Source: Duodenibacillus massiliensis (GTDB taxonomy: Bacteria > Pseudomonadota > Gammaproteobacteria > Burkholderiales > Burkholderiaceae_F). Taken from it: 64,000 bases of DNA. The notes beneath the pieces are model-generated. The model worked only from the letters and a program-made list of their open reading frames with translations. It made no database searches and had not been told where the DNA came from. A program made the translations under genes and the position numbers. The stretch covers positions 453,242-517,241 of the forward strand of contig NZ_LT635859.1 of NCBI RefSeq assembly GCF_900128485.1, given 5' to 3'. Shown piece after piece: positions 1-64,000 of the stretch. Position 1 is the stretch's first letter. Every line of letters starts with the position of its first letter.

Positions 1-115
1 GAACAGCATTGAAGAGCTGGCGTGCATCGGAGAAGTAGGTCTCCAGTGCACTTTCCTGATCCTCTCCGGTTTTCAGGCCCAGCTCGATGACAAAGGACGG
101 TGTGCGCGATTTCAT
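1..115 (-). CDS. TnpB-like (IS200/IS605 OrfB-type) protein, N-terminus only
   Basis: Translating the minus strand from the ATG at 115 gives an open frame that runs off the window edge, with 38 residues visible. The start (MKSRTPSFVIELGL, then a segment ending SDARQLFNAV) resembles the first residues of IS1341-type/TnpB proteins, which begin with a T-P-S/T-F-x-x-E-L strand followed by an ARQ-x-(F/Y)-N-A helix. TnpB proteins are RNA-guided nucleases of IS200/IS605-type elements. The catalytic region is outside the window, so intactness cannot be judged. The hairpin at 194-235 upstream of the start fits an element end. Family assignment is inference from a short N-terminus. Confidence 0.6.
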   Translation of the reverse strand, partial: MKSRTPSFVIELGLKTGEDQESALETYFSDARQLFNAV

Positions 116-193
116 AGCGGCTGAATATACCTTAAGCGAAAACTATGTGCATGGTTTGGCTGCGTTTGGGCCAAGATTAAAAAATTTCGAAAG

Positions 194-235
194 CCCGCAT
201 TCCTCCCGGGGCTCAAGCCCCGGGCTTCCTGCGGG
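194..235. repeat. Two-level palindrome, probable IS200/IS605-type end
   Basis: A perfect 9-bp stem (205-213 with 216-224, cccggggct/agccccggg) is nested inside a perfect 6-bp stem (194-199 with 230-235, cccgca/tgcggg), with 5-nt internal loops between them. IS200/IS605 elements use imperfect subterminal hairpins as transposase recognition sites instead of terminal inverted repeats. The structure lies between the TnpB-like start and the broken membrane gene, as expected for the element's left end. The exact element boundary is not determined. Confidence 0.55.
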
Positions 236-469
236 AAATTCTGTGAGCGGCCACCCCGGTACCATCAAAAAGAGGAGCGTCAGAACGAAGACATGCCCGG
301 TGAGAAACACAAAGAAGTACGCGTACTGCCAGAAGGCCCAGTCTTCGGTACCCGTAAAGTAGCGGCTGCCTGTGACGGCTGCGACAAGCGCCGTAATCAA
401 AGCCGCACGCAGCAAAAAGCCCGCGCCCGCACGGTCGGCGCCGAGCATTTCCCATAAGCGTTTCTGCAT
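236..469 (-). pseudogene. Truncated membrane protein N-terminus
   Basis: From the ATG at 469 the minus strand encodes MQKRLWEML, then two hydrophobic helices (roughly residues 19-35 and 46-70) ending in LFLMVPGWPLTEF. After that the frame runs into the palindromic element end and stops at 143. The hydrophobic start looks like the N-terminus of an MdoB/LTA-synthase-like sulfatase or another polytopic membrane protein, but the fragment is too short to name. The abrupt change at about 236 suggests disruption by the IS200/IS605-type insertion. No strong ribosome-binding site is visible. Confidence 0.4.
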
Positions 470-898
470 GGTGTTTTTTGTTGCCCGCGCGAAAACGGCC
501 GGCCGGTGTCTCAGAAATAAAGGTGCCGCATTGTAGCGGCTCGCGCTTAAATCCCCGAAGCGCCGCGCCAAAGCCCGCGGCAGAGGCTTTCGGAGCACTA
601 CCCCCCCCCCGCGTTTTCCCGCTCCCTAAGGAAAAACACGTGTAGTAAAAAACACAAATACCGCACTGCCTTAAGTCAAAAAGATGGCCCTCTGACTCGC
701 CAATTGAGTCGGCTCAGCGTATTGTGTACCGTGCATTCGGCCTGAAGTCAGGGCTTTTGTCCTGAAAACTCTCGCTCACATGCTGGGATGCCGCACTTAT
801 CTATCCGTTTTACAGCGGCATCTGGCTCTGATGTTCTTTTGTTATCGGCAGAAACGTTTTTTGCCGGAGAAGCGGAGCAGGATAATTAGGAGTTAGAA
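470..898. other. Intergenic region upstream of cspA
   Basis: This stretch holds no convincing gene. It has a run of ten C at 601-610 and the likely promoter and long 5' untranslated leader of cspA, of the kind usual for CspA-type cold-shock genes. A good Shine-Dalgarno (aggag, 889-893) sits just before the cspA start. Confidence 0.5.
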
Positions 899-1105
899 AT
901 GGCAAGTGGTATTGTCAAATGGTTCAACGACGCCAAGGGTTTCGGTTTCATCACCCCGGACGAAGGCGGCGAAGATCTTTTTGCTCACTTCTCTGCAATC
1001 GAGATTGAAGGCTTCAAGACCCTCAAGGAAGGCCAGAAGGTGACGTTTGAAATCGTGACCGGCCCCAAGGGTAAGCAGGCTGCTCACATCAAGCCCGTGA
1101 AGTAA
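899..1105 (+). CDS. cspA: Cold-shock protein, CspA family
   Basis: A 68-residue single cold-shock domain (OB fold). It shows the RNP1 motif KGFGFI (residues 14-19) and the RNP2 motif DLFAHF (residues 26-31), which bind single-stranded RNA or DNA. CspA proteins act as RNA chaperones that melt structured mRNA, and many are induced by cold. The start is fixed by an aggag ribosome-binding site eight bases upstream. A strong terminator follows at 1125-1164, so the gene is probably monocistronic. Which Csp paralog this is cannot be told from the window. Confidence 0.95.
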
Positions 1106-1124
1106 TTCACGTCTCGCTTTCGGC

Positions 1125-1164
1125 AAAAAAGCGCCGGTTCCGTTTCGGGAATCAGCGCTTTTTT
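1125..1164. terminator. Bidirectional terminator cspA/icd
   Basis: A perfect 10-bp stem (1125-1134 with 1155-1164, AAAAAAGCGC/GCGCTTTTTT) carries T runs on both strands, so it can end both cspA and icd, which converge here. Confidence 0.85.
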
Positions 1165-1179
1165 CTTGTCCGGCAAACG

Positions 1180-1212
1180 CGGGAAGGCCCAAAAAACCTT
1201 CCCGTTTTTTTT
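1180..1212 (+). terminator. Second terminator, plus strand
   Basis: An 8-bp stem (1180-1187 with 1197-1204, CGGGAAGG/CCTTCCCG) is followed by eight T on the plus strand. It probably backs up the cspA terminator just before the convergent icd stop. Confidence 0.7.
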
Positions 1213-1216
1213 GCGC

Positions 1217-2476
<1,260 letters not shown>

Positions 2477-2569
2477 ATGGGATATTCTCCTTAGAATAGA
2501 GCCTGGCCGCCCGTTAACGCAGCCGAAGTCGAATTTTTTAATTATGGCGGCTCAGCTCATTTTCTTCCT

Positions 2570-3019
2570 ATGCAATTACGCTTACTCGTTCTCGGAACCC
2601 TGATGCTTTCGTCACTGGCAGCCTACGGTGACGACAACGTGCGCATGGAAGAAAAAACCGTGACGGTAAACGACAAGGCGCTTACGGTGGAAGTCGCCCG
2701 CACGATTGAAGAGCAGCGTAAGGGCCTGATGTTTCGCACGGAGCTTGCCGCCGACCGCGGCATGGTCTTTGTGTTTACGCCCGTGCGGCCCGTGGCGATG
2801 TGGATGAAAAACACCCTCATTGACCTCGATGCCGCCTTTTTGGACGAAAAGGGCTGCATCTTCCGGATTGCCTCGATGAAGGCGAAAACGCTTGATCTGC
2901 ACCGCTCGAAATTGCCTGCGGCCTATGTTGTTGAAACAAACGGCGGGTGGTTTGACTTTCACAACGTAAAGCCCGGGGACTGCTTTGCCGGAATTAAGGA
3001 ATTAAGGCCGCGCCGATAG
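2570..3019 (+). CDS. DUF192 family exported protein
   Basis: A 149-residue protein with an N-terminal signal peptide (about residues 1-20, ending SLAAYGDD). One DUF192 domain follows, recognisable by the E-E-Q-R-K-G-L-M-F-R-x-E-L segment, the MWMKNT-hydrophobic-D motif and the C-terminal YVVETNGG. DUF192 proteins are small beta-rich envelope proteins of unknown biochemical role. Divergent from icd, it is closed by a bidirectional terminator at 3037-3066. Identification rests on the domain pattern; no function is assigned. Confidence 0.85.
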   Translation: MQLRLLVLGTLMLSSLAAYGDDNVRMEEKTVTVNDKALTVEVARTIEEQRKGLMFRTELAADRGMVFVFTPVRPVAMWMKNTLIDLDAAFLDEKGCIFRIASMKAKTLDLHRSKLPAAYVVETNGGWFDFHNVKPGDCFAGIKELRPRR

Positions 3020-3036
3020 CTGCGGCGTGCGCCCAT

Positions 3037-3066
3037 AAAAAAGACGACCCTTGAGCCGTCTTTTTT
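3037..3066. terminator. Bidirectional terminator DUF192 gene/sodB
   Basis: A perfect 10-bp stem (3037-3046 with 3057-3066, AAAAAAGACG/CGTCTTTTTT) has T tracts on both strands and lies between the converging DUF192 gene and sodB. A second GC stem (3070-3078 with 3088-3096) adjoins it on the sodB side. Confidence 0.85.
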
Positions 3067-3117
3067 ACTGACTGCGGGTTTCGATTCCCCGCAGTCACCG
3101 GATTAAACGTCAGCCTC

Positions 3118-3762
3118 TTAGTGGCAGCCGCCGCAGCAGCAGAACGTTTCCGCACGGCTGCCGCAGCCGCAGGGAGCGCCGTTAAAGCGGTCTTCCACAA
3201 ATTTCCAGTTGACGAGCTTATCGAAGAACGCCGCGATGAACTTCGGACGGGCGTTGCGGTAGTCGATGTAGTAAGCGTGTTCCCAGACGTCAATCGTCAG
3301 AAGCGGCCTCATGCCGTGGACGATGGGGTTGTCGGCGTTGGAGGTCGAGAAAATATCGATCGTGCCGTCTTCCTTTTCCACCAGCCACGTCCAGCCGGAA
3401 CCGAAGTTGCCGGCCGCAGCGGCGCTGAAGGCTTCCACAAAGGCTGCCACGTCACCCCACTTGGCGACAATCGCGTCACGCAGGGCACCCGCGGGTTCAC
3501 CGCCGCCGTTGGGGGTCATGCACTTCCAGAAGTAGTTGTGGTTGTAGACCTGAGCAGCGTTATTGAAAATGCCGCCCTTGGCCTTCAGAATGATTTCCTT
3601 TAAAGGCTTGTCTTCCCATTCGGTGCCCTTGATGAGCTTGTTGAGGTTCGTCACATAGCCCTGATGGTGCTTGCCGTAGTGGTACTCAATCGTTTCCTTG
3701 CTCATCACGGGAGCAAGCGCGTCCATGGCGTACGGAAGATTCGGCAGAATAAATTCGCTCAT
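3118..3762 (-). CDS. sodB: Fe-type superoxide dismutase with Cys-rich C-terminal tail
   Basis: A 214-residue iron superoxide dismutase, which converts superoxide to hydrogen peroxide and oxygen. The metal ligands lie in YHYGKHH (His28), AAQVYNHNYFW and DVWEHAYYIDY. The AAQVYNH glutamine and the overall pattern are of the Fe type. The fold ends near VNWKFVEDRF. About 20 extra residues follow, with Cys at 198, 200, 208, 209, 210 and 213 and a terminal His, absent from the typical 192-193-residue SodB. The ATG at 3762 is set by a caggag site. Convergent with the DUF192 gene and probably monocistronic. The tail's role is unknown; metal binding is inference. Confidence 0.95.
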   Translation of the reverse strand: MSEFILPNLPYAMDALAPVMSKETIEYHYGKHHQGYVTNLNKLIKGTEWEDKPLKEIILKAKGGIFNNAAQVYNHNYFWKCMTPNGGGEPAGALRDAIVAKWGDVAAFVEAFSAAAAGNFGSGWTWLVEKEDGTIDIFSTSNADNPIVHGMRPLLTIDVWEHAYYIDYRNARPKFIAAFFDKLVNWKFVEDRFNGAPCGCGSRAETFCCCGGCH

Positions 3763-3954
3763 TGTCAGTCTCCTGAATTTCTCATGAAAACCGGGCGGCC
3801 GGGCAACACGCCCCGTCACCGGCACCGGTTAAGTTGGGCGCATCATAGTGCCGGATGGCTTAGAAATGCCTTATGGTTTTGCCGACTGAAAAAGCAGGTA
3901 ACAATTTGCCGGTATCGGCTAAGCGGGAGTGCCTAAAAAATGAGCGATTCCGAC

Positions 3955-5463
3955 CTATTTCGCCGTGCTTACCACGCGGCTTACGGCCTCGCCCCGGGCA
4001 AAGCGCACAGTCAGGCTCTCCCCGACCGTGAGTTTTGCGGCATCGCGCACAATTTCCCCCTTGTCGGTGACCGCGAGTGCGTAGCCACGCGAGAGAACCG
4101 CTTCGGGCGCCAGGGCCTTCAGGCGCTTGGTGAGTGCCGTCTGCCGCTCACGCTTAAGTCCCGTTTCTCCGACAATGAGGCGCTTTAAAAGGGCCTCGCG
4201 CCCGGCCAATTCCGTGCGCATCAGCGTCACGTCAGGCAGGGAATCGGCAAGTCTGCGGGTGAGTGCTGTCAGCGCGAGCCTCTTTTCGGGAACCTGGTTT
4301 TGAAGCGCTGCCTCAAGCCTTGCGGACAAACGCGCAAGCGTAAGCGACTGAGCGTCAAACGCGGGCCGCGCCCTGATAAGTCGCGCCGACGCCTCAAGAT
4401 ACGCCTTTTCTTTCTGCGCAAAAACCGTTACGGGGAGCCCGGCCACACGGCTTACCGCATAGTCAAGCCGGCGCTCCGCGTTTTCCATCTGCCGCTCAAA
4501 AAGGCGCTCCAGGCGGCTTGCCCTTTCAGCGCGGTAAAGCGCATGCATTACGGTTTCCCTGAGGCTGCGCTTCATCACGGCAAGAGCCCCGGCAATGACG
4601 CCGTCGGCCGCCTTCCAGTTTTCCATGGCTTTGGCGGCCGCCGCAGTGGGCGTTGCCGCACGAAAGTCCGCCACGAGGTCTGCGATCGTCGTGTCGGTTT
4701 CGTGTCCCACGCCCGAAATCACCGGTGTATGCAGTTCCGCAATAACCCGCGCGAGCGTTTCTTCGTTATAGGTCCAGAGGTCAGCGAGGGCCCCCCCGCC
4801 CCTCACGAGCAAAATAACGTCACACTCGGCACGAAAGTCCGCGTCCCTGAGCGCCGCGCAGAGTTCGGCCAAAGCGCCCTCTCCCTGCACCCGCGCGGGA
4901 TAAAGGATGATGTCAACGGCAGCGCCCGCAAGCAAAATCGTGCGCACCGCGTCACGCAATGCCGCGGCTTCGGGACTTGTGACAATGCCGATGCGCCTCG
5001 GGTACAGGGGGAGCGCTTTTTTGCGCGAAACGTCAAAAAGGCCTTCGGCAAGAAGCTTTTCCTTTAACGCAAGAAAGCGCGCATAAAGGTCACCCTCGCC
5101 CGCCCTTTTCAGGCGCTTTACCACGAGGTTCATCTGCCCCCGGGGCGCATAGATGTTGATTTCGCCCTCAGCCACAACACTGTCGCCGCGCGCAGGGACA
5201 AAATCCAGGCGCGAAGCTGCCCCCCGAAAAAGCGCGCAGCTGATGTGCGCGTCTTCCCGGGCGTCCTTCAGATCAAAATAGATGTGTCCGGAGGGCGCTC
5301 GCGAAATTGAGTGAATTTCTCCGGTGACTTTGACCGATGAAAAACCGGCGGCGAGCGCCGATGTGATGCGGCGCAAAAGCTGCGCCACACCTTCGGCGGC
5401 GGGCCTGACGGGTTCAGCTGCGCCGTACCCGGCCCAGAGGTCAAAGTCGTCAAAGTTTTGCAT
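3955..5463 (-). CDS. xseA: Exodeoxyribonuclease VII large subunit
   Basis: A 502-residue XseA protein. With the small subunit XseB it degrades single-stranded DNA from either end to oligonucleotides. The N-terminal OB-fold is visible (VTGEIHSISRAPSGHIYFDLKD, about residues 44-65). The catalytic core follows (RIGIVTSPEAAALRD, about 156-170; VILLVRGGGALADLW; ISGVGHETDTTIADLVADFRAATPTAAA). Then comes a long helical region and a C-terminal segment ending GYALAVTDKGEIV. The ATG at 5463 gives MQNFDDFDLWAG. xseB is not adjacent. It is followed on its upstream side by infA, in the same direction. Confidence 0.95.
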   Translation of the reverse strand: MQNFDDFDLWAGYGAAEPVRPAAEGVAQLLRRITSALAAGFSSVKVTGEIHSISRAPSGHIYFDLKDAREDAHISCALFRGAASRLDFVPARGDSVVAEGEINIYAPRGQMNLVVKRLKRAGEGDLYARFLALKEKLLAEGLFDVSRKKALPLYPRRIGIVTSPEAAALRDAVRTILLAGAAVDIILYPARVQGEGALAELCAALRDADFRAECDVILLVRGGGALADLWTYNEETLARVIAELHTPVISGVGHETDTTIADLVADFRAATPTAAAAKAMENWKAADGVIAGALAVMKRSLRETVMHALYRAERASRLERLFERQMENAERRLDYAVSRVAGLPVTVFAQKEKAYLEASARLIRARPAFDAQSLTLARLSARLEAALQNQVPEKRLALTALTRRLADSLPDVTLMRTELAGREALLKRLIVGETGLKRERQTALTKRLKALAPEAVLSRGYALAVTDKGEIVRDAAKLTVGESLTVRFARGEAVSRVVSTAK

Positions 5464-5542
5464 CAGTTATCTTGCGGAGACAAAAACACCGCCCGAAGCA
5501 AAGACTTAAGGCGGCATTTTTTACAGAGCGTCCGGGGCCGGA

Positions 5543-5818
5543 TTAACGGCGGCGGTTTTGCTGCGGCTGCGCGGCACCCGCACCCATCGGAGGACGGCCC
5601 TCGATGTGGCGGAACGTGATGCGGCCCTTTGTGAGATCGTAGGGCGAGAGTTCCAGGGACACTTTGTCGCCGGCCAAAATGCGGATGTGGTGCTTGCGCA
5701 TCTTGCCGTTGGTGTACGCGATGAGTTCATGACCGTTGTCAAGCTTGACACGGTAGCGGGCGTCGGGCAGGACTTCCAGAACCTGGCCGGCCATTTCAAT
5801 AAGGTCTTCTTTTGCCAT
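5543..5818 (-). CDS. infA: Translation initiation factor IF-1
   Basis: A 91-residue IF-1: an S1/OB domain that occupies the 30S A-site during initiation and cooperates with IF-2 and IF-3. The core starts [23 protein letters not shown] and contains the [16 protein letters not shown] loop. It carries about 20 extra C-terminal residues rich in Q, P and R compared with the 72-residue E. coli protein. Longer IF-1 copies are common in Burkholderiales. The start at 5818 fits the family; the longer in-frame opening upstream is not conserved IF-1 sequence. The leader contains three GTGCGCA repeats. Confidence 0.93.
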
Positions 5819-6170
5819 AAATCCAAAGCACTGCAGGCGGCGTTTTGTTGTCGGTCCGGCTCTGCAGCTTACTGTGTTTGTCTTTTTGTGCGCACCGATC
5901 CCGAAAGGGGCCGGACCGCGCTTTTGGCGCCCGCCGCATTTGTGCGCAGGCGCTGAATTTTTGATTTTAGACTGTTTTTTGTGCGCACGCGAGTACCCAC
6001 CGCGAACTTTTTTGCTGGAAAAACCGTGTTCACCCTCCCATTTTGTCCGCAATGCCCGGATTTTTACGCCCGAAATTTTCTCCAAAGGCCCGCTGAATCT
6101 CTAAAATGGATTCTCTGCGCCGGCACCTGCCGGGCGCGGCAAAGAATCAGAATCCCCGGGAGCCACTTCC
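5819..6170. other. Intergenic region infA/hemG with GTGCGCA repeats
   Basis: This divergent promoter region has no supported gene. It holds three copies of a GTGCGCA-type palindrome, at 5888-5895 (GTGCGCAC), 5942-5949 (GTGCGCAG) and 5981-5988 (GTGCGCAC), each preceded by T-rich sequence on the plus strand. They may be regulator sites for infA, but no known regulator is assigned. Confidence 0.4.
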
Positions 6171-6734
6171 ATGAAACACGTCCTTCTGGCCTATTACAGC
6201 CATGCCGGCCACACCGCCCGCATTGCCCGCCGCATTGCCGAAACCATTGAGGCCGAAGGCAGCCGCTGCGACGTCGTAAGCATGATGGAAGCGGTGCGCG
6301 AGGGCGTTGACTGGGATAAGTACGACATCGTGATCGTGGGCTCCCCCATCGTCTACGGTGTCTATAACCGCGTGGTCTGGGAGTTTGTCTCCGCCTACCG
6401 CGACCGGCTTGAGTCGATGCCCAACAGTTTCTTTAATGTGACGGTGGTCGCACGCTCCCCCAACAAAGCCCGCCCTGAAGGCAACCGCTACCTGCAGAAA
6501 TTCGTGAAGCGCTCCCCGTGGAAGCCCCGTGACCTCAAGTGCTTTGCCGGCAAGGTCGACTACCCCAACTGGAACTGGTTTGACACCCTCATGATTCAGA
6601 TCATCATGAAGATTACGAACGGCCCCACCAATCCCAACACGGTCGTTGACTACACCGACTACGAGGACCTTAAAAATTACGCCCGGCACTGCTTAAATCT
6701 TGATGTTGAGCAGGGTTTTGCCAAGAAAGCGTAA
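6171..6734 (+). CDS. hemG: Menaquinone-dependent protoporphyrinogen IX dehydrogenase
   Basis: A 187-residue flavodoxin-fold protein closely resembling E. coli HemG. The six-electron oxidation of protoporphyrinogen IX to protoporphyrin IX is coupled to the quinone pool, so heme can be made without oxygen. The N-terminal FMN-phosphate loop is YYSHAGHTARIA (residues 8-19). The HemG-specific insertion WFDTLMIQIIMKITNGPT lies near residue 144, with the SMPNSFFNVTVVARSPNKARP segment before it. The product feeds ferrochelatase, whose gene lies 7 kb away at 12928-13923. Likely peripheral to the inner membrane. Confidence 0.92.
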   Translation: MKHVLLAYYSHAGHTARIARRIAETIEAEGSRCDVVSMMEAVREGVDWDKYDIVIVGSPIVYGVYNRVVWEFVSAYRDRLESMPNSFFNVTVVARSPNKARPEGNRYLQKFVKRSPWKPRDLKCFAGKVDYPNWNWFDTLMIQIIMKITNGPTNPNTVVDYTDYEDLKNYARHCLNLDVEQGFAKKA

Positions 6735-6754
6735 CGCTCATTAACACGATTCCA

Positions 6755-6788
6755 AGGTCCGCTGCAGTTCATTGTGCGGACTTTTTCT
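6755..6788 (+). terminator. hemG terminator
   Basis: The stem GTCCGC (6757-6762) pairs with GCGGAC (6776-6781) and is followed by TTTTT on the plus strand. Confidence 0.7.
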
Positions 6789-6896
6789 TTTTCGTCTTTG
6801 CCCGCTTTTTTGATAAAAGGCACGACTGCTATCGTCCACCCCGTAGCCAAGCTATGGGTTTCAGTGTCAGAATTGCCCGCTTTCCCCGATGTAACT

Positions 6897-6925
6897 GCCC
6901 GGCCGATTGTTCTGCCGGGCTTTTT
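6897..6925 (+). terminator. Terminator-like hairpin just before lrgA start
   Basis: A 7-bp stem (6897-6903 with 6914-6920, GCCCGGC/GCCGGGC) followed by five T ends only 11 bases before the lrgA ATG. In that position it cannot be the end of hemG, which has its own terminator. It may act as an attenuator for lrgAB or end a short leader RNA. A possible -10 (TATCGT) lies near 6830. Confidence 0.6.
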
Positions 6926-6936
6926 GGACTGACGCC

Positions 6937-7287
6937 ATGGTTCTTACCATTGCATTGCTTCTATTCTTTCAGCTTGCGGGCACGGCCATCGTGACCGTCA
7001 CGGGACTGCCCATTCCCGGCCCCGTGATGGGCATGCTGCTTTTTCTTTTTGCGCTGATGGTCAAGGACAACCTTCTGCAACAGACGCTGCCGGTGGTTAA
7101 CGTTCTTCTCGCGCACTTTTCGCTGCTCTTTGTGCCGGCAGGCGTGGGCATCATGCAGCACGGCGCCCGGCTTGCCGCCGAGTGGCTGCCGATTGCCGCC
7201 TCCATTGTCATCTCAACGCTTCTGGCGATGGCCGCAACGGCGATCACGGTCCGCATTGTGATGAAAGTGATGAAAATTCAGGGGTAA
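6937..7287 (+). CDS. lrgA: CidA/LrgA family holin-like membrane protein
   Basis: A 116-residue inner-membrane protein with about four transmembrane helices and the family signature GLPIPGPVMGMLLFLFAL near residues 24-41. LrgA/CidA proteins pair with LrgB/CidB. They were first linked to murein hydrolase control and in several bacteria to export or import of small acids such as pyruvate or lactate; the role in proteobacteria is uncertain. The start at 6937 was chosen because the family begins at this hydrophobic segment. The lrgB start follows six bases after the stop, so the two are one operon. Confidence 0.9.
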   Translation: MVLTIALLLFFQLAGTAIVTVTGLPIPGPVMGMLLFLFALMVKDNLLQQTLPVVNVLLAHFSLLFVPAGVGIMQHGARLAAEWLPIAASIVISTLLAMAATAITVRIVMKVMKIQG

Positions 7288-7293
7288 CGCATC

Positions 7294-8052
7294 ATGTGGG
7301 ACTCACTTCTTACCTCTTTACTGGAAATCCTCCAGGAAGTCTGGAGGCGCGAGCAGGCTGAGCCGTCACTTTGGCTTGCTGCAACGCTTATTGCCTATGC
7401 CATCGGCATGTGGGGCTATAAAAAGAGCGGTTATAAGCCGATCTGCACGCCGCTGCTGACCGCCATCGTGATTGTGGTGACTCTTCTTTTGGTTTCCGGC
7501 ACCGACTACAAAACCTACCTTGAAGGCGGTCAGCACATCAACTTTCTGCTGGGACCCGCGACCGTAGCGCTTGCCGTTCCCCTTTACGAGCAGCGTCTGA
7601 GGCTTGCAAAACTGTGGCTCCCCTTAACCTGCGGGCTCATTGTGGGCGCGGGTACCGCGATTGTCTCGGGTATTGTGATTGCTTCGGCGCTCGGCGCGAG
7701 CAAAGAAACCGTCATCAGTCTGGCGCCTAAAAGCGTCACGGTGCCGATTGCCATGGGTGTGAGTCAGCACTTGGGCGGTATTCCGGCTCTGACCGCGGCA
7801 CTCGTCGTGATCACCGGTGTAACGGGCGCTTTAATCTGTAAGCCCGCGATGGCGCTTCTCAGAGAACATAACGATGCGGTGCGCGGTTTCTCAATCGGCC
7901 TTGCCTCGCACGGCGTGGGTACGGCAACCGCCTTTCAGATGAGCCGCGATACGGGTGCATTTTCCGGCCTTGCCATGGGCCTTTGCGGCCTGCTGACGGC
8001 CTTTATCGCTCCGCCACTTTTACAGTGGACGTTGCCGCTTTTCTTTGATTAA
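7294..8052 (+). CDS. lrgB: LrgB family membrane protein
   Basis: A 252-residue polytopic membrane protein of the LrgB/CidB/YohK family, partner of the LrgA protein encoded directly upstream. Family motifs include LLGPATVALAVPLYEQ, LAPKSVTVPIAMGVSQHLGG and the C-terminal GLASHGVGTATAFQMS. Homologs include the plastid glycolate/glycerate transporter, so transport of a small organic acid is plausible here but not shown. The transcript ends at the hairpin 8073-8105. Confidence 0.92.
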   Translation: MWDSLLTSLLEILQEVWRREQAEPSLWLAATLIAYAIGMWGYKKSGYKPICTPLLTAIVIVVTLLLVSGTDYKTYLEGGQHINFLLGPATVALAVPLYEQRLRLAKLWLPLTCGLIVGAGTAIVSGIVIASALGASKETVISLAPKSVTVPIAMGVSQHLGGIPALTAALVVITGVTGALICKPAMALLREHNDAVRGFSIGLASHGVGTATAFQMSRDTGAFSGLAMGLCGLLTAFIAPPLLQWTLPLFFD

Positions 8053-8072
8053 CCGGAAGGCATTTACACCTA

Positions 8073-8105
8073 AGCCCGCGACGGAAAACGCCGGCGGGCT
8101 TTTTT
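8073..8105 (+). terminator. lrgAB terminator
   Basis: A 7-bp stem (8073-8079 with 8094-8100, AGCCCGC/GCGGGCT) followed by a T run. Confidence 0.8.
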
Positions 8106-8150
8106 GTCTGCAGCTGTCCCTTGCGGCCATCGGATAGGAGGCGGGGCTAG

Positions 8151-8169
8151 GCCCCGCCGTCCTTCCACA
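8151..8169. repeat. Perfect GC palindrome, REP/IS605-end-like
   Basis: An 8-bp perfect inverted repeat with a 3-base centre (ggcggggc-tag-gccccgcc). On the minus strand it is preceded by ggaagga and followed by tccta. The hairpin at 194-235 has the same plan: ggaag, then a palindrome with ggggc/gcccc, then agga. It may be the remnant of an IS200/IS605-type end or a REP-like repeat. Confidence 0.45.
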
Positions 8170-8303
8170 CCACCGCCCGTACCGATCTGGTAGGCACTGC
8201 TCACGCAGTGTTTTACGGCGGTTTTCATAGTTTTACCTTCTCATACCGTTAACTCGGTGCATACCGAGCCAACACCATCCATTCTTCTTCAGAATACCAT
8301 TGG

Positions 8304-8525
8304 TCAGCTTGGTCGAGAGAATTTGGCTGTGTGCAACCCGCTAGGCGCCTTTTCGGGTATTGGCCCATTTATGGGCCGTCTCTTCATCGCCTCGTTGAAA
8401 TGAGCCTGCGTTAAGGCCGTTAAGCCGCCGGCTTCCATCAGTTGCTCTACGGCATCGTTCAGAATGGCCTGTTGCTGGTCGGTAAATTTTACGGTGTCGT
8501 TTATTTTGGGTGTACAGTGTGCCAC
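8304..8525 (-). CDS. Small protein, possible transposase N-terminal remnant
   Basis: A 73-residue open frame (MAHCTPKINDTVKFTDQQQ...). The segment EAGGLTALTQAHFNEAMKR loosely resembles the GL-x-x-LT-x-x-x-x-x-A-(L/M) opening of IS256-type transposases. After it the frame continues only about 20 residues and has no catalytic domain. With the palindrome at 8151-8169 it suggests decayed mobile-element sequence between lrgB and dnaJ. It may not be expressed. Confidence 0.3.
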   Translation of the reverse strand: MAHCTPKINDTVKFTDQQQAILNDAVEQLMEAGGLTALTQAHFNEAMKRRPINGPIPEKAPSGLHTAKFSRPS

Positions 8526-8579
8526 GGTGATTCCTTTCGCGCCCTACGGGAGCACTATTAGCCTGGACACAAAGCGCAC

Positions 8580-8619
8580 AAAAAAAGCGGACCCGAGCCC
8601 AAAACTCAGATCCGCTTTT
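8580..8619 (-). terminator. dnaJ terminator
   Basis: The stem 8583-8591 with 8611-8619 (AAAAGCGGA/TCCGCTTTT) ends in a T run on the minus strand, just after the dnaJ stop. Confidence 0.8.
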
Positions 8620-8642
8620 CCCGCTTCGAAGGCTTGCGCAGA

Positions 8643-9803
8643 TTAGCCGCCGAAGAACTTCTTCATCTTTTCAATGAAGCCGGTGCTTCTCGGGGAATGC
8701 TTGTCCTCACCCCCTTCAGACAACGACGCACCGAATTCCTTCAGGAGGTTCTTCTGCTTCGTGGTGAGGTTCACAGGCGTTTCCACGTACACGTGCACGT
8801 AGAGGTCGCCCTTCACATGCGAGCGGACGTTGGGGACGCCCTTGCCGCGCAGCCTCAGAATCTTCCCGGACTGGGTGCCCTCAGGAATCGTGATGCGGGT
8901 TTCCGTGTCCATTGTGGGCACGGACACTTCGCCGCCCAACGCTGCCGTCGTAAAGCTGATCGGAAGGTCGGCATGCAGATCGTCGCCTTCACGCTGGAAG
9001 ATGTCGTGGGGCTTAATCATGACCTGCACGTAGAGGTCACCGGCGGGGCCGCCGTTTACACCCGGTTCGCCCTTACCGGCAAGGCGGATTCTCTGGCCGT
9101 CGTTAATACCCGCAGGAATTTCGACTTCAAGCGTTGTGACTTTCTTGACGCGCCCCTGGCCGTTACATTTCGGGCAGGGATCGGTGATGATTTCACCCGT
9201 GCCGTTACAGTAGGGGCAGGTCTGCTGCACCTGCAGAAAGCCGCTGCTCATGTTGACGGTACCGGTACCGTGGCAGTGCGGGCAGGGTTTCTTCGTGGTG
9301 CCTTTCTTTGCGCCCGTGCCGCCGCATTCGTCACAGGTCTCCCACACAGGAAGCCTGAGATCCGTTTTCATGCCGTGCACGGCCTGCTCAAGCGTTACTT
9401 CCAGGGAATAACTCAGATCGGCCCCGCGGTAGACACGAGGTCCGCGTCTGGCCTGGCGCCCTGCGGCACCGCCACCGAAAATCTCGCTGAAAATATCGCT
9501 GAAGTCGCCGGCGTTAAAGCCTCCCTGGCCGAAACCGCCGAAGCCCCCGAAGCCGCCCGCTCCGCCTGCGGCGCTCGGGTCGACGCCGGCTTTGCCGAAG
9601 CGGTCATAGGCGGCCTTCTTCTGGGGGTCGGAGAGGACCGCGTAGGCCTCACCCACCTGCTTAAATTTTTCCTCGGCCGCCTTGTCACCGTTATTGCGGT
9701 CGGGGTGATACTTCATGGCCAGTCGCCGATAAGCTTTTTTGATGTCCTCATCGGAGGCGTCGCGGGATACGCCCAGTACCTCGTAATAATCCTGATCAGC
9801 CAT
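8643..9803 (-). CDS. dnaJ: Chaperone protein DnaJ (Hsp40)
   Basis: A 386-residue type I DnaJ. The J-domain (1-70) has the HPD motif (HPDRNNGD) that stimulates DnaK ATPase. A Gly/Phe-rich linker follows (about 77-105). Four zinc-binding CxxCxGxG repeats follow ([32 protein letters not shown]; about 145-215), then the C-terminal substrate-binding domains. It delivers unfolded substrates to DnaK. It lies downstream of dnaK in the same direction, with a weak terminator at 9842-9878 between them, so expression is probably by partial readthrough. Confidence 0.97.
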
Positions 9804-9841
9804 TTTTTAACACAATCCCTCGTGTGCTGTAGAACAAACGA

Positions 9842-9878
9842 AAGGCCGGAAGGGCTTGGATGAGCGTCTTCCGACCTT
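9842..9878 (-). terminator. Intra-operon hairpin between dnaK and dnaJ
   Basis: An 11-bp imperfect stem (9842-9852 with 9868-9878, one mismatch) lies between the dnaK stop and the dnaJ start. The minus-strand T run is weak, so it probably reduces but does not block readthrough into dnaJ. Confidence 0.55.
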
Positions 9879-9940
9879 CACGCAGGGCTCACCGCCCGCG
9901 TCTGAAGCGGGGCACTTGCGTACCCCGCGCACCGTGCTTA

Positions 9941-11881
9941 TCAGTGCTTGACTTCCTTGAAGTCGGCATCAACGACATCGTCGTCATTGCCGCCCTTCGG
10001 GGCTTCGCCGCCCGCGGCACCCGCGGCCTGACCGGCCTGAGGCTGAGCCTGCGCGGCCGCTGCCTTATTGAGCTTTTCGCCCCCTTTCTGCGCGGCAGCC
10101 ATCAGGCGCTCCACGGCCTTGTCGATTGCGGCCTTGTCTTCGCCCTTGACCTGCGCTTCAACGTCTTTGACCGCTTCTTCGCAGGCAGCGCGGTCAGCGC
10201 TTTCGACCTTGTCACCCAAGTCTTTGAGCATCTTCTGAACCTGTGCAACCGAGGCGTCCGCGGTGTTACGCGACTGCGCGAGCTCAAAGCGGCGCTGGTC
10301 TTCAGCCTTGTTGGCTTCGGCGTCAGCCACCATGCGCTTGATCTCGTCTTCGGACAAACCGGAGCTCGCCTTAATCGTGATCGTGTTTTCCTTACCGGTC
10401 GCCTTATCCTTGGCGCTCACGTGCAAAATGCCGTTGGCGTCAATATCAAAGGTCACTTCAATCTGCGGCAGTCCGCGCGGAGAAGGCGGAATCCCTTCGA
10501 GGTTGAATTCACCCAAAAGCTTGTTCGAAGCCGCCATCTGGTGTTCACCCTGGTAGACCTTAATGGTCACGGCAGGCTGATTGTCTTCCGCGGTCGAAAA
10601 CACCTGCGAGTGCTTGGTCGGAATCGTGGTGTTGCGCTTAATCATCGCGGTCATCACGCCGCCCAGCGTTTCAATACCAAGCGTCAGAGGCGTCACATCA
10701 AGAAGCAGCACGTCGTGACGGTCACCGGTCAAAACCGAGCCCTGAATTGCAGCGCCGATAGCCACTGCTTCATCGGGGTTCACGTCCTTACGGGGTTCCT
10801 TACCGAAGAACTCGCGTACCACTTCCTGCACGCGGGGCATACGGCTCATGCCACCCACAAGAATCACGTCGGAAATATCCGAGGTGCCGGCCTTGGCGTC
10901 AGCCAAAGCCTTCTTCACCGGTTCAATCGTGCGCTGAACGAGGTCTTCGACGAGGCTTTCAAACTTCGCACGCGTCACCGTAATGTTCATGTGCTTCGGA
11001 CCGGTAGCATCTGCCGTGATGTAGGGCAGGTTCACTTCCGTTTCCTGACGGCTCGAGAGTTCAATCTTGGCCTTTTCCGCGGCGTCCTTTAAGCGCTGCA
11101 GGGCGAGGATGTCTTTACTCAGGTCGCACCCCGTGTCCTTACGGAATTCGTCAATCAGGTACGTGACGAGGCGCTGGTCGAAGTCTTCGCCCCCGAGGAA
11201 CGTATCGCCGTTTGTGGATAGCACTTCAAACTGCTTGTCACCGTCGACGTTGGCGATATCAATCACCGAAATATCAAACGTGCCGCCGCCCAAGTCGTAG
11301 ACCGCGATCTTGCGGTCGGAATTGCCGGCCTTATCCAGACCGAAGGCCAAAGCGGCTGCCGTCGGTTCGTTGATGATGCGTTTGACTTCCAGACCCGCGA
11401 TACGGCCGGCGTCCTTAGTTGCCTGACGCTGGCTGTCGTTAAAGTACGCAGGCACCGTAATCACGGCTTCCGTCACGGGCTCACCGAGGTAATCCTCAGC
11501 GGTCTTCTTCATCTTACGGAGAACTTCAGCGGAAACCTGCTGCGGAGCCAACTTCTTGTCAGCAAGAACCTGCACCCAGGCGTCGCCGTTATCAGCCTTC
11601 ACGATCTTAAAGGGCGCACGGCTGATGTCCTTTTGGACTTCCGCATCATCGTAGCGGCGGCCGATCAGGCGCTTCACAGCAAAGAGCGTGTTCTTGGGGT
11701 TCGTCACAGCCTGACGCTTTGCAGGCGCACCCACCAGAATCTCACCGTTTTCAAGATAGGCAACGATCGAGGGCGTTGTGCGGGCGCCTTCGGAGTTCTC
11801 AATGACGCGAACCTTGTCGCCTTCCATAATGGCAACGGCCGAATTGGTTGTACCAAGGTCGATACCGATAATCTTTGACAT
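9941..11881 (-). CDS. dnaK: Chaperone protein DnaK (Hsp70)
   Basis: A 646-residue Hsp70: ATP-dependent folding chaperone working with DnaJ and GrpE. The N-terminal nucleotide-binding domain opens with [12 protein letters not shown] (residues 5-16). It has the [14 protein letters not shown] and [10 protein letters not shown] signatures, a linker with [14 protein letters not shown], and ends in the classic acidic C-terminus [26 protein letters not shown] at 11881 was chosen as start; an in-frame ATG four codons upstream (11893) lies directly on the AGAGG and is less likely. A sigma-32-like promoter is at 12054-12081. Confidence 0.97.
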
Positions 11882-12053
11882 CTTGTTTCTCATCCTCTTG
11901 TCTGCACCCTGTGCGTGCCTGATGCCCACGGCTGAGTACGAACCTCAGGCACCGCAGCTACCGTTTTTTACCTTCACTGACGGCAACCGGCACAGCGTGC
12001 TGTTTAAAACTTGTTGTGCCTTCGGGGACAAGCCCCATCGGCTGATAAGCCCT

Positions 12054-12081
12054 ATATGGGGACGGGGTGATTTTTTTCAAC
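12054..12081 (-). promoter_or_regulatory. Sigma-32-like heat-shock promoter of dnaK
   Basis: On the minus strand, GTTGAAA (-35, core 12080-12076) is followed by a 14-base gap and CCCCATAT (-10, 12061-12054). This fits the RpoH consensus CTTGAAA / CCCCATNT closely. It lies about 170 bases upstream of the dnaK start. Confidence 0.85.
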
Positions 12082-12166
12082 AGGCGGAAAAACGTTTTGT
12101 TGCAATGGCTCGAAAAAGTAACACCCGGCCCCGCCGCCGCAGGGCCCGACACGAACGCCGGGCAAC

Positions 12167-12200
12167 AAAAAAGGCACCCTCCCTTTGAGAAAGATGCCTT
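12167..12200 (-). terminator. grpE terminator
   Basis: The stem AAGGCA (12171-12176) pairs with TGCCTT (12195-12200) and ends in a minus-strand T run. It separates grpE from dnaK transcription. Confidence 0.65.
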
Positions 12201-12225
12201 CTGCCGTCAAACCTAAGATTGACGC

Positions 12226-12861
12226 TTAGCCCTGAACGACGCTTACCATCGCGGGACGCAGCACGCGGTCGTGAATCATCCAGCCGCGCTGAAAGACTTC
12301 CGCCACGCACCCGGCGGTTTTACCTTCGGTTGCGGGAACCATGGCAATCGCCTGCTGCGTGTTGGGATCAAACTTCTCGCCCTTGGGGTCGATTGCGCGC
12401 ATACCGCTCATTTCCAGAGCGTGCACAAGCTGCCGGTGGGTGGCCAAAATGCCGTCACGCAGAGCGCCCGCGTCTTTAGCGGACACTTCAATCGCCTTTT
12501 CAAGGCTGTCGACAACCGGGAGAAGGTTCTTTGCAAACTTTTCAATCCCGAACTTCTGAGCCTTCTGCACGTCTTCAGCGCAGCGGCGGCGCGTGTTGTC
12601 CATTTCTGCGACGGCGCGCACGTAAAGGTCGTAGTGCTCTGCGGCCTTGGCGTTGGCTTCCTCAAGGGCCTTTGTGGCCTTGGTGAGTTCGTCAACCTCA
12701 GCTTTGACTTCAGCGGCTTCAGCCTGCGGCTTTTCACCGCAGGTGCAACCGCACCCGCAGCCGCAGCCGCCCGCGGCGTCACTGGCTTCAGCCGCTTTCT
12801 TTAATTCTTCCGCGGCTTGGGTTTCCGACTGCTGCGTCGGTTTTTCGTTCATGTCGGCCAT
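12226..12861 (-). CDS. grpE: GrpE nucleotide exchange factor with N-terminal Cys-Gly repeat
   Basis: A 211-residue GrpE, the ADP/ATP exchange factor of DnaK. A long N-terminal helix (about 50-110) leads to the C-terminal beta domain containing GEKFDPNTQQAIAMVP and VAEVFQRGWMIHDRVLRPAMVSV. The disordered N-terminus carries five alternating cysteines (33, 35, 37, 39, 41) in a GCGCGCGCTCG run that is not part of the usual family. This matters because the nearby SodB also has an added Cys-Gly segment. The start is at 12861; MNEKP at 12852 is an alternative. A sigma-32-like promoter is at 12904-12932. Confidence 0.94.
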   Translation of the reverse strand: MADMNEKPTQQSETQAAEELKKAAEASDAAGGCGCGCGCTCGEKPQAEAAEVKAEVDELTKATKALEEANAKAAEHYDLYVRAVAEMDNTRRRCAEDVQKAQKFGIEKFAKNLLPVVDSLEKAIEVSAKDAGALRDGILATHRQLVHALEMSGMRAIDPKGEKFDPNTQQAIAMVPATEGKTAGCVAEVFQRGWMIHDRVLRPAMVSVVQG

Positions 12862-12903
12862 TTTTTAAGTGGACTCCGAAAAATTCATTACCTGTATCAG
12901 GCA

Positions 12904-12932
12904 ATATGGAGGCTTTCTGCCGGTTTTTCAAG
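12904..12932 (-). promoter_or_regulatory. Sigma-32-like heat-shock promoter of grpE
   Basis: On the minus strand, CTTGAA (12932-12927) and CTCCATAT (12911-12904) are separated by 15 bases. This resembles the RpoH consensus with one change in the -10. The -35 hexamer overlaps the TGA stop codon of hemH (12928-12930). Confidence 0.75.
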
Positions 12933-13923
12933 CCCCGGCAACGGCGCTTTTCACGATGGCGGCGTAGGCGGCAACCGCTTCGGGCTGCGCGTTCATCGCG
13001 GGGATGTAGTGGAAGGTCTTTCCGCCCGCAGCCAGAAAGATTCCCTTTAATTCGTCCCCGATCTCTTCAATGGTCTCCAGGCAGTCCGCGGCAAAGCCAG
13101 GGCAGACGACGTCAAGGCGCTCAACCCCTTCAGAGGCCAGGCGCTTTGCGGTATCAATGCTCGCGGGCTCAAGCCACTTTGCGCGCCCGAACTTTGACTG
13201 AAAAGAGAGCGTCCACGCATCTGCCGGTAAGCCGAGTTCTTCGGCAATGAGCCGTGCCGTTTCCCTGCACTGCGCTTCATACGGGTCCCCGCGGTCGGAA
13301 CTTGCCTGAGGAATGCCGTGAAAGCTCATGAGAAGCTTTCCTTTTTCACCCAGGGGCCCGACGGCAGCCCAGTGGCGCCGCACGTCGTCGGCGACAGCAC
13401 GGATGTAGGCGGGATTGGTGTGATAGTGCTGAATGCTCACGGTCTTGCCGCGCCAAGGGTGCTTTTTGCGCACGGCTTCCACAGCGTCATAAACCGCGGT
13501 CGTCGTCTGCGTTGCAAACTGCGCGAACAAGGGAAGAACAACCAGACGCTCGGGCCGGATTTCATCCAAAAACTTCGGAAGCTCATCGACCACCCGGTGA
13601 GTGCCGTAGCGCATCGCCCAGCGCACTTTCCAGCCCTCACCCAACGCTTTTTCCAAGGCCTCTGCTGTCTCAGCGGTGACCGCCACCAAAGGCGCCCCCT
13701 TTTCCGTCCACACGGTTTTGTAGCGCGCGGCCGAGGCTTCAGGGCGTTTTCTCAGAATAATGCCGTGCAGGATGGGAAGCCACAAAAGCCGCGGCATTTC
13801 CACGACGCGGGGATCTCCCAAAAATTCCGCAAGATAGGTTTTAAGCGCCTCTTTGGTGGGCGCAGCGGGCGAGCCCGTGTTAACCAAGAGCACCAGCGTC
13901 TCATTGGGATTTGCTTCAGGCAT
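12928..13923 (-). CDS. hemH: Ferrochelatase
   Basis: A 331-residue ferrochelatase, which inserts Fe2+ into protoporphyrin IX as the last step of protoheme synthesis. Family landmarks are LLVNTGSPAAPTKEALKTYL near the start, LLMSFHGIPQ (with the catalytic-region His), LSFQSKFGRAKWLEP and VVCPGFAADCLETIEEI. The ATG at 13923 was preferred over the longer reading because AAGG sits eight bases upstream and homologs start there. It acts on the product of HemG, encoded at 6171. Its stop codon overlaps the grpE heat-shock promoter. Confidence 0.95.
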   Translation of the reverse strand: MPEANPNETLVLLVNTGSPAAPTKEALKTYLAEFLGDPRVVEMPRLLWLPILHGIILRKRPEASAARYKTVWTEKGAPLVAVTAETAEALEKALGEGWKVRWAMRYGTHRVVDELPKFLDEIRPERLVVLPLFAQFATQTTTAVYDAVEAVRKKHPWRGKTVSIQHYHTNPAYIRAVADDVRRHWAAVGPLGEKGKLLMSFHGIPQASSDRGDPYEAQCRETARLIAEELGLPADAWTLSFQSKFGRAKWLEPASIDTAKRLASEGVERLDVVCPGFAADCLETIEEIGDELKGIFLAAGGKTFHYIPAMNAQPEAVAAYAAIVKSAVAGA

Positions 13924-14083
13924 GTTTTGACCTTGGCTGCCCAGCGGGCAGGTAAGAGAAAAGCAGTTCACGCGTTGTTGTATTTGTCAGTGCGCAGGAC
14001 GAAAGCGGCAAACCCGCCGGTTTATGCCGGTTGCCGTCTGTTATCTGCCGCCATTTTGCCGCTTTTCCCTTAATCAGGGCTTT

Positions 14084-14653
14084 TTATGCTTGAACAGGCG
14101 CGCGTCGTAAGCCTCTGACTGTCACGATGATTAACGCGGCCAAAAGGCTCATTTCGAATTTTCCGATCACCTGCCCTGCAACGTAGTCCAGAGACCCGAA
14201 GGCAAGCGAGAGGAAGAGAACCGAATCGACAACGCTTCCGGCAAAGCCCGACGCGACAATCGCCCAGGCCGGAAAACGCCGGCGCATCGGCGTGTAGACA
14301 ATGAGGTCAGCCGTTTCAGAAAAAAGAAAGGCCGCGCAGGAAGCGATCACGAGGCTTGCGTCACTTAAAAAGCCGGAAAGCGCAGTGCCCGCCAAAATGC
14401 AGTAAAACGCCCAGCGTGTGCCGAGGCAGTGATGCACGGCGTCACGCAAAACGAGCGCAAGGCCCGCGAGCAAAACAGCCGACGGCGCCATGAGACCGGG
14501 CAGAACCGGCACCAGGCAGGGGCCGTCCTTGAGACAGACAAGCCCCACATTCATGACCACCCAGTTGCCGAGCGGAATCGTGAGGATAAATAGGACAGCT
14601 GAGATAAGTCCCCAGAAACGATGCGTCTGAGGGTACGCGGCAATATGCGACAT
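14084..14653 (-). CDS. VUT-family (YhhQ-like) transporter, putative queuosine precursor
   Basis: A 189-residue membrane protein with about six helices and the VUT/DUF165 pattern: WVVMNVG at helix 1, LVLRDAVHHCLG, FLSDASLVIASCAAFLFSETADLIVYTPMRRR and VVDSVLFLSLAFGS. Family members (YhhQ) import queuosine precursors such as preQ0/preQ1. The rest of the pathway in this window, tgt and queA, is 14 kb away, which supports but does not prove that role. A gggag site precedes the ATG at 14653. Confidence 0.85.
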   Translation of the reverse strand: MSHIAAYPQTHRFWGLISAVLFILTIPLGNWVVMNVGLVCLKDGPCLVPVLPGLMAPSAVLLAGLALVLRDAVHHCLGTRWAFYCILAGTALSGFLSDASLVIASCAAFLFSETADLIVYTPMRRRFPAWAIVASGFAGSVVDSVLFLSLAFGSLDYVAGQVIGKFEMSLLAALIIVTVRGLRRAPVQA

Positions 14654-14791
14654 ATTGTTTGACTCCCGGCCACAGACGGTGCGGAGAACCGAAGCGGCCT
14701 TACGTTAACCAAAGCCCGAAGTTTCCTTCCGGGCGATGCGGACGCCATTTTACAAGACCTCAGCCGCCTGCGAAACCGTTTTTGTGTTGCA

Positions 14792-14836
14792 CTGTCACGG
14801 TTTTGTCATGAAAACTCAGGCGTTTTGTCACAGTCG
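14792..14836 (+). promoter_or_regulatory. PhoB-box-like direct repeats upstream of PiT gene 1
   Basis: TGTCA units recur in 11-base phase at 14793, 14804 and 14826, and the core CTGTCACGGTTTTGTCAT spans 14792-14809. PhoB boxes are tandem 11-base repeats with TGTCA, so induction under phosphate starvation is likely. A similar box precedes the second paralog. Confidence 0.7.
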
Positions 14837-14879
14837 CGCCTCAGACTGCGCCCCGTACCAAACGGGAATCAAATCAAAA

Positions 14880-17102
14880 ATGCAAGAGTACTACCTTGTT
14901 TTGCTGGTCTTTCTGGGTGCTTTAGCCCTTTTTGACCTCTTTGTGGGCGTCAGTAACGACGCCGTCAATTTTCTGAATTCGGCCTTAGGCTGCCGCATTG
15001 CCTCTTTCCGCACCACGATGTGGGTCGCGGCCGCAGGCGTCATGCTCGGCGCCACCTTTTCTTCGGGCATGATGGAAATCGCCCGAAGCGGCGTCTTTCA
15101 TCCGCAGATGTTCAGCTTCACCGAAATCATGTTGATCTTTTTTGCCGTGATGGTGGCTGACGTTATTTTGCTTGATACGTTTAACTCCCTGGGGCTTCCG
15201 ACCTCCACCACGGTGTCGATCGTCTTTGAGCTTTTGGGAAGCGCCCTCGCCGCTGCCTGCATGAAGCTCATTTCCGAAGGGGCGTCCCTCACCGAAGTCG
15301 CCGCCTACATCAACAGTTCCAAAGCGCTCACAATCATCTCCGGGATTCTCATTTCCGTCGTGGTCGCGTTTGTCACGGGCGCGGTGGTGCAGTACCTCGT
15401 GCGACTCGTCTTTACCTTTCACTTTGAAAACGCCTATAAGCGCTACGGCGCGGTTTTCGCGGGCTTTGCCATCACCGCCATCGTTTACTTTCTCGTAATG
15501 AAGGGCGCCAAGGGTTCAAGCTTCATGCGTCCCGAATGGATCCGCTTCATTCAGGAAAACACGCCCGTGATCGTCGTGTCGCTTTTTGTGGGCCTCACGG
15601 TGCTTTTCCAGATTCTCATCACGTTCCTCAGAATCAACATCTTCAAGATCGTGATTCTCTCGGGGACCTTTTCACTCGCGTTTGCCTTTGCCGGCAACGA
15701 CCTCGTGAACTTCGTGGGCGTGCCGCTTGCGGCGCTTGACAGCTATCAGACCTGGAGTGCCTCGGGGGTTGCTGCGGAAATCTTCATGATGGATGGGCTC
15801 TCCAAGCCCACGCAGACCCCGACGTATCTTTTGCTGCTTGCGGGCCTTATGATGGTTTTGACGCTCTGGTTCTCGCGCAAGGCCTACCGCGTGATTCAGA
15901 CCTCAATTAACCTATCCTCCTCCAATTCCGGTGAGCAGGAGCAGTTTGGGTCGTCGTTGCCCGGGCGCGTCATCGTGCGGGCCGCCATGGGCTGCGGCAA
16001 GGTTCTGCATCAGATCATTCCAGTACCGCTGCAGCGGGGCCTCAATTCCCGCTTTGAACCCAAGGCTCTTGCAAAGGGCGAAGCGCCGCTACCCTTTGAC
16101 TACGTGCGAGCAAGCGTAAACCTTGTGGTGAGCGCCGCCCTTATTGCCTCCGCTACAAGCCTCAAGCTTCCGCTTTCCACCACTTACGTCACCTTCATGG
16201 TCGCGATGGGTTCAAGTTTCGCGGACGGCGCCTGGGACCGTGAGTCTGCCGTTTACCGTATTTCGGGCGTTCTCACCGTCATCAGCGGATGGTTTCTGAC
16301 CGCGCTTTCTGCTTCGATGCTTGCGGCCTTTGTTGCCTGCATCGTCTTTGCGGGCGGCGAGGTCGCAGCCGTCATCCTTGCCGTGATTGCAATTGTGCTT
16401 CTTGTGCGCTCCAACCTCAAGGCCAAGGACGGGGAAGAACTCAGAAACGACCATCCGAAGGCTTACGACAGTGCGGCCGTGCGGGCGTTGCTTGACACGA
16501 AGACCGGCGAAAACCTCACCGCGGCAACGGCACTTTTTGCCCGGATCGTGGAAGACTGCTTAAACGAAAAAGAAAAGGATCTGAAGCGCAACAGGACGCT
16601 TGCGGCCGAACTCTTTGACAACTTAAGCCGCGCAAGAAGCCTTTACTACCGGATGAGCAACACCGCCGCGAAATCCTCCAAGGCCGACTTTGACGCCCGT
16701 TACTGCTACTACCGGTCCTTCACCAACATGCGCGAAGTGGGCCGGAGCCTGCAAAGCCTTGCCAAGCAGTCCTACGACCATGTTGCGAACCGCCACCGCG
16801 GCTTCACGGGCAGCCCCCGCACGGATCTTGAGGCGTTTGTCGCAAAGCTCACAGCGCTTACCCAGGCAAGTTCCGGGCGCGCGGATGTGATGGCCTTTGC
16901 GAAAGAGGGCCCCGCGCTACTTGACGAAATTGACGGACTGCAGCAAAAGCTCCTGCAGAGCATTCCGCGGGAAAAGATTTCAATCCGCGGCTGCGAGCTC
17001 TATCTCTCCATCCTTCTGATGGCCCGTGAGATTGTGAACCACTACACGATTTCCTCGGTGCTGCAGAAGCGCCTGGACGCCGCAACCCTGCCGCAGAAGT
17101 AA
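14880..17102 (+). CDS. PiT-type inorganic phosphate transporter with C-terminal soluble domain (paralog 1)
   Basis: A 740-residue protein. The first about 510 residues form a polytopic PiT domain with the two inverted signatures GVSNDAVNFLNSALG (near residue 24) and AFAGNDLVNFVGVPLAAL (near residue 270). The segment LPLSTTYVTFMVAMGSSFADG is near residue 430. The last about 210 residues are helical and soluble, recalling PhoU-like regulators. PiT proteins co-transport phosphate with cations. The start at 14880 matches the paralog at 43361, which shares long nucleotide stretches. A PhoB-box-like site lies 44 bases upstream of the start, and a terminator follows at 17124-17158. Confidence 0.9.
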   Translation: MQEYYLVLLVFLGALALFDLFVGVSNDAVNFLNSALGCRIASFRTTMWVAAAGVMLGATFSSGMMEIARSGVFHPQMFSFTEIMLIFFAVMVADVILLDTFNSLGLPTSTTVSIVFELLGSALAAACMKLISEGASLTEVAAYINSSKALTIISGILISVVVAFVTGAVVQYLVRLVFTFHFENAYKRYGAVFAGFAITAIVYFLVMKGAKGSSFMRPEWIRFIQENTPVIVVSLFVGLTVLFQILITFLRINIFKIVILSGTFSLAFAFAGNDLVNFVGVPLAALDSYQTWSASGVAAEIFMMDGLSKPTQTPTYLLLLAGLMMVLTLWFSRKAYRVIQTSINLSSSNSGEQEQFGSSLPGRVIVRAAMGCGKVLHQIIPVPLQRGLNSRFEPKALAKGEAPLPFDYVRASVNLVVSAALIASATSLKLPLSTTYVTFMVAMGSSFADGAWDRESAVYRISGVLTVISGWFLTALSASMLAAFVACIVFAGGEVAAVILAVIAIVLLVRSNLKAKDGEELRNDHPKAYDSAAVRALLDTKTGENLTAATALFARIVEDCLNEKEKDLKRNRTLAAELFDNLSRARSLYYRMSNTAAKSSKADFDARYCYYRSFTNMREVGRSLQSLAKQSYDHVANRHRGFTGSPRTDLEAFVAKLTALTQASSGRADVMAFAKEGPALLDEIDGLQQKLLQSIPREKISIRGCELYLSILLMAREIVNHYTISSVLQKRLDAATLPQK

Positions 17103-17123
17103 CGCGCTTAAAAAACGGCAAGA

Positions 17124-17158
17124 CGGCTGAGATCCTTCGATTTCAGCCGCCTTTTTTT
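17124..17158 (+). terminator. Terminator after PiT gene 1
   Basis: The stem CGGCTGA (17124-17130) pairs with TCAGCCG (17143-17149) and is followed by a T run at 17152-17158. Confidence 0.75.
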
Positions 17159-17284
17159 ATATTCTCAGATAAGGTATCGGCAACCTGGGCATCGAATTGA
17201 GAACCGCTTCCCGGAGAGACCATTTCCGCGATGTTACGAAAATGGCCATCCCGGTCATACCCGTTAATTTGCCTATGACTGCAG

Positions 17285-18061
17285 TCAGTCAAACGCGTGC
17301 GCGTCAATGCCCCTTGCCCTTAAAAGGTTCACGATGCGCATGAGTTCTTCGTCGGTTGCCTTCTGAAGGGCCTTATCCGGTGTATCGCGCGAAATCGTGT
17401 AGACATCAACGCCCGCCGGTTTAATCGCGGCCACCGCATCCACCCAGGGGAGCACGTACTTGTCGGTCGTGTTGTCCACGTCCACGCCCTGCCAGGCGCC
17501 TTTTAAAAACATTGACTGAATCACGCACTTTCCGCCGCAGGCCTTCATGCGGTCAATAAGGACGTTGACGTCATAGCGGCACTGCGGCCTGTCCACCAAA
17601 TTGATGTAGTCAGGATCGACAGTATCAAGTTTCAGGCACGCCTTATCGAGTTTCATCACCGCTTCAAAAACGCGGTCGTTCGTAAGGTGCGTGGCGTTTG
17701 TGAGAAGACAGACTTTAGCCTCGGGAAACCATGTGTCACGCAGTGCCTTGACGTCCTCAGCAATCTCGGCAAAGTGCGGGTGTGAGGTGGGTTCGCCGTT
17801 ACCGGCAAAGGTGAGCGCATCAAGCGTTTCACCGGCCTCTTTCATCGCTTTGAGGCGGCGGTTAAGTTCTGACTTCACGAACTCACGCGCGGGGAGCTTT
17901 TTTTTCGGAAGCGTATCGGCGTTAAAGCCGCACTCACAATAAATGCAGTCAAAGTTACAGACCTTACCGTCCTCGGGAAGCAGATTAATGCCGAGCGACC
18001 GCCCGAGTCGGCGGCTTTTCACCGGCCCAAAAACGGGGGACGGATAAATGATCGTTGCCAT
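17285..18061 (-). CDS. Radical SAM protein (COG0731-like)
   Basis: A 258-residue radical S-adenosylmethionine protein. The 4Fe-4S cluster motif CNFDCIYCECG (Cx3Cx2C) is near residue 34, preceded by FGPVKSRRLGRSLGINLLP and followed by TFAGNGEPTSHP. This pattern defines a widespread family related to wyosine-type enzymes, usually annotated only as radical SAM. The substrate is unknown. The ATG at 18061 has an aggagaaa site. It is downstream of the M20 hydrolase gene in the same direction, 42 bases apart. Confidence 0.88.
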   Translation of the reverse strand: MATIIYPSPVFGPVKSRRLGRSLGINLLPEDGKVCNFDCIYCECGFNADTLPKKKLPAREFVKSELNRRLKAMKEAGETLDALTFAGNGEPTSHPHFAEIAEDVKALRDTWFPEAKVCLLTNATHLTNDRVFEAVMKLDKACLKLDTVDPDYINLVDRPQCRYDVNVLIDRMKACGGKCVIQSMFLKGAWQGVDVDNTTDKYVLPWVDAVAAIKPAGVDVYTISRDTPDKALQKATDEELMRIVNLLRARGIDAHAFD

Positions 18062-18103
18062 CGGCCTTTCTCCTCTTTTTTCTTTTAAGCCGCTTTAGAT
18101 TTG

Positions 18104-19273
18104 TTAAGCACCAAGGCGCAACAGCGCGAGTTCCGCCCAATACGCGGCCCCAAGGGGCAGCACCGTGTCGTCAAAGTTAAAGCGCGGGCTGTGCAGCACG
18201 TGGTCGCTCCCCGGATTCCGGTTACCGATAAAGGCAAAACCGCCCGCAACCTTCTGACGCAGGAAGGCAAAGTCTTCGCTTGCCATCTCCGGGCGCCCTT
18301 CGGTCACAACGTGCTCGCTTCCGACCACGCGGCGGGCCGCTTCGCGCATCGCGGCAACCGCTTCCGGAGTGCTCGTTAAAACCGGCGCCCGCGCCACAAC
18401 CTTCACGGCAATGTCTGCCCCCGTCGTGGCAGCAATACCCGCGCAGACGGCCTCAATCCGCGACCAGATTTTCTTACCTGTTTGGGCATCAAAAAAGCGC
18501 GTGCAACCGCCCAGTACCGCTTTTTCCGGAATGACGTTGCAGGCAAAGCCGCTCTGAAACTTCGTGACGCTGACAACCGTCGTTTCCGCGGGATCGGCGT
18601 TTCGCGACACAATCTGCTGCAGCGCCTGCACAAGAAGGCTCCCGGCGTAGACGGGATCAACCGATTTATCGGGTGCTGAGCCGTGGGCGCCTTTCCCGGT
18701 AATCGTGATTTCAAAGAAGTCGGCGCCCGACATGGCGACGCCCGGGAGCACCACAAAGGTCCCCGAGGCTGCCCGGGGCTGATTGTGCATGCCGTAGATC
18801 TCATCGCACGGGAAGCGCTCAAAGAGGCGGTCCGCGAGCATTGCTTCCGCGCCCCCGCGGCCTTCTTCAGCGGGCTGAAAAATAAAGTTCACGGTCCCGG
18901 CAAAATCACGGTGCTGCGAGAGCCACTTCGCCGCGCCCAGAAGCATCGTCATATGCCCGTCGTGCCCGCAGGCGTGCATTGTTCCTTTATTTTGAGAGGC
19001 GTAGGCGCAGCCCGTTTCTTCGGTAAGCGGCAGCGCATCCATGTCGGCTCTCAGGCCGATCGCGCGCCCTTCTCCCTTCGTGCCCTTTAAAACCGCCACA
19101 ACCCCGTAGCCGCCGACGCCTTCGTGCACGTCAAGCCCGAAGCTTTTAAGTTTCTCGGCCACAACCGCAGAGGTCCTCTTTTCCTCGCGCCCGATTTCAG
19201 GGTGCGCATGAAAGTCACGGCGCCAGGCTGTGAGTTCGGCTGCAGTCGCGCGGATATCATCCAAAAGAGACAT
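18104..19273 (-). CDS. M20 family amidohydrolase (hippurate-hydrolase-like)
   Basis: A 389-residue cytosolic metallo-amidohydrolase of the M20D/HipO group, which cleaves N-acyl amino acids such as hippurate. Metal-site motifs are HAHPEIG (residues 22-28), HACGHDGHMTMLLGAA (about 100), FQPAEEGRGGAEAML (about 132) and ASEDFAFL near the C-terminus. Length and motif order are typical. The exact substrate cannot be predicted. A terminator-like element for pyrE separates it from the next gene upstream. Confidence 0.9.
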   Translation of the reverse strand: MSLLDDIRATAAELTAWRRDFHAHPEIGREEKRTSAVVAEKLKSFGLDVHEGVGGYGVVAVLKGTKGEGRAIGLRADMDALPLTEETGCAYASQNKGTMHACGHDGHMTMLLGAAKWLSQHRDFAGTVNFIFQPAEEGRGGAEAMLADRLFERFPCDEIYGMHNQPRAASGTFVVLPGVAMSGADFFEITITGKGAHGSAPDKSVDPVYAGSLLVQALQQIVSRNADPAETTVVSVTKFQSGFACNVIPEKAVLGGCTRFFDAQTGKKIWSRIEAVCAGIAATTGADIAVKVVARAPVLTSTPEAVAAMREAARRVVGSEHVVTEGRPEMASEDFAFLRQKVAGGFAFIGNRNPGSDHVLHSPRFNFDDTVLPLGAAYWAELALLRLGA

Positions 19274-19360
19274 GTTTAATTCCGGAAAATTTTTTTGGTA
19301 TCCGCGAGTCTAGCGAAGCACCGCACGGGCGGCGCTTAAGCGTTGCACTCTGTCACACGC

Positions 19361-19399
19361 AAAAAAAGAAAACGGCCGGAAACAGACCGTCTCCGACCG
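19361..19399 (-). terminator. pyrE terminator
   Basis: The stem 19373-19380 with 19392-19399 (CGGCCGGA/TCCGACCG, one mismatch) is followed by a T run on the minus strand (19361-19367). Confidence 0.65.
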
Positions 19400-19425
19400 C
19401 TTGCGCCGCGTACAACCCGCGAAAA

Positions 19426-20121
19426 TCAGTTTTCGCGGGCCGAGGCGACCTTACCGTGCATCGCTGCCCAGGTCCACGGGGTCTTGAGCCACTCAAGCAC
19501 GAGCTTTTCTTCTTCGGGCGTGATGCTGCCCATCTCGCGGGCTTTGTTCACGACCTTATTAAAGGCAATCACTTCAAAGGTGGTAAGCCCGTCTTCGGCA
19601 AAAAGCTTCACGGTCTCAGGGATCCCGAAATTCGTAATCGACATCACCTGGGTGACAGTGGCACCCTCGTCACGCAGCCCTCTGATTGCGTCAAGGCAGG
19701 AAAGACCCGTCGAGATGTGGTCTTCAAGGAGCAGCACGTTCTTACCCTTCACGCACCCGCCTTCAATACGCGAGCGGTTGCCGTAGGTCTTGGCTTCGCG
19801 GCGCACCATGATGGCGGGCAGCCGCAGGCGGTAGGCGAGCGCCGCCGCGTGCATCGAACCCGCGGCCTCAACGCCCGCGACAATATCAAAGGAGAGATCA
19901 AACTCCTCCACACGGCTTGCCATCGTTTCGATGACGTCGCTCCAGGCTTCCGGATAGTAGAAAAGCTTGCGGTTATCGACGTAGACCGGCGAAATGAGAC
20001 CGGACTTCAGACGCATCGGCTCTTCGGTGAGAAATTCCACGGCCTTGGCGCGGATGAGGCGCTCGGCCATGATGTCTTCCGCGATGCTGCTTGTGTAGCT
20101 CGGCTTAAATTTGTGCGCCAT
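19426..20121 (-). CDS. pyrE: Orotate phosphoribosyltransferase
   Basis: A 231-residue type I phosphoribosyltransferase that joins orotate and PRPP to give orotidine 5'-monophosphate. The PRPP loop NVLLLEDHISTG lies near residue 128. Other OPRT landmarks are SGLISPVYVDNRKLFYYP, VAGVEAAGSMHAAALAYRL and VRREAKTYGNRSRIEG. The start has a gggagag site inside the end of the upstream deaminase-like gene, only two bases separate the two genes, and the pair is likely one transcript. pyrD is 40 kb away. Confidence 0.93.
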   Translation of the reverse strand: MAHKFKPSYTSSIAEDIMAERLIRAKAVEFLTEEPMRLKSGLISPVYVDNRKLFYYPEAWSDVIETMASRVEEFDLSFDIVAGVEAAGSMHAAALAYRLRLPAIMVRREAKTYGNRSRIEGGCVKGKNVLLLEDHISTGLSCLDAIRGLRDEGATVTQVMSITNFGIPETVKLFAEDGLTTFEVIAFNKVVNKAREMGSITPEEEKLVLEWLKTPWTWAAMHGKVASAREN

Positions 20122-20123
20122 CG

Positions 20124-21131
20124 TTACTCTCCCTTATCCAGACCGAGAGCCTTGCGGCCGTTTTCGGTAGCAATTTTCACCAGGGCATCAAAGTCATCAA
20201 AGCGGCAGCCGGTGGCAAGAAGCTGCAGTTCGTGCCACATGTCCCCTGCGCTCCAGGGCACCATGGCATCACAGACGTTATCAGTCCCCAAGGCCACCGT
20301 GACGCCTGCCGGAACAAGCTCATCCACCGGCGTCATCGAATTGTGCATCGGGCCGATCGACTCGGTGCGCGCCGTATCAATCCAGGCCGTGGGGCAGCAG
20401 ACCATCATGACCTTGGCTTCCTTTAAGAGGCTGTAGAGCCGCTGACGGTACATCTTGGAGTGTGCGCCGATTGAAATACCGTGAATCGCAACAACCTGCC
20501 CCTGCATGCCGTGCTCAATCGTCTTGTGAGCAAGCATCTCGGTCTCGTATTCGCTTGAGAGATTGAACTGGTCCACGTGCGCGTGCACCATCTTGCCCTG
20601 CGCTTTGGCGGTCCCGAGCAAAATGTCAAAAGCTTCGGCGGCACGCCCGAAGTCGCGTTCGTCGCGCTTAGGCAACCCCCCGATGATGTCGACCATCTCA
20701 GAGCCGATATCAAACCAGTGACGGGCCTGAGGATCAATCACGCCTTTCAGAGTCTGATTGGCAAACTTCACCGTGATCTGATCCTTGTAGTGCTCGCGCG
20801 CTCTCCAACCGGCCTTAATGGCTCGGTCCTGCGTGAGCGGATCAATGTCCACAAAGGTCGCGCAGGCCTTGCAGCCCTGCTTGATCATCAATTCAAAGAA
20901 AAGGCTGAAACGACGGTAGAAATCTTCTTCCGTGGATTCAGCCTTCAGACGATCAAGTGCATCCCACTTCTGCTGCAGCGTGCAAGTACGGCGCATTTCC
21001 AGAATTTCAGGCGACAGGGTAAATGCACGGTCCGCATGCGCATGGGTGTTGACCCAGCCGCCTGCCTTCATAATGGCGGGCTCAATCATGTCGCGGACGG
21101 TACGTGCCTGTTCGTTTGTCACGTCAGTCAT
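20124..21131 (-). CDS. Cytosine-deaminase-like amidohydrolase
   Basis: A 335-residue amidohydrolase-superfamily protein. Metal-site motifs are NTHAHADRAF (residues about 29-38), HAHVDQFN (about 193), VAIHGIS (about 227) and LGTDNVCDAMVPW (about 284), in the order of CodA/TrzF-type deaminases. Coupling to pyrE (two-base gap) suggests a pyrimidine role such as cytosine or related base deamination. This is inference from context; other cyclic amidines are possible. Confidence 0.75.
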   Translation of the reverse strand: MTDVTNEQARTVRDMIEPAIMKAGGWVNTHAHADRAFTLSPEILEMRRTCTLQQKWDALDRLKAESTEEDFYRRFSLFFELMIKQGCKACATFVDIDPLTQDRAIKAGWRAREHYKDQITVKFANQTLKGVIDPQARHWFDIGSEMVDIIGGLPKRDERDFGRAAEAFDILLGTAKAQGKMVHAHVDQFNLSSEYETEMLAHKTIEHGMQGQVVAIHGISIGAHSKMYRQRLYSLLKEAKVMMVCCPTAWIDTARTESIGPMHNSMTPVDELVPAGVTVALGTDNVCDAMVPWSAGDMWHELQLLATGCRFDDFDALVKIATENGRKALGLDKGE

Positions 21132-21181
21132 GACTCTTTCTCTCGCTTCGTTTCGTTAAAAAAACCATTCTGTTAATTTTC

Positions 21182-22291
21182 TCACTTTTGGGCCGATGCT
21201 GCCCGTGTGAGGATATTGAGCTTTACGTCGGGCGCAAGAAGCGTAAGACGCGGCGCAAGCCCCTCACTCACCCACGCGGTCTTTTCGTCCGGTGACAGTA
21301 AAAACGCCCGGATTTCAGGGTGTTCTCTGAGGTAGGCAAGCGCTTTTTCGCGCCCCATGGCAAAAAGCGCCGTGCACCAGCCGTCGGCTTTGGCGCCGTC
21401 AGCGTCCACAATCGTCACGGAACTGAAGGACACGGGCACCGGGCGTCCGGTCTTGCCGGAGAGAATATGCCCGTAGGTCTTGCCCTCGGCGTCCATGTAG
21501 CGCTCGTAGTCCCCGGACGTAATCACCGATTCGTTTTTCGCTTCAATGACGGCGAGCGTTTCGCCGCGGTCAGCCTTCGGGTCCTGCACGCCCACGCGCC
21601 AGGCGCGCCCGGAAGGGGCACTGTTAAGCAATGCAACGTTGCCTCCCAGATCGACGATTGCGCGCACCGCACCCGCTTTTTTTAAGTCCTGCGTGAGCGC
21701 CGTTCCGATCCAGCCCTTGGCGATCGCGCCGAGATCAATGTTTTGCCCGGCGCGGATTTTCACGCGGCAGGTGCCGTCTTCGCGTCTCTCGGTTTCAATG
21801 CCCCGCCAGTTGACGTGCTTTTTGGCTTCGGCAATCGCGGCGTCCGAAGGAACCTTGTCGCCCCCGAACCCGATTTTCCAGACGTTGACAACCGGGCCGA
21901 TCGTGGGATCAAACGCGCCTTCTGAAGCCCGGGCAATCGCTTTTGCCTGATCCATCACATCCGTGATGCGGCAGTCCGTTACAACCCATTCACCCGCTTT
22001 TTTATTTAACTCCGTCATGGGACCCGCGGCATGCACGGTAAAAAGCGTTTCATAGGCAAAAAGAGCTTTTTCAAAGCGCGCGGGCAATGCATCCGCCGTT
22101 TTTTGATCTTTGGCGTAGAAACTGCCCTGAATGAAGGTTCCCATGGAAAAGCCGGTGTACTGCGCAGAGGCTTCTTCGGGATGAGCGGATTGGGCAGCCG
22201 TTGCTGCCGCCGAAAATAGAAAAAACGGAAGGACTGCGGCCGCTAAAGCCGCGAGCTGTGCTTTGCAAAATAGGAAGTTCGTCTTCTGCAT
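21182..22291 (-). CDS. apbE: FAD:protein FMN transferase ApbE
   Basis: A 369-residue exported ApbE. A signal peptide covers about residues 1-33, followed by the ApbE domain with GFSMGTFIQGSF, GAFDPTIGPVVNVW, IDLGAIAKGWIG, VDLGGNVALL and TSGDYERYMDAEGKTYGHILSGKTG. It attaches FMN covalently to Ser/Thr of FMN-binding domains in the periplasm. A likely substrate, the FMN-binding protein at 23152-23484, is encoded close by, next to the periplasmic fumarate reductase flavoprotein. It may also serve Rnf/Nqr subunits outside the window. Confidence 0.93.
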   Translation of the reverse strand: MQKTNFLFCKAQLAALAAAVLPFFLFSAAATAAQSAHPEEASAQYTGFSMGTFIQGSFYAKDQKTADALPARFEKALFAYETLFTVHAAGPMTELNKKAGEWVVTDCRITDVMDQAKAIARASEGAFDPTIGPVVNVWKIGFGGDKVPSDAAIAEAKKHVNWRGIETERREDGTCRVKIRAGQNIDLGAIAKGWIGTALTQDLKKAGAVRAIVDLGGNVALLNSAPSGRAWRVGVQDPKADRGETLAVIEAKNESVITSGDYERYMDAEGKTYGHILSGKTGRPVPVSFSSVTIVDADGAKADGWCTALFAMGREKALAYLREHPEIRAFLLSPDEKTAWVSEGLAPRLTLLAPDVKLNILTRAASAQK

Positions 22292-22495
22292 GCCGCCACC
22301 CGTTTCGGGAGAAAGGTTCCCGCATTCAGCAACCGTCCGTGCGGTTACCCAAAATAAATTCGCGGGATTCTAGCAAAAGCAGCCGTTTCTTTTTCGGTAA
22401 AAATCAGTTTCTCTCAGTTTCAGAGCCTCAAATGCGCGCAGCAGGCGTTTCGGAGCTAGCCTTTTTTGTTGTCAACCATTTTTCGACAGATCACC

Positions 22496-23074
22496 ATGGC
22501 TCAGTTTGATATCTCCGGGTCCGTTGATCCGCTTTTAAGCGTCACCCTCAATAAGGGCGAAAGCCTTTTTGCCGAATCCAACGCCATGGTGGCGATGGAC
22601 GGCACTTTGTCGCTCTCAGGCCGCACCAAAGGCGGCTTTTTTAAGTCGCTTGCGCGCAAGTTTTTAAACGACGAAACCTTCTTTCAGCAGAAAATCACCG
22701 CCGAAGACGAGGGCGGCCGCGCGCTTCTCGGAAATTCCGGGGGCCTTTTTGTAATGGCAACCGAAAGCGAAGGCCGTGTGGCCGTAAGCGGCTTCGGAAG
22801 CGTCCGTCGCATTGATATCGCCGACGGCCAAAAGCTCATCGTTGATAACGGGCACCTCCTCGCCTGGGAGAAGTCCCTTGACTATGAGTTGTCGATCAAC
22901 ACATCCCGCTCGGGGGTTCTGGGCAAACTCGTCTCAAGTCAGACCACAGGCGAAGGGATTGTTCTGAAATTTAAGGGGCCTGGCGCGGTCTACGTCTGCT
23001 CCCGCAATAAGGGCGGGTTCCTCAACTGGGGGTTTTCTCAGATGCCCGAGGAAAAAGCCGTCAAAAACGAATAA
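22496..23074 (+). CDS. AIM24/TIGR00266-like protein
   Basis: A 192-residue beta-rich protein. The pattern AMVAMDGTLSLSGRTKGGFF, a GLFVMATESEGRVAVSGFGSV strand and a LLAWEKSLDYELS segment match the TIGR00266/AIM24 family of tandem beta-helix-like proteins. Their bacterial function is unknown. The start at 22496 (MAQFDISG) fits the family; there is no strong Shine-Dalgarno. It is divergent from apbE and convergent with the FMN-binding gene. Confidence 0.78.
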   Translation: MAQFDISGSVDPLLSVTLNKGESLFAESNAMVAMDGTLSLSGRTKGGFFKSLARKFLNDETFFQQKITAEDEGGRALLGNSGGLFVMATESEGRVAVSGFGSVRRIDIADGQKLIVDNGHLLAWEKSLDYELSINTSRSGVLGKLVSSQTTGEGIVLKFKGPGAVYVCSRNKGGFLNWGFSQMPEEKAVKNE

Positions 23075-23085
23075 GCCGGGCACGA

Positions 23086-23123
23086 AAAACCCGCCTCAGG
23101 GAAACGCTTCCCGGGCGGGTTTT
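23086..23123. terminator. Bidirectional terminator
   Basis: A perfect 10-bp stem (23086-23095 with 23114-23123, AAAACCCGCC/GGCGGGTTTT) lies between the converging AIM24-like and FMN-binding genes. Confidence 0.8.
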
Positions 23124-23151
23124 CTTTCATCAGGCGGAAAAATTCACCCGA

Positions 23152-23484
23152 TTACTTGGCCTTTGCGAGAGCCTGATTCACAGCGGCGATGATGCCCTTG
23201 GAGGAGTTGGAGGCACCCGTCACAGCGTTCACGCCTTCCGTGCCGTTATTGGCAACGATCTGCTTGGCGAGCTTCTTTTCGGCTGCGCCCACGAGCATGG
23301 CGGTTTCACCGTGCTTGACAACCTTGACGGAAGCAACCTTGCCGCCCTTCACCTGCACCTGAACGGTGATCTGGCTGGCGTTGCCCTGGCCCTGGCCTTC
23401 ATAGGTGCCGTCCTTGTAGGAAGCAGCGTTCACACCGGCGCAGAGCATGGCGGCAGCGGCCGCAACGATAACCTGTTTGATCAT
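23152..23484 (-). CDS. Small periplasmic FMN-binding-domain protein
   Basis: A 110-residue protein with a signal peptide (1-20, ending GVNA) and a single FMN_bind domain. The domain starts YKDGTYEGQGQG and ends with VTGASNSSKGI, close to the S/T-G-A-T/S-x-S/T site that ApbE flavinylates. Such a domain can pass electrons to a separate flavoprotein. It lies just downstream of the fumarate reductase flavoprotein gene, with a terminator between them, and near apbE. The pair looks like a split form of fused FMN_bind-flavoprotein reductases. Confidence 0.88.
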   Translation of the reverse strand: MIKQVIVAAAAAMLCAGVNAASYKDGTYEGQGQGNASQITVQVQVKGGKVASVKVVKHGETAMLVGAAEKKLAKQIVANNGTEGVNAVTGASNSSKGIIAAVNQALAKAK

Positions 23485-23800
23485 GGCTTAAAAAATCCTC
23501 AGAAAAACCACCGTACCCGTCGACGGGCACTGATTTCAGTCGGCCCGCTTTAAAAAGCGCGCCCTAAAAACGCGTTTTTCCCGGCGGGTTGATTCACAGG
23601 CCGCAATAGTAATGGGTTCGCCCCGTTTTTAGGTAACGATTTCACCCTAATTTGTGTCAGTTTCCTAAGCCCGTGAGGGAAAATCCCGAGTGTTCAGGGC
23701 ATCAAAAAAGGCGCCCTCCGCAAAGGAAAGCGCCTTTTTCTTTCACCATTTATTTTCCGCGGACCGCGACTAAACAGTCCTCAGGCGGAAAAACCTCAGG
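23485..23800. other. Spacer between flavoprotein and FMN-binding genes
   Basis: No gene is seen. The region holds a terminator (23705-23739) and presumably the separate promoter of the FMN-binding gene. Confidence 0.5.
23705..23739 (-). terminator. Terminator after flavoprotein gene
   Basis: A perfect 10-bp stem (23705-23714 with 23730-23739, AAAAAGGCGC/GCGCCTTTTT) lies downstream of the flavoprotein stop. Confidence 0.8.
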
Positions 23801-25210
23801 TTAGTGAGCCTTGGCGTAAGCCGTGGCAGACTGACCGGCGATACGGCCGTAGACGATGATGTCGGCCTGAGCATTGCCGCCGAGACGGTTGCCGCCGTGC
23901 ACGCCGCCCGTGACTTCACCGGCTGCGAAGTAGCCCGGGATCACCTGGCCGCGGAAGTTATAAACCTGAGCCTTGGTGTCGATCTTGAGACCGCCCATCG
24001 TGTGGTGCACGGCGGGGGTCACGACGATCGCGTAGTAGCCCGGCTGGTTAAGCGGACGTTCCATCTTGGTACGGCCGCAGCAGCTGTCCTTACCGGCAGC
24101 CTGATCCTTGGCGTACTGTGCCATCGTGGCCTTGAGGGCATCAGCCGGAACCTTCATCTTGCCGGCGATTTCTTCAAGGGTCTTACCCTGAAGAACCATG
24201 CCCGGGCGCTTGACGTAGCCTTCGATGGCCTTGAGGCTCTTACGGACGGATTCATCAAAGAAGAGGTAGGCGTGGCTGGTGGGCTGCTTCAGAATGGCGG
24301 CCGAGACCTTGTCACGGGTGCTCAGTTCGTCGTAGAAGCGCTTGCCGTTCATGTTGATGAGCACAGCACCGTTACCGCGGACAGCTTCCGTGACCATGAT
24401 GCCGGAGTGTTCGTTAAAGGTCGGGTGGGTCTGAATTTCAGGCAGATCCACGAAGGCTGCGCCGATCTTTTCGGACAGAAGCAGGCCGTCGCCCGTGGCA
24501 CCCGGATGGTTCGTGGTGGCAAAGCCCTTCAGACGCGGAACGATCTTGGAAACGAGGGCGTTGTTGGCACCGAAGCCGCCGGCGGCGTTCACCACGGCCT
24601 TGGTGTTAATCGTGTAGACCTTGCCGTTTTCAAGGTTCTTCACCTTGACGCCGACCACTGCACCCTTCTTGTTCTGGATGAGGTCGACAACCTGGCTTTC
24701 GGTTCTCAGATCGATCTTACGGGCCTGAACGGCGTTATCGAGAGTCTTCACGACTTCGGGGCCGACAGCTGCGCCACCCGTGGGACGGTGGCAGCGCTTG
24801 TTGGTAGCGCCGCCCATGAAGCCCACGTCGTTGAAGTCACCGCCGAGCTTAATCAACCACTGCACAGCGGCGTTGGAATTCTGAGCGAGAACCTTGACGA
24901 GTTCGGGGTTGTTCTTGTTGTGACCGCCCTTCATCGTGTCCTTGTACATCTGTTCGATGCTGTCTTTGATGCCGAGCTTGGCCTGCTGCGGGGTTTCAGC
25001 CGCATTGATGCCGCCCGTGGCGCGGACCGTGTTGCCGCCGACAAACGGCATCTTTTCAAGAACGATCACCTTGGCGCCCAGATCGTGCGCCGTAACGGCA
25101 GCCGCCATACCGGCACCGCCCGCACCGATCACGACGACGTCGGCGTGCTGAGCGGCCTGAGCCGCACCGAAGGCTGCGGCAAGCATGGAAGCAATTACGA
25201 GTTTCTTCAT
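23801..25210 (-). CDS. Periplasmic fumarate reductase-type flavoprotein (Fcc3-like, no heme domain)
   Basis: A 469-residue exported FAD protein. After a signal peptide (1-19) comes the FAD Rossmann motif VVIGAGGAGMAAAVTAHDLGA. The active-site segments are those of Shewanella flavocytochrome c3: CHRPTGGAAVG, THPTFNEHSG, VTEAVRGNGAVLIN, FYDELSTRD, AVHHTMGGLKID and GEVTGGVHGGNRLGGNA. They include the substrate-binding His and Arg residues. The tetraheme domain of Fcc3 is absent, so electrons probably arrive through a partner such as the adjacent FMN-binding protein. Fumarate is the likely acceptor, but related enzymes reduce urocanate or methacrylate. The start at 25210 has a gaggagggga site. 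Confidence 0.9.
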   Translation of the reverse strand: MKKLVIASMLAAAFGAAQAAQHADVVVIGAGGAGMAAAVTAHDLGAKVIVLEKMPFVGGNTVRATGGINAAETPQQAKLGIKDSIEQMYKDTMKGGHNKNNPELVKVLAQNSNAAVQWLIKLGGDFNDVGFMGGATNKRCHRPTGGAAVGPEVVKTLDNAVQARKIDLRTESQVVDLIQNKKGAVVGVKVKNLENGKVYTINTKAVVNAAGGFGANNALVSKIVPRLKGFATTNHPGATGDGLLLSEKIGAAFVDLPEIQTHPTFNEHSGIMVTEAVRGNGAVLINMNGKRFYDELSTRDKVSAAILKQPTSHAYLFFDESVRKSLKAIEGYVKRPGMVLQGKTLEEIAGKMKVPADALKATMAQYAKDQAAGKDSCCGRTKMERPLNQPGYYAIVVTPAVHHTMGGLKIDTKAQVYNFRGQVIPGYFAAGEVTGGVHGGNRLGGNAQADIIVYGRIAGQSATAYAKAH

Positions 25211-25376
25211 TATGTTCCCCTCCTCATCGGGAATTGTGACGGCCCGGATACCTCTTTGAGGGTACCCCACGGGCGCATTTTTTTCATTATATCCGCGTGC
25301 ATCGGCACAACCCCTTGGGCAAGTCCCCTCTGTTGCACAAAGTGCCACGCCGACTTTCAGAAGATTTTGATGCGGA

Positions 25377-26441
25377 TCAACCTTTGCGGAACCATTTACC
25401 GGCAAGACGCGTCAATGTCCCTTCCGGTTTGGCCTTGGCCTCCGTTACGCCCACGTTATTGGCGTGCGGGGTAAAGCCCGAGAAAAAGGTAAAGATGTGT
25501 TCGGGCAGATAAAAGAGGTCGCCCGGGGGGTTGCCTCTCGGGAAACCAATGTGCCCGCCCTCTTCGGGCTGCTCCAGATACACGTCGGACGATACATCCT
25601 TTTCCCCGGGCAGAGCCCACACCGGCAGAAACGGATCATTTTTGGCGTTAAGCATCAGAAGCGGCACCTTCACACCCGTTAAAACCGGCTTGGCCGAACA
25701 GCGCGTCCAGTAGTCCATCGCGCTTTTAAAACCGTGAATGGGCGCCGTGTAAATCGAATCGAAGTCGTAAAGCGTCGAGCAGTTTTTCACCACGTTTTCG
25801 TCAATAAGGTCCGGAAAGCGCCGCGCTTTTTCCAGAACCTTTTCCTTGAGCGTTGACAAAAACATCTCGGCGTAGAGTTTATTGGCGCCAAGCGACACTA
25901 TTTCGCTACCTGCCACCAGATCCACGGGTGCGCCGACGCTCACCGCGGCCGTCAGAAACGAAGCGTCGCTGCCCAAATCCCCAAGACACTTTGAAAGCTG
26001 GTTTCCGCCCAGACTCACCCCCACGGCATACAAGGGAGCCTCCGGGTAGCGCGCGGCCACCGTCTTTAAAGCCCAGCTGTTGTCAGCGGTGTCACCGGCA
26101 AAATAAGCGCGCGGCAGGCGGTTCGGGAGCCCTCCGCAGCAGCGGAAATGCGCAACCACACCTCTCCAGCCCTTGTCCGCGGCGTAGCGCATGAGGGCCT
26201 CCGCGTAGTGGCTTTCCGAAGATCCTTCAAGCCCGTGGAAATGCACGAGAAGAGGTGCCGTCAGGTCTGAGGGTTCGGGCGTTGCCCAGTCAAAGATCAT
26301 AAAGTCGCCGTCGGGCATATCAATGAGCTCACGGCGGTAGTGAATCTCAGGGCGCGGGAAAAACCGCGCAGGTATCACGGTCTGCAGATGCGCGCCCGGA
26401 AGCCACTTGGGCGCTTTGTAGTCGGGAGTCAGAATCGGCAT
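25377..26441 (-). CDS. Alpha/beta hydrolase, YheT-like
   Basis: A 354-residue alpha/beta hydrolase of the YheT/ABHD1-3 group. The family opening is PKWLPGAHLQTVIPARFF. HFHGLEGSSESHYA, HFRCCGG, the nucleophile elbow GVSLGGNQLSK and the late catalytic histidine EEGGHIGF follow. These are putative esterases of unknown substrate. The ATG at 26441 has a gagaag site; the longer reading would need a TTG start at 26462. It lies upstream of and parallel to the flavoprotein gene. Confidence 0.85.
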   Translation of the reverse strand: MPILTPDYKAPKWLPGAHLQTVIPARFFPRPEIHYRRELIDMPDGDFMIFDWATPEPSDLTAPLLVHFHGLEGSSESHYAEALMRYAADKGWRGVVAHFRCCGGLPNRLPRAYFAGDTADNSWALKTVAARYPEAPLYAVGVSLGGNQLSKCLGDLGSDASFLTAAVSVGAPVDLVAGSEIVSLGANKLYAEMFLSTLKEKVLEKARRFPDLIDENVVKNCSTLYDFDSIYTAPIHGFKSAMDYWTRCSAKPVLTGVKVPLLMLNAKNDPFLPVWALPGEKDVSSDVYLEQPEEGGHIGFPRGNPPGDLFYLPEHIFTFFSGFTPHANNVGVTEAKAKPEGTLTRLAGKWFRKG

Positions 26442-26595
26442 GGCGGAAATGTCTTCTCGCAATTAGCCCGCCTCGGCGGACCAAGACAAAGGATGGGGTG
26501 ATTCTAGAGCGGCTCATTGACAAGAAAATGCTTTTGCCAGGATAACTTCCCGCAAAGTCCGCGATACATATAATCCCTTAAGCAAAAGAACGGCT

Positions 26596-26624
26596 TTGCA
26601 CAAATTCAGACTTCGCAGTAAAGT
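26596..26624 (+). promoter_or_regulatory. Candidate promoter of the aro leader
   Basis: TTGCAC (26596-26601) and TAAAGT (26619-26624) are separated by 17 bases. This would start a transcript about 60 bases before the Phe/Tyr leader peptide. Confidence 0.55.
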
Positions 26625-26691
26625 AAAGCCCGTTGCCGCCTGAAAAAGTCATGTTTTTTCAGGGTGCATGAACAAAATTTTGGAAGAAACG

Positions 26692-26778
26692 ATGCTTAAC
26701 CGCGCCGCCCGATTTTTTTATTACTTTTACTTTTTCTGCACACCGGCGGAAGGAGTGAGAGCGCGCACGAGTTTTTAA
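26692..26778 (+). CDS. Phe/Tyr-rich leader peptide of the DAHP synthase attenuator
   Basis: A 28-codon frame with its own ribosome-binding site (ggaag, 26682-26686). It encodes MLNRAAR, then the run FFYYFYFF at codons 8-15, then a short tail ending TSF and TAA. Five Phe and three Tyr in eight consecutive codons is the hallmark of leader peptides that sense charged tRNA-Phe and tRNA-Tyr, as in enterobacterial pheA. A terminator (26801-26831) follows 22 bases after the stop, and the DAHP synthase gene lies downstream. Function is inferred from composition and position. Confidence 0.88.
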   Translation: MLNRAARFFYYFYFFCTPAEGVRARTSF

Positions 26779-26800
26779 GCACGACTTCGAAAGAACCCCG

Positions 26801-26831
26801 ACCGCCTGGCCATCAAGACCCGGCGGTTTTT
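26801..26831 (+). terminator. Attenuator terminator before DAHP synthase gene
   Basis: The stem ACCGCC (26801-26806) pairs with GGCGGT (26822-26827) and is followed by a five-T run (26827-26831). The 3' arm region CCCGG (26819-26823) can instead pair with CCGGG at 26842-26846, and a further hairpin (26841-26846 with 26856-26861) follows. Alternative folds are therefore available for attenuation. Confidence 0.75.
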
Positions 26832-26912
26832 GTTTCTCAGGCCGGGCGAAAAGAACCCGGCGGTGTTTGGCAAAACGATTTTTTAACCGACACCGAAAGA
26901 AAGGACTGAAAC

Positions 26913-27974
26913 ATGCGCTACACAACCGATGACCTCCGCATCAAAGAGATCCGGGAACTTACGCCTCCGGCACACCTCATCCGGGAATTTCCCTGCGAAG
27001 AAGTCGCTGCCGACACCGTGCACCGCGCGCGTCTTGCCGCGCACGACATCCTGCACGGTAACGACGACCGATTGATTGTTGTGGTGGGACCCTGCTCCAT
27101 TCATGACCCCAAGGCCGCGCGCGAGTACGCCGAGAAACTCGCGGAAGTGCGCCGTAAGCTGCAGGGGGAACTTGAGATCATCATGCGTGTGTACTTTGAA
27201 AAGCCGCGCACGACGGTGGGCTGGAAGGGGCTCATCAACGACCCCGACATGGACGGCTCCTGCCGCATCAACCACGGCCTGCGAATTGCCCGTGAGCTCA
27301 TTCTTGACATCAACAACATGGGACTGCCCACGGGGGTTGAGTACCTCGACATGATCACGCCGCAGTACATTGCGGACCTTGTGAGCTGGGGCGCCATCGG
27401 CGCGCGCACCACGGAAAGCCAGGTGCACCGGGAGCTCGCAAGCGGTCTTTCCTGCCCCGTGGGCTTTAAAAACGCCACCAACGGTGCCGTGAAGATCGCC
27501 GTGGACGCCATCGGCGCGGCCGAACACCCGCACTCCTTCCTTTCCGTTACCAAGGGCGGCATCTCCGCCATTGTCACCACAACCGGCAATGAAGACTGCC
27601 ACATCATTTTGCGCGGCGGCAAGGAACCCAACTACGACGCAGAGTCCGTCAAAGCCGCCTGTGAGCTTTTGAAGGCCGCCGGTCACCGCGAAATGGTGAT
27701 GATCGACGCCTCGCACTCCAACTCCAAAAAGATCTGCCGCAACCAAATTTTGGTGGTGGACGACATCTGTGCGCAGGTTGCCGACGGCTCCAGTGCCATC
27801 ATCGGCGTCATGATTGAATCCAACCTCGTCGAAGGCCGTCAGGACATTACGCCTGATAAGCCCCTCACCTACGGTCAGTCGGTGACGGACGCGTGCCTCG
27901 GGTGGGATGACACCGTGAAGCTGCTTGAGAAGCTTGCGCGCGCCGTGCGCGACCGCCGCAGCCGCAACTGCTGA
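26913..27974 (+). CDS. 3-deoxy-7-phosphoheptulonate (DAHP) synthase, class I
   Basis: A 353-residue AroF/AroG/AroH-type enzyme. It condenses phosphoenolpyruvate with erythrose 4-phosphate as the first step of the shikimate pathway to Phe, Tyr and Trp. Landmarks are VVVGPCSIHDPKAAREYA (metal Cys), MRVYFEKPRTTVGWKGLINDP, WGAIGARTTESQ, GFKNATNG, IILRGG and MIDASHSNS. Length is typical. Which effector inhibits it cannot be read safely, but the Phe/Tyr leader upstream argues for a Phe/Tyr-responsive isozyme. An aaagga site precedes the ATG. Confidence 0.95.
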   Translation: MRYTTDDLRIKEIRELTPPAHLIREFPCEEVAADTVHRARLAAHDILHGNDDRLIVVVGPCSIHDPKAAREYAEKLAEVRRKLQGELEIIMRVYFEKPRTTVGWKGLINDPDMDGSCRINHGLRIARELILDINNMGLPTGVEYLDMITPQYIADLVSWGAIGARTTESQVHRELASGLSCPVGFKNATNGAVKIAVDAIGAAEHPHSFLSVTKGGISAIVTTTGNEDCHIILRGGKEPNYDAESVKAACELLKAAGHREMVMIDASHSNSKKICRNQILVVDDICAQVADGSSAIIGVMIESNLVEGRQDITPDKPLTYGQSVTDACLGWDDTVKLLEKLARAVRDRRSRNC

Positions 27975-27993
27975 TACCTCTGGCAGCAGGCGC

Positions 27994-28036
27994 AAAAAAG
28001 CCGGCGAAACCGTTTTGGGTTTCTGCCGGCTTTTTT
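27994..28036. terminator. Bidirectional terminator DAHP synthase gene/tgt
   Basis: A perfect 12-bp stem (27994-28005 with 28025-28036, AAAAAAGCCGGC/GCCGGCTTTTTT), extended by GAAACC/GGTTTC, lies between the converging genes. Confidence 0.9.
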
Positions 28037-28050
28037 GTGCGCGGGCCTCT

Positions 28051-30293
<2,243 letters not shown>

Positions 30294-30429
30294 GATGGCT
30301 TTACCGGCCAAATAAAAGAAAGGCGCCATTTTAGAGATTTCGTGCGGCTTTTCCTCTGTTTTTTCTCAGGTTTTACCATAACAGAAATATTTGGAAACAA
30401 ACACACATACCAAAACAATGCCAGCACAA

Positions 30430-30458
30430 TTGCGAATGATTCTCATTTACTGTATAGT
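30430..30458 (+). promoter_or_regulatory. Fur box overlapping promoter of RNA gene 1
   Basis: The 19-mer at 30432-30450 (GCGAATGATTCTCATTTAC) matches the Fur consensus GATAATGATAATCATTATC at 13 of 19 positions. It sits between the -35 TTGCGA (30430-30435) and the -10 TATAGT (30453-30458), which are 17 bases apart. Fur-Fe2+ bound here would block the promoter. Confidence 0.82.
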
Positions 30459-30464
30459 TTCACC

Positions 30465-30628
30465 AACTGGGAAACAAAGCGCGGCGACACCGCAAACGGT
30501 ACCTTTGGGGTCGGTACCGGTCGCCGGCAACTACGTTCAGATCTGTTTCTCCTGCAGTCTGGACGATGTTTCTTGGGGTTCTTCTGACGCGGTAACGGGA
30601 TTTTCAGGCTCCCGTTACCGCTTTTTTT
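30465..30628 (+). ncRNA. Putative Fur-regulated small RNA 1
   Basis: A transcript of about 164 bases is predicted from the promoter at 30430-30458 to the terminator at 30589-30628. The outer stem 30483-30488 with 30520-30525 (GGCGAC/GTCGCC) encloses the inner stem 30498-30503 with 30513-30518 (GGTACC). An accgcaaac bulge and a ggggtc loop separate them. A 16-base segment (30544-30559) containing TTTCTCCTG is identical in RNA 2, as is ATGTTTCTTGGGGTT (30566-30580). Stems differ from RNA 2 by paired substitutions, direct evidence of a conserved RNA fold. No coding frame fits. A RyhB/PrrF-like role is inference. Confidence 0.85.
30589..30628 (+). terminator. Terminator of small RNA 1
   Basis: A perfect 11-bp stem (30589-30599 with 30611-30621, GCGGTAACGGG/CCCGTTACCGC) with a loop ending tttcaggct, followed by seven T. 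Confidence 0.92.
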
Positions 30629-30657
30629 CGTCCTTTGCGCTTAGTTCGAAAGTCTAG

Positions 30658-30686
30658 TTGCGAATGATTCCCATTATGTGTAAAGT
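30658..30686 (+). promoter_or_regulatory. Fur box overlapping promoter of RNA gene 2
   Basis: The 19-mer at 30660-30678 (GCGAATGATTCCCATTATG) matches the Fur consensus at 13 of 19 positions. The -35 TTGCGA (30658-30663) and -10 TAAAGT (30681-30686) are 17 bases apart, the same layout as for RNA gene 1. Confidence 0.82.
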
Positions 30687-30692
30687 GTCGGC

Positions 30693-30859
30693 AACCGGGA
30701 AACACAGGCGGTGACACCGCAAACAACGTCAACGGGGTCGACGTTGGTCACCAAGGCCTTGCGTTTCAGGATTGTTTCTCCTGCAGTCCGAAACATGTTT
30801 CTTGGGGTTTATATGTTCGCGCTGACGGAACTTTCAGGCTTTCCGTCAGCGCTTTTTTT
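30693..30859 (+). ncRNA. Putative Fur-regulated small RNA 2
   Basis: A transcript of about 167 bases, paralogous to RNA 1 and starting 65 bases after its terminator. The outer stem 30710-30715 with 30747-30752 (GGTGAC/GTCACC) and the inner stem 30725-30730 with 30740-30745 (AACGTC/GACGTT) have the same spacing as RNA 1 but different, compensated bases. The accgcaaac bulge and ggggtc loop are unchanged. The 16-mer at 30773-30788 and the 15-mer at 30795-30809 are identical to RNA 1. GAAACA near the 5' end could pair with TGTTTC of the 16-mer. It ends before the TRIC gene at 30986, so it is not simply that gene's leader. Confidence 0.85.
30819..30859 (+). terminator. Terminator of small RNA 2
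   Basis: A perfect 12-bp stem (30819-30830 with 30841-30852, GCGCTGACGGAA/TTCCGTCAGCGC) with the loop ctttcaggct, followed by seven T. The loop matches that of RNA 1 while the stem differs. Confidence 0.92.
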
Positions 30860-30985
30860 CGCGGTAATTCTGACGGGCGTGCGCGTCCGTTCTCTAAAAT
30901 AGCCAAAGAAAGTCGACGAAGAAGCGTTGTCTGTCCCGTCCGGGTCGATTTTCCTTTGTGCGGCAGGCGCACCGGAGGAAACACC

Positions 30986-31681
30986 ATGCAGTCTGGAATT
31001 CTCTCGCTCACCGACATCATCGGCATCGCCGCCTTTGCCTTTGCGGGTATTTTGGCCGCTGACGGTAAAAAGCTCGATCCGGTGGGCGTTTTTGTGATGG
31101 CCTTCACGACCGCTTTCGGCGGGGGGCTGGTGCGCGACATCATCATTGACAACCGGCCGTTTTTCTGGGTCGCGCACAGCGGGTACGTGTGGCTCACGAT
31201 TTTTATCGCGGCCTTTGCCCCCTCCCTTTTAAAGCACTTCAGGGAGTTCCTCCCCTATTCCGTCTTTATCTGGTCGGACGCCGTGGGCCTGGGATTTTTC
31301 TCCGCGGGCGGCACGGCGTTATCGCTGCAGGCGGGGCTCCCACCCCTGCCCGCCGCCATCCTGGGCGTGTGTACGGGTGCTTTCGGCGGCATGATCCGCG
31401 ACGTCTTTTTAAACCAGATGCCGATGGTGCTCTCTGACAAACAGCCCTACGCTTCCGCAGCGTTTCTGGGCTGCTGGATTTATATCGCTTTGGTGTACTT
31501 CGGCGCGGACGATGCGTTTTCCCTCATTTTGTCGAGCCTTCTGATTGTGGCCGTGCGGATGCTCTGCTGGTACAAAGGCTGGAACATCATCCGCTACCGT
31601 GACGGGGACGAGCCCAAAAAGGCAACGGATCAAAAGCCCGCCGTCACAAAAACCGGCAGCCGGCCCGATCCGTCGGGTTAA
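30986..31681 (+). CDS. TRIC/UPF0126 family membrane protein
   Basis: A 231-residue protein with seven predicted helices in two repeats, each with a G-G-x-x-R-D motif (FGGGLVRDII near residue 46; FGGMIRDVFLNQMP near residue 133). This defines bacterial TRIC-type cation channels, formerly UPF0126 or YadS/YicG. Some homologs have been linked to glycine uptake. A hydrophilic tail of about 30 residues follows. The start at 30986 has a ggaggaa site seven bases upstream. It overlaps the convergent DMT gene by four bases. Confidence 0.88.
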   Translation: MQSGILSLTDIIGIAAFAFAGILAADGKKLDPVGVFVMAFTTAFGGGLVRDIIIDNRPFFWVAHSGYVWLTIFIAAFAPSLLKHFREFLPYSVFIWSDAVGLGFFSAGGTALSLQAGLPPLPAAILGVCTGAFGGMIRDVFLNQMPMVLSDKQPYASAAFLGCWIYIALVYFGADDAFSLILSSLLIVAVRMLCWYKGWNIIRYRDGDEPKKATDQKPAVTKTGSRPDPSG

Positions 31682-32751
31682 ATACCGTTTGTGCCGTCGG
31701 CAGCAATGCGGTCGCGGTTGGCGGCACCCCGACGGGCCTCATGCGGCTCATCCTCCGCGTCATGCACGACCTTAATCGTTGACTGAAAGACCTGAAGCGA
31801 CCCCAAAACACCGAACATCAGAATCGCAAAACCCACGACCATCGAAAGTGTCGGAAGTTCCCCGCGCCAGATGAGCGCATAAATCACGGCAAACACAGAC
31901 TCAAAGACGATGAACTGGCCTCCGAGTCCCGCAGGCAGCCGCTTACTCATGCTGTTCCAGCAGATCATCGCTATCCATGAGCAGAAAAGGCCGATCACAA
32001 AAGCCGTGGCAAAGAAGGTCCAGGGGGCGGGCCCCCAGACGGACACCGTCGTGTCCATAAAGCCCATGGGCCAGGCAACGATTCCAAAGAGCACCATCAC
32101 CAGGGGCAACACGGTCACGCCCTGCAGTGCCGTCCACGCCCCCGTTGAAAGCCGCGTGTGCTTTAAGAGCCACTCGGCATTCATGATGGAAAACCAGGTC
32201 CAGGAGATGACGGCAGCGATACCGAAACCGACACCCACCCAGTATTCGGTGCCGCCTTGGGCGCTGGCGGTCACGGCGCGTTCAAATTCGGAATAGTTGG
32301 CAATCACGAGGCCCACGAAAATGATGCAAAGCGGCGGCAGAATCTTTGCCCAGGGCAGTGCCGCGTCACTGCCGGCATTGCGGAAATTCGAACCGATCGC
32401 AACAAGCACCGGAATCACGGCCATAAACATGCCTGCAAGCGGCGCTCCCGCGAGACGAATGCAGACGGTAAGAAGGCAGTAAAAAAGAACGTTGCCGAAA
32501 AGCGGAAGCTTAAAAGACTGCCAGACGTCGGTGCGGGTAAAGCGCTTTAATTCCCGCCGGTAGACATAAAGAAACGGCAGCGAAATAAGACCGAACGCGA
32601 TAAAGCGCGAAAGCGCCACCAGTACCGGGTTATAGTCCGGCACGACCAAAGGGGCGATGTAGATTAAGCCCCAGAGAGCACCGCTTGCGATGCCCAGTAA
32701 AACACCCGTCAGCATGACAAAAAACACAGTTTCCGAACGCCCGCCTTTCAC
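31678..32751 (-). CDS. DMT superfamily transporter (EamA-type)
   Basis: A 357-residue membrane protein with about ten helices, arranged as two halves typical of drug/metabolite transporters (GALWGLIYIAPLVVPDYNPVLVALSRF; PAGLGGQFIVFESVFAVIYALIWRGELP). It ends in a charged tail of about 35 residues. The substrate is unknown. The full frame begins with GTG at 32751; an in-frame ATG at 32715 (MLTGVLLG) is an equally plausible start. It converges with and slightly overlaps the TRIC gene. Confidence 0.85.
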   Translation of the reverse strand: MKGGRSETVFFVMLTGVLLGIASGALWGLIYIAPLVVPDYNPVLVALSRFIAFGLISLPFLYVYRRELKRFTRTDVWQSFKLPLFGNVLFYCLLTVCIRLAGAPLAGMFMAVIPVLVAIGSNFRNAGSDAALPWAKILPPLCIIFVGLVIANYSEFERAVTASAQGGTEYWVGVGFGIAAVISWTWFSIMNAEWLLKHTRLSTGAWTALQGVTVLPLVMVLFGIVAWPMGFMDTTVSVWGPAPWTFFATAFVIGLFCSWIAMICWNSMSKRLPAGLGGQFIVFESVFAVIYALIWRGELPTLSMVVGFAILMFGVLGSLQVFQSTIKVVHDAEDEPHEARRGAANRDRIAADGTNGI

Positions 32752-33152
32752 CCGTGCGTTCTTTTTCTGCTGATGCGGCCGCTTTCTTTGATGAAGGAGG
32801 GAGTCGTTAGTGAAAGCGCCGTCCTTAAGGCCCGCTTCCCGCGCCGCCGGCGCAGACCGTGGAAACCCCGCCTTAAGAAATCAGGTGAGCGTGAAAATTA
32901 CCTGCATTTTCTGCGGCTTCCGGCTCCGGATGAAAGCCGCCGCCCGACACGGTTTTCTTAAAAGGCGACGGATGGTAGCACTGTGTTTTGCCTAGGTAAA
33001 GTACCTTAGTCAAAAATTTCCCGTAAAGACGGCATTTTCCGGACTGGGACTTACCCTTAAGCCGCAGAAACGGGACGAAAAAAAAAAAAAAGAAAAAAAA
33101 GCCCGGCCGAAGCAAAGAATTGCTGGACCGGGCCTCATGCCGCAGAAAACCG
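32752..33152. other. Intergenic region DMT gene/tusA-like gene
   Basis: No gene is supported. The region holds a purine tract (14 A, G, 8 A; 33078-33100) and the terminator of the alaS-tusA unit. Confidence 0.5.
33093..33133 (-). terminator. Terminator of the alaS-tusA unit
   Basis: The stem GCCCGG (33101-33106) pairs with CCGGGC (33128-33133), with inner AGCA/TGCT pairing. On the minus strand it is followed by eight T, a C and fourteen more T. Confidence 0.85.
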
Positions 33153-33386
33153 TTACGGACGGTGCTTCACCACGTGCTTTGTGGTTTTGCCGTCAGCCTG
33201 CATCTCCTGCGCGACCAGAATATGGCCGCTTTGCTCACAGAAAAGCCGGATATCCGGCACGGCGTGGGGATCATCGGTGAGAACTTCCACGACGTCCCCG
33301 GCCGCTTTTTTCGCAAGCGCCTTTTTGGTTCTTAAAACCGGCAGGGGACAGGCCATCCCCCGCAGGTCAAGCACTTCGGCCTCCAT
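33153..33386 (-). CDS. TusA-family sulfur carrier protein
   Basis: A 77-residue TusA/SirA-fold protein. The conserved LDLRGMACPLPVLRTKKAL holds the Cys that carries persulfide sulfur for tRNA thiolation or cofactor synthesis. The C-terminus ends in VVKHRP. The ATG at 33386 lies three bases after the alaS stop, so it is translationally close to alaS; a GTG one codon earlier is possible. It is not certain that this is TusA itself rather than another member of the family. Confidence 0.85.
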   Translation of the reverse strand: MEAEVLDLRGMACPLPVLRTKKALAKKAAGDVVEVLTDDPHAVPDIRLFCEQSGHILVAQEMQADGKTTKHVVKHRP

Positions 33387-33391
33387 CACGC

Positions 33392-36031
33392 TCAGGCGAG
33401 CTTTTCGCCGATAAACGTGCGGGCTGCCTTCATGGCGTCGGCCAGTTTGGCGACGTCAGCGGCGCCGGCCATCGCCATATCGGGCTTGCCGCCGCCCTTG
33501 CCGCCCGCGACGGCCGCCGCGGCGTTGACAAGTTCTCCGGCCTTGATGCGGCCCGTGAGGTCTTTGGTGACACCGGCGCAGAACTGGATCTTGTCGCCTG
33601 CGACCGCAAGAAGAATCACGGCACTGCCGAGCTTGTTTTTGAGATCATCCATCGTGGTTCTGAGGCTCTTGGCGTCCATGCCTTCAAGCACGGCAACGAG
33701 AACCTTGACACCGGCGACGTCTTCGGCCTTCGCAACCACATTGGCGCCCTGCGCGGCCGCGAGCTTATCCTTGGCGGCCGTCAGTTCCTTTTCAAGTTCG
33801 TGGGCGTCGGCGATCAGGCGGTCGATCTTACCGGGCAATTCTTCCGCAGGCGTCTTAAAGCGTGCGGCGCTTTCGGTAAGCAACGCGGCATTGTGCTGCA
33901 TGAGTTTCAGGGCATTCATGCCGGTCACGGCTTCCACGCGGCGCACGCCTGCGCTGATGCCGGCTTCCGACACAATCTTGAAGCACCCGATGTCGCCGGT
34001 GCGTGCAACGTGCGTGCCGCCACAGAGTTCCCGCGACGTACCGATATCAAGCACACGGACCGTGGCGCCGTACTTTTCACCGAAAAGCATGACGGCACCG
34101 GCCTTCTTTGCTTCTTCAATCGACATTTCACGCGCAAGCACCGGGGTATTGGCAAGAATCTCGGTGTTGACGATGTCTTCGACTTCAGCGATCTGTTCGG
34201 TCGTCATGGGCTTGTCGTGCGTGAAGTCAAAGCGGGTGACCTTGCTGTTCACAAGGCTCCCCTTCTGCGCGACGTGGGCGCCGAGCACTTCACGAAGCGC
34301 CTTATGCATGATGTGCGTCACGGAGTGGTTGCGCGCGACGGCTGCGCGCGTTGCCTGATCGACCTGCGCGTCAAGCACGTCGCCAGCCTTAAGGCTTCCT
34401 TCCTTGATGTGCGCGGCATGCCCGAAGACACTTTCCTTGATGCGGAAGGTGTCCGTGACCTGCAGCAGCGTCGTGCCGTTTTCAAGGATACCGACGTCAC
34501 CGACCTGGCCGCCCATCTCAGCGTAAAAGGGCGTCTTGTCAAGCACCACAATCACGTCGTCGCCTGCAGCCGCTTCTTCAACCTGCGCACCGTTACGGTA
34601 AAGCGCAAGGACCTTGGCCTGCGGTTCGTCCAGGGTCTTGTAACCCTCAAACGTATTGTTTTCACCGGTGTAAAGGACTCCGGCCGCAACCTTAAACTTA
34701 CCGGCAGCGCGGGCCTTGGACTTTTGTTCGTCCATTGCCTTATCAAAGGCTTCGACGTCAACCTTAAGACCGCGTTCGCGGCAGACGTCGGCGGTGAGGT
34801 CAACCGGGAAGCCGTAGGTGTCGTGCAGCTTAAAGGCGACATTGCCGTCAAGCACGCCGTCCTTGGTTTCGGCAATGGCGGCTTCGAGAATTTCCATGCC
34901 GTTGCTTAACGTCTGCAGGAACCGTTCTTCCTCGCTCTTAATGACTTCGGCAATGCGCGCATCCTTCACTTCAGGATAGGTGTCACCCATTTCCTGCGCG
35001 ACGGAATCAACGAGCTTATAGAAGAAAAGCCCGCGGGCGCCGAGCTTGTAGCCGTGGCGGATGGCGCGGCGGCAGATGCGGCGCAGCACGTATGCGCGGC
35101 CTTCGTTACCGGGCTTGACGCCGTCAGCAACGGCGAAGCTGCAGCAGCGAATATGGTCGGCAATCACCTTAAGCGAGGGCGACTGCGGATCCACGTTTTG
35201 CGCTCCGGCTTCTTCCACGGCCTTTTTCGCGGCGGCCATGATGTTCTGGAAGAGGTCGATGTCGTAGTTGGTCGGCACGTCCTGCAGCACGGAAGCAATA
35301 CGCTCAAGCCCCATCCCCGTATCGATGTTGGGGTGCGGCAGGCGGTTGAGTTTGCCGGTCGTGTCACGGTTAAACTGCGTGAAGACGAGGTTCCAGATTT
35401 CCATGTAACGGTCGCCGTCTTCATCCGGGCTCCCCGGAGGGCCGCCCTGCACGGACGGACCGCGGTCATAGAAGATTTCCGAGCACGGACCGCAGGGACC
35501 GGTGTCGCCCATCATCCAGAAGTTGTCCGACATGTAGCGCGCGCCCTTGTTGTCGCCGATGCGGATGATGCGCTCGGCCGGCACGTGGATTTCGTTCAGC
35601 CAGATGTTGTAGGCCTCATCGTCCTCGAAATAGACGGTGACCCAGAGGCGTTCCGGCGGCAGCTTATAAACGGTCGTTAAGAGTTCCCAGGCCCAGTGAA
35701 TCGCTTCGTGCTTGAAATAATCGCCGAAACTGAAGTTTCCGAGCATTTCAAAGAACGTGTGATGACGCGCCGTGTAGCCGACGTTATCAAGGTCGTTGTG
35801 CTTGCCGCCGGCGCGGATGCACTTCTGAGAGGTCGTTGCGCGGTGCAACGACTTATCAAGGCCCAGGAAGTTGGCCTTGAACTGGTTCATACCGGCATTG
35901 GTAAAGAGCAGCGTCGGATCGTCCTTGGGAACGACCGGGCTTGACTTCACAATCGTGTGGCCCTTGCTCTCGAAAAACTTGAGGTACGCCTGACGAATGT
36001 CGGCGGCCGTCATATAGGTACTGGGTTTCAT
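33392..36031 (-). CDS. alaS: Alanyl-tRNA synthetase
   Basis: An 879-residue AlaRS. The N-terminal catalytic domain (motif [32 protein letters not shown]) and the tRNA-binding region are followed by the editing domain. That domain has the zinc-type motifs HSVTHIMH and [13 protein letters not shown] near residues 570 and 670. A coiled C-terminal domain ends [11 protein letters not shown]. The length is normal. The start at 36031 (MKPSTYM) lacks a strong Shine-Dalgarno; Met7 (36013) is an alternative. A terminator-like hairpin lies in the leader. Confidence 0.97.
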
Positions 36032-36054
36032 AGTACTCGCAATAAATTCGCGCT

Positions 36055-36111
36055 TAAAAAAGCGGAAGCCGCCCGTTTAAGGGCGACCGAAAACCTGTGC
36101 GGTACGGGCGG
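36055..36111 (-). terminator. Terminator-like hairpin in the alaS leader
   Basis: An 8-bp stem (36069-36076 with 36104-36111, CCGCCCGT/ACGGGCGG) and an overlapping small GCGG-ctt-CCGC hairpin are followed by seven T on the minus strand (36055-36061). The T run ends only 23 bases before the alaS start, so it may attenuate alaS. Confidence 0.5.
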
Positions 36112-36221
36112 TTTGTTTTTCAACCAATGCTGCCCCGGCAAAAAGCGAAGCGCCGTCCGCGAAAACGATGAATTTTAACCGTTAATTGCGGCCTCAACCA
36201 CGGCGAAAGGCAAAAGCCCGA

Positions 36222-36260
36222 AAGAAAAACGGGCCGTTCCTTTCAGAAAATCCGCCCGTT
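36222..36260 (-). terminator. glmM terminator
   Basis: The stem AACGGGC (36228-36234) pairs with GCCCGTT (36254-36260), with a short minus-strand T run. It lies just after the glmM stop. Confidence 0.6.
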
Positions 36261-36280
36261 TGTGTTTTTTTCAGGAAGCC

Positions 36281-37615
36281 TCAGACTCTGAGCGCATCGG
36301 CAAGGCCCTGCGCAAGCGTCTGCGCCTCGGCCTTATCCCCCGTCTCCACCATGATCCGGAGCAGAGGTTCCGTGCCTGAGGGGCGGATCAGCACGCGCCC
36401 GCGCCCCGCGAGCGTTTTCTCTGCCTCAGCAACCGCCGCAACAAACGCGGCATTACCCTTCCAGTCATAGCCCTTTTCAATACGCTTATTGATGAGAACC
36501 TGGGGCATGAGTTCAAGCCCCGCCAAAAGTTCAGCAAGCGTCTTACCGGTGTCTCTGACGGCAGCCAAAACCTGAAGCGCGCTCACGATGCCGTCGCCGG
36601 TACTCTGCCTGTCAAGCGCAATGATGTGCCCGGAGGATTCTCCCCCGAAAAGCCAGCCGCGCTTGGTGAGTTCTTCCATCACGTAGCGGTCGCCCACCTT
36701 GGCGCGCACGAAGGGAAGCTTCATTTCACCGAAGCGCTTTTCCAAAGCGTAGTTTGTCATGAGCGTGCCGCAGACACCGTCAACACGGCCCTTTCGGCCC
36801 CGGTCGCAGACGATGGCGTAAAGAAGCTCATCACCGTTATAAAGGTGGCCTGCGGCGTCAGCCATAATGAGGCGGTCGGCGTCCCCGTCAAAGGCAAGGC
36901 CGTAGGCGCAGCCCGCCTTGGCGGTGCGCTCGGCCAGGGTATCCGTGTGCGTCGCACCCACACCCTCGTTGATGTTAAAGCCGTTGGGACTGACGGCGTC
37001 CGCCGTCACATCAGCACCCAACTCATGAAAAACGGCGGGAGCGACGTGGTAGGAAGCGCCGTTGGCGCAGTCGAGATAAAGCTTCATCCCCTTAAGGTCG
37101 AGCCCCGCGGGGAACGTGCTTTTACAAAATTCAACGTAGCGGCCGGCCGCATCATCGAGCCTTCGGGCTTTGCCGAGATTGTCGCTTGCCTCACAGTGAA
37201 AGCCTTTGTCGATTTCGGCTTCAACGGCAAGCTCCACGGCGTCCGGAAGTTTTGTGCCGGCAGCGGAGAAAAACTTGATGCCGTTGTCGCAGTACGGATT
37301 GTGGCTTGCACTGATCGCAACGCCGGCTTCAAGTCTCAGAGCCCGCGTGAGATAGGCAACCGCGGGCGTCGGAATGGGCCCGGAGAGAACCGTATCCACG
37401 CCGGCAGACGAAAACCCCGCCTGCAGCGCGGCTTCCAGCATGTAGCCCGACACCCGGGTGTCCTTGCCGATTAAAACCGTCGTTTTGCGTCCGGCATTTT
37501 CCCTGCGGATCACGCGGCCTGAGGCCTGCCCCAGAAGCATCACAAAGTCCGGCGTCATGGGAAAAGTTCCCACCGTGGCTCTTACACCGTCCGTGCCGAA
37601 GTAGCGTCGCGTCAT
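36281..37615 (-). CDS. glmM: Phosphoglucosamine mutase
   Basis: A 444-residue alpha-D-phosphohexomutase. It converts glucosamine 6-phosphate to glucosamine 1-phosphate for peptidoglycan and LPS precursors. The opening [13 protein letters not shown], phosphoserine loop [17 protein letters not shown] (about residue 99), metal loop AFDGDADR and phosphate-binding [14 protein letters not shown] are all present. It is the last gene of rlmE-ftsH-folP-glmM, an order kept in many proteobacteria. Confidence 0.97.
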
Positions 37616-37654
37616 GTTGTTCTTTCTCTTTTGGCGGATTCAAACTTCTAGATA

Positions 37655-38521
37655 TTAATCCTTAAGACGCACCTCTGCCGCACGCACGGCCGCCAAAACG
37701 TCAAAAGCTTCCTTCGTTTCCCTCACGTCGTGCACACGCACCAGCTGCGCGCCGCGCTCAACGGCAATCAGGGCCCCGGCAACCGAACTCACAATACGGT
37801 CGCCAGCCTTGGCTACGCCCGTGACGGCCCCCAGGGACGACTTACGGGAAAGCGCCATCAAAAAGGGCCTGCCGAGTTCCACGAAATGCGCCGTTGCCGC
37901 AAGAAGCTCAAAGTTCTGCTCCACGTTTTTCCCGAAACCAAAGCCCGGATCAAACATGACCGCCGCGGGGTCTGCGCCGGCGGCAAGCAGCACCTTTTCC
38001 TGCGAGAGCAGAAAGTCGGTGACTTCGCCGATCAAGTCCGTGTAGGACGGGGCCTTCTGCATGGTGCGGGGCGTCCCCTGCATGTGCATCACAATGAGGC
38101 CGCAGCCGCTTTGGGCGGCAGCCTGAGGCGCCCCCGCCTCACGAAAACCCCGGATGTCGTTCAAAATCTCGGCGCCTGCGGCCGCGGCTTCCCGCATCAC
38201 TTCGGGTTTACTTGTGTCCACCGACACAATAAGTCCCTCTCGGGCCAGCGTCTTTACCACCGGAATCACACGGGCGAGCTCTTCTTCAAGCGAGACATCC
38301 GCCGCGCCTGGGCGCGTGGATTCGCCCCCGACGTCGATGATGTCGGCGCCGTCAGCGGCAAGTTTTCTGCCCCAGGCAACGGCCGCCTCGGTTGTGGCGT
38401 GTTCTCCGCCGTCAGAAAAGGAGTCGGGCGTCACGTTCACAATCCCCATGATGCGGGGGCGGGTCAGATCGAGCGTGCGGGTTCTGAGTTTCCAGGCAAC
38501 CGCTGCTTTTGAATTTTGCAT
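37655..38521 (-). CDS. folP: Dihydropteroate synthase
   Basis: A 288-residue TIM-barrel enzyme joining 4-aminobenzoate to hydroxymethyl-dihydropterin diphosphate in folate synthesis; it is the sulfonamide target. Motifs are IMGIVNVTPDSFSDGG (near residue 25), IIDVGGESTRPGA, VSVDTSKPEVM, LNDIRGFR, MFDPGFGFGKN and LSRKSSLG. The start at 38521 (MQNSKAAV) was chosen from the aggacaagag site and the family length; the frame is open 45 bases further upstream. It sits between ftsH and glmM. Confidence 0.95.
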   Translation of the reverse strand: MQNSKAAVAWKLRTRTLDLTRPRIMGIVNVTPDSFSDGGEHATTEAAVAWGRKLAADGADIIDVGGESTRPGAADVSLEEELARVIPVVKTLAREGLIVSVDTSKPEVMREAAAAGAEILNDIRGFREAGAPQAAAQSGCGLIVMHMQGTPRTMQKAPSYTDLIGEVTDFLLSQEKVLLAAGADPAAVMFDPGFGFGKNVEQNFELLAATAHFVELGRPFLMALSRKSSLGAVTGVAKAGDRIVSSVAGALIAVERGAQLVRVHDVRETKEAFDVLAAVRAAEVRLKD

Positions 38522-38611
38522 TTTCTCTTGTCCTTTCACGGAAAAAGGACGGAAAGCGCACGGCACTCCGTCCTTTTGCCGGGGCCTGCCGGCCCCGTCT
38601 TCACATCCTTC

Positions 38612-40522
38612 TTACGCCGCAGGCGGCTGTGAGCCGTTATCCTGCGCGGACGCAGCAGCTGCAACCGCAGCGGGAGCCGCCGGCTGCGCGGCCCCGGCGG
38701 GCTGCGAAACCTTCGGTTCACGCGGGGGCTTGCCTGCCATGATGTCGTCGATCTGATCGGCGTCAATCGTCTCCCATTTGAGAAGCGCCTGCGCCATGGC
38801 TTCAACCTTGTCGGCGTTGTCTTCAATGAGTTTACGCGCAGTTGTGTACTGCTCTTCGAGGATGCGGCGGATCTCGTTATCAACCGCACGCATGGTTTCC
38901 TCAGAGATGTGGCTTGTGCGCGTCAGAGACCGCCCCAGGAAGGGATCCCCTTCGTTTTCGGCGTACACCATCACGCCCATGCTGTCGCTCATACCGTAGC
39001 GCGTCACCATGTCGCGCGCCATCTGGGTGGCACGTTCAAAGTCGTTGCTTGCGCCCGTGGTCATCTGATGCATGAAGACTTCTTCGGCGATGCGGCCGCC
39101 GAACAAAATCGCGATGCGCGTCAAAAGGTACTGTTTGTCGTAGGCGTAGTGATCTTCTTCCGGAAGCTGCATCGTCACGCCCAGGGCTCTGCCGCGCGGG
39201 ATGATCGTCACCTTATGCACGGGATCGGACTTGGGCATGAGTTTGGCTACGAGCGCATGACCGGATTCGTGATAGGCGGTGTTGCGCTTTTCGTCCTCGG
39301 TCATCACCATGGACTTACGTTCTGCGCCCATCATGATCTTGTCTTTGGCAAGCTCAAAGTCGTTCATATCGACCACACGGCCGTTACGACGTGCGGCAAA
39401 AAGCGCAGCTTCGTTCACGAGGTTTGCGAGATCGGCGCCTGAAAAGCCCGGTGTGCCTCGCGCGAGAATGTCAGCGCGCACGTCCTGCGCCACAGGGATC
39501 TTTTTCATGTGAACGTTGAGAATCTGCTCACGCCCGCGAATGTCGGGCAGCGGCACCACGACCTGGCGGTCAAAGCGGCCCGGGCGAAGGAGCGCCGGAT
39601 CCAGCACGTCAGGGCGGTTTGTTGCCGCGATCACGATGATGTTGGTGCCGGTTTCAAAGCCGTCCATCTCTACGAGCATCTGATTTAACGTCTGCTCGCG
39701 TTCGTCGTTGCCGCCGCCCAAGCCTGCGCCACGCTGACGGCCCACGGCATCGATTTCGTCGATGAAGATGATGCAGGGCGCGTTTTTCTTGGCGTTTTCA
39801 AACATGTCGCGCACTCGCGCGGCACCCACACCCACAAACATTTCCACGAAGTCAGAGCCTGAAATCGAGAAAAAGGGCACCCCCGCTTCACCGGCGATGG
39901 CTTTCGCAAGAAGCGTCTTACCGGTCCCGGGAGGTCCGACGAGCAAAATGCCGCGCGGAATATGGCCCCCGAGCCTCTGGTACTTCGAAGGGTCCTTGAG
40001 AAAGTCCACGACTTCCTGGACGTCTTGCTTCGCTTCATCGCACCCGGCAACGTCGTTAAACCGCACCTTGTTGGCGGTGTCGTCAAGCATTCTTGCCTTA
40101 CTCTTACCGAAGGAGAAGGCGCCGCCCTTGCCGCCCTGCATCTGACGCATGAAGAAAATCCACACGCCGATCAAAAGCAGCATCGGGAACCAACTTACAA
40201 AAAGCGTCTGCAGGAAAGACGGTTCCTCTTCGGCCTTACCGTAAACCTGCACGCCGTTTTTACGCAGATCGTCCACCATCCAGAGGTCGCCCGGACTGGT
40301 GATCGAATAAGCGGGCCCGTCGGTGGGCGTCACGGTGAGCTTTCTGCCCTGCACGTCCACGCGGCTGATGCGGCCTGCCTTGGCGTCAGCCATAAACTGC
40401 GTGTAACTCGTCTGTTCGGCCGCCGGAACCGCACGTTCGCCGTCAAACTGCCGAAACACGGTAAAGAGCACAAAGGCGATCAGCACCCAGATCGCGATGC
40501 GCCCCAGCATCCTGTTGTCCAA
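38612..40522 (-). CDS. ftsH: ATP-dependent zinc metalloprotease FtsH
   Basis: A 636-residue inner-membrane AAA+ protease. It degrades unassembled membrane proteins and regulators such as sigma-32 and LpxC in E. coli. Two transmembrane helices (about 9-22 and 98-117) flank a periplasmic domain. Walker [14 protein letters not shown], Walker [13 protein letters not shown], the second region of homology and the zinc site HESGH follow. The last about 35 residues are Ala/Pro/Gln-rich. A TTG at 40522 (reads [12 protein letters not shown]) has AGAGG six bases upstream and best fits the family N-terminus. GTG at 40558 and ATG at 40510 are alternatives. Confidence 0.95.
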
Positions 40523-40667
40523 AATTGTCCTCTCAGTCGTCGGTATTTTTGCCGTCACCGGGAGCGCTCAAGGCGCACAGACGGCTTCATTTTGCACGTA
40601 GCCTAAACGAAATCGGGCGTTTTGTCGTCCAAAGCCGCGAATTTCCAAGCTTTTTTGTATCCGGTCG

Positions 40668-41330
40668 TTAAGCGTTCTTCTTTGCGGGTTTAAGTCCCCG
40701 CCCCACCACATACATTTCCGGACTCGTATCGCGGCTTGCCTCGGGTTTGCGCTGCTTCACCGTCTTAAAGACGCGCTTGCAGCTTTCCACAAACTGCGAG
40801 TAGCCCGAGCCCTGAAAAACCTTCGTTACAAAGACCCCTTCGGGTTTGAGGTTCTTTTCGGCAAATTCAAGCGCAAGTTCATTTAAAAGAAGGCTCGCGC
40901 CCGCGTCGACCATCGCTACGCCCGAAAGGTTCGGAGCCATGTCGCTGATCACCACATCGGCCTTGCCGCCCTCCAAAAGCGCATCCAGGGCGTCCGCCAC
41001 TTCCTGCTCCCTGAAGTCGCCCTGCAGAAAATCCACGCCCTCAATGGGCTCCATCGGGAGAATATCCATCGCAATCACGCGGCCGCAGAAGGTGCCGTCA
41101 GGGTTTGTGAGGCGCTTTCTTGCAATCTGAGACCAACTGCCCGGAGCGGCGCCTAAATCCACCACGGTCATTCCCGGGTGAAAGATCTTTTCCTTTTCGT
41201 CAATTTCCAGCAACTTGAAAGCCGAACGCGCACGATACCCCTGCGCACGGCTCATTTTGACGAAGGGATCGTTGATGTGACGCTCGATCCAGGCACGGTT
41301 GGAGCGGAGTTTTTTCAGTGATTTGGGCAT
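40668..41330 (-). CDS. rlmE: 23S rRNA 2'-O-methyltransferase RlmE (FtsJ/RrmJ)
   Basis: A 220-residue methyltransferase for U2552 of 23S rRNA, acting late in 50S assembly. The N-terminal RSAFKLLEIDEKEK, SAM-binding VVDLGAAPGSWSQIA, catalytic-region VISDMAPNLSG and VFVTKVFQGSG match the family, including the K-D-K-E catalytic set. The ATG at 41330 was chosen to match family length. First gene of rlmE-ftsH-folP-glmM and divergent from yhbY. Confidence 0.94.
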   Translation of the reverse strand: MPKSLKKLRSNRAWIERHINDPFVKMSRAQGYRARSAFKLLEIDEKEKIFHPGMTVVDLGAAPGSWSQIARKRLTNPDGTFCGRVIAMDILPMEPIEGVDFLQGDFREQEVADALDALLEGGKADVVISDMAPNLSGVAMVDAGASLLLNELALEFAEKNLKPEGVFVTKVFQGSGYSQFVESCKRVFKTVKQRKPEASRDTSPEMYVVGRGLKPAKKNA

Positions 41331-41391
41331 AGACCAATTACAATAGCGGGACAAAAAAGAGTGTCTTTTTCTTAGGAGAAAGCTTTTTATT

Positions 41392-41829
41392 ATGGCCGAA
41401 CTCATTTTAGAGCGCGACAAGCGTCTCGAACTGCGCGGACAGGCGCATCACCTCAAAGCCCGCGTTCTTTTGGGCGCAAACGGACTTACCGAAGCCGTCG
41501 AAAAGGAAGTAAGCCGCGCGCTTGACGATGCGGGGCTCGTGAAGATTCACGTTCCGGGCGACGACCGTGAGGAGCGCACCGCCATTTACGAAGCGCTTGC
41601 CGACAAGCTCGGCGCAGCGCGCATTCAGGCAATCGGCAAGATGCTCGTTCTCTGGCGCCCGCCCGTTGAAAAAGAAGAAAAGAAACCGGCCTTTGAACCG
41701 GCTCCTTCAAAAAAGAAGGTCGCCGTGAAAAAGCCCGGCATGAAAAAGACGGCCAAAAAGCCCGTCATCATTCATGCCCGTCCGAAGCGCAAGACCCTCA
41801 CGAAAAAAGCAGCGCTTGCCAAGTGCTGA
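41392..41829 (+). CDS. yhbY: YhbY/CRM-domain RNA-binding protein
   Basis: A 145-residue protein. The CRM domain (residues 5-92) has RLELRGQAHHLKARVLLGANGLTEAV and the GxxG-like ending AIGKMLVLWRP. It binds pre-50S ribosomal RNA in E. coli. A basic tail of about 50 residues rich in Lys, Ala and Pro is added, making it longer than the 97-residue E. coli protein. Divergent from rlmE, the conserved neighbour. An aggagaaa site lies upstream; a terminator follows at 41853-41888. Confidence 0.93.
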   Translation: MAELILERDKRLELRGQAHHLKARVLLGANGLTEAVEKEVSRALDDAGLVKIHVPGDDREERTAIYEALADKLGAARIQAIGKMLVLWRPPVEKEEKKPAFEPAPSKKKVAVKKPGMKKTAKKPVIIHARPKRKTLTKKAALAKC

Positions 41830-41852
41830 TTCCTGTCTGAGTGAGATACGCC

Positions 41853-41888
41853 AAACGGCATCCGGTTTTCGGGTGCCGTTTGTTTTTT
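41853..41888 (+). terminator. yhbY terminator
   Basis: A perfect 8-bp stem (41853-41860 with 41874-41881, AAACGGCA/TGCCGTTT) followed by a T run. Confidence 0.85.
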
Positions 41889-41913
41889 CCTGGCAGCTAT
41901 ATCTGCGCCCGGC

Positions 41914-43167
41914 TTAATCCGCGTCCAGAGCCGCCGTCAACGCGTCATGCAGATCTTCATCGAGCTCATCGCAGGTCACGGCGGCAGCGATCTGATAACC
42001 CAGAAGGCTGATGCAACGCTCCGCGTAACTGTCAAATTCCGTTTCCAGAAGCTTCCAGCCGACTTTTTCACGCTCCACGCCAAAACACGCCGATGCGAGA
42101 AAAAGCAGGTACGACAGACTCTCACGCACGCGCCAGGCGTCTTCTTTGCTCTGAGAATCGAACGCTTCCGTGAGTTCGTCAAAATATGGCGTCAGGAATT
42201 CGCGTTCCGTTACCTTTCTCAGGCTTTTGACTGCCTCCGGCCACAACACAGAACAAACCACCTTGGCTTCCTGAGCGTTGCTGAGCAACACCTCAATGTC
42301 CGCGTCCCGAAGGTCTTCCTCTTTTTTCAGCGTTTCAGCAAAGTCATCCCGACGCTCAGCCCAAGCGCGCCGCATGAGCGGTACAAGACTTGCAAATGCC
42401 AGAACAATATACGGACGCAGGCGCGAACCGACTTCTTTTGTTCCGTTCAGGATTTCTTTGGCGGTTGATTCAAAAAGCTGCGGCATGTCCGGATCATCCG
42501 GCCATTCATCCTCATCAAGCCCGTCATCCTCTTCCTCATCTGCTTCGTCCGTGTCTTTCCCGTACGAATCGAGCATGTCCTCCAGGTGCGGCGCCACGAA
42601 AAACGTCAGAAGAACACTGAGGGCCGAGGAAAAATCCCCGGCTTCATCTTCGGCCTGTGCTTGTGGCAACCCGCGGGCGACGAATGCCTCAGCCACCACA
42701 GAAGCAATCACAGCAGACATCTCTTCGGGTGCGGCATCCTTAAGTGCTTCAGAAAACTGTTTTCCGAGCAAACGCATGGCAATACGCGCAGTCACAGAAA
42801 CCGCCGTGCGCAGGTTAACCGCCTCCTGCCGCTTTCCTTCCCGGCTGTGCCACAATCTGACGCCCTCGGATCGGGTTTCGCCGCTTCCAAAAAGAAGGCG
42901 GTCCTTCTCCGGAAACACCTCATTGAGCACGCCGTAACAGGCGAGATCCTCATCGTCGGCAGGGGAAGCCGCTGCTTTATCTGCCCGATATGCCGCTTCA
43001 AGCGTGCGGCCGACAAGCAACCTGTCAATTGTGTTCAGAAATGTTCCGGCCAAGTCAACCGCCACAGCCGTCATTTCGTGCGGCAATGCGCGAAAAGCCG
43101 CTTCAAGATTTTCCCGGCTGACACCGGCATCCTTAATAAAAAATCCTTTGTAAGAATCGTCTTCCAT
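41914..43167 (-). CDS. Acidic helical protein of unknown function
   Basis: A 417-residue protein not recognised as any known family. It has no signal peptide and no clear membrane segment. It appears mostly helical, with a very acidic stretch near residues 215-240 (DTDEADEEEDDGLDEDEWPDDPD) separating two helical halves, and few aromatic or catalytic-looking motifs. The ATG at 43167 (MEDDSYKG) has a ggaagag site; the frame stays open further upstream without coding character. It lies alone between yhbY and the second PiT gene, divergent from the latter. Probably cytosolic; function unknown. Confidence 0.75.
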   Translation of the reverse strand: MEDDSYKGFFIKDAGVSRENLEAAFRALPHEMTAVAVDLAGTFLNTIDRLLVGRTLEAAYRADKAAASPADDEDLACYGVLNEVFPEKDRLLFGSGETRSEGVRLWHSREGKRQEAVNLRTAVSVTARIAMRLLGKQFSEALKDAAPEEMSAVIASVVAEAFVARGLPQAQAEDEAGDFSSALSVLLTFFVAPHLEDMLDSYGKDTDEADEEEDDGLDEDEWPDDPDMPQLFESTAKEILNGTKEVGSRLRPYIVLAFASLVPLMRRAWAERRDDFAETLKKEEDLRDADIEVLLSNAQEAKVVCSVLWPEAVKSLRKVTEREFLTPYFDELTEAFDSQSKEDAWRVRESLSYLLFLASACFGVEREKVGWKLLETEFDSYAERCISLLGYQIAAAVTCDELDEDLHDALTAALDAD

Positions 43168-43275
43168 TTTTCTCTTCCCGCCCGACAGCCGATTGTTATT
43201 GCAGTGGCACGAGACTAACACGGCAAGGCCTTTTTTTCCGCGCCTGCAGCGAAACATTTGCCGAATGTGTCGGTT

Positions 43276-43322
43276 TGTCACAAATCTGTCACAAAACCCC
43301 GTCAGACTCTCAAAAATATCAT
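43276..43322 (+). promoter_or_regulatory. PhoB-box-like direct repeats and -10 upstream of PiT gene 2
   Basis: TGTCACAAATC (43276-43286) and TGTCACAAAAC (43287-43297) are consecutive 11-base repeats, a close match to the Pho box plan. A good -10, TATCAT, is at 43317-43322. Phosphate-starvation control by PhoB is likely. Confidence 0.78.
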
Positions 43323-43360
43323 AGACCCGTCATATTTGTGCCTGTGGCACAGCTCTCGCG

Positions 43361-45742
43361 ATGGACAACTTTTACCTTGTCATCCTGGCTTTTCTGGCGA
43401 TTCTCGCCTGTTTTGACCTCTTTGTGGGCGTCAGTAACGACGCCGTCAACTTCTTAAATTCAGCCCTGGGCTGCCGCATCGCCACCTACCGCACCACAAT
43501 GATTGTGGCAAGCCTTGGTGTGCTTCTCGGAGCCACCTTCTCTTCGGGGATGATGGAAATCGCACGAAGCGGCGTTTTTCATCCGCAGATGTTTACCTTT
43601 GCGGAAATCATGGTGATCTTTTTTGCCGTGATGGTCAGCGACGTGCTGCTGCTTGATACCTTCAACTCCCTGGGGCTTCCCACCTCCACCACGGTTTCGA
43701 TTGTCTTTGAACTGTTGGGCAGCGCCATGGCTGCGGCGCTTTACAAAATCCTCACCGCCGACGGGTCAGTGGCGGGCCTGGCTGAATACATCAACAGCGC
43801 CAAGGCGCTCACCATTATTTCGGGCATTCTGATTTCGGTGGTCGTCGCCTTTATCGCGGGCATGGTCGTGCAGTACATTGCGCGCCTTATTTTCACCTTT
43901 CACTTTGAGCGGATGTACCGCCGCGTGGGCGGCCTTTTCGGGGGATTCGCGATCACCGCGATCTTTTACTTTCTGGTGATTAAGGGGGCTTCGGGCTCTA
44001 GCTTCATGCGCCCCGAATGGATCAGCTGGATTAACGCCAACACGCAGACCATTCTTCTCTCGCTTTTTATCGGGCTCACGGTTCTTTTTCAGATCCTCAT
44101 CCTGCTTTTTAACCTCAATATCTTCAAGATCGTCATTCTGTCGGGGACGTTTTCGCTTGCCTTTGCCTTTGCCGGCAACGACCTTGTGAACTTTGTGGGT
44201 GTGCCTCTGGCGGCTTTAGACAGCGTGCGCGACTTTATGGCAAACGGCACGGATGCCGCAACGTACCTGATGACAAGCCTTCAGAAGGGAAGTGCCGCGC
44301 CCACGTTCTTCCTCTTACTCTCGGGCAGCATCATGGTGGCAACGCTCTGGCTCAGTAAAAAAGCCAAACGCGTGGTGCAGACCTCCATCAACCTCTCTTC
44401 GAGCCAGTCGGGCACGCACGAGCAGTTCGGTTCGTCGCTGCCCGGGCGAATGATTGTGAGAAGCTCGATGACGCTCGGCCGCGTTGTGCGCCAAATTATT
44501 CCGGCCCCCGTGCAGGTGATGCTGCACTCGCGCTTTAAGCCCCGGGCAATCAAGCGCGGTGAACCCGTGCTTCCCTTTGACTATGTGCGTGCCTCCATCA
44601 ACCTCGTTTTAAGTTCAATTCTGATTGCTTCGGCAACGAGCCTCAAGCTCCCGCTTTCGACGACCTACGTCACCTTCATGGTGGCGATGGGCTCAAGCTT
44701 CGCGGACGGCGCCTGGGACCGTGAGTCGGCGGTCTACCGCATCTCTGGCGTTTTAACGGTCATCAGCGGGTGGTTCCTGACGGCACTCACAGCCTGCACG
44801 GTCGCGGGCGTGATGTGCATGCTCGTGATGATGGGCGGGGAACTGATGTGCTGCGCTCTGATTCTTCTCGCCGTCACGCTTCTTGTGCGCTCCAACTTCT
44901 TTGGTAAGAGCAGCGCCGACACTGTGATCGTGGCCCCGAAGGCCAGCGACTGCAATTCCGTGCGGGACGCCTTAAACAAGATGGTGGGCACGTATCTTTC
45001 CCGCACCGTGGATATTTACAGCGACACCGTCACGAGTTTTCTTGACGACAACGAAACGGGCCTGCGGCACTTAAAGACGGACGCCACCTCGCTATTTGAC
45101 AGCCTCTCGCAGCAGAGAAGCACCTACTACGGTATGGCGCAGGGTACGGGCGGCGCAGACACCAAACTTGATCAGGATGCGCGCTACTGCTTCTTAAGAA
45201 CCTACACCAACATGCGTGAAGTGGGGCGCGGCCTGCAGCGGCTGACAACCACCGTTAAGGAGCACGTTGCCAACCGTCACCGTGTTTTCCATGGTGAGTC
45301 AAAGCGCAATCTTTTGGCGCTTGTCAAAGACCTGCAGCGCCTGAGCCAAACCGGCGAAGGCAAGCATTCCCTGGAAGCCGTAAGCCTCTCCGCCAACGAC
45401 ATCATCAGCGAAATCGACGCGATGCAGTCGGACCTTTTAAAGTCCATTTCCCGCGAAAACCTCTCGATGCGCGGCTGCGAGCTCTACCTCACGTTCCTGC
45501 AGTTTGCCCGTGAGCTCGTGAACCGCTACTCGATTGTCGCGGTGCTGCAGAAGGAATTAAACGACCTCTGTGACGAAAACGACCGCCGCAAAGCCAAGGA
45601 AGCAACGGAACAGAAAACGACTGCGGCCACGCCCGCAGCCCAGCCCTCGTCGGGGCGCAGAATTCTGCAGGCGCTGCATCTGACGCCGCGCCAGCCCAAG
45701 GTGCCTGACGGGCAGAGCAACACGCCTGAAGGAAAGGCCTGA
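43361..45742 (+). CDS. PiT-type inorganic phosphate transporter with C-terminal soluble domain (paralog 2)
   Basis: A 793-residue paralog of the protein encoded at 14880-17102. It has the same PiT signatures (GVSNDAVNFLNSALG, AFAGNDLVNFVGVPLAAL, LPLSTTYVTFMVAMGSSFADGAW) and the same helical C-terminal domain with YTNMREVGRGLQRL and LSMRGCELYLTFL. It has about 50 extra residues at the C-terminus rich in Ala, Pro and Gln. The nucleotide sequence is strongly conserved between the copies, pointing to duplication or gene conversion. Its stop overlaps the gph start by one base. A PhoB-type box lies upstream. Confidence 0.9.
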   Translation: MDNFYLVILAFLAILACFDLFVGVSNDAVNFLNSALGCRIATYRTTMIVASLGVLLGATFSSGMMEIARSGVFHPQMFTFAEIMVIFFAVMVSDVLLLDTFNSLGLPTSTTVSIVFELLGSAMAAALYKILTADGSVAGLAEYINSAKALTIISGILISVVVAFIAGMVVQYIARLIFTFHFERMYRRVGGLFGGFAITAIFYFLVIKGASGSSFMRPEWISWINANTQTILLSLFIGLTVLFQILILLFNLNIFKIVILSGTFSLAFAFAGNDLVNFVGVPLAALDSVRDFMANGTDAATYLMTSLQKGSAAPTFFLLLSGSIMVATLWLSKKAKRVVQTSINLSSSQSGTHEQFGSSLPGRMIVRSSMTLGRVVRQIIPAPVQVMLHSRFKPRAIKRGEPVLPFDYVRASINLVLSSILIASATSLKLPLSTTYVTFMVAMGSSFADGAWDRESAVYRISGVLTVISGWFLTALTACTVAGVMCMLVMMGGELMCCALILLAVTLLVRSNFFGKSSADTVIVAPKASDCNSVRDALNKMVGTYLSRTVDIYSDTVTSFLDDNETGLRHLKTDATSLFDSLSQQRSTYYGMAQGTGGADTKLDQDARYCFLRTYTNMREVGRGLQRLTTTVKEHVANRHRVFHGESKRNLLALVKDLQRLSQTGEGKHSLEAVSLSANDIISEIDAMQSDLLKSISRENLSMRGCELYLTFLQFARELVNRYSIVAVLQKELNDLCDENDRRKAKEATEQKTTAATPAAQPSSGRRILQALHLTPRQPKVPDGQSNTPEGKA

Positions 45743-46416
45743 TGCCCGCGCACTTTAAAGCCGTCCTTTTTGATCTGGACGGCACGCTCGTGGACAGCGC
45801 ACCGGACCTTGTGGCGGCCGTCAACAGCCTCAGGCGTAATCTGGGGCTGCCGGAGATCATTTATGAGGCCTTAAGGGGCCGAGCCGGGCACGGAATACGG
45901 GGCCTTGTGTGGAGCGCGCTGAGAATCCGTAAAGAGGATCCCCCCTTTGCAGGGCTTTCAGACGCGTTTCTCACGCATTACGAAGCGCATATCCATGACG
46001 GCACGCACCCTTTTGCGGGTGTTGAGGCAATGCTCACGGCACTCACCCGACGCGGCATTGCCTGGGGCATTGTCACGAATAAACCGGAGCGCCTTGCGAA
46101 AATTGTCGTCGGCAACAACCCGGTGATCTCCGAGGCCCGCTGCGTGATCGGCTGGGACACGGTCGGGAAAATGAAACCGGCTCCGGATTCCCTCATTTTG
46201 GCCATGAAAACGCTGGGGGTTATGCCGTCCGAAGTTTTGTACGTCGGAGACGATGCGCGCGACACACTTGCCGCACACAACGCCGGCTGCCGCGCAGCCG
46301 CCGCCCTTTGGGGCTACACAGCCGGCAACACCCAGCCGGCTGACTGGGGATCTGACTTTCTCCTTAAGAGCCCCGCAGAGCTCCTTAACCTTCTCTCAGA
46401 GCCCGTCGCCGGCTGA
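45742..46416 (+). CDS. gph: HAD phosphatase, phosphoglycolate phosphatase-like
   Basis: A 224-residue haloacid dehalogenase hydrolase. The nucleophile motif is [17 protein letters not shown] (residues 8-24), motif [10 protein letters not shown], and motifs [13 protein letters not shown] and [16 protein letters not shown]. This matches Gph, which clears 2-phosphoglycolate, though related phosphatases share the pattern. It is translationally coupled to the PiT gene (TGATG overlap), which may mean a broader role in phosphate release. Its end overlaps the convergent uvrB by 21 bases. Confidence 0.85.
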
Positions 46417-48432
46417 CCCGAAGACAAGCTTTTTGAGTTCCTCCAGGCGGTCGCGGTACATCGCGGCCTGCTCGAAGTCGAGATTTTTAGCGCACTCAAG
46501 CATCTTCTTTTCGGTTTCCTTGATGCGCTTGGCAACGCTTTTTTCATCATCAGGATTGACGTCGGCAAAGACAACCGCCGATTCTTTCTTGGCCTGATCC
46601 GGACCCTTATAAACCCCGTCGATGATTTCACGGACTTCCTTCACCACAGACCGCGGCGTAATGCCGTGCTCCTTGTTGTAGTCCTGCTGCTTGGCGCGGC
46701 GCCGTTCCGTCTCTCCGATGGCTTCCTTCATCGAGTCAGTCATCTTGTCGGCGTACAAAATGGCCTTGCCGTGCACGTTACGCGCGGCGCGCCCGATGGT
46801 CTGAATGAGCGACCGCGTTGAACGCAGAAACCCCTCTTTATCCGCGTCCAGAATCGCCACAAGCGAAACTTCCGGAATGTCCAAGCCCTCACGCAGGAGG
46901 TTAATGCCCACAAGCACGTCAAAGACGCCGGCACGAAGGTCGCGGATGATTTCCACGCGCTCCACCGTATCGATGTCGGAATGGAGGTACCGGACCTTGA
47001 CGTTGTGTTCGCTTAAAAACTCGGTGAGCTCTTCGGCCATGCGCTTGGTGAGCGTGGTGACCAGCACGCGGTCCCCGACCTTCGTGCGCTCGGAGATTTC
47101 GCTTAAAACATCATCGACCTGCGTTGTCGCGGGCCGCACCTCTACTTCGGGGTCCACAAGCCCCGTGGGACGCACGACCTGCTCGACGATCTGAGAACTC
47201 TTTTTGAGTTCCCACTCCGCGGGCGTTGCCGACACAAAGATGCTGCGGCGCATCTTGCGCTCAAATTCGTCAAAGCGAAGCGGCCGGTTGTCAAGGGCCG
47301 AAGGCAGACGAAACCCGTAATTGACAAGCGTCTCTTTTCTTGAGCGGTCCCCGCGGTACATGCCGCCTAACTGCCCCAGCATCACGTGGCTTTCATCGAA
47401 AAACATGAGGGCATCGCTGGGGAGGTAGTCAATAAGGCACGGGGGCGCCTCCCCGGGCGCAAGGCCCGTCAAATGCCGCGAATAGTTTTCAATGCCCTTG
47501 CAAAAGCCCACCTGATCGAGCATTTCAAGGTCAAAAAGCGTTCTCTGCTGCAGGCGTGCCGCTTCGATTTCCTTGCCGGCCGCCCTGAGTTCGGCAAGCC
47601 GCTCCTTAAGCTCCGCCTTAATCGTGCCGATTGCGTGCACGATCTCGTTTCTCGGAGTCACGTAGTGACTTGCGGGGTACACGACAAAGCGCGGCACCTT
47701 CTGGCGCACCTGGCCCGTTAAGGGATCAAAGAGCACGACGGCATCCACCTCATCGTCAAAAAGCTCAATGCGGACCGCAATTTCAGCGTGTTCGGCGGGG
47801 AAGACATCAATCGTGTCGCCCCGTACCCGAAACGTGCCGCGAAGAAATTCGAGGTCATTGCGCTTGTACTGCATTTTGACGAGCTGCTTGATGAAGTCTT
47901 CGCGCGTTTTGGTGTCGCCCTGCCGTAGAATCAGACGCATCATCGTGTAGCTTTCGGGCTTACCGATACCGTAAATTGCAGAGACCGTCGCGACGATGAT
48001 CGTGTCACGACGCTCCAAAATACTTTTGGTGGCGGCAAGCCGCATCTGCTCGATGTGTTCGTTTACCGCCGAATCCTTTTCAATGAAAAGATCACGCGCC
48101 GGAACATAGGCTTCCGGCTGGTAGTAGTCGTAGTAGGAGACAAAGTACTCGACGGCGTTTTCCGGAAAGAACTCACGCATTTCCGAATAAAGCTGCGCGG
48201 CCAGCGTCTTATTGGGGGCCATGACAAGCGCCGGCACCCCCACGCGCGCGATGACGTTGGCCATCGTGAAGGTTTTGCCTGACCCCGTGACGCCCAAAAG
48301 CGTCTGAGCGGAGAGCCCTTCTTCCACCCCTTCCGTGAGTTTTTCAATGGCAGGGCCCTGGTCACCGGCCGGATCGTAGGGCGAATGCAGCCTGAAGGGC
48401 GAATGCTCAAACGTGAGAACCTTATCTGTCAT
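46396..48432 (-). CDS. uvrB: UvrABC system protein B
   Basis: A 678-residue UvrB, the damage-verifying helicase-like subunit of nucleotide excision repair. Walker [15 protein letters not shown] (about residue 40), the DNA-inserting beta-hairpin region [12 protein letters not shown], helicase motifs with [26 protein letters not shown], and the C-terminal UVR helix pair ([21 protein letters not shown]) are present. The start at 48432 ([13 protein letters not shown]) fits the family. It overlaps gph at the 3' ends. Confidence 0.97.
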
Positions 48433-48588
48433 CGCTGTTGCACTAAAACGCAGTACCAAACGCAGAAACGGTTAACTTTAGCACCCGGCGCGTCCGATCG
48501 CCTCAGGAAGACGCAATTTTCTTTTCGTTGAATTTCAGTTACTTAGCCTCAGGAGCCGAATTTATTTCTAAAAATCGGCTGTAAGGAC

Positions 48589-48617
48589 TTGCCAAGAGTG
48601 AAAAACGCCTGTATAGT
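48589..48617 (+). promoter_or_regulatory. Promoter of tRNA-Asn
   Basis: TTGCCA (48589-48594) and TATAGT (48612-48617) are separated by 17 bases, 14 bases before the tRNA start. Confidence 0.75.
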
Positions 48618-48630
48618 TCGCGTCCTGCAT

Positions 48631-48706
48631 TCCCCGATAGCTCAGTCGGTAGAGCAACGGACTGTTAATCCGTGGGTCGTTGGTTCGAGCCCAACTCGGG
48701 GAGCCA
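48631..48706 (+). tRNA. tRNA-Asn (GTT)
   Basis: A 76-base cloverleaf. The acceptor TCCCCGA pairs with TCGGGGA, the anticodon GTT is at 48664-48666, the T loop is GGTTCGAGCCC, and CCA is encoded (48704-48706). It has its own promoter, and a terminator at 48715-48747. Mobile-element sequence starts about 70 bases further on. Confidence 0.97.
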
Positions 48707-48714
48707 GAATTCAT

Positions 48715-48747
48715 AAAGGTCCTGATACAAACGTGTCAGGACCTTTT
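48715..48747 (+). terminator. tRNA-Asn terminator
   Basis: A perfect 11-bp stem (48715-48725 with 48736-48746, AAAGGTCCTGA/TCAGGACCTTT) with a T run. A second small hairpin (48817-48823 with 48833-48839) follows. Confidence 0.85.
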
Positions 48748-48779
48748 CATTTGTGCTTGCCGCACCCGCTTCTCCCAAA

Positions 48780-49030
48780 ATTGTGCGTTTTCTCTGTAAC
48801 TAGCGCACGCACGTAGAAGGCCGCCATTACGACGGCCTTTTGCGTATCCGGGCTCAGTCATCAAGGTCCGGCGGCAAATCCCCAGACGACGCTCGGGAAA
48901 TGTTGCTTGCAACGCCTGTGCCAGGGGTGTAGACCCCACCAGCTGATTCAACGCTCAAGTAGCACCACCGTGTAAGCGGACTATCTCTTTGGTCCGCCGA
49001 ATTGAGTTCTCGGGATCAATGGGCTTGAAC
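48780..49030 (-). pseudogene. Distal part of a transposase remnant split by the IS21 element
   Basis: If the IS21 element (49031-52097) and one copy of its target duplication are removed, the frame from 52364 continues here in register: EFKP, then IDPENSIRRTKEIVRLHGGAT, a TGA at 48957-48955, then ALNQLVGSTPLAQALQATFPERRL. The pattern resembles an IS1634/IS4-like DDE transposase N-terminal region. It breaks off near 48840, so the gene was decayed before or after the insertion. Confidence 0.6.
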
Positions 49031-49031
49031 T
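49021..49031. repeat. Target duplication, left copy
   Basis: GGGCTTGAACT (49021-49031) recurs at 52098-52108 on the other side of the element. The last base may belong to the element. This marks a recent and precise insertion. Confidence 0.8.
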
Positions 49032-49036
49032 GTTGC

Positions 49037-49082
49037 ACGACATACTAAAGTACCCACCAAACGACATTAATTTTGACCCACC
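49037..49082. repeat. Left terminal double repeat of the IS21 element
   Basis: Two tandem 22-base units (49037-49058, 49061-49082) begin ACGACAT and end ACCCACC. These are the expected multiple transposase-binding sites of IS21-family ends. Confidence 0.85.
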
Positions 49083-49171
49083 TCGAGGGGGCGTCGTGAG
49101 GTACTTTTACAATGACGAGAAAGTCGAGGATCATGGGTTCCGTTGTTCATCACAACGGAGGTTCCAAAACC

Positions 49172-50464
49172 ATGATTACCAAAGAATGCCGTCTTCTTGT
49201 GCGGCAACTTGTTCTTGAAGAACACAAACCCATCCGCCATGTCGCCCGGATCTTGGGCATGGCACGCAACACGGTTAAGCGGTGCCTGCAGACGGATACC
49301 GACCAACCCCGCCGAGACACCCGCAGTCAGGCCGGCCGCTTTCTGGCCGAGCACTCCGACGAGGTGCGAAACAGCTTCTACACGTGCGAGAGCCGCTGTC
49401 CACCACTGCAGAGTTTGTTGCGTGAGACTTACGGCGTTGACATCCCCCTGAGAACGCTTGAGCGGTTTTGCAAGCCGTTTCGTGAGGCTGCCCGAGCTTG
49501 CCTGCAGCAGCAGGCTATTCACGGTCGCTACGAGACTGCTCCGGCACAGCAGTTGCAGATCGACTTCGGCGAGAAGGTTGTTCGGTTGGGCGGGAAGATG
49601 ACACGCCTGCACTTTTTTGTTTGCAAGCTCGGTTACTCACGCCGATTGTTTGCCAAGGCCTATCCGTCTGAGACCCAGACTGCCTGGCTGGACGGGCTTG
49701 AGTCGGCCTTCCGCTACTTCGGCGGTCTGCCTTACTGCATCGTGTGCGACAACGCTTCCAGTCTGGTTCGCAACCACTATGCCAAGACGGCGGTCGAACG
49801 CTTTACCGAGCGCTTCTACCAGTTCTGCACCTACTACGGTCTCAAGCCGATTGCGACCGCCGTGTGTAAGCCTCGCAGCAAGGGAAAAGTGGAATCGGGG
49901 GTGAAGTATCTCAAAGGCAATCTGGCCGGCGTCAACAAACCCACCATCGAGGATTGGAACCTGTGGCTTGAGGCTTGGTGCCGATCTTCCGACGAGCGCA
50001 AGCTCTCGACGGTGTTTGACGGTCCTCGGACTCCTGCCCAGAGGTGGCAAATCGAGCTCCCCAAAATGCGTGCGCTCAGTAAGCCGCCGATGATCCACAC
50101 CTACGTGGAGACTCGCAAGGTCGGCAACAACGACGGTCTTATCCGTGTTGACAACAAGTACTACCGAGTCCCCCAACATCTTGTCGGAATGAAGGTGCAG
50201 ATTCAGATCGACGAGGCAACGATTTCTGTGTTGCAAGGGGGTGTTATGGTAGCCACACTCGATAAGACCGCCGATGTATTTAACCCTCAAGCTCAAAATC
50301 TGTCAAACGGTGAGATCGAGAAGGATGCCTACGACAAGAGTCGGGACAAGCTTGCCGAGGATCCTCAGTGGCAAGCTTACAGTGAGCACCGCAGCGCTCT
50401 CAGCGCCGATACGCGTGCCTATGACGACAGCATCGGCTGGACCGAGCCCAAGGAGCAAGAGTGA
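49172..50464 (+). CDS. istA: IS21-family transposase IstA
   Basis: A 430-residue DDE transposase. The N-terminal helix-turn-helix is HVARILGMARNTVKRCL. The catalytic Asp of QLQIDFGEK (about residue 130), the second Asp of YCIVCDNASS and the Glu of GKVESGVKYLKGN are all present, so it appears intact. The ATG at 49172 follows a ggagg site; longer readings are not supported. It overlaps istB by one base (ATGA). Confidence 0.93.
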   Translation: MITKECRLLVRQLVLEEHKPIRHVARILGMARNTVKRCLQTDTDQPRRDTRSQAGRFLAEHSDEVRNSFYTCESRCPPLQSLLRETYGVDIPLRTLERFCKPFREAARACLQQQAIHGRYETAPAQQLQIDFGEKVVRLGGKMTRLHFFVCKLGYSRRLFAKAYPSETQTAWLDGLESAFRYFGGLPYCIVCDNASSLVRNHYAKTAVERFTERFYQFCTYYGLKPIATAVCKPRSKGKVESGVKYLKGNLAGVNKPTIEDWNLWLEAWCRSSDERKLSTVFDGPRTPAQRWQIELPKMRALSKPPMIHTYVETRKVGNNDGLIRVDNKYYRVPQHLVGMKVQIQIDEATISVLQGGVMVATLDKTADVFNPQAQNLSNGEIEKDAYDKSRDKLAEDPQWQAYSEHRSALSADTRAYDDSIGWTEPKEQE

Positions 50465-51255
50465 TGAGCCGTGAATCTGATGAGAGGCTCTGCTCTCTGG
50501 CCGATCGTTTGCGTCTGCCCTATCTGCGCGACCACATGACCGAAGTTCTCGAGAATATTGCGCAGGCCAAAATGACGCCCCGTCAGGCTATCGAGTACGC
50601 CTTCGGCAAGGAAGTGCAACAGCGTGAATGCAATCGCTTCAAGCAGTTGCTGCAGTCGGCGCATCTGCCGACGATCAAGAAGCTGGAAGATTTCGATCTG
50701 ACGGCGCAGCCGTCTATCAACCCCGGGACTATCCGTGAATTGGCCAGCTTGGAGTGGATTGACGCCGGCGAGAATGTCGCCTTCTTCGGCGTTCCTGGTG
50801 TGGGTAAGACGCATCTGGCGATCGGGCTTGGCTACAAGGCCATTGAGAGCGGTCGGTCCGTGCGTTTTTACACGGCGGCCAATTTGCTCGCCACGCTTGA
50901 GAAGGCGTCAAGAGAAGATACGTTGGAAGCGAAGCTGCGGGAAATCAACAAGCCCCAGGTGATCATCATCGATGAGATTGGCTACCTGCCGTTCTCGCCG
51001 TCGGCAGCACATCTTCTGTTTCAGTTGATCAACCGCCGTTACGAGAAGAAGAGCGTGGTCATCACGAGTAATCGACCGCCCTCGGAATGGAGGCTCATCT
51101 TTGCCGACGAAGCGGTGGCCGCGACGATCCTCGATCATCTTCTGCACCACAGCACAGCGTTAACCATCACGGGAAGCAGCTATCGATTGAGGGAGCATCG
51201 CCGTCAGGCCCTGAACAAGGGGCTTTTAACCAAGGACAATCGTCCCGAGTCGTAA
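50464..51255 (+). CDS. istB: IS21-family helper ATPase IstB
   Basis: A 263-residue DnaC/IstB-type AAA+ ATPase that aids IS21 transposition by target selection. Walker A FFGVPGVGKTHLAIGLG is near residue 106, Walker B VIIIDEIGYLPFS near residue 166, then SVVITSNRPPSEW and the C-terminal HHSTALTITGSSYRLREHR. Intact. The ATG overlaps the istA stop. Confidence 0.95.
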   Translation: MSRESDERLCSLADRLRLPYLRDHMTEVLENIAQAKMTPRQAIEYAFGKEVQQRECNRFKQLLQSAHLPTIKKLEDFDLTAQPSINPGTIRELASLEWIDAGENVAFFGVPGVGKTHLAIGLGYKAIESGRSVRFYTAANLLATLEKASREDTLEAKLREINKPQVIIIDEIGYLPFSPSAAHLLFQLINRRYEKKSVVITSNRPPSEWRLIFADEAVAATILDHLLHHSTALTITGSSYRLREHRRQALNKGLLTKDNRPES

Positions 51256-51288
51256 CAATAACGTTACGCTGTAACGTTACAGCAATTT

Positions 51289-51921
51289 TTGAAGAGATTA
51301 AAAATGATGAAAGATCAAAGTGTTAGTGATTCTGTACGTGAAATTTTAGAGAGCGTGCGGGAGAGTGACCTTCAGTTGCCGTCCATCCGTGCCATCCGAG
51401 CCAAGATTGGGAAGGGCTCGCTGGGGACGATCTCGGAGGCAGTGAATGAGTGGAAACAAGAAAAGCTTGTCCAAAAGGGCGAACTTCCGTCAGGGTTCGA
51501 ACAACGTGAAGCCGAAAATATCATCAAAGCAGTATGGGAAGCCGTGGCCCCGATGATTCGGGCCCAGGTTGAACAGATCGACAGCCGCGCCAAGGCGCGG
51601 CTTCAGATCGAACACGACGAGGCAAGCCGTGTCAGGGAGGCCGCCGACGAGGCTCTAGCCTCGGTGGAGAAGAAGGAGCGCCGACTCGAAGAACTCGATG
51701 AGCAGGTGCGTGGTTTGCAGGAAGATCTGGCCAAGCTCAAGGGAGCGCTCGAACAGGCCAACACGGAGAATCTGCGCCTTGCAGCAGAAAACACCCAATT
51801 GCACGAAGCCTTGGATAAATCGCTTCAGGAGGAAGCCAAAGCACAGGCGTCACTGCAGTCGATGAAGAGGCTGTTGCCGTTCCTTGATCCCAAACACTTG
51901 GACAAGGTCTGCGTTGGGTAG
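51289..51921 (+). CDS. KfrA-like DNA-binding coiled-coil protein carried in the IS
   Basis: A 210-residue protein. The N-terminal about 60 residues (VREILESVRESDLQLPSIRAIRAKIGKGSLGTISEAVNEWKQEK) match the KfrA_N DNA-binding pattern known from plasmid proteins, in which a G-S-L-G/T-T-I-x-x-x-x-x-W helix follows. Residues about 75-190 are a long, strongly charged coiled coil (DEASRVREAADEALASVEKKERR). The first ATG is at 51289; Met6 and Met7 (51304 and 51307) are alternatives. It is encoded between istB and the right end, so it travels with the element. KfrA proteins bind inverted repeats and organise plasmids; the role here is unknown. Confidence 0.8.
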   Translation: MKRLKMMKDQSVSDSVREILESVRESDLQLPSIRAIRAKIGKGSLGTISEAVNEWKQEKLVQKGELPSGFEQREAENIIKAVWEAVAPMIRAQVEQIDSRAKARLQIEHDEASRVREAADEALASVEKKERRLEELDEQVRGLQEDLAKLKGALEQANTENLRLAAENTQLHEALDKSLQEEAKAQASLQSMKRLLPFLDPKHLDKVCVG

Positions 51922-51955
51922 CTTTGAATAAACAACCGGGGGGGGGGCGGCGGCC

Positions 51956-52031
51956 AAGAACGGCATTTGACGCGCCTTCCCCCTCCACGGCCTGCCGGCC
52001 GTGGAGGGTCGGCACGTCAAATGCCGTTCTT
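51956..52031. repeat. Large composite hairpin near IS right end
   Basis: An outer perfect 17-bp stem (51956-51972 with 52015-52031) encloses a perfect 12-bp stem (51981-51992 with 51997-52008) with a tgcc loop. A weak T run follows on the plus strand. It is far longer than needed for a terminator. It could be a terminator for the KfrA-like gene, a KfrA-type binding site, or the scar of a nested element. A run of ten G (51938-51947) lies just before it. Confidence 0.8.
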
Positions 52032-52045
52032 TTGTCCCTTTTGGA

Positions 52046-52091
52046 GGTGGGTCAATTTTTATGTCGTTTTGAGGGTCAATTCTTATGTCGC
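52046..52091. repeat. Right terminal double repeat of the IS21 element
   Basis: Two 22-base units (52046-52067, 52070-52091) are inverted relative to the left end, with the same two-base spacing. Confidence 0.85.
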
Positions 52092-52097
52092 TTGACA

Positions 52098-52108
52098 GGG
52101 CTTGAACT
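52098..52108. repeat. Target duplication, right copy
   Basis: GGGCTTGAACT (52098-52108), identical to 49021-49031. Confidence 0.8.
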
Positions 52109-52364
52109 CAAGTCGTCCGCCTCTGTAGCGATAAACGCGGAACTTCTCCAGTCCGGAGTGCTCCTTTTTAAAGTCCTCTTTGAAAACAATCTCCCAGCAA
52201 TCCTTCTTACCGTTGACCGGCAGGCACTTACCGACAGAGCGGGAATTCCCCTTGCTGCGGGCAGGACGCTTCTTAACGGGATTCTTGTACGTCATTGCGT
52301 CCCTGTTCTTGGCTGAACCGTTGATGATCAGGGGCGGCAGTTCCGGAAGCGTAATGTTGGGCAT
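52098..52364 (-). pseudogene. Proximal part of a transposase remnant interrupted by the IS21 element
   Basis: The frame starts at the ATG at 52364 (MPNITLPELPPLIINGSAKN...) and reads about 89 residues to the insertion point at GGRLEFKP. It then enters the element end and stops at 52083. The native continuation lies at 49030-48780. The sequence looks like the start of an IS1634/IS4-type transposase; the family call is tentative. The catalytic part is missing, so it is inactive. Confidence 0.6.
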
Positions 52365-52790
52365 GGTGTGCTCATAGAAACCTGTAGAGATGTTCTTTTT
52401 TGCGCAAAATATCGTTGTTTGCCATTGATTTAAAACAAATCTTTGGCGATTAATCTATGAATGTATCTATACGCGCACAATTTGGGCTTCTTTTCTTCAA
52501 AAAAACCACGCTGTAAGCACAAGGCACTATGAAGCCTCAGTAAAACCGTTCTAGCATGACGGTTACCCGGTTTTTTCCGCATCCACCGAAAGGAAAAAGC
52601 GTGCCGGGGCGTTTTCTGAGGTCAACACAAACGGCCCGCGGAAAACGTTGGCTGTTACGTTCTGAAGGCCTGGTTCACAGCCTTTGCGCCTGCAGAAGCA
52701 GTCAAATTCGTGCGGTCTGCGCCGGACAACCCCGATGCCGGTACCGTCTGCACCGTTGGTTTACATGCATTGCGAAAGAAGTTAAGAAAA
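52365..52790. other. AT-richer upstream region of the BASS transporter
   Basis: No gene is supported. The first about 190 bases are clearly lower in GC than the surroundings. A terminator-like hairpin (AAACCG ... CGGTTTTTT, about 52542-52577) occurs about 215 bases before the transporter start and may end an upstream RNA or regulate the leader. Confidence 0.45.
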
Positions 52791-53750
52791 ATGAAAACTC
52801 TGGCCTCCGTCAGTCAGTTCTTCGGCAAGACTTTTGCCCTCTGGGTGCTTGTCTTTGCCGCCCTCGCGTTTTACTTTCCTGCAACCTTTAAGGTTTTTCT
52901 GCCCTACGTCTCGATTCTTCTCGGGATTGTGATGTTCGGTATGGGTCTTACGCTCTCCGTGGGCGACTTTAAGGCCGTTTTAACGCGCCCCCGCGACGTC
53001 TTCATCGGTATTGTCGGTCAGTTTGTGATCATGCCCGCAATTGCCGCGTTTCTCTGCTGGGCGATGAACCTGCCGCCCGATATTGCCGTGGGCGTCATTC
53101 TTGTGGGCTGCTGCCCGGGCGGCACCGCCAGTAACGTGATGACCTTCCTGGCCCGAGGCGACGTGGCGCTTTCCGTGACCATTACGAGCTGCACCACGAT
53201 TCTCGCGCCGCTTGTCACGCCGTTTTTGATTTACTTCCTCGCCAACCAGTGGGTGGAAATCAATCCGCTCGCGATGTTCTGGTCCATCTGCCAGATCGTG
53301 CTCATTCCGATCGCTTTGGGTGTGGCCGTGAAGTCGCTCTTCGGTCGTAAGGTGGAAGTGGCTGTCTCGGCGCTGCCGCTGGTAAGCGTCGTGGCCATTG
53401 TGCTGATTCTGGCAGCTGTCGTTGCCGTGAGCCGCCCCACGATTGAGAAGGCAGGCCTGCTCGTTCTTGCCGTCGTGATTCTGCACAACGGTCTCGGACT
53501 TTTGCTCGGCTACATTCTCGGCAAGGTCTTTCACATGGAACTCCCGAAGTGCAAGTGCCTTTCCATCGAAATCGGTATGCAGAACTCGGCCCTTGGCGTG
53601 GCGCTTGCAACGGCGCACTTCGCGACGATGCCTCTCGCGGCACTGCCCGCTGCGGTCTTCAGCTTCTGGCATAACGTCTCCGGCCCCATCATGGCCACGG
53701 TTTACCGCCGCATGAATGACAAGGCCGGTGAACCGGTTGAATTCAAATAA
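52791..53750 (+). CDS. Bile acid:sodium symporter (BASS) family transporter
   Basis: A 319-residue membrane protein with about nine or ten helices and the BASS sodium-site motifs: GMGLTLSVGDFKAVLTRP near residue 47, VGCCPGGTASNVMTFLARGDVALSVTITS near residue 105 and CLSIEIGMQNSALGVALA near residue 260. Family members import bile acids, pantothenate, keto-acids or other organic anions with sodium. The substrate is not predictable. The ATG at 52791 was chosen over the earlier reading, which adds an unrelated N-terminus. Confidence 0.9.
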   Translation: MKTLASVSQFFGKTFALWVLVFAALAFYFPATFKVFLPYVSILLGIVMFGMGLTLSVGDFKAVLTRPRDVFIGIVGQFVIMPAIAAFLCWAMNLPPDIAVGVILVGCCPGGTASNVMTFLARGDVALSVTITSCTTILAPLVTPFLIYFLANQWVEINPLAMFWSICQIVLIPIALGVAVKSLFGRKVEVAVSALPLVSVVAIVLILAAVVAVSRPTIEKAGLLVLAVVILHNGLGLLLGYILGKVFHMELPKCKCLSIEIGMQNSALGVALATAHFATMPLAALPAAVFSFWHNVSGPIMATVYRRMNDKAGEPVEFK

Positions 53751-53800
53751 CGGTTCACCCACCAAGGCGGCGTCACACTGACGCCGCCCGAATACGACGA

Positions 53801-53832
53801 AACGCCCGATTTCTTTGCGGAAACCGGGCGTT
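53801..53832. terminator. Terminator between BASS gene and amino-acid-binding gene
   Basis: The stem AACGCCCG (53801-53808) pairs with CGGGCGTT (53825-53832), with T on both strands. A second GC stem (53767-53774 with 53782-53789) lies beside it. Confidence 0.75.
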
Positions 53833-53855
53833 TTAGTGTGCGTTAAGCGTACGCT

Positions 53856-54599
53856 TTAGAGCGTATCGCCGAACCACTTCACGTAGATTTTCTTGTACGT
53901 ACCGTCTTCACGCACAGCCTTTAAGGCCTTGTTGAGACGTTCACGCAGGGCATTACCCTTTTGCACGGCAAAGCCGTAATCGTCCTCAGAAAGGATCACC
54001 GGCACTTCCCTTAGGTTCAGGTTGCGCGCAGCCTTCTGAGTGAGGAAGTATTCGTTCACGGGCTTATCGTTCACCATCGCCCAGCAACCCTTCTGATTGA
54101 CTTCCAAAAAGGCTTCCGCAGCGGAATTAAACGTGCGGATCTTCGTTCCCTTGAGACGCTGAGAGAAGAGTGCCCCGGAGCTGCCGATTTCAACGCAAAG
54201 GGTTTTGCCTTCGAGATCCTTCGCGCCCTTAATCTTGTCGACGTTATCCTTGTGCGTCATGATCGAGAGACCGCTCTTGTAGTAGGGGTCCGAGAAATCG
54301 ACCTTGGCTGCACGCTCGGGCGTAATCGTGAGTGCGGATACCGCCACATCAATGGAGCCCGAAACAAGCGCCGGCACCAGGCCGTCTAAGCCCATCGAAT
54401 AGATCTGCACGTCAAACCCGGCCTTTTTGCCGATGGCGTTGATGAGATCAATGTCAAAGCCGACGTACTTGCCGGACGCTGAATCCAGGAATTCAAAGGG
54501 GGGATAGACCGTCTCACTGCCAACACGCAGGGTTTCGGCGTTGACGCTCACGACAACAAGCGCGGTCGCTGCTGCGACCGCAATCTTCTTGATATTCAT
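53856..54599 (-). CDS. Periplasmic amino-acid-binding protein (ABC transporter family 3)
   Basis: A 247-residue solute-binding protein. A signal peptide covers about 1-21 (ending SVNA). The family-3 signature GFDIDLINAIGKKAGF is near residue 47, with ETVYPPFEF before it and the ligand-binding DVAVSALTITPERAAKVDFSDPYY near residue 83. It resembles arginine/glutamine-type binding proteins. No permease or ATPase gene adjoins, so it must work with components encoded elsewhere. An aaaagga site precedes the ATG. Confidence 0.92.
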   Translation of the reverse strand: MNIKKIAVAAATALVVVSVNAETLRVGSETVYPPFEFLDSASGKYVGFDIDLINAIGKKAGFDVQIYSMGLDGLVPALVSGSIDVAVSALTITPERAAKVDFSDPYYKSGLSIMTHKDNVDKIKGAKDLEGKTLCVEIGSSGALFSQRLKGTKIRTFNSAAEAFLEVNQKGCWAMVNDKPVNEYFLTQKAARNLNLREVPVILSEDDYGFAVQKGNALRERLNKALKAVREDGTYKKIYVKWFGDTL

Positions 54600-54738
54600 A
54601 CCGTAGGTTCCTTTTCCTATTGTTGTACGGGATTATTTCGGTGCGGCTCATATGGCCGCTCGAGAAGCCATGAGTCTACGCATCCCGGGATAAAAAACCA
54701 TACGGCAAAATGGCTAGGAACAAACCCTTTAGGCAAAG

Positions 54739-54775
54739 AAAAACCCCCGAGACCGTTTTGATCCCGAGGGTTTTA
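54739..54775 (-). terminator. rrn operon terminator
   Basis: An imperfect 12-bp stem with two mismatches has a minus-strand T run, just downstream of the 5S gene. Confidence 0.8.
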
Positions 54776-54784
54776 AATGGTAAA

Positions 54785-54900
54785 GCCCGGCAGTGTCCTA
54801 CTTTCACTGGAAATACAACCAACTATCATCGGCCCAGAAGCGTTTCACTGTCCTGTTCGGAATGGGAAGGAGTGGTACCGCCACGGTATGGCCGCCGGGC
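54785..54900 (-). rRNA. rrf: 5S ribosomal RNA
   Basis: The minus strand begins GCCCGGCGGCCATACCG, contains CCATTCCGAACAGG and ends CTGCCGGGC. The 5' and 3' ends pair. Length is about 116 bases. Confidence 0.95.
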
Positions 54901-55059
54901 AAAGCCTGTTGTCTCAGAAGTTCTTTAATTGAACTCCCGTGACGAAGTCTTTGCAAAAAGAAGTAAACGTCGGAACGCGATTATTTGCATTCACTGCGCT
55001 TCAAAATCCATTGTCCGTTTCTCAACTGCCTCACATTAGGCTAGGCAGCACGGTTATAG

Positions 55060-57945
<2,886 letters not shown>

Positions 57946-58211
57946 ACCCTGCAGCCTTTTGCCCGCAGAGTATTCACGTGACTGATTTCGTAACGTGCTG
58001 TTCTCTTGGTTAATTCGTTGAGATTCTCGTTCAATGAAGATTTGAAACTCAGTTCAAATGCAATCACATCCCGTTTCAGCGTCTCATCAACGCTGAAATT
58101 GAACGCTTTACTTCTTTTTCCAAATTTTTAAAGAGCTCGGTGCATCTTCGTACTGAAGACACTCCGTTTAAATGTTTTCAGTTCTCACTGAAAACGCTTA
58201 AACCGGGCGTC
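57946..58211 (-). other. Internal transcribed spacer with boxA (tRNA-Ala to 23S)
   Basis: A spacer with a boxA-like antitermination site, GCTCTTTAAAAATTTGG (58136-58120 on the minus strand), as used by the Nus complex in rrn operons. The remainder holds processing-stem sequence for 23S. Confidence 0.7.
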
Positions 58212-58287
58212 TGGTGGAGACAAACGGGATCGAACCGTTGACCCCCTGCTTGCAAAGCAGGTGCTCTCCCAGCTGAGCTATGCCCCC
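58212..58287 (-). tRNA. tRNA-Ala (TGC)
   Basis: A 76-base cloverleaf on the minus strand starting GGGGGCATAGCTCAG, with anticodon TGC and encoded CCA. It lies in the 16S-23S spacer. Confidence 0.97.
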
Positions 58288-58308
58288 GCGTGTTTCATGC
58301 ACTGCGTT

Positions 58309-58385
58309 TGGTGGGTCTTGATGGACTCGAACCATCGACCCCCGCCTTATCAAGACGATGCTCTAACCAGCTGAGCTAAAGACCC
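58309..58385 (-). tRNA. tRNA-Ile (GAT)
   Basis: A 77-base cloverleaf starting GGGTCTTTAGCTCAG, with anticodon GAT and encoded CCA. It lies between 16S and tRNA-Ala. Confidence 0.97.
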
Positions 58386-58472
58386 AACCGCATTACAACT
58401 TCAACAGACTCAACCGATAAGTGTGGGAACTTCCTTCTTTTACTGCAGTTCCTTTTCAGAAACATTCTCTAG

Positions 58473-60007
<1,535 letters not shown>

Positions 60008-60198
60008 ATCCTGCTTTTTGGTCGTACTCAAATCACTCGCAGAAACTGACCGAGATAAATCTCAATCATTTCTTTGGCTTAAAGTCTGAGTACTTCCGAT
60101 TTTTTTGCGTTTCCATGAAGAAACTGCATTTTTCAGAAGCACCCACACTTATCGGTTCGTCTGTTTCAGATTTTTAAAGAACACCGAAAACCTGTCGT
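60008..60198 (-). other. rrn leader between tRNA-fMet and 16S, with boxA
   Basis: A leader with a boxA-like site GTTCTTTAAAAATCTG (within 60167-60184). No separate -35/-10 pair is evident, so transcription probably enters from the tRNA-fMet promoter. Confidence 0.6.
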
Positions 60199-60275
<77 letters not shown>

Positions 60276-60624
60276 ATCCGAGTTTTCGCTCTGCCTCATC
60301 AGCAGAGAAAGCGCATATTACAGAACGATTTTTCTGATGTCAAGCTTTGCGCCAAAAATTTTTTAAGCGCCTTTTGCGGCCATTACCTGAATTACGCCAC
60401 CGCCTGAGGTTTTTCGCCTTGATTTACAGCGGTTTTCCGAAAGCCAGCCAACCCCGACGGCCCCGCTCTGTTAAAATGCACAAACAACACTTAGTACTTT
60501 CGGCCTACGCCGCACACCATATGCTGACAGCCGCTTGAAAGTTTGAAGAGGCTGTCGGAAAATGTGCGTGCATTTTTCCCCTGCGGCAGAGCATTTTGCC
60601 GCCATTTATAAACAGTAAACCGCC
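60276..60624. other. Divergent region tRNA-fMet/pyrD
   Basis: No gene is supported. Besides the rrn/tRNA promoter, the plus strand holds two hairpins before pyrD: GACAGCC ... GGCTGTC (about 60525-60557), and a weaker GGAAAATG ... CATTTTTCC (about 60558-60580) with T-rich sequence. These could form a pyrD leader structure. Confidence 0.45.
60315..60343 (-). promoter_or_regulatory. Strong sigma-70 promoter of tRNA-fMet and probably rrn
   Basis: On the minus strand, TTGACA (60343-60338) and TAATAT (60320-60315) are separated by 17 bases, a near-consensus promoter about 40 bases upstream of tRNA-fMet. Confidence 0.88.
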
Positions 60625-61677
60625 ATGCTTTACAAACTTGCCAAGAGCGTTCTCTTTCAGATGCAGCCTGAAACTGCCCACCATCTGATCATGGAGAACT
60701 TGGACTGGGTCACTTCGTTCGGTCTTCATAAGCTGCTTACCCACACGCCCCCGGAAGATCCGGTGGAAGTGATGGGCATCCGCTTTCCCAATACGATCGG
60801 GCTTGCGGCCGGCATGGATAAGGACGGCGAGCGTGTAAGCGCTTTCGGTGCCCTCGGGTTCGGCCACGTCGAAATCGGCACGATCACGCCGCTCGCGCAG
60901 CCCGGTAACGCCAAGCCGCGCTGTTTCCGCGTGATTCCCGCCGAAGGCATCATCAACCGCATGGGCTTTAACAACGAAGGGTGCGACAAGGTGCTCAAGA
61001 ACTTAAAGAGTGCCGACGCCTTTAAGCTCAGAGGCGGTGTTTTGGGGATCAACATCGGCAAAAATGCCGTCACCCCCATTGAAAATGCGGTGAGCGACTA
61101 CCGTATCTGCCTGCAGAAGACCTATGCCAAGGCCGATTACATCGCCGTCAACATTTCAAGCCCCAACACCAAGAATCTGAGGACGCTCCAAGGCGACAAA
61201 CCCCTGTGCGAACTGCTCGAGGCCCTTAAGACCGAGCGTGAAAAGATCATGGAAACGCAGGGTCTGGCCTACAAGCCCATCGCCGTGAAGCTTGCGCCCG
61301 ACCTCGATAACGATGCCATCCTGCGCGCCGTGGACCACATTGTGAGCTACGGCATGGACGCGGTGATTGCCACCAACACGACGATTGATCACTCCTCCGT
61401 TCAGGGGCTGCCCCACTGGGAGGAAACGGGCGGCCTTTCCGGTAAGCCCCTGATGGAGCGCTCCACCGAATGTCTGCGCCTCATTACCGAGCACCTCAAG
61501 GGCGAACGCCCCGTGATTGCCTCGGGCGGCGTCATGACCGGGGAAGACGCCGTCATCAAGATGCAGGCCGGCGCCGCACTCGTGCAGCTTTATTCGGGCT
61601 TTGTCTATAAGGGACCGGCTCTGGTGGCTGAGTGCGTGGAAGCCGTTGCCAGGTGGCGCGCTGAACAAAAGCACTGA
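60625..61677 (+). CDS. pyrD: Dihydroorotate dehydrogenase (quinone), class 2
   Basis: A 350-residue membrane-associated flavoenzyme that oxidises dihydroorotate to orotate with electrons passed to quinone. The N-terminal helical extension (residues 1-40) that docks on the membrane and binds quinone is present, as in class 2. FMN and substrate motifs are NTIGLAAGMDKDG, GINIGKN, NISSPNTKNLR (catalytic-Ser region), VIATNTT, GLSGKPL and SGGVMTGEDA. Its product is used by PyrE, encoded at 19426. A terminator follows at 61692-61727. Confidence 0.96.
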   Translation: MLYKLAKSVLFQMQPETAHHLIMENLDWVTSFGLHKLLTHTPPEDPVEVMGIRFPNTIGLAAGMDKDGERVSAFGALGFGHVEIGTITPLAQPGNAKPRCFRVIPAEGIINRMGFNNEGCDKVLKNLKSADAFKLRGGVLGINIGKNAVTPIENAVSDYRICLQKTYAKADYIAVNISSPNTKNLRTLQGDKPLCELLEALKTEREKIMETQGLAYKPIAVKLAPDLDNDAILRAVDHIVSYGMDAVIATNTTIDHSSVQGLPHWEETGGLSGKPLMERSTECLRLITEHLKGERPVIASGGVMTGEDAVIKMQAGAALVQLYSGFVYKGPALVAECVEAVARWRAEQKH

Positions 61678-61691
61678 CATACATTTTTTCT

Positions 61692-61727
61692 GAGCCGGTT
61701 TCAGCAGTCTGATTCCGGCTCTTTTTC
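61692..61727 (+). terminator. pyrD terminator
   Basis: The stem GAGCCGG pairs with CCGGCTC, about 16 bases apart, followed by five T. Confidence 0.85.
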
Positions 61728-61880
61728 TCCGAAATATCCGATACTTCGCTCATGGTTGGGTGCGGTAAAATCGCCCGCACCTTTAAGAGAGGTCTGACGG
61801 CGCGGCTTCCTGCCGCAAACCGACAAACGAAAAACGCCGCAGCCTCTGAAAACCCCAACACAACAATTACAGCGACAGCC

Positions 61881-63908
61881 ATGTTGTCTTCCACTCTTCC
61901 TGTCCGTCCCGCCTTTTGGAACGTACCGCTTTGGGCCGAAATCGGCGTTTACATCATCGGACTCATCGCCGTCATCGTCTGCGCGGCAGGCATTATCCGT
62001 GTGATCAGGGAGCGCCGCGCGGGAGCTGCGCCCGAAACGCCTGAAGGCCCCCGCAAGCGGCGCATCGCAAATCTTTTCTGCGAGGTGCTCGGACAAAGCA
62101 AAGTCATGCGTGGCGCAAGCGGCAAAGCGCATCTGGCGATTTTCTGGGGCTGCATTTTCCTTTTCTGGGGAACGGCCACCGCCACGCTTGACTGGGACGT
62201 CGGTCACTATGTGTTCGGGCAGCAGTTTCTGACCGGACGCTTTTATCTTGTCTACAAGCTCATCCTGGATACGGCCGGCCTTGCCGCTTTAATCGGCCTC
62301 GGCTACGGCGCCTGGCGCCGCTTTGTGGCGCACGACGAGCGGGTGGAAAGCAACGGGCGCTTTGCCTGCCTTATTGCAAGCCTTGCCGCCATCATCATTA
62401 CGGGCTTTTTCGTTGAAGCCCTACGCCTTGCGGTGCAGCAGCCCGCCTGGCGTGAGTTTTCTCCCGTGGGTAACCTCCTTTCCCAGCTGTTTGCGGGCAG
62501 CACCCCGGATTTTCTGACCACAGCCCATCTCTTTCTTTGGGTTGTGCACGGGCTTGCCTCGCTGATTTTCATCGCCGCGGTGCCGCTCACGTTTTATTCG
62601 CACATCTTTAAGACGCCGATCTCCATTTTCTGGCAGAAAGTGTCGCCCGCGGGTGCCATTGCCAAAATCGACAACATCGAAGAGCAGGAAACGTTCGGCA
62701 TTTCCAAGTACGAGCAGTTCACCTGGCGCGACCGCGCCCGCTTTGACGGCTGCACCGAATGCGGCCGCTGCCGCGGCGTGTGCCCGGCCGTCAAGGCTGA
62801 TACGCCTCTGGATCCGAAGTCGCTCATCATGACGCTCCGAGACAGAATGCGCGATGCGGCAAACGACAAGGAACTTATTGGGGGGCTCGTGAGCCGTGAC
62901 GCGCTCTGGAGCTGCACCACGTGCGGCGCCTGTGCGCGCGCCTGTCCCGCCGACATTCCGATTCCGGATCTCATCGTCTTGATGCGCCGGCATCTTGCGC
63001 TTGAAACAGGCGAATTCCCCGAAGGGCTCGCCGGCGCCCTGGAAAACACCGCTTCGGTCGGTAACCCCTGGGGCATGGACCCGGGCAGCCGCCTTGCGTG
63101 GGCCAAGGACCTGGATGTGCCGGTTGCCAAACCCGGCGTTGCCTACGACGTACTCTACTGGGTGGGGTGTTCAGCCAGTTACGACCGCCGGGCGCAGAAA
63201 ATTGCCCGCGCCATGGTGAAGATTCTCAAGGCCGCCGGCATTCACTTTGCCGTAATGCAGGAAGAGCGCTGCCACGGCGACTTCGCTCGCCGCGCCGGTG
63301 AGGAATACCTCTTTCAGACAGCTGCCGCCGAAAACATCGAAAACCTCAGAAAGTATCAGTTCAAGGAACTCGTTGCGGCCTGCCCGCACTGCTTTAACAC
63401 CCTTAAAAACGAGTATCCCCAGTTTGAGGGCGGCACCTTTAACTGCGTGAGCCATACGGTTCTCATTGACCGGCTCATCACCGAAGGCCGCATCAAGGTG
63501 AGTAAATCGCAGTTTTTCACCGTGATGCACGATCCCTGCTATCTCGCGCGCATGAACGGCATCACCGCCGAACCCCGCCGGGTGCTCGAAACCCTCGGCG
63601 CACACCTGCGCGAAGCCAAACACAGTAAGGCCGATACGCTTTGCTGCGGCGCGGGCGGCGCTCAGATCTTTATGGACCGGCCGGCCCGCATCAACGTGAT
63701 CCGCCTGAAAGAACTCAAGGACACCAAGAGCGAAGTCGTTGCAAGCGCCTGCCCGCACTGCCTCACGATGCTCACAAGCGCGCAGGCTCAGCAAAAAGAA
63801 GGCGACAAGGACGAAGTTCTCTTCCTTGACGTCGCGGAAATCGTGGCCCAGCAGCTCGAAAGCGCTGCCGCCGAAGAAACGTCCGGAAGCCAGCGTCATG
63901 GCAGCTGA
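61881..63908 (+). CDS. Membrane (Fe-S)-binding oxidoreductase, HdrD/GlpC-like
   Basis: A 675-residue protein. The N-terminal about 250 residues contain five or six helices like the NarI/HdrE cytochrome-b-type domain. A 4Fe-4S pair follows (CTECGRCRGVCP near residue 291; CTTCGACARACP near residue 345). Two CCG domains follow (CHGDFARR, ACPHCFNTL, DPCYLARMN, LCCGAGGAQIFMD, ACPHCLTML) that bind further clusters. Such proteins link a cytosolic donor, often ETF or an oxidase subunit, with the quinone pool. The start at 61881 excludes an unrelated opening. It overlaps the regulator start by 11 bases. Confidence 0.85.
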   Translation: MLSSTLPVRPAFWNVPLWAEIGVYIIGLIAVIVCAAGIIRVIRERRAGAAPETPEGPRKRRIANLFCEVLGQSKVMRGASGKAHLAIFWGCIFLFWGTATATLDWDVGHYVFGQQFLTGRFYLVYKLILDTAGLAALIGLGYGAWRRFVAHDERVESNGRFACLIASLAAIIITGFFVEALRLAVQQPAWREFSPVGNLLSQLFAGSTPDFLTTAHLFLWVVHGLASLIFIAAVPLTFYSHIFKTPISIFWQKVSPAGAIAKIDNIEEQETFGISKYEQFTWRDRARFDGCTECGRCRGVCPAVKADTPLDPKSLIMTLRDRMRDAANDKELIGGLVSRDALWSCTTCGACARACPADIPIPDLIVLMRRHLALETGEFPEGLAGALENTASVGNPWGMDPGSRLAWAKDLDVPVAKPGVAYDVLYWVGCSASYDRRAQKIARAMVKILKAAGIHFAVMQEERCHGDFARRAGEEYLFQTAAAENIENLRKYQFKELVAACPHCFNTLKNEYPQFEGGTFNCVSHTVLIDRLITEGRIKVSKSQFFTVMHDPCYLARMNGITAEPRRVLETLGAHLREAKHSKADTLCCGAGGAQIFMDRPARINVIRLKELKDTKSEVVASACPHCLTMLTSAQAQQKEGDKDEVLFLDVAEIVAQQLESAAAEETSGSQRHGS

Positions 63909-64000
63909 TAAAGATTCAGACATCAAAACCGTGCAGGTTCTTGACCGCGCCGTCAAAATTCTCGACGTGGTCGCTGCCGGCTCGGACCCGGTTAATTCCA
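63898..64000 (+). CDS. IclR-family transcriptional regulator, N-terminus only
   Basis: The frame opens at the ATG at 63898, inside the end of the Fe-S gene, and runs off the window (34 residues). VQVLDRAVKILDVVAAGSDPVN matches the start of the IclR winged helix-turn-helix (S-L-x-R-A-L-x-I-L pattern). The 11-base overlap implies coupled expression with the Fe-S protein, whose operon it may control. The effector-binding domain is not visible. Confidence 0.75.
   Translation, partial: MAADKDSDIKTVQVLDRAVKILDVVAAGSDPVNS

Follow-up and report, generated by a model that had tools for sequence, protein, structure and literature searches.

The AroG-type DAHP synthase gene of the window (the whole 64-kb stretch of DNA that was analysed) is preceded by a short leader reading frame rich in Phe and Tyr codons, by an intrinsic terminator and by a leader strand that can pair with the terminator 5' arm in place of the 3' arm. 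Leader and pairings are conserved among relatives and, in the genomes examined, confined to this type of gene. From the sequence, the arrangement is very probably a classical ribosome-mediated transcription attenuator of the sole DAHP synthase gene found in the genome, a reading to which we give a probability of roughly 0.88; ribosomes would stall and transcription would terminate at the leader. The features are located as follows.

26596-26624, forward strand: promoter-like pair, with -35 TTGCAC at 26596-26601, a 17-nt spacer and -10 TAAAGT at 26619-26624.
26682-26687, forward strand: SD-like GGAAGA of the leader ORF, ending 4 nt 5' of the ATG.
26692-26778, forward strand: leader ORF MLNRAARFFYYFYFFCTPAEGVRARTSF, 28 codons, with ATG at 26692 and stop TAA at 26776-26778 (from the sequence and from relatives).
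26713-26736, forward strand: aromatic stall codons 8-15, FFYYFYFF (from the sequence; the run is kept in relatives).
26725-26739, forward strand: segment 1, predicted to pair with 26746-26760 when the leader folds freely.
26743-26749, forward strand: segment 2, CCGGCGG, codons 18-20, the antiterminator strand, whose core is the same as the terminator 3' arm.
26801-26809, forward strand: segment 3, the terminator 5' arm ACCGCC(TGG), which pairs with segment 2 or 4 and whose CCGCC columns are invariant in the 42-leader alignment.
26822-26831, forward strand: segment 4, the terminator 3' arm GGCGGT (26822-26827) plus U-run (from sequence, alignment and covariation).
26913-27974, forward strand: AroG-type DAHP synthase, 353 aa, matching E. 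coli AroG chains at E 3e-153.

The original prediction held that a 28-codon leader with its own ribosome-binding site encodes FFYYFYFF at codons 8-15, that a terminator at 26801-26831 follows 22 bases past the leader stop, and that the gene of the first shikimate enzyme lies 3' of the leader. Leader and terminator are present as described, in the sequence and by script, with ACCGCC (26801-26806) and GGCGGT (26822-26827) as the terminator arms and the U-run reaching 26831, and the gene is the AroG-type DAHP synthase at 26913-27974. An in-frame ATG at 26668 would give a 36-codon version of the leader ORF; in the comparison with relatives, congeneric leader starts match 26692, not 26668. On both strands of the 64-kb window, the leader is the sole ORF of 8-60 codons with at least 7 F/Y/W per 8 codons, the second-ranked ORF having 6 in 8, and 0 of 2000 dinucleotide shuffles of the 300-nt upstream region gave 8/8 aromatic codons (2 gave 7). 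Other F/Y runs of the window genome lie in the atpB-atpE gap, in a TAC repeat and in a poly-T run (the ORF at 33010-33138); the run in the atpB-atpE gap was rejected as a leader on inspection of that place.

Transcription would start near 26631, from the promoter-like pair. Among nine aligned congeneric loci, TTGCAC is found in 6 and TA[AG]AGT in 7 by an eye count. A generic consensus scan listed neither the pair at 26596-26624 nor the leader terminator. Just 3' of the presumed transcription start, a near-perfect inverted repeat, CTGAAAAAGTCATGTTTTTTCAG, occupies 26640-26662; it was not seen by eye in the 8 other aligned congeneric loci.

Directly behind the aromatic codons, the core GGCGG (26745-26749) has the sequence of the terminator 3' arm and is complementary to CCGCC (26802-26806). 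The antiterminator is likely formed by 26743-26749 (CCGGCGG) and 26802-26809 (CCGCCTGG, one bulge), a 2:3 helix of 5 bp ungapped or 7 bp with one bulge in the window. A different pairing competing with the terminator, between 26819-26823 and 26842-26846, had been proposed earlier. Its complementarity (CCCGG/CCGGG) is there, but it was rejected as switch and cannot be an antiterminator, because the partner is transcribed only after the U-run. In the window alone the antiterminator is weak, its 5-bp core being no better than chance (29/100 shuffles reach it), and the case therefore rests on relatives. GG[CT]GG stands behind the aromatic run in 100 of 104 leaders (duplicates and two leaders without a terminator found by script having been removed), and the other 4 carry a related piece, for example CTGGCG. 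Only the following columns of the 42-leader alignment are invariant: four G's in segment 2, the CCGCC and GGCGG columns, and two T's in the U-run.

The E. coli pheA/pheL, pheST and trp leaders work by a 1:2 / 2:3 / 3:4 pairing logic. For the window leader, it is proposed that with ample charged tRNA-Phe and tRNA-Tyr the ribosome would run through the leader, and segment 2 would be masked or re-paired with segment 1; segments 3 and 4 would then form the terminator and transcription would stop 5' of the gene. Masking by a ribosome at the stop codon would be incomplete, since 26 nt separate segment 2 from that codon. When Phe or Tyr is short, the ribosome would halt in codons 8-13 and cover segment 1, and segment 2 (CCGGCGG), left free, would pair with segment 3 ahead of the synthesis of segment 4, so that the polymerase reads on. 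With the leader upstream of segment 2 hidden and the nascent RNA ending before segment 4, the 2:3 pairing is predicted to fold in 100 of 100 leaders, all chosen beforehand for having the segment 2 core; when no part of the leader is hidden, it is predicted in 50/100, the window leader not among them. The 1:2 fold is strong in the window leader (z -2.96 against shuffles); over the 100 leaders, the segment 2 core is paired upstream in 73, and the mean z of the 1:2 fold is modest at -0.89. When either fold is forced in the window leader, the terminator (-24.7 kcal/mol) is 3.5 kcal/mol more stable than the antiterminator (-21.2 kcal/mol), and the forced antiterminator is the more stable fold in 41/100 leaders and not in 59/100. 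As the terminator is often the more stable fold, the switch must be kinetic.

Conservation was assessed in the upstream regions of orthologues, taken from 50 loci of relatives and from the best 80 of 591 matching contigs; five same-record loci and two with too little upstream DNA were dropped, leaving 123 regions. A leader, defined as an ORF of at most 60 codons with at least 5 F/Y/W in 8 codons, is present in 106 of the 123 regions. The same definition fits 66 of 2460 dinucleotide shuffles and 3 of 693 random windows of 300 nt. Since many of the 123 regions are closely related, these leaders count as non-independent events. The 17 regions in which no leader was found come from genus g4 of the same family (both genomes examined), from ten order-level relatives and from five named contigs. 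The check that had been suggested, aligning the leaders of relatives, shows the Phe/Tyr run and the mutually exclusive stems to be conserved (106/123 regions; 42-leader alignment), and this conservation strongly supports ribosome-mediated attenuation of the DAHP synthase gene through Phe/Tyr codons.

A T run can accidentally code for Phe and the genome has other pyrimidine runs, which could be taken to mean that the leader is a chance U-rich tract ahead of an ordinary constitutive terminator. Conservation and reading-frame phase make this extremely improbable, as does the next upstream ORF, which lies on the opposite strand. The A residues within the aromatic runs are at the second codon position in 239 of 300 cases, where Tyr codons require them, and the runs are therefore not a mere pyrimidine tract. 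Ribosome arrest might also be caused by the nascent FFYYFYFF peptide in response to free aromatic amino acid, rather than by tRNA charging, with TnaC as the model. The residues behind the run (P-L-A-E type) are common to many leaders, which would suit such a peptide; however, it is the GGCGG strand that encodes them, and where the sequence around that strand changes, they change too (Oxalobacteraceae-type ...PKAVE). The aromatic run itself varies in order and length, and peptide arrest is considered very improbable.

A covariance model of the leader, searched against 61 genomes, gave 37 full-length matches at E 1e-5 or better, in 35 genomes. Thirty-six of them lie 21-96 nt 5' of, and on the same strand as, the DAHP synthase gene. 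The 37th is close to the end of a contig; in that genome the DAHP synthase stands at the start of a different contig. No strong model match was obtained in 13 of the 48 genomes with an AroG-type match, one of which (G029) has a leader by eye. Across the class, 4 of 229 genomes besides the window genome have strong full-length matches, two of them within the order of the window genome and two in a different order, and the ORFs behind the two other-order matches (L199, L200) resemble DAHP synthase by eye. Weaker matches (E 3e-4 to 0.1 in the 61 genomes, E 7e-5 to 0.01 in the 229) were mostly terminator-only and were not counted. Two individual leaders deserve mention. At about 1456-1563 of L204 (G245, another order of the class), which came up among the weaker matches, a leader ORF ending ...ACFFYFSFFSPALGG is followed by a hairpin with GGGGGTTTGG and precedes a different DAHP synthase (MSYSVLKKLPPVEEV...); it is possibly an independently evolved Phe/Tyr attenuator. 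In Candidatus Burkholderia humilis (L064), inspection by eye shows the leader leaving the reading frame of its relatives after FYFYF; segments 2-4 and the terminator look intact, and decay of the sensor is possible.

The terminator is found by script behind 109 of 111 leaders and is visible by eye in the remaining 2. A terminator with a U-run kept this widely argues against the alternative that translation of the DAHP synthase mRNA, and not termination, is controlled. The mRNA may form a second hairpin between terminator and gene (CCGGG/CCCGG, 26842-26861), which lends this alternative some weight, but we regard it as highly improbable.

Covariation was measured in the 42-leader alignment against 500 shuffles, with a structure drawn from one of the sequences, which favours that structure, and with relatedness ignored. 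For the 2:3 pairing, cells changed on both sides number 23 (12.6 in shuffles), with a covariation score of 0.130 (0.074 in shuffles), neither value being reached in any of the 500; there is no excess in the number of pairs with both-side changes (3 against 3.5 expected; 482/500 shuffles as high) or in pair types (9 against 11.0 expected; 483/500). The 3:4 pairing has 17 both-side changed cells against 3.9 and a score of 0.157 against 0.091 (0/500 shuffles as high in each case), with 27/500 shuffles as high for pairs with both-side changes and 254/500 for pair types. Paired cells amount to 81% (2:3) and 92% (3:4), compared with at most 48% and at most 59% for slid partners. Columns 68 (segment 2), 172 (segment 3) and 187 (segment 4) change together, both sides being altered in 9 of 42 leaders per pair. 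When the partners of 74 distinct segment 2/3 combinations were permuted, pairing beyond the core was 2.01 for matched partners and 1.39 on average for permuted ones (0/5000 as high, kinship ignored). This excess comes entirely from the 5' side of segment 2, and the 3' side has no extension excess (5000/5000 permutations as high). On some measures, then, covariation appears to back both the 2:3 and the 3:4 pairings. Altogether, three features by which an attenuator is recognized are found together: a short translatable leader with clustered end-product codons, an intrinsic terminator between leader and gene, and, behind the stall codons, an antiterminator mutually exclusive with the terminator, for which two of the five 2:3 covariation measures are without excess.

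The gene at 26913-27974 is the sole DAHP synthase match in the window genome at E 0.001. By alignment, its product carries Ser where E. coli AroG has Ser211 (FLSVTK), and by this site it is Phe-type. AroF-type paralogues, 26 of which are among the matches listed, have 46-53% identity; all 19 that were fetched have Gly at the Ser211 position, and 0 of these 19 have a leader or terminator. In the genomes examined, the leader is thus restricted to the AroG-type gene. Neither a TrpR domain (PF01371) nor a TyrR-like HTH (PF18024) was detected in the window genome at E 0.001 by a search that finds both in E. coli, which fits the view that the wiring here is unlike the TyrR control of E. coli. In the same family, genera g9 (9/9 genomes) and g11 (12/12) have no AroG-type DAHP synthase at E 1e-110, and in four of these genomes a limit of E 0.001 gave none either; another DAHP synthase type may be in use there, or aromatic synthesis may be lacking.

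No Rfam leader family (Phe, Trp, His, Leu and Thr leaders) matched the region, either at gathering score or with a permissive limit of E 10. Multivalent leaders are known from ilvGMEDA, whose leader carries codons for several end products of a branched pathway; it shares this multivalence with the window leader and differs in that its codons are for branched-chain, not aromatic, amino acids. An attenuator of the aroR-aroF genes of Corynebacterium glutamicum is reportedly the subject of Neshat et al. 2014. The leader peptide of C. glutamicum aroR contains Phe-Tyr-Phe (PMC11802643). The layout given in the papers, an aromatic leader peptide before a DAHP synthase gene under ribosome-mediated attenuation, resembles that of the window; aroR differs in its phylum, in an aromatic run that is shorter as described, and in that only Phe is effective (PMC11802643). 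The uORFC-13-1 motif before aroF in Acholeplasma, likened here by its description, is likewise predicted to combine a Phe-containing uORF with a terminator ahead of a DAHP synthase gene; it differs in having at least one Phe codon and has been reported from Acholeplasma and environmental sequences only (PMC8632094). The E. coli pheA/pheL, pheST and trp leaders (PMC11802643) differ from the window leader in controlling other genes, with one amino acid each. They have stall codons for the end product in common with it. Predicted tyrA-linked attenuators include those of DAHP synthase > tyrA operons in Vibrio and of a gyrA-serC-pheA-tyrA cluster in Bordetella (PMC1173090); the AroG-type gene treated here was not found among the predicted attenuators in the available portion of that paper, and the available main text of PMC2965389 contains no aroG, aroF, DAHP, phenylalanine or tyrosine. 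The ncS35 RNA of B. cenocepacia was rejected as an earlier report of the leader, as it lies elsewhere in that genome (PMC5760752). Attenuation of DAHP synthase is thus already known (C. glutamicum aroR) or predicted (Acholeplasma), and its Burkholderiales form appears unreported: no DAHP synthase attenuator in Burkholderiales was found in open-access full texts. A bare prediction may exist in older subscription-journal comparisons, in supplements or in attenuator databases.

The window leader has Phe and Tyr codons. Among the 106 leaders, 65 combine Phe with Tyr codons, 36 contain Trp codons besides these two, 3 contain Phe alone and 2 combine Phe with Trp; Trp codons thus occur in 38 of them and both Phe and Tyr in 101. 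A mixture of Phe and Tyr in one leader, which the original prediction had called unusual, is instead the rule (101/106), and aroR of C. glutamicum is a published precedent. Across the 106 leaders, Phe codons outnumber Tyr codons by 491 to 222. If a ribosome is taken to cover about 13 nt ahead of its A site, codons 8-13 are far enough from segment 2 for a ribosome halted there to leave it free; both amino acids could therefore count, and the window leader would sense both charged tRNA-Phe and charged tRNA-Tyr.

Whether codon content follows the enzyme can be considered in Mesosutterella (genus g2), where the AroG-type gene is doubled in 5/5 genomes, with one Ser and one Gly copy at the Ser211 site. 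In alignments this site reads FLS in E. coli AroG and FVG in the Tyr-sensitive E. coli chain (6agm). Ser211 of AroG presumably corresponds to Ser219 of yeast Aro3. In yeast-type enzymes, Ser or Gly at the site goes with inhibition by Phe or Tyr in plate assays (PMC10349828). The Ser (Phe-type) copies have Phe-rich leaders (FCFSFGFF, FYFTFNFF, FYFYFGFF) in 5/5 genomes, and the Gly (Tyr-type) copies have Tyr-rich leaders (FYYYGYYLY, YGAYYYYGFF) in 4/5; upstream of the Gly-type copy of G063 (L157, upstream of 1501), neither leader nor terminator was found. F:Y codon counts are 15:3 for Ser copies and 3:11 for Gly copies over five distinct runs (Fisher p 0.0009, the codons not being independent). 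In gene trees the two copies group within each species group, so that either repeated duplication or gene conversion has to be assumed. The two copies of G010, and likewise those of G061, have 95% DNA identity but differ at the Ser/Gly site and in their leaders. Among 67 genomes of the family searched, no genus besides Mesosutterella has two AroG-type copies, and the pattern therefore represents one genus, possibly one event. The loci examined outside Mesosutterella that have one readable copy carry Ser, with mixed leaders or none.

These observations also bear on the reading that the attenuator works but that only Phe shortage counts, the Tyr codons being passive, as reported for C. glutamicum aroR. 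That gene is induced by Phe limitation and not by Tyr availability (PMC11802643), and both the excess of Phe codons and the Phe-type site of the window enzyme would fit. However, other papers on aroR name Phe and Tyr (PMC7356990) or probably Tyr (PMC11525245). Moreover, Tyr codons are kept in 101/106 leaders, Tyr-dominated leaders precede the Gly-type copies in 4/5 Mesosutterella genomes, and codons 10, 11 and 13 of the window leader are placed such that a ribosome halted there should not cover segment 2. Sensing of Phe alone is thus considered unlikely, if far from negligible. It is on balance probable, if only just, that the leader is an order-wide multivalent aromatic attenuator (Phe and Tyr, in about one third also Trp) whose codons are tuned to the feedback specificity of the enzyme. 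In Mesosutterella, sensor and allosteric site would have diverged together after duplication (Phe-rich with Ser-type, Phe-inhibited; Tyr-rich with Gly-type, Tyr-inhibited), the match being kept even at 95% gene identity.

If true, this attenuator would explain how many Burkholderiales control entry to the shikimate pathway without TyrR. An easily recognized leader family, not listed in Rfam 15, would be added. The gene pair of Mesosutterella would provide a natural experiment on how, after gene duplication, the specificity of an RNA sensor changes together with that of the allosteric site of an enzyme.
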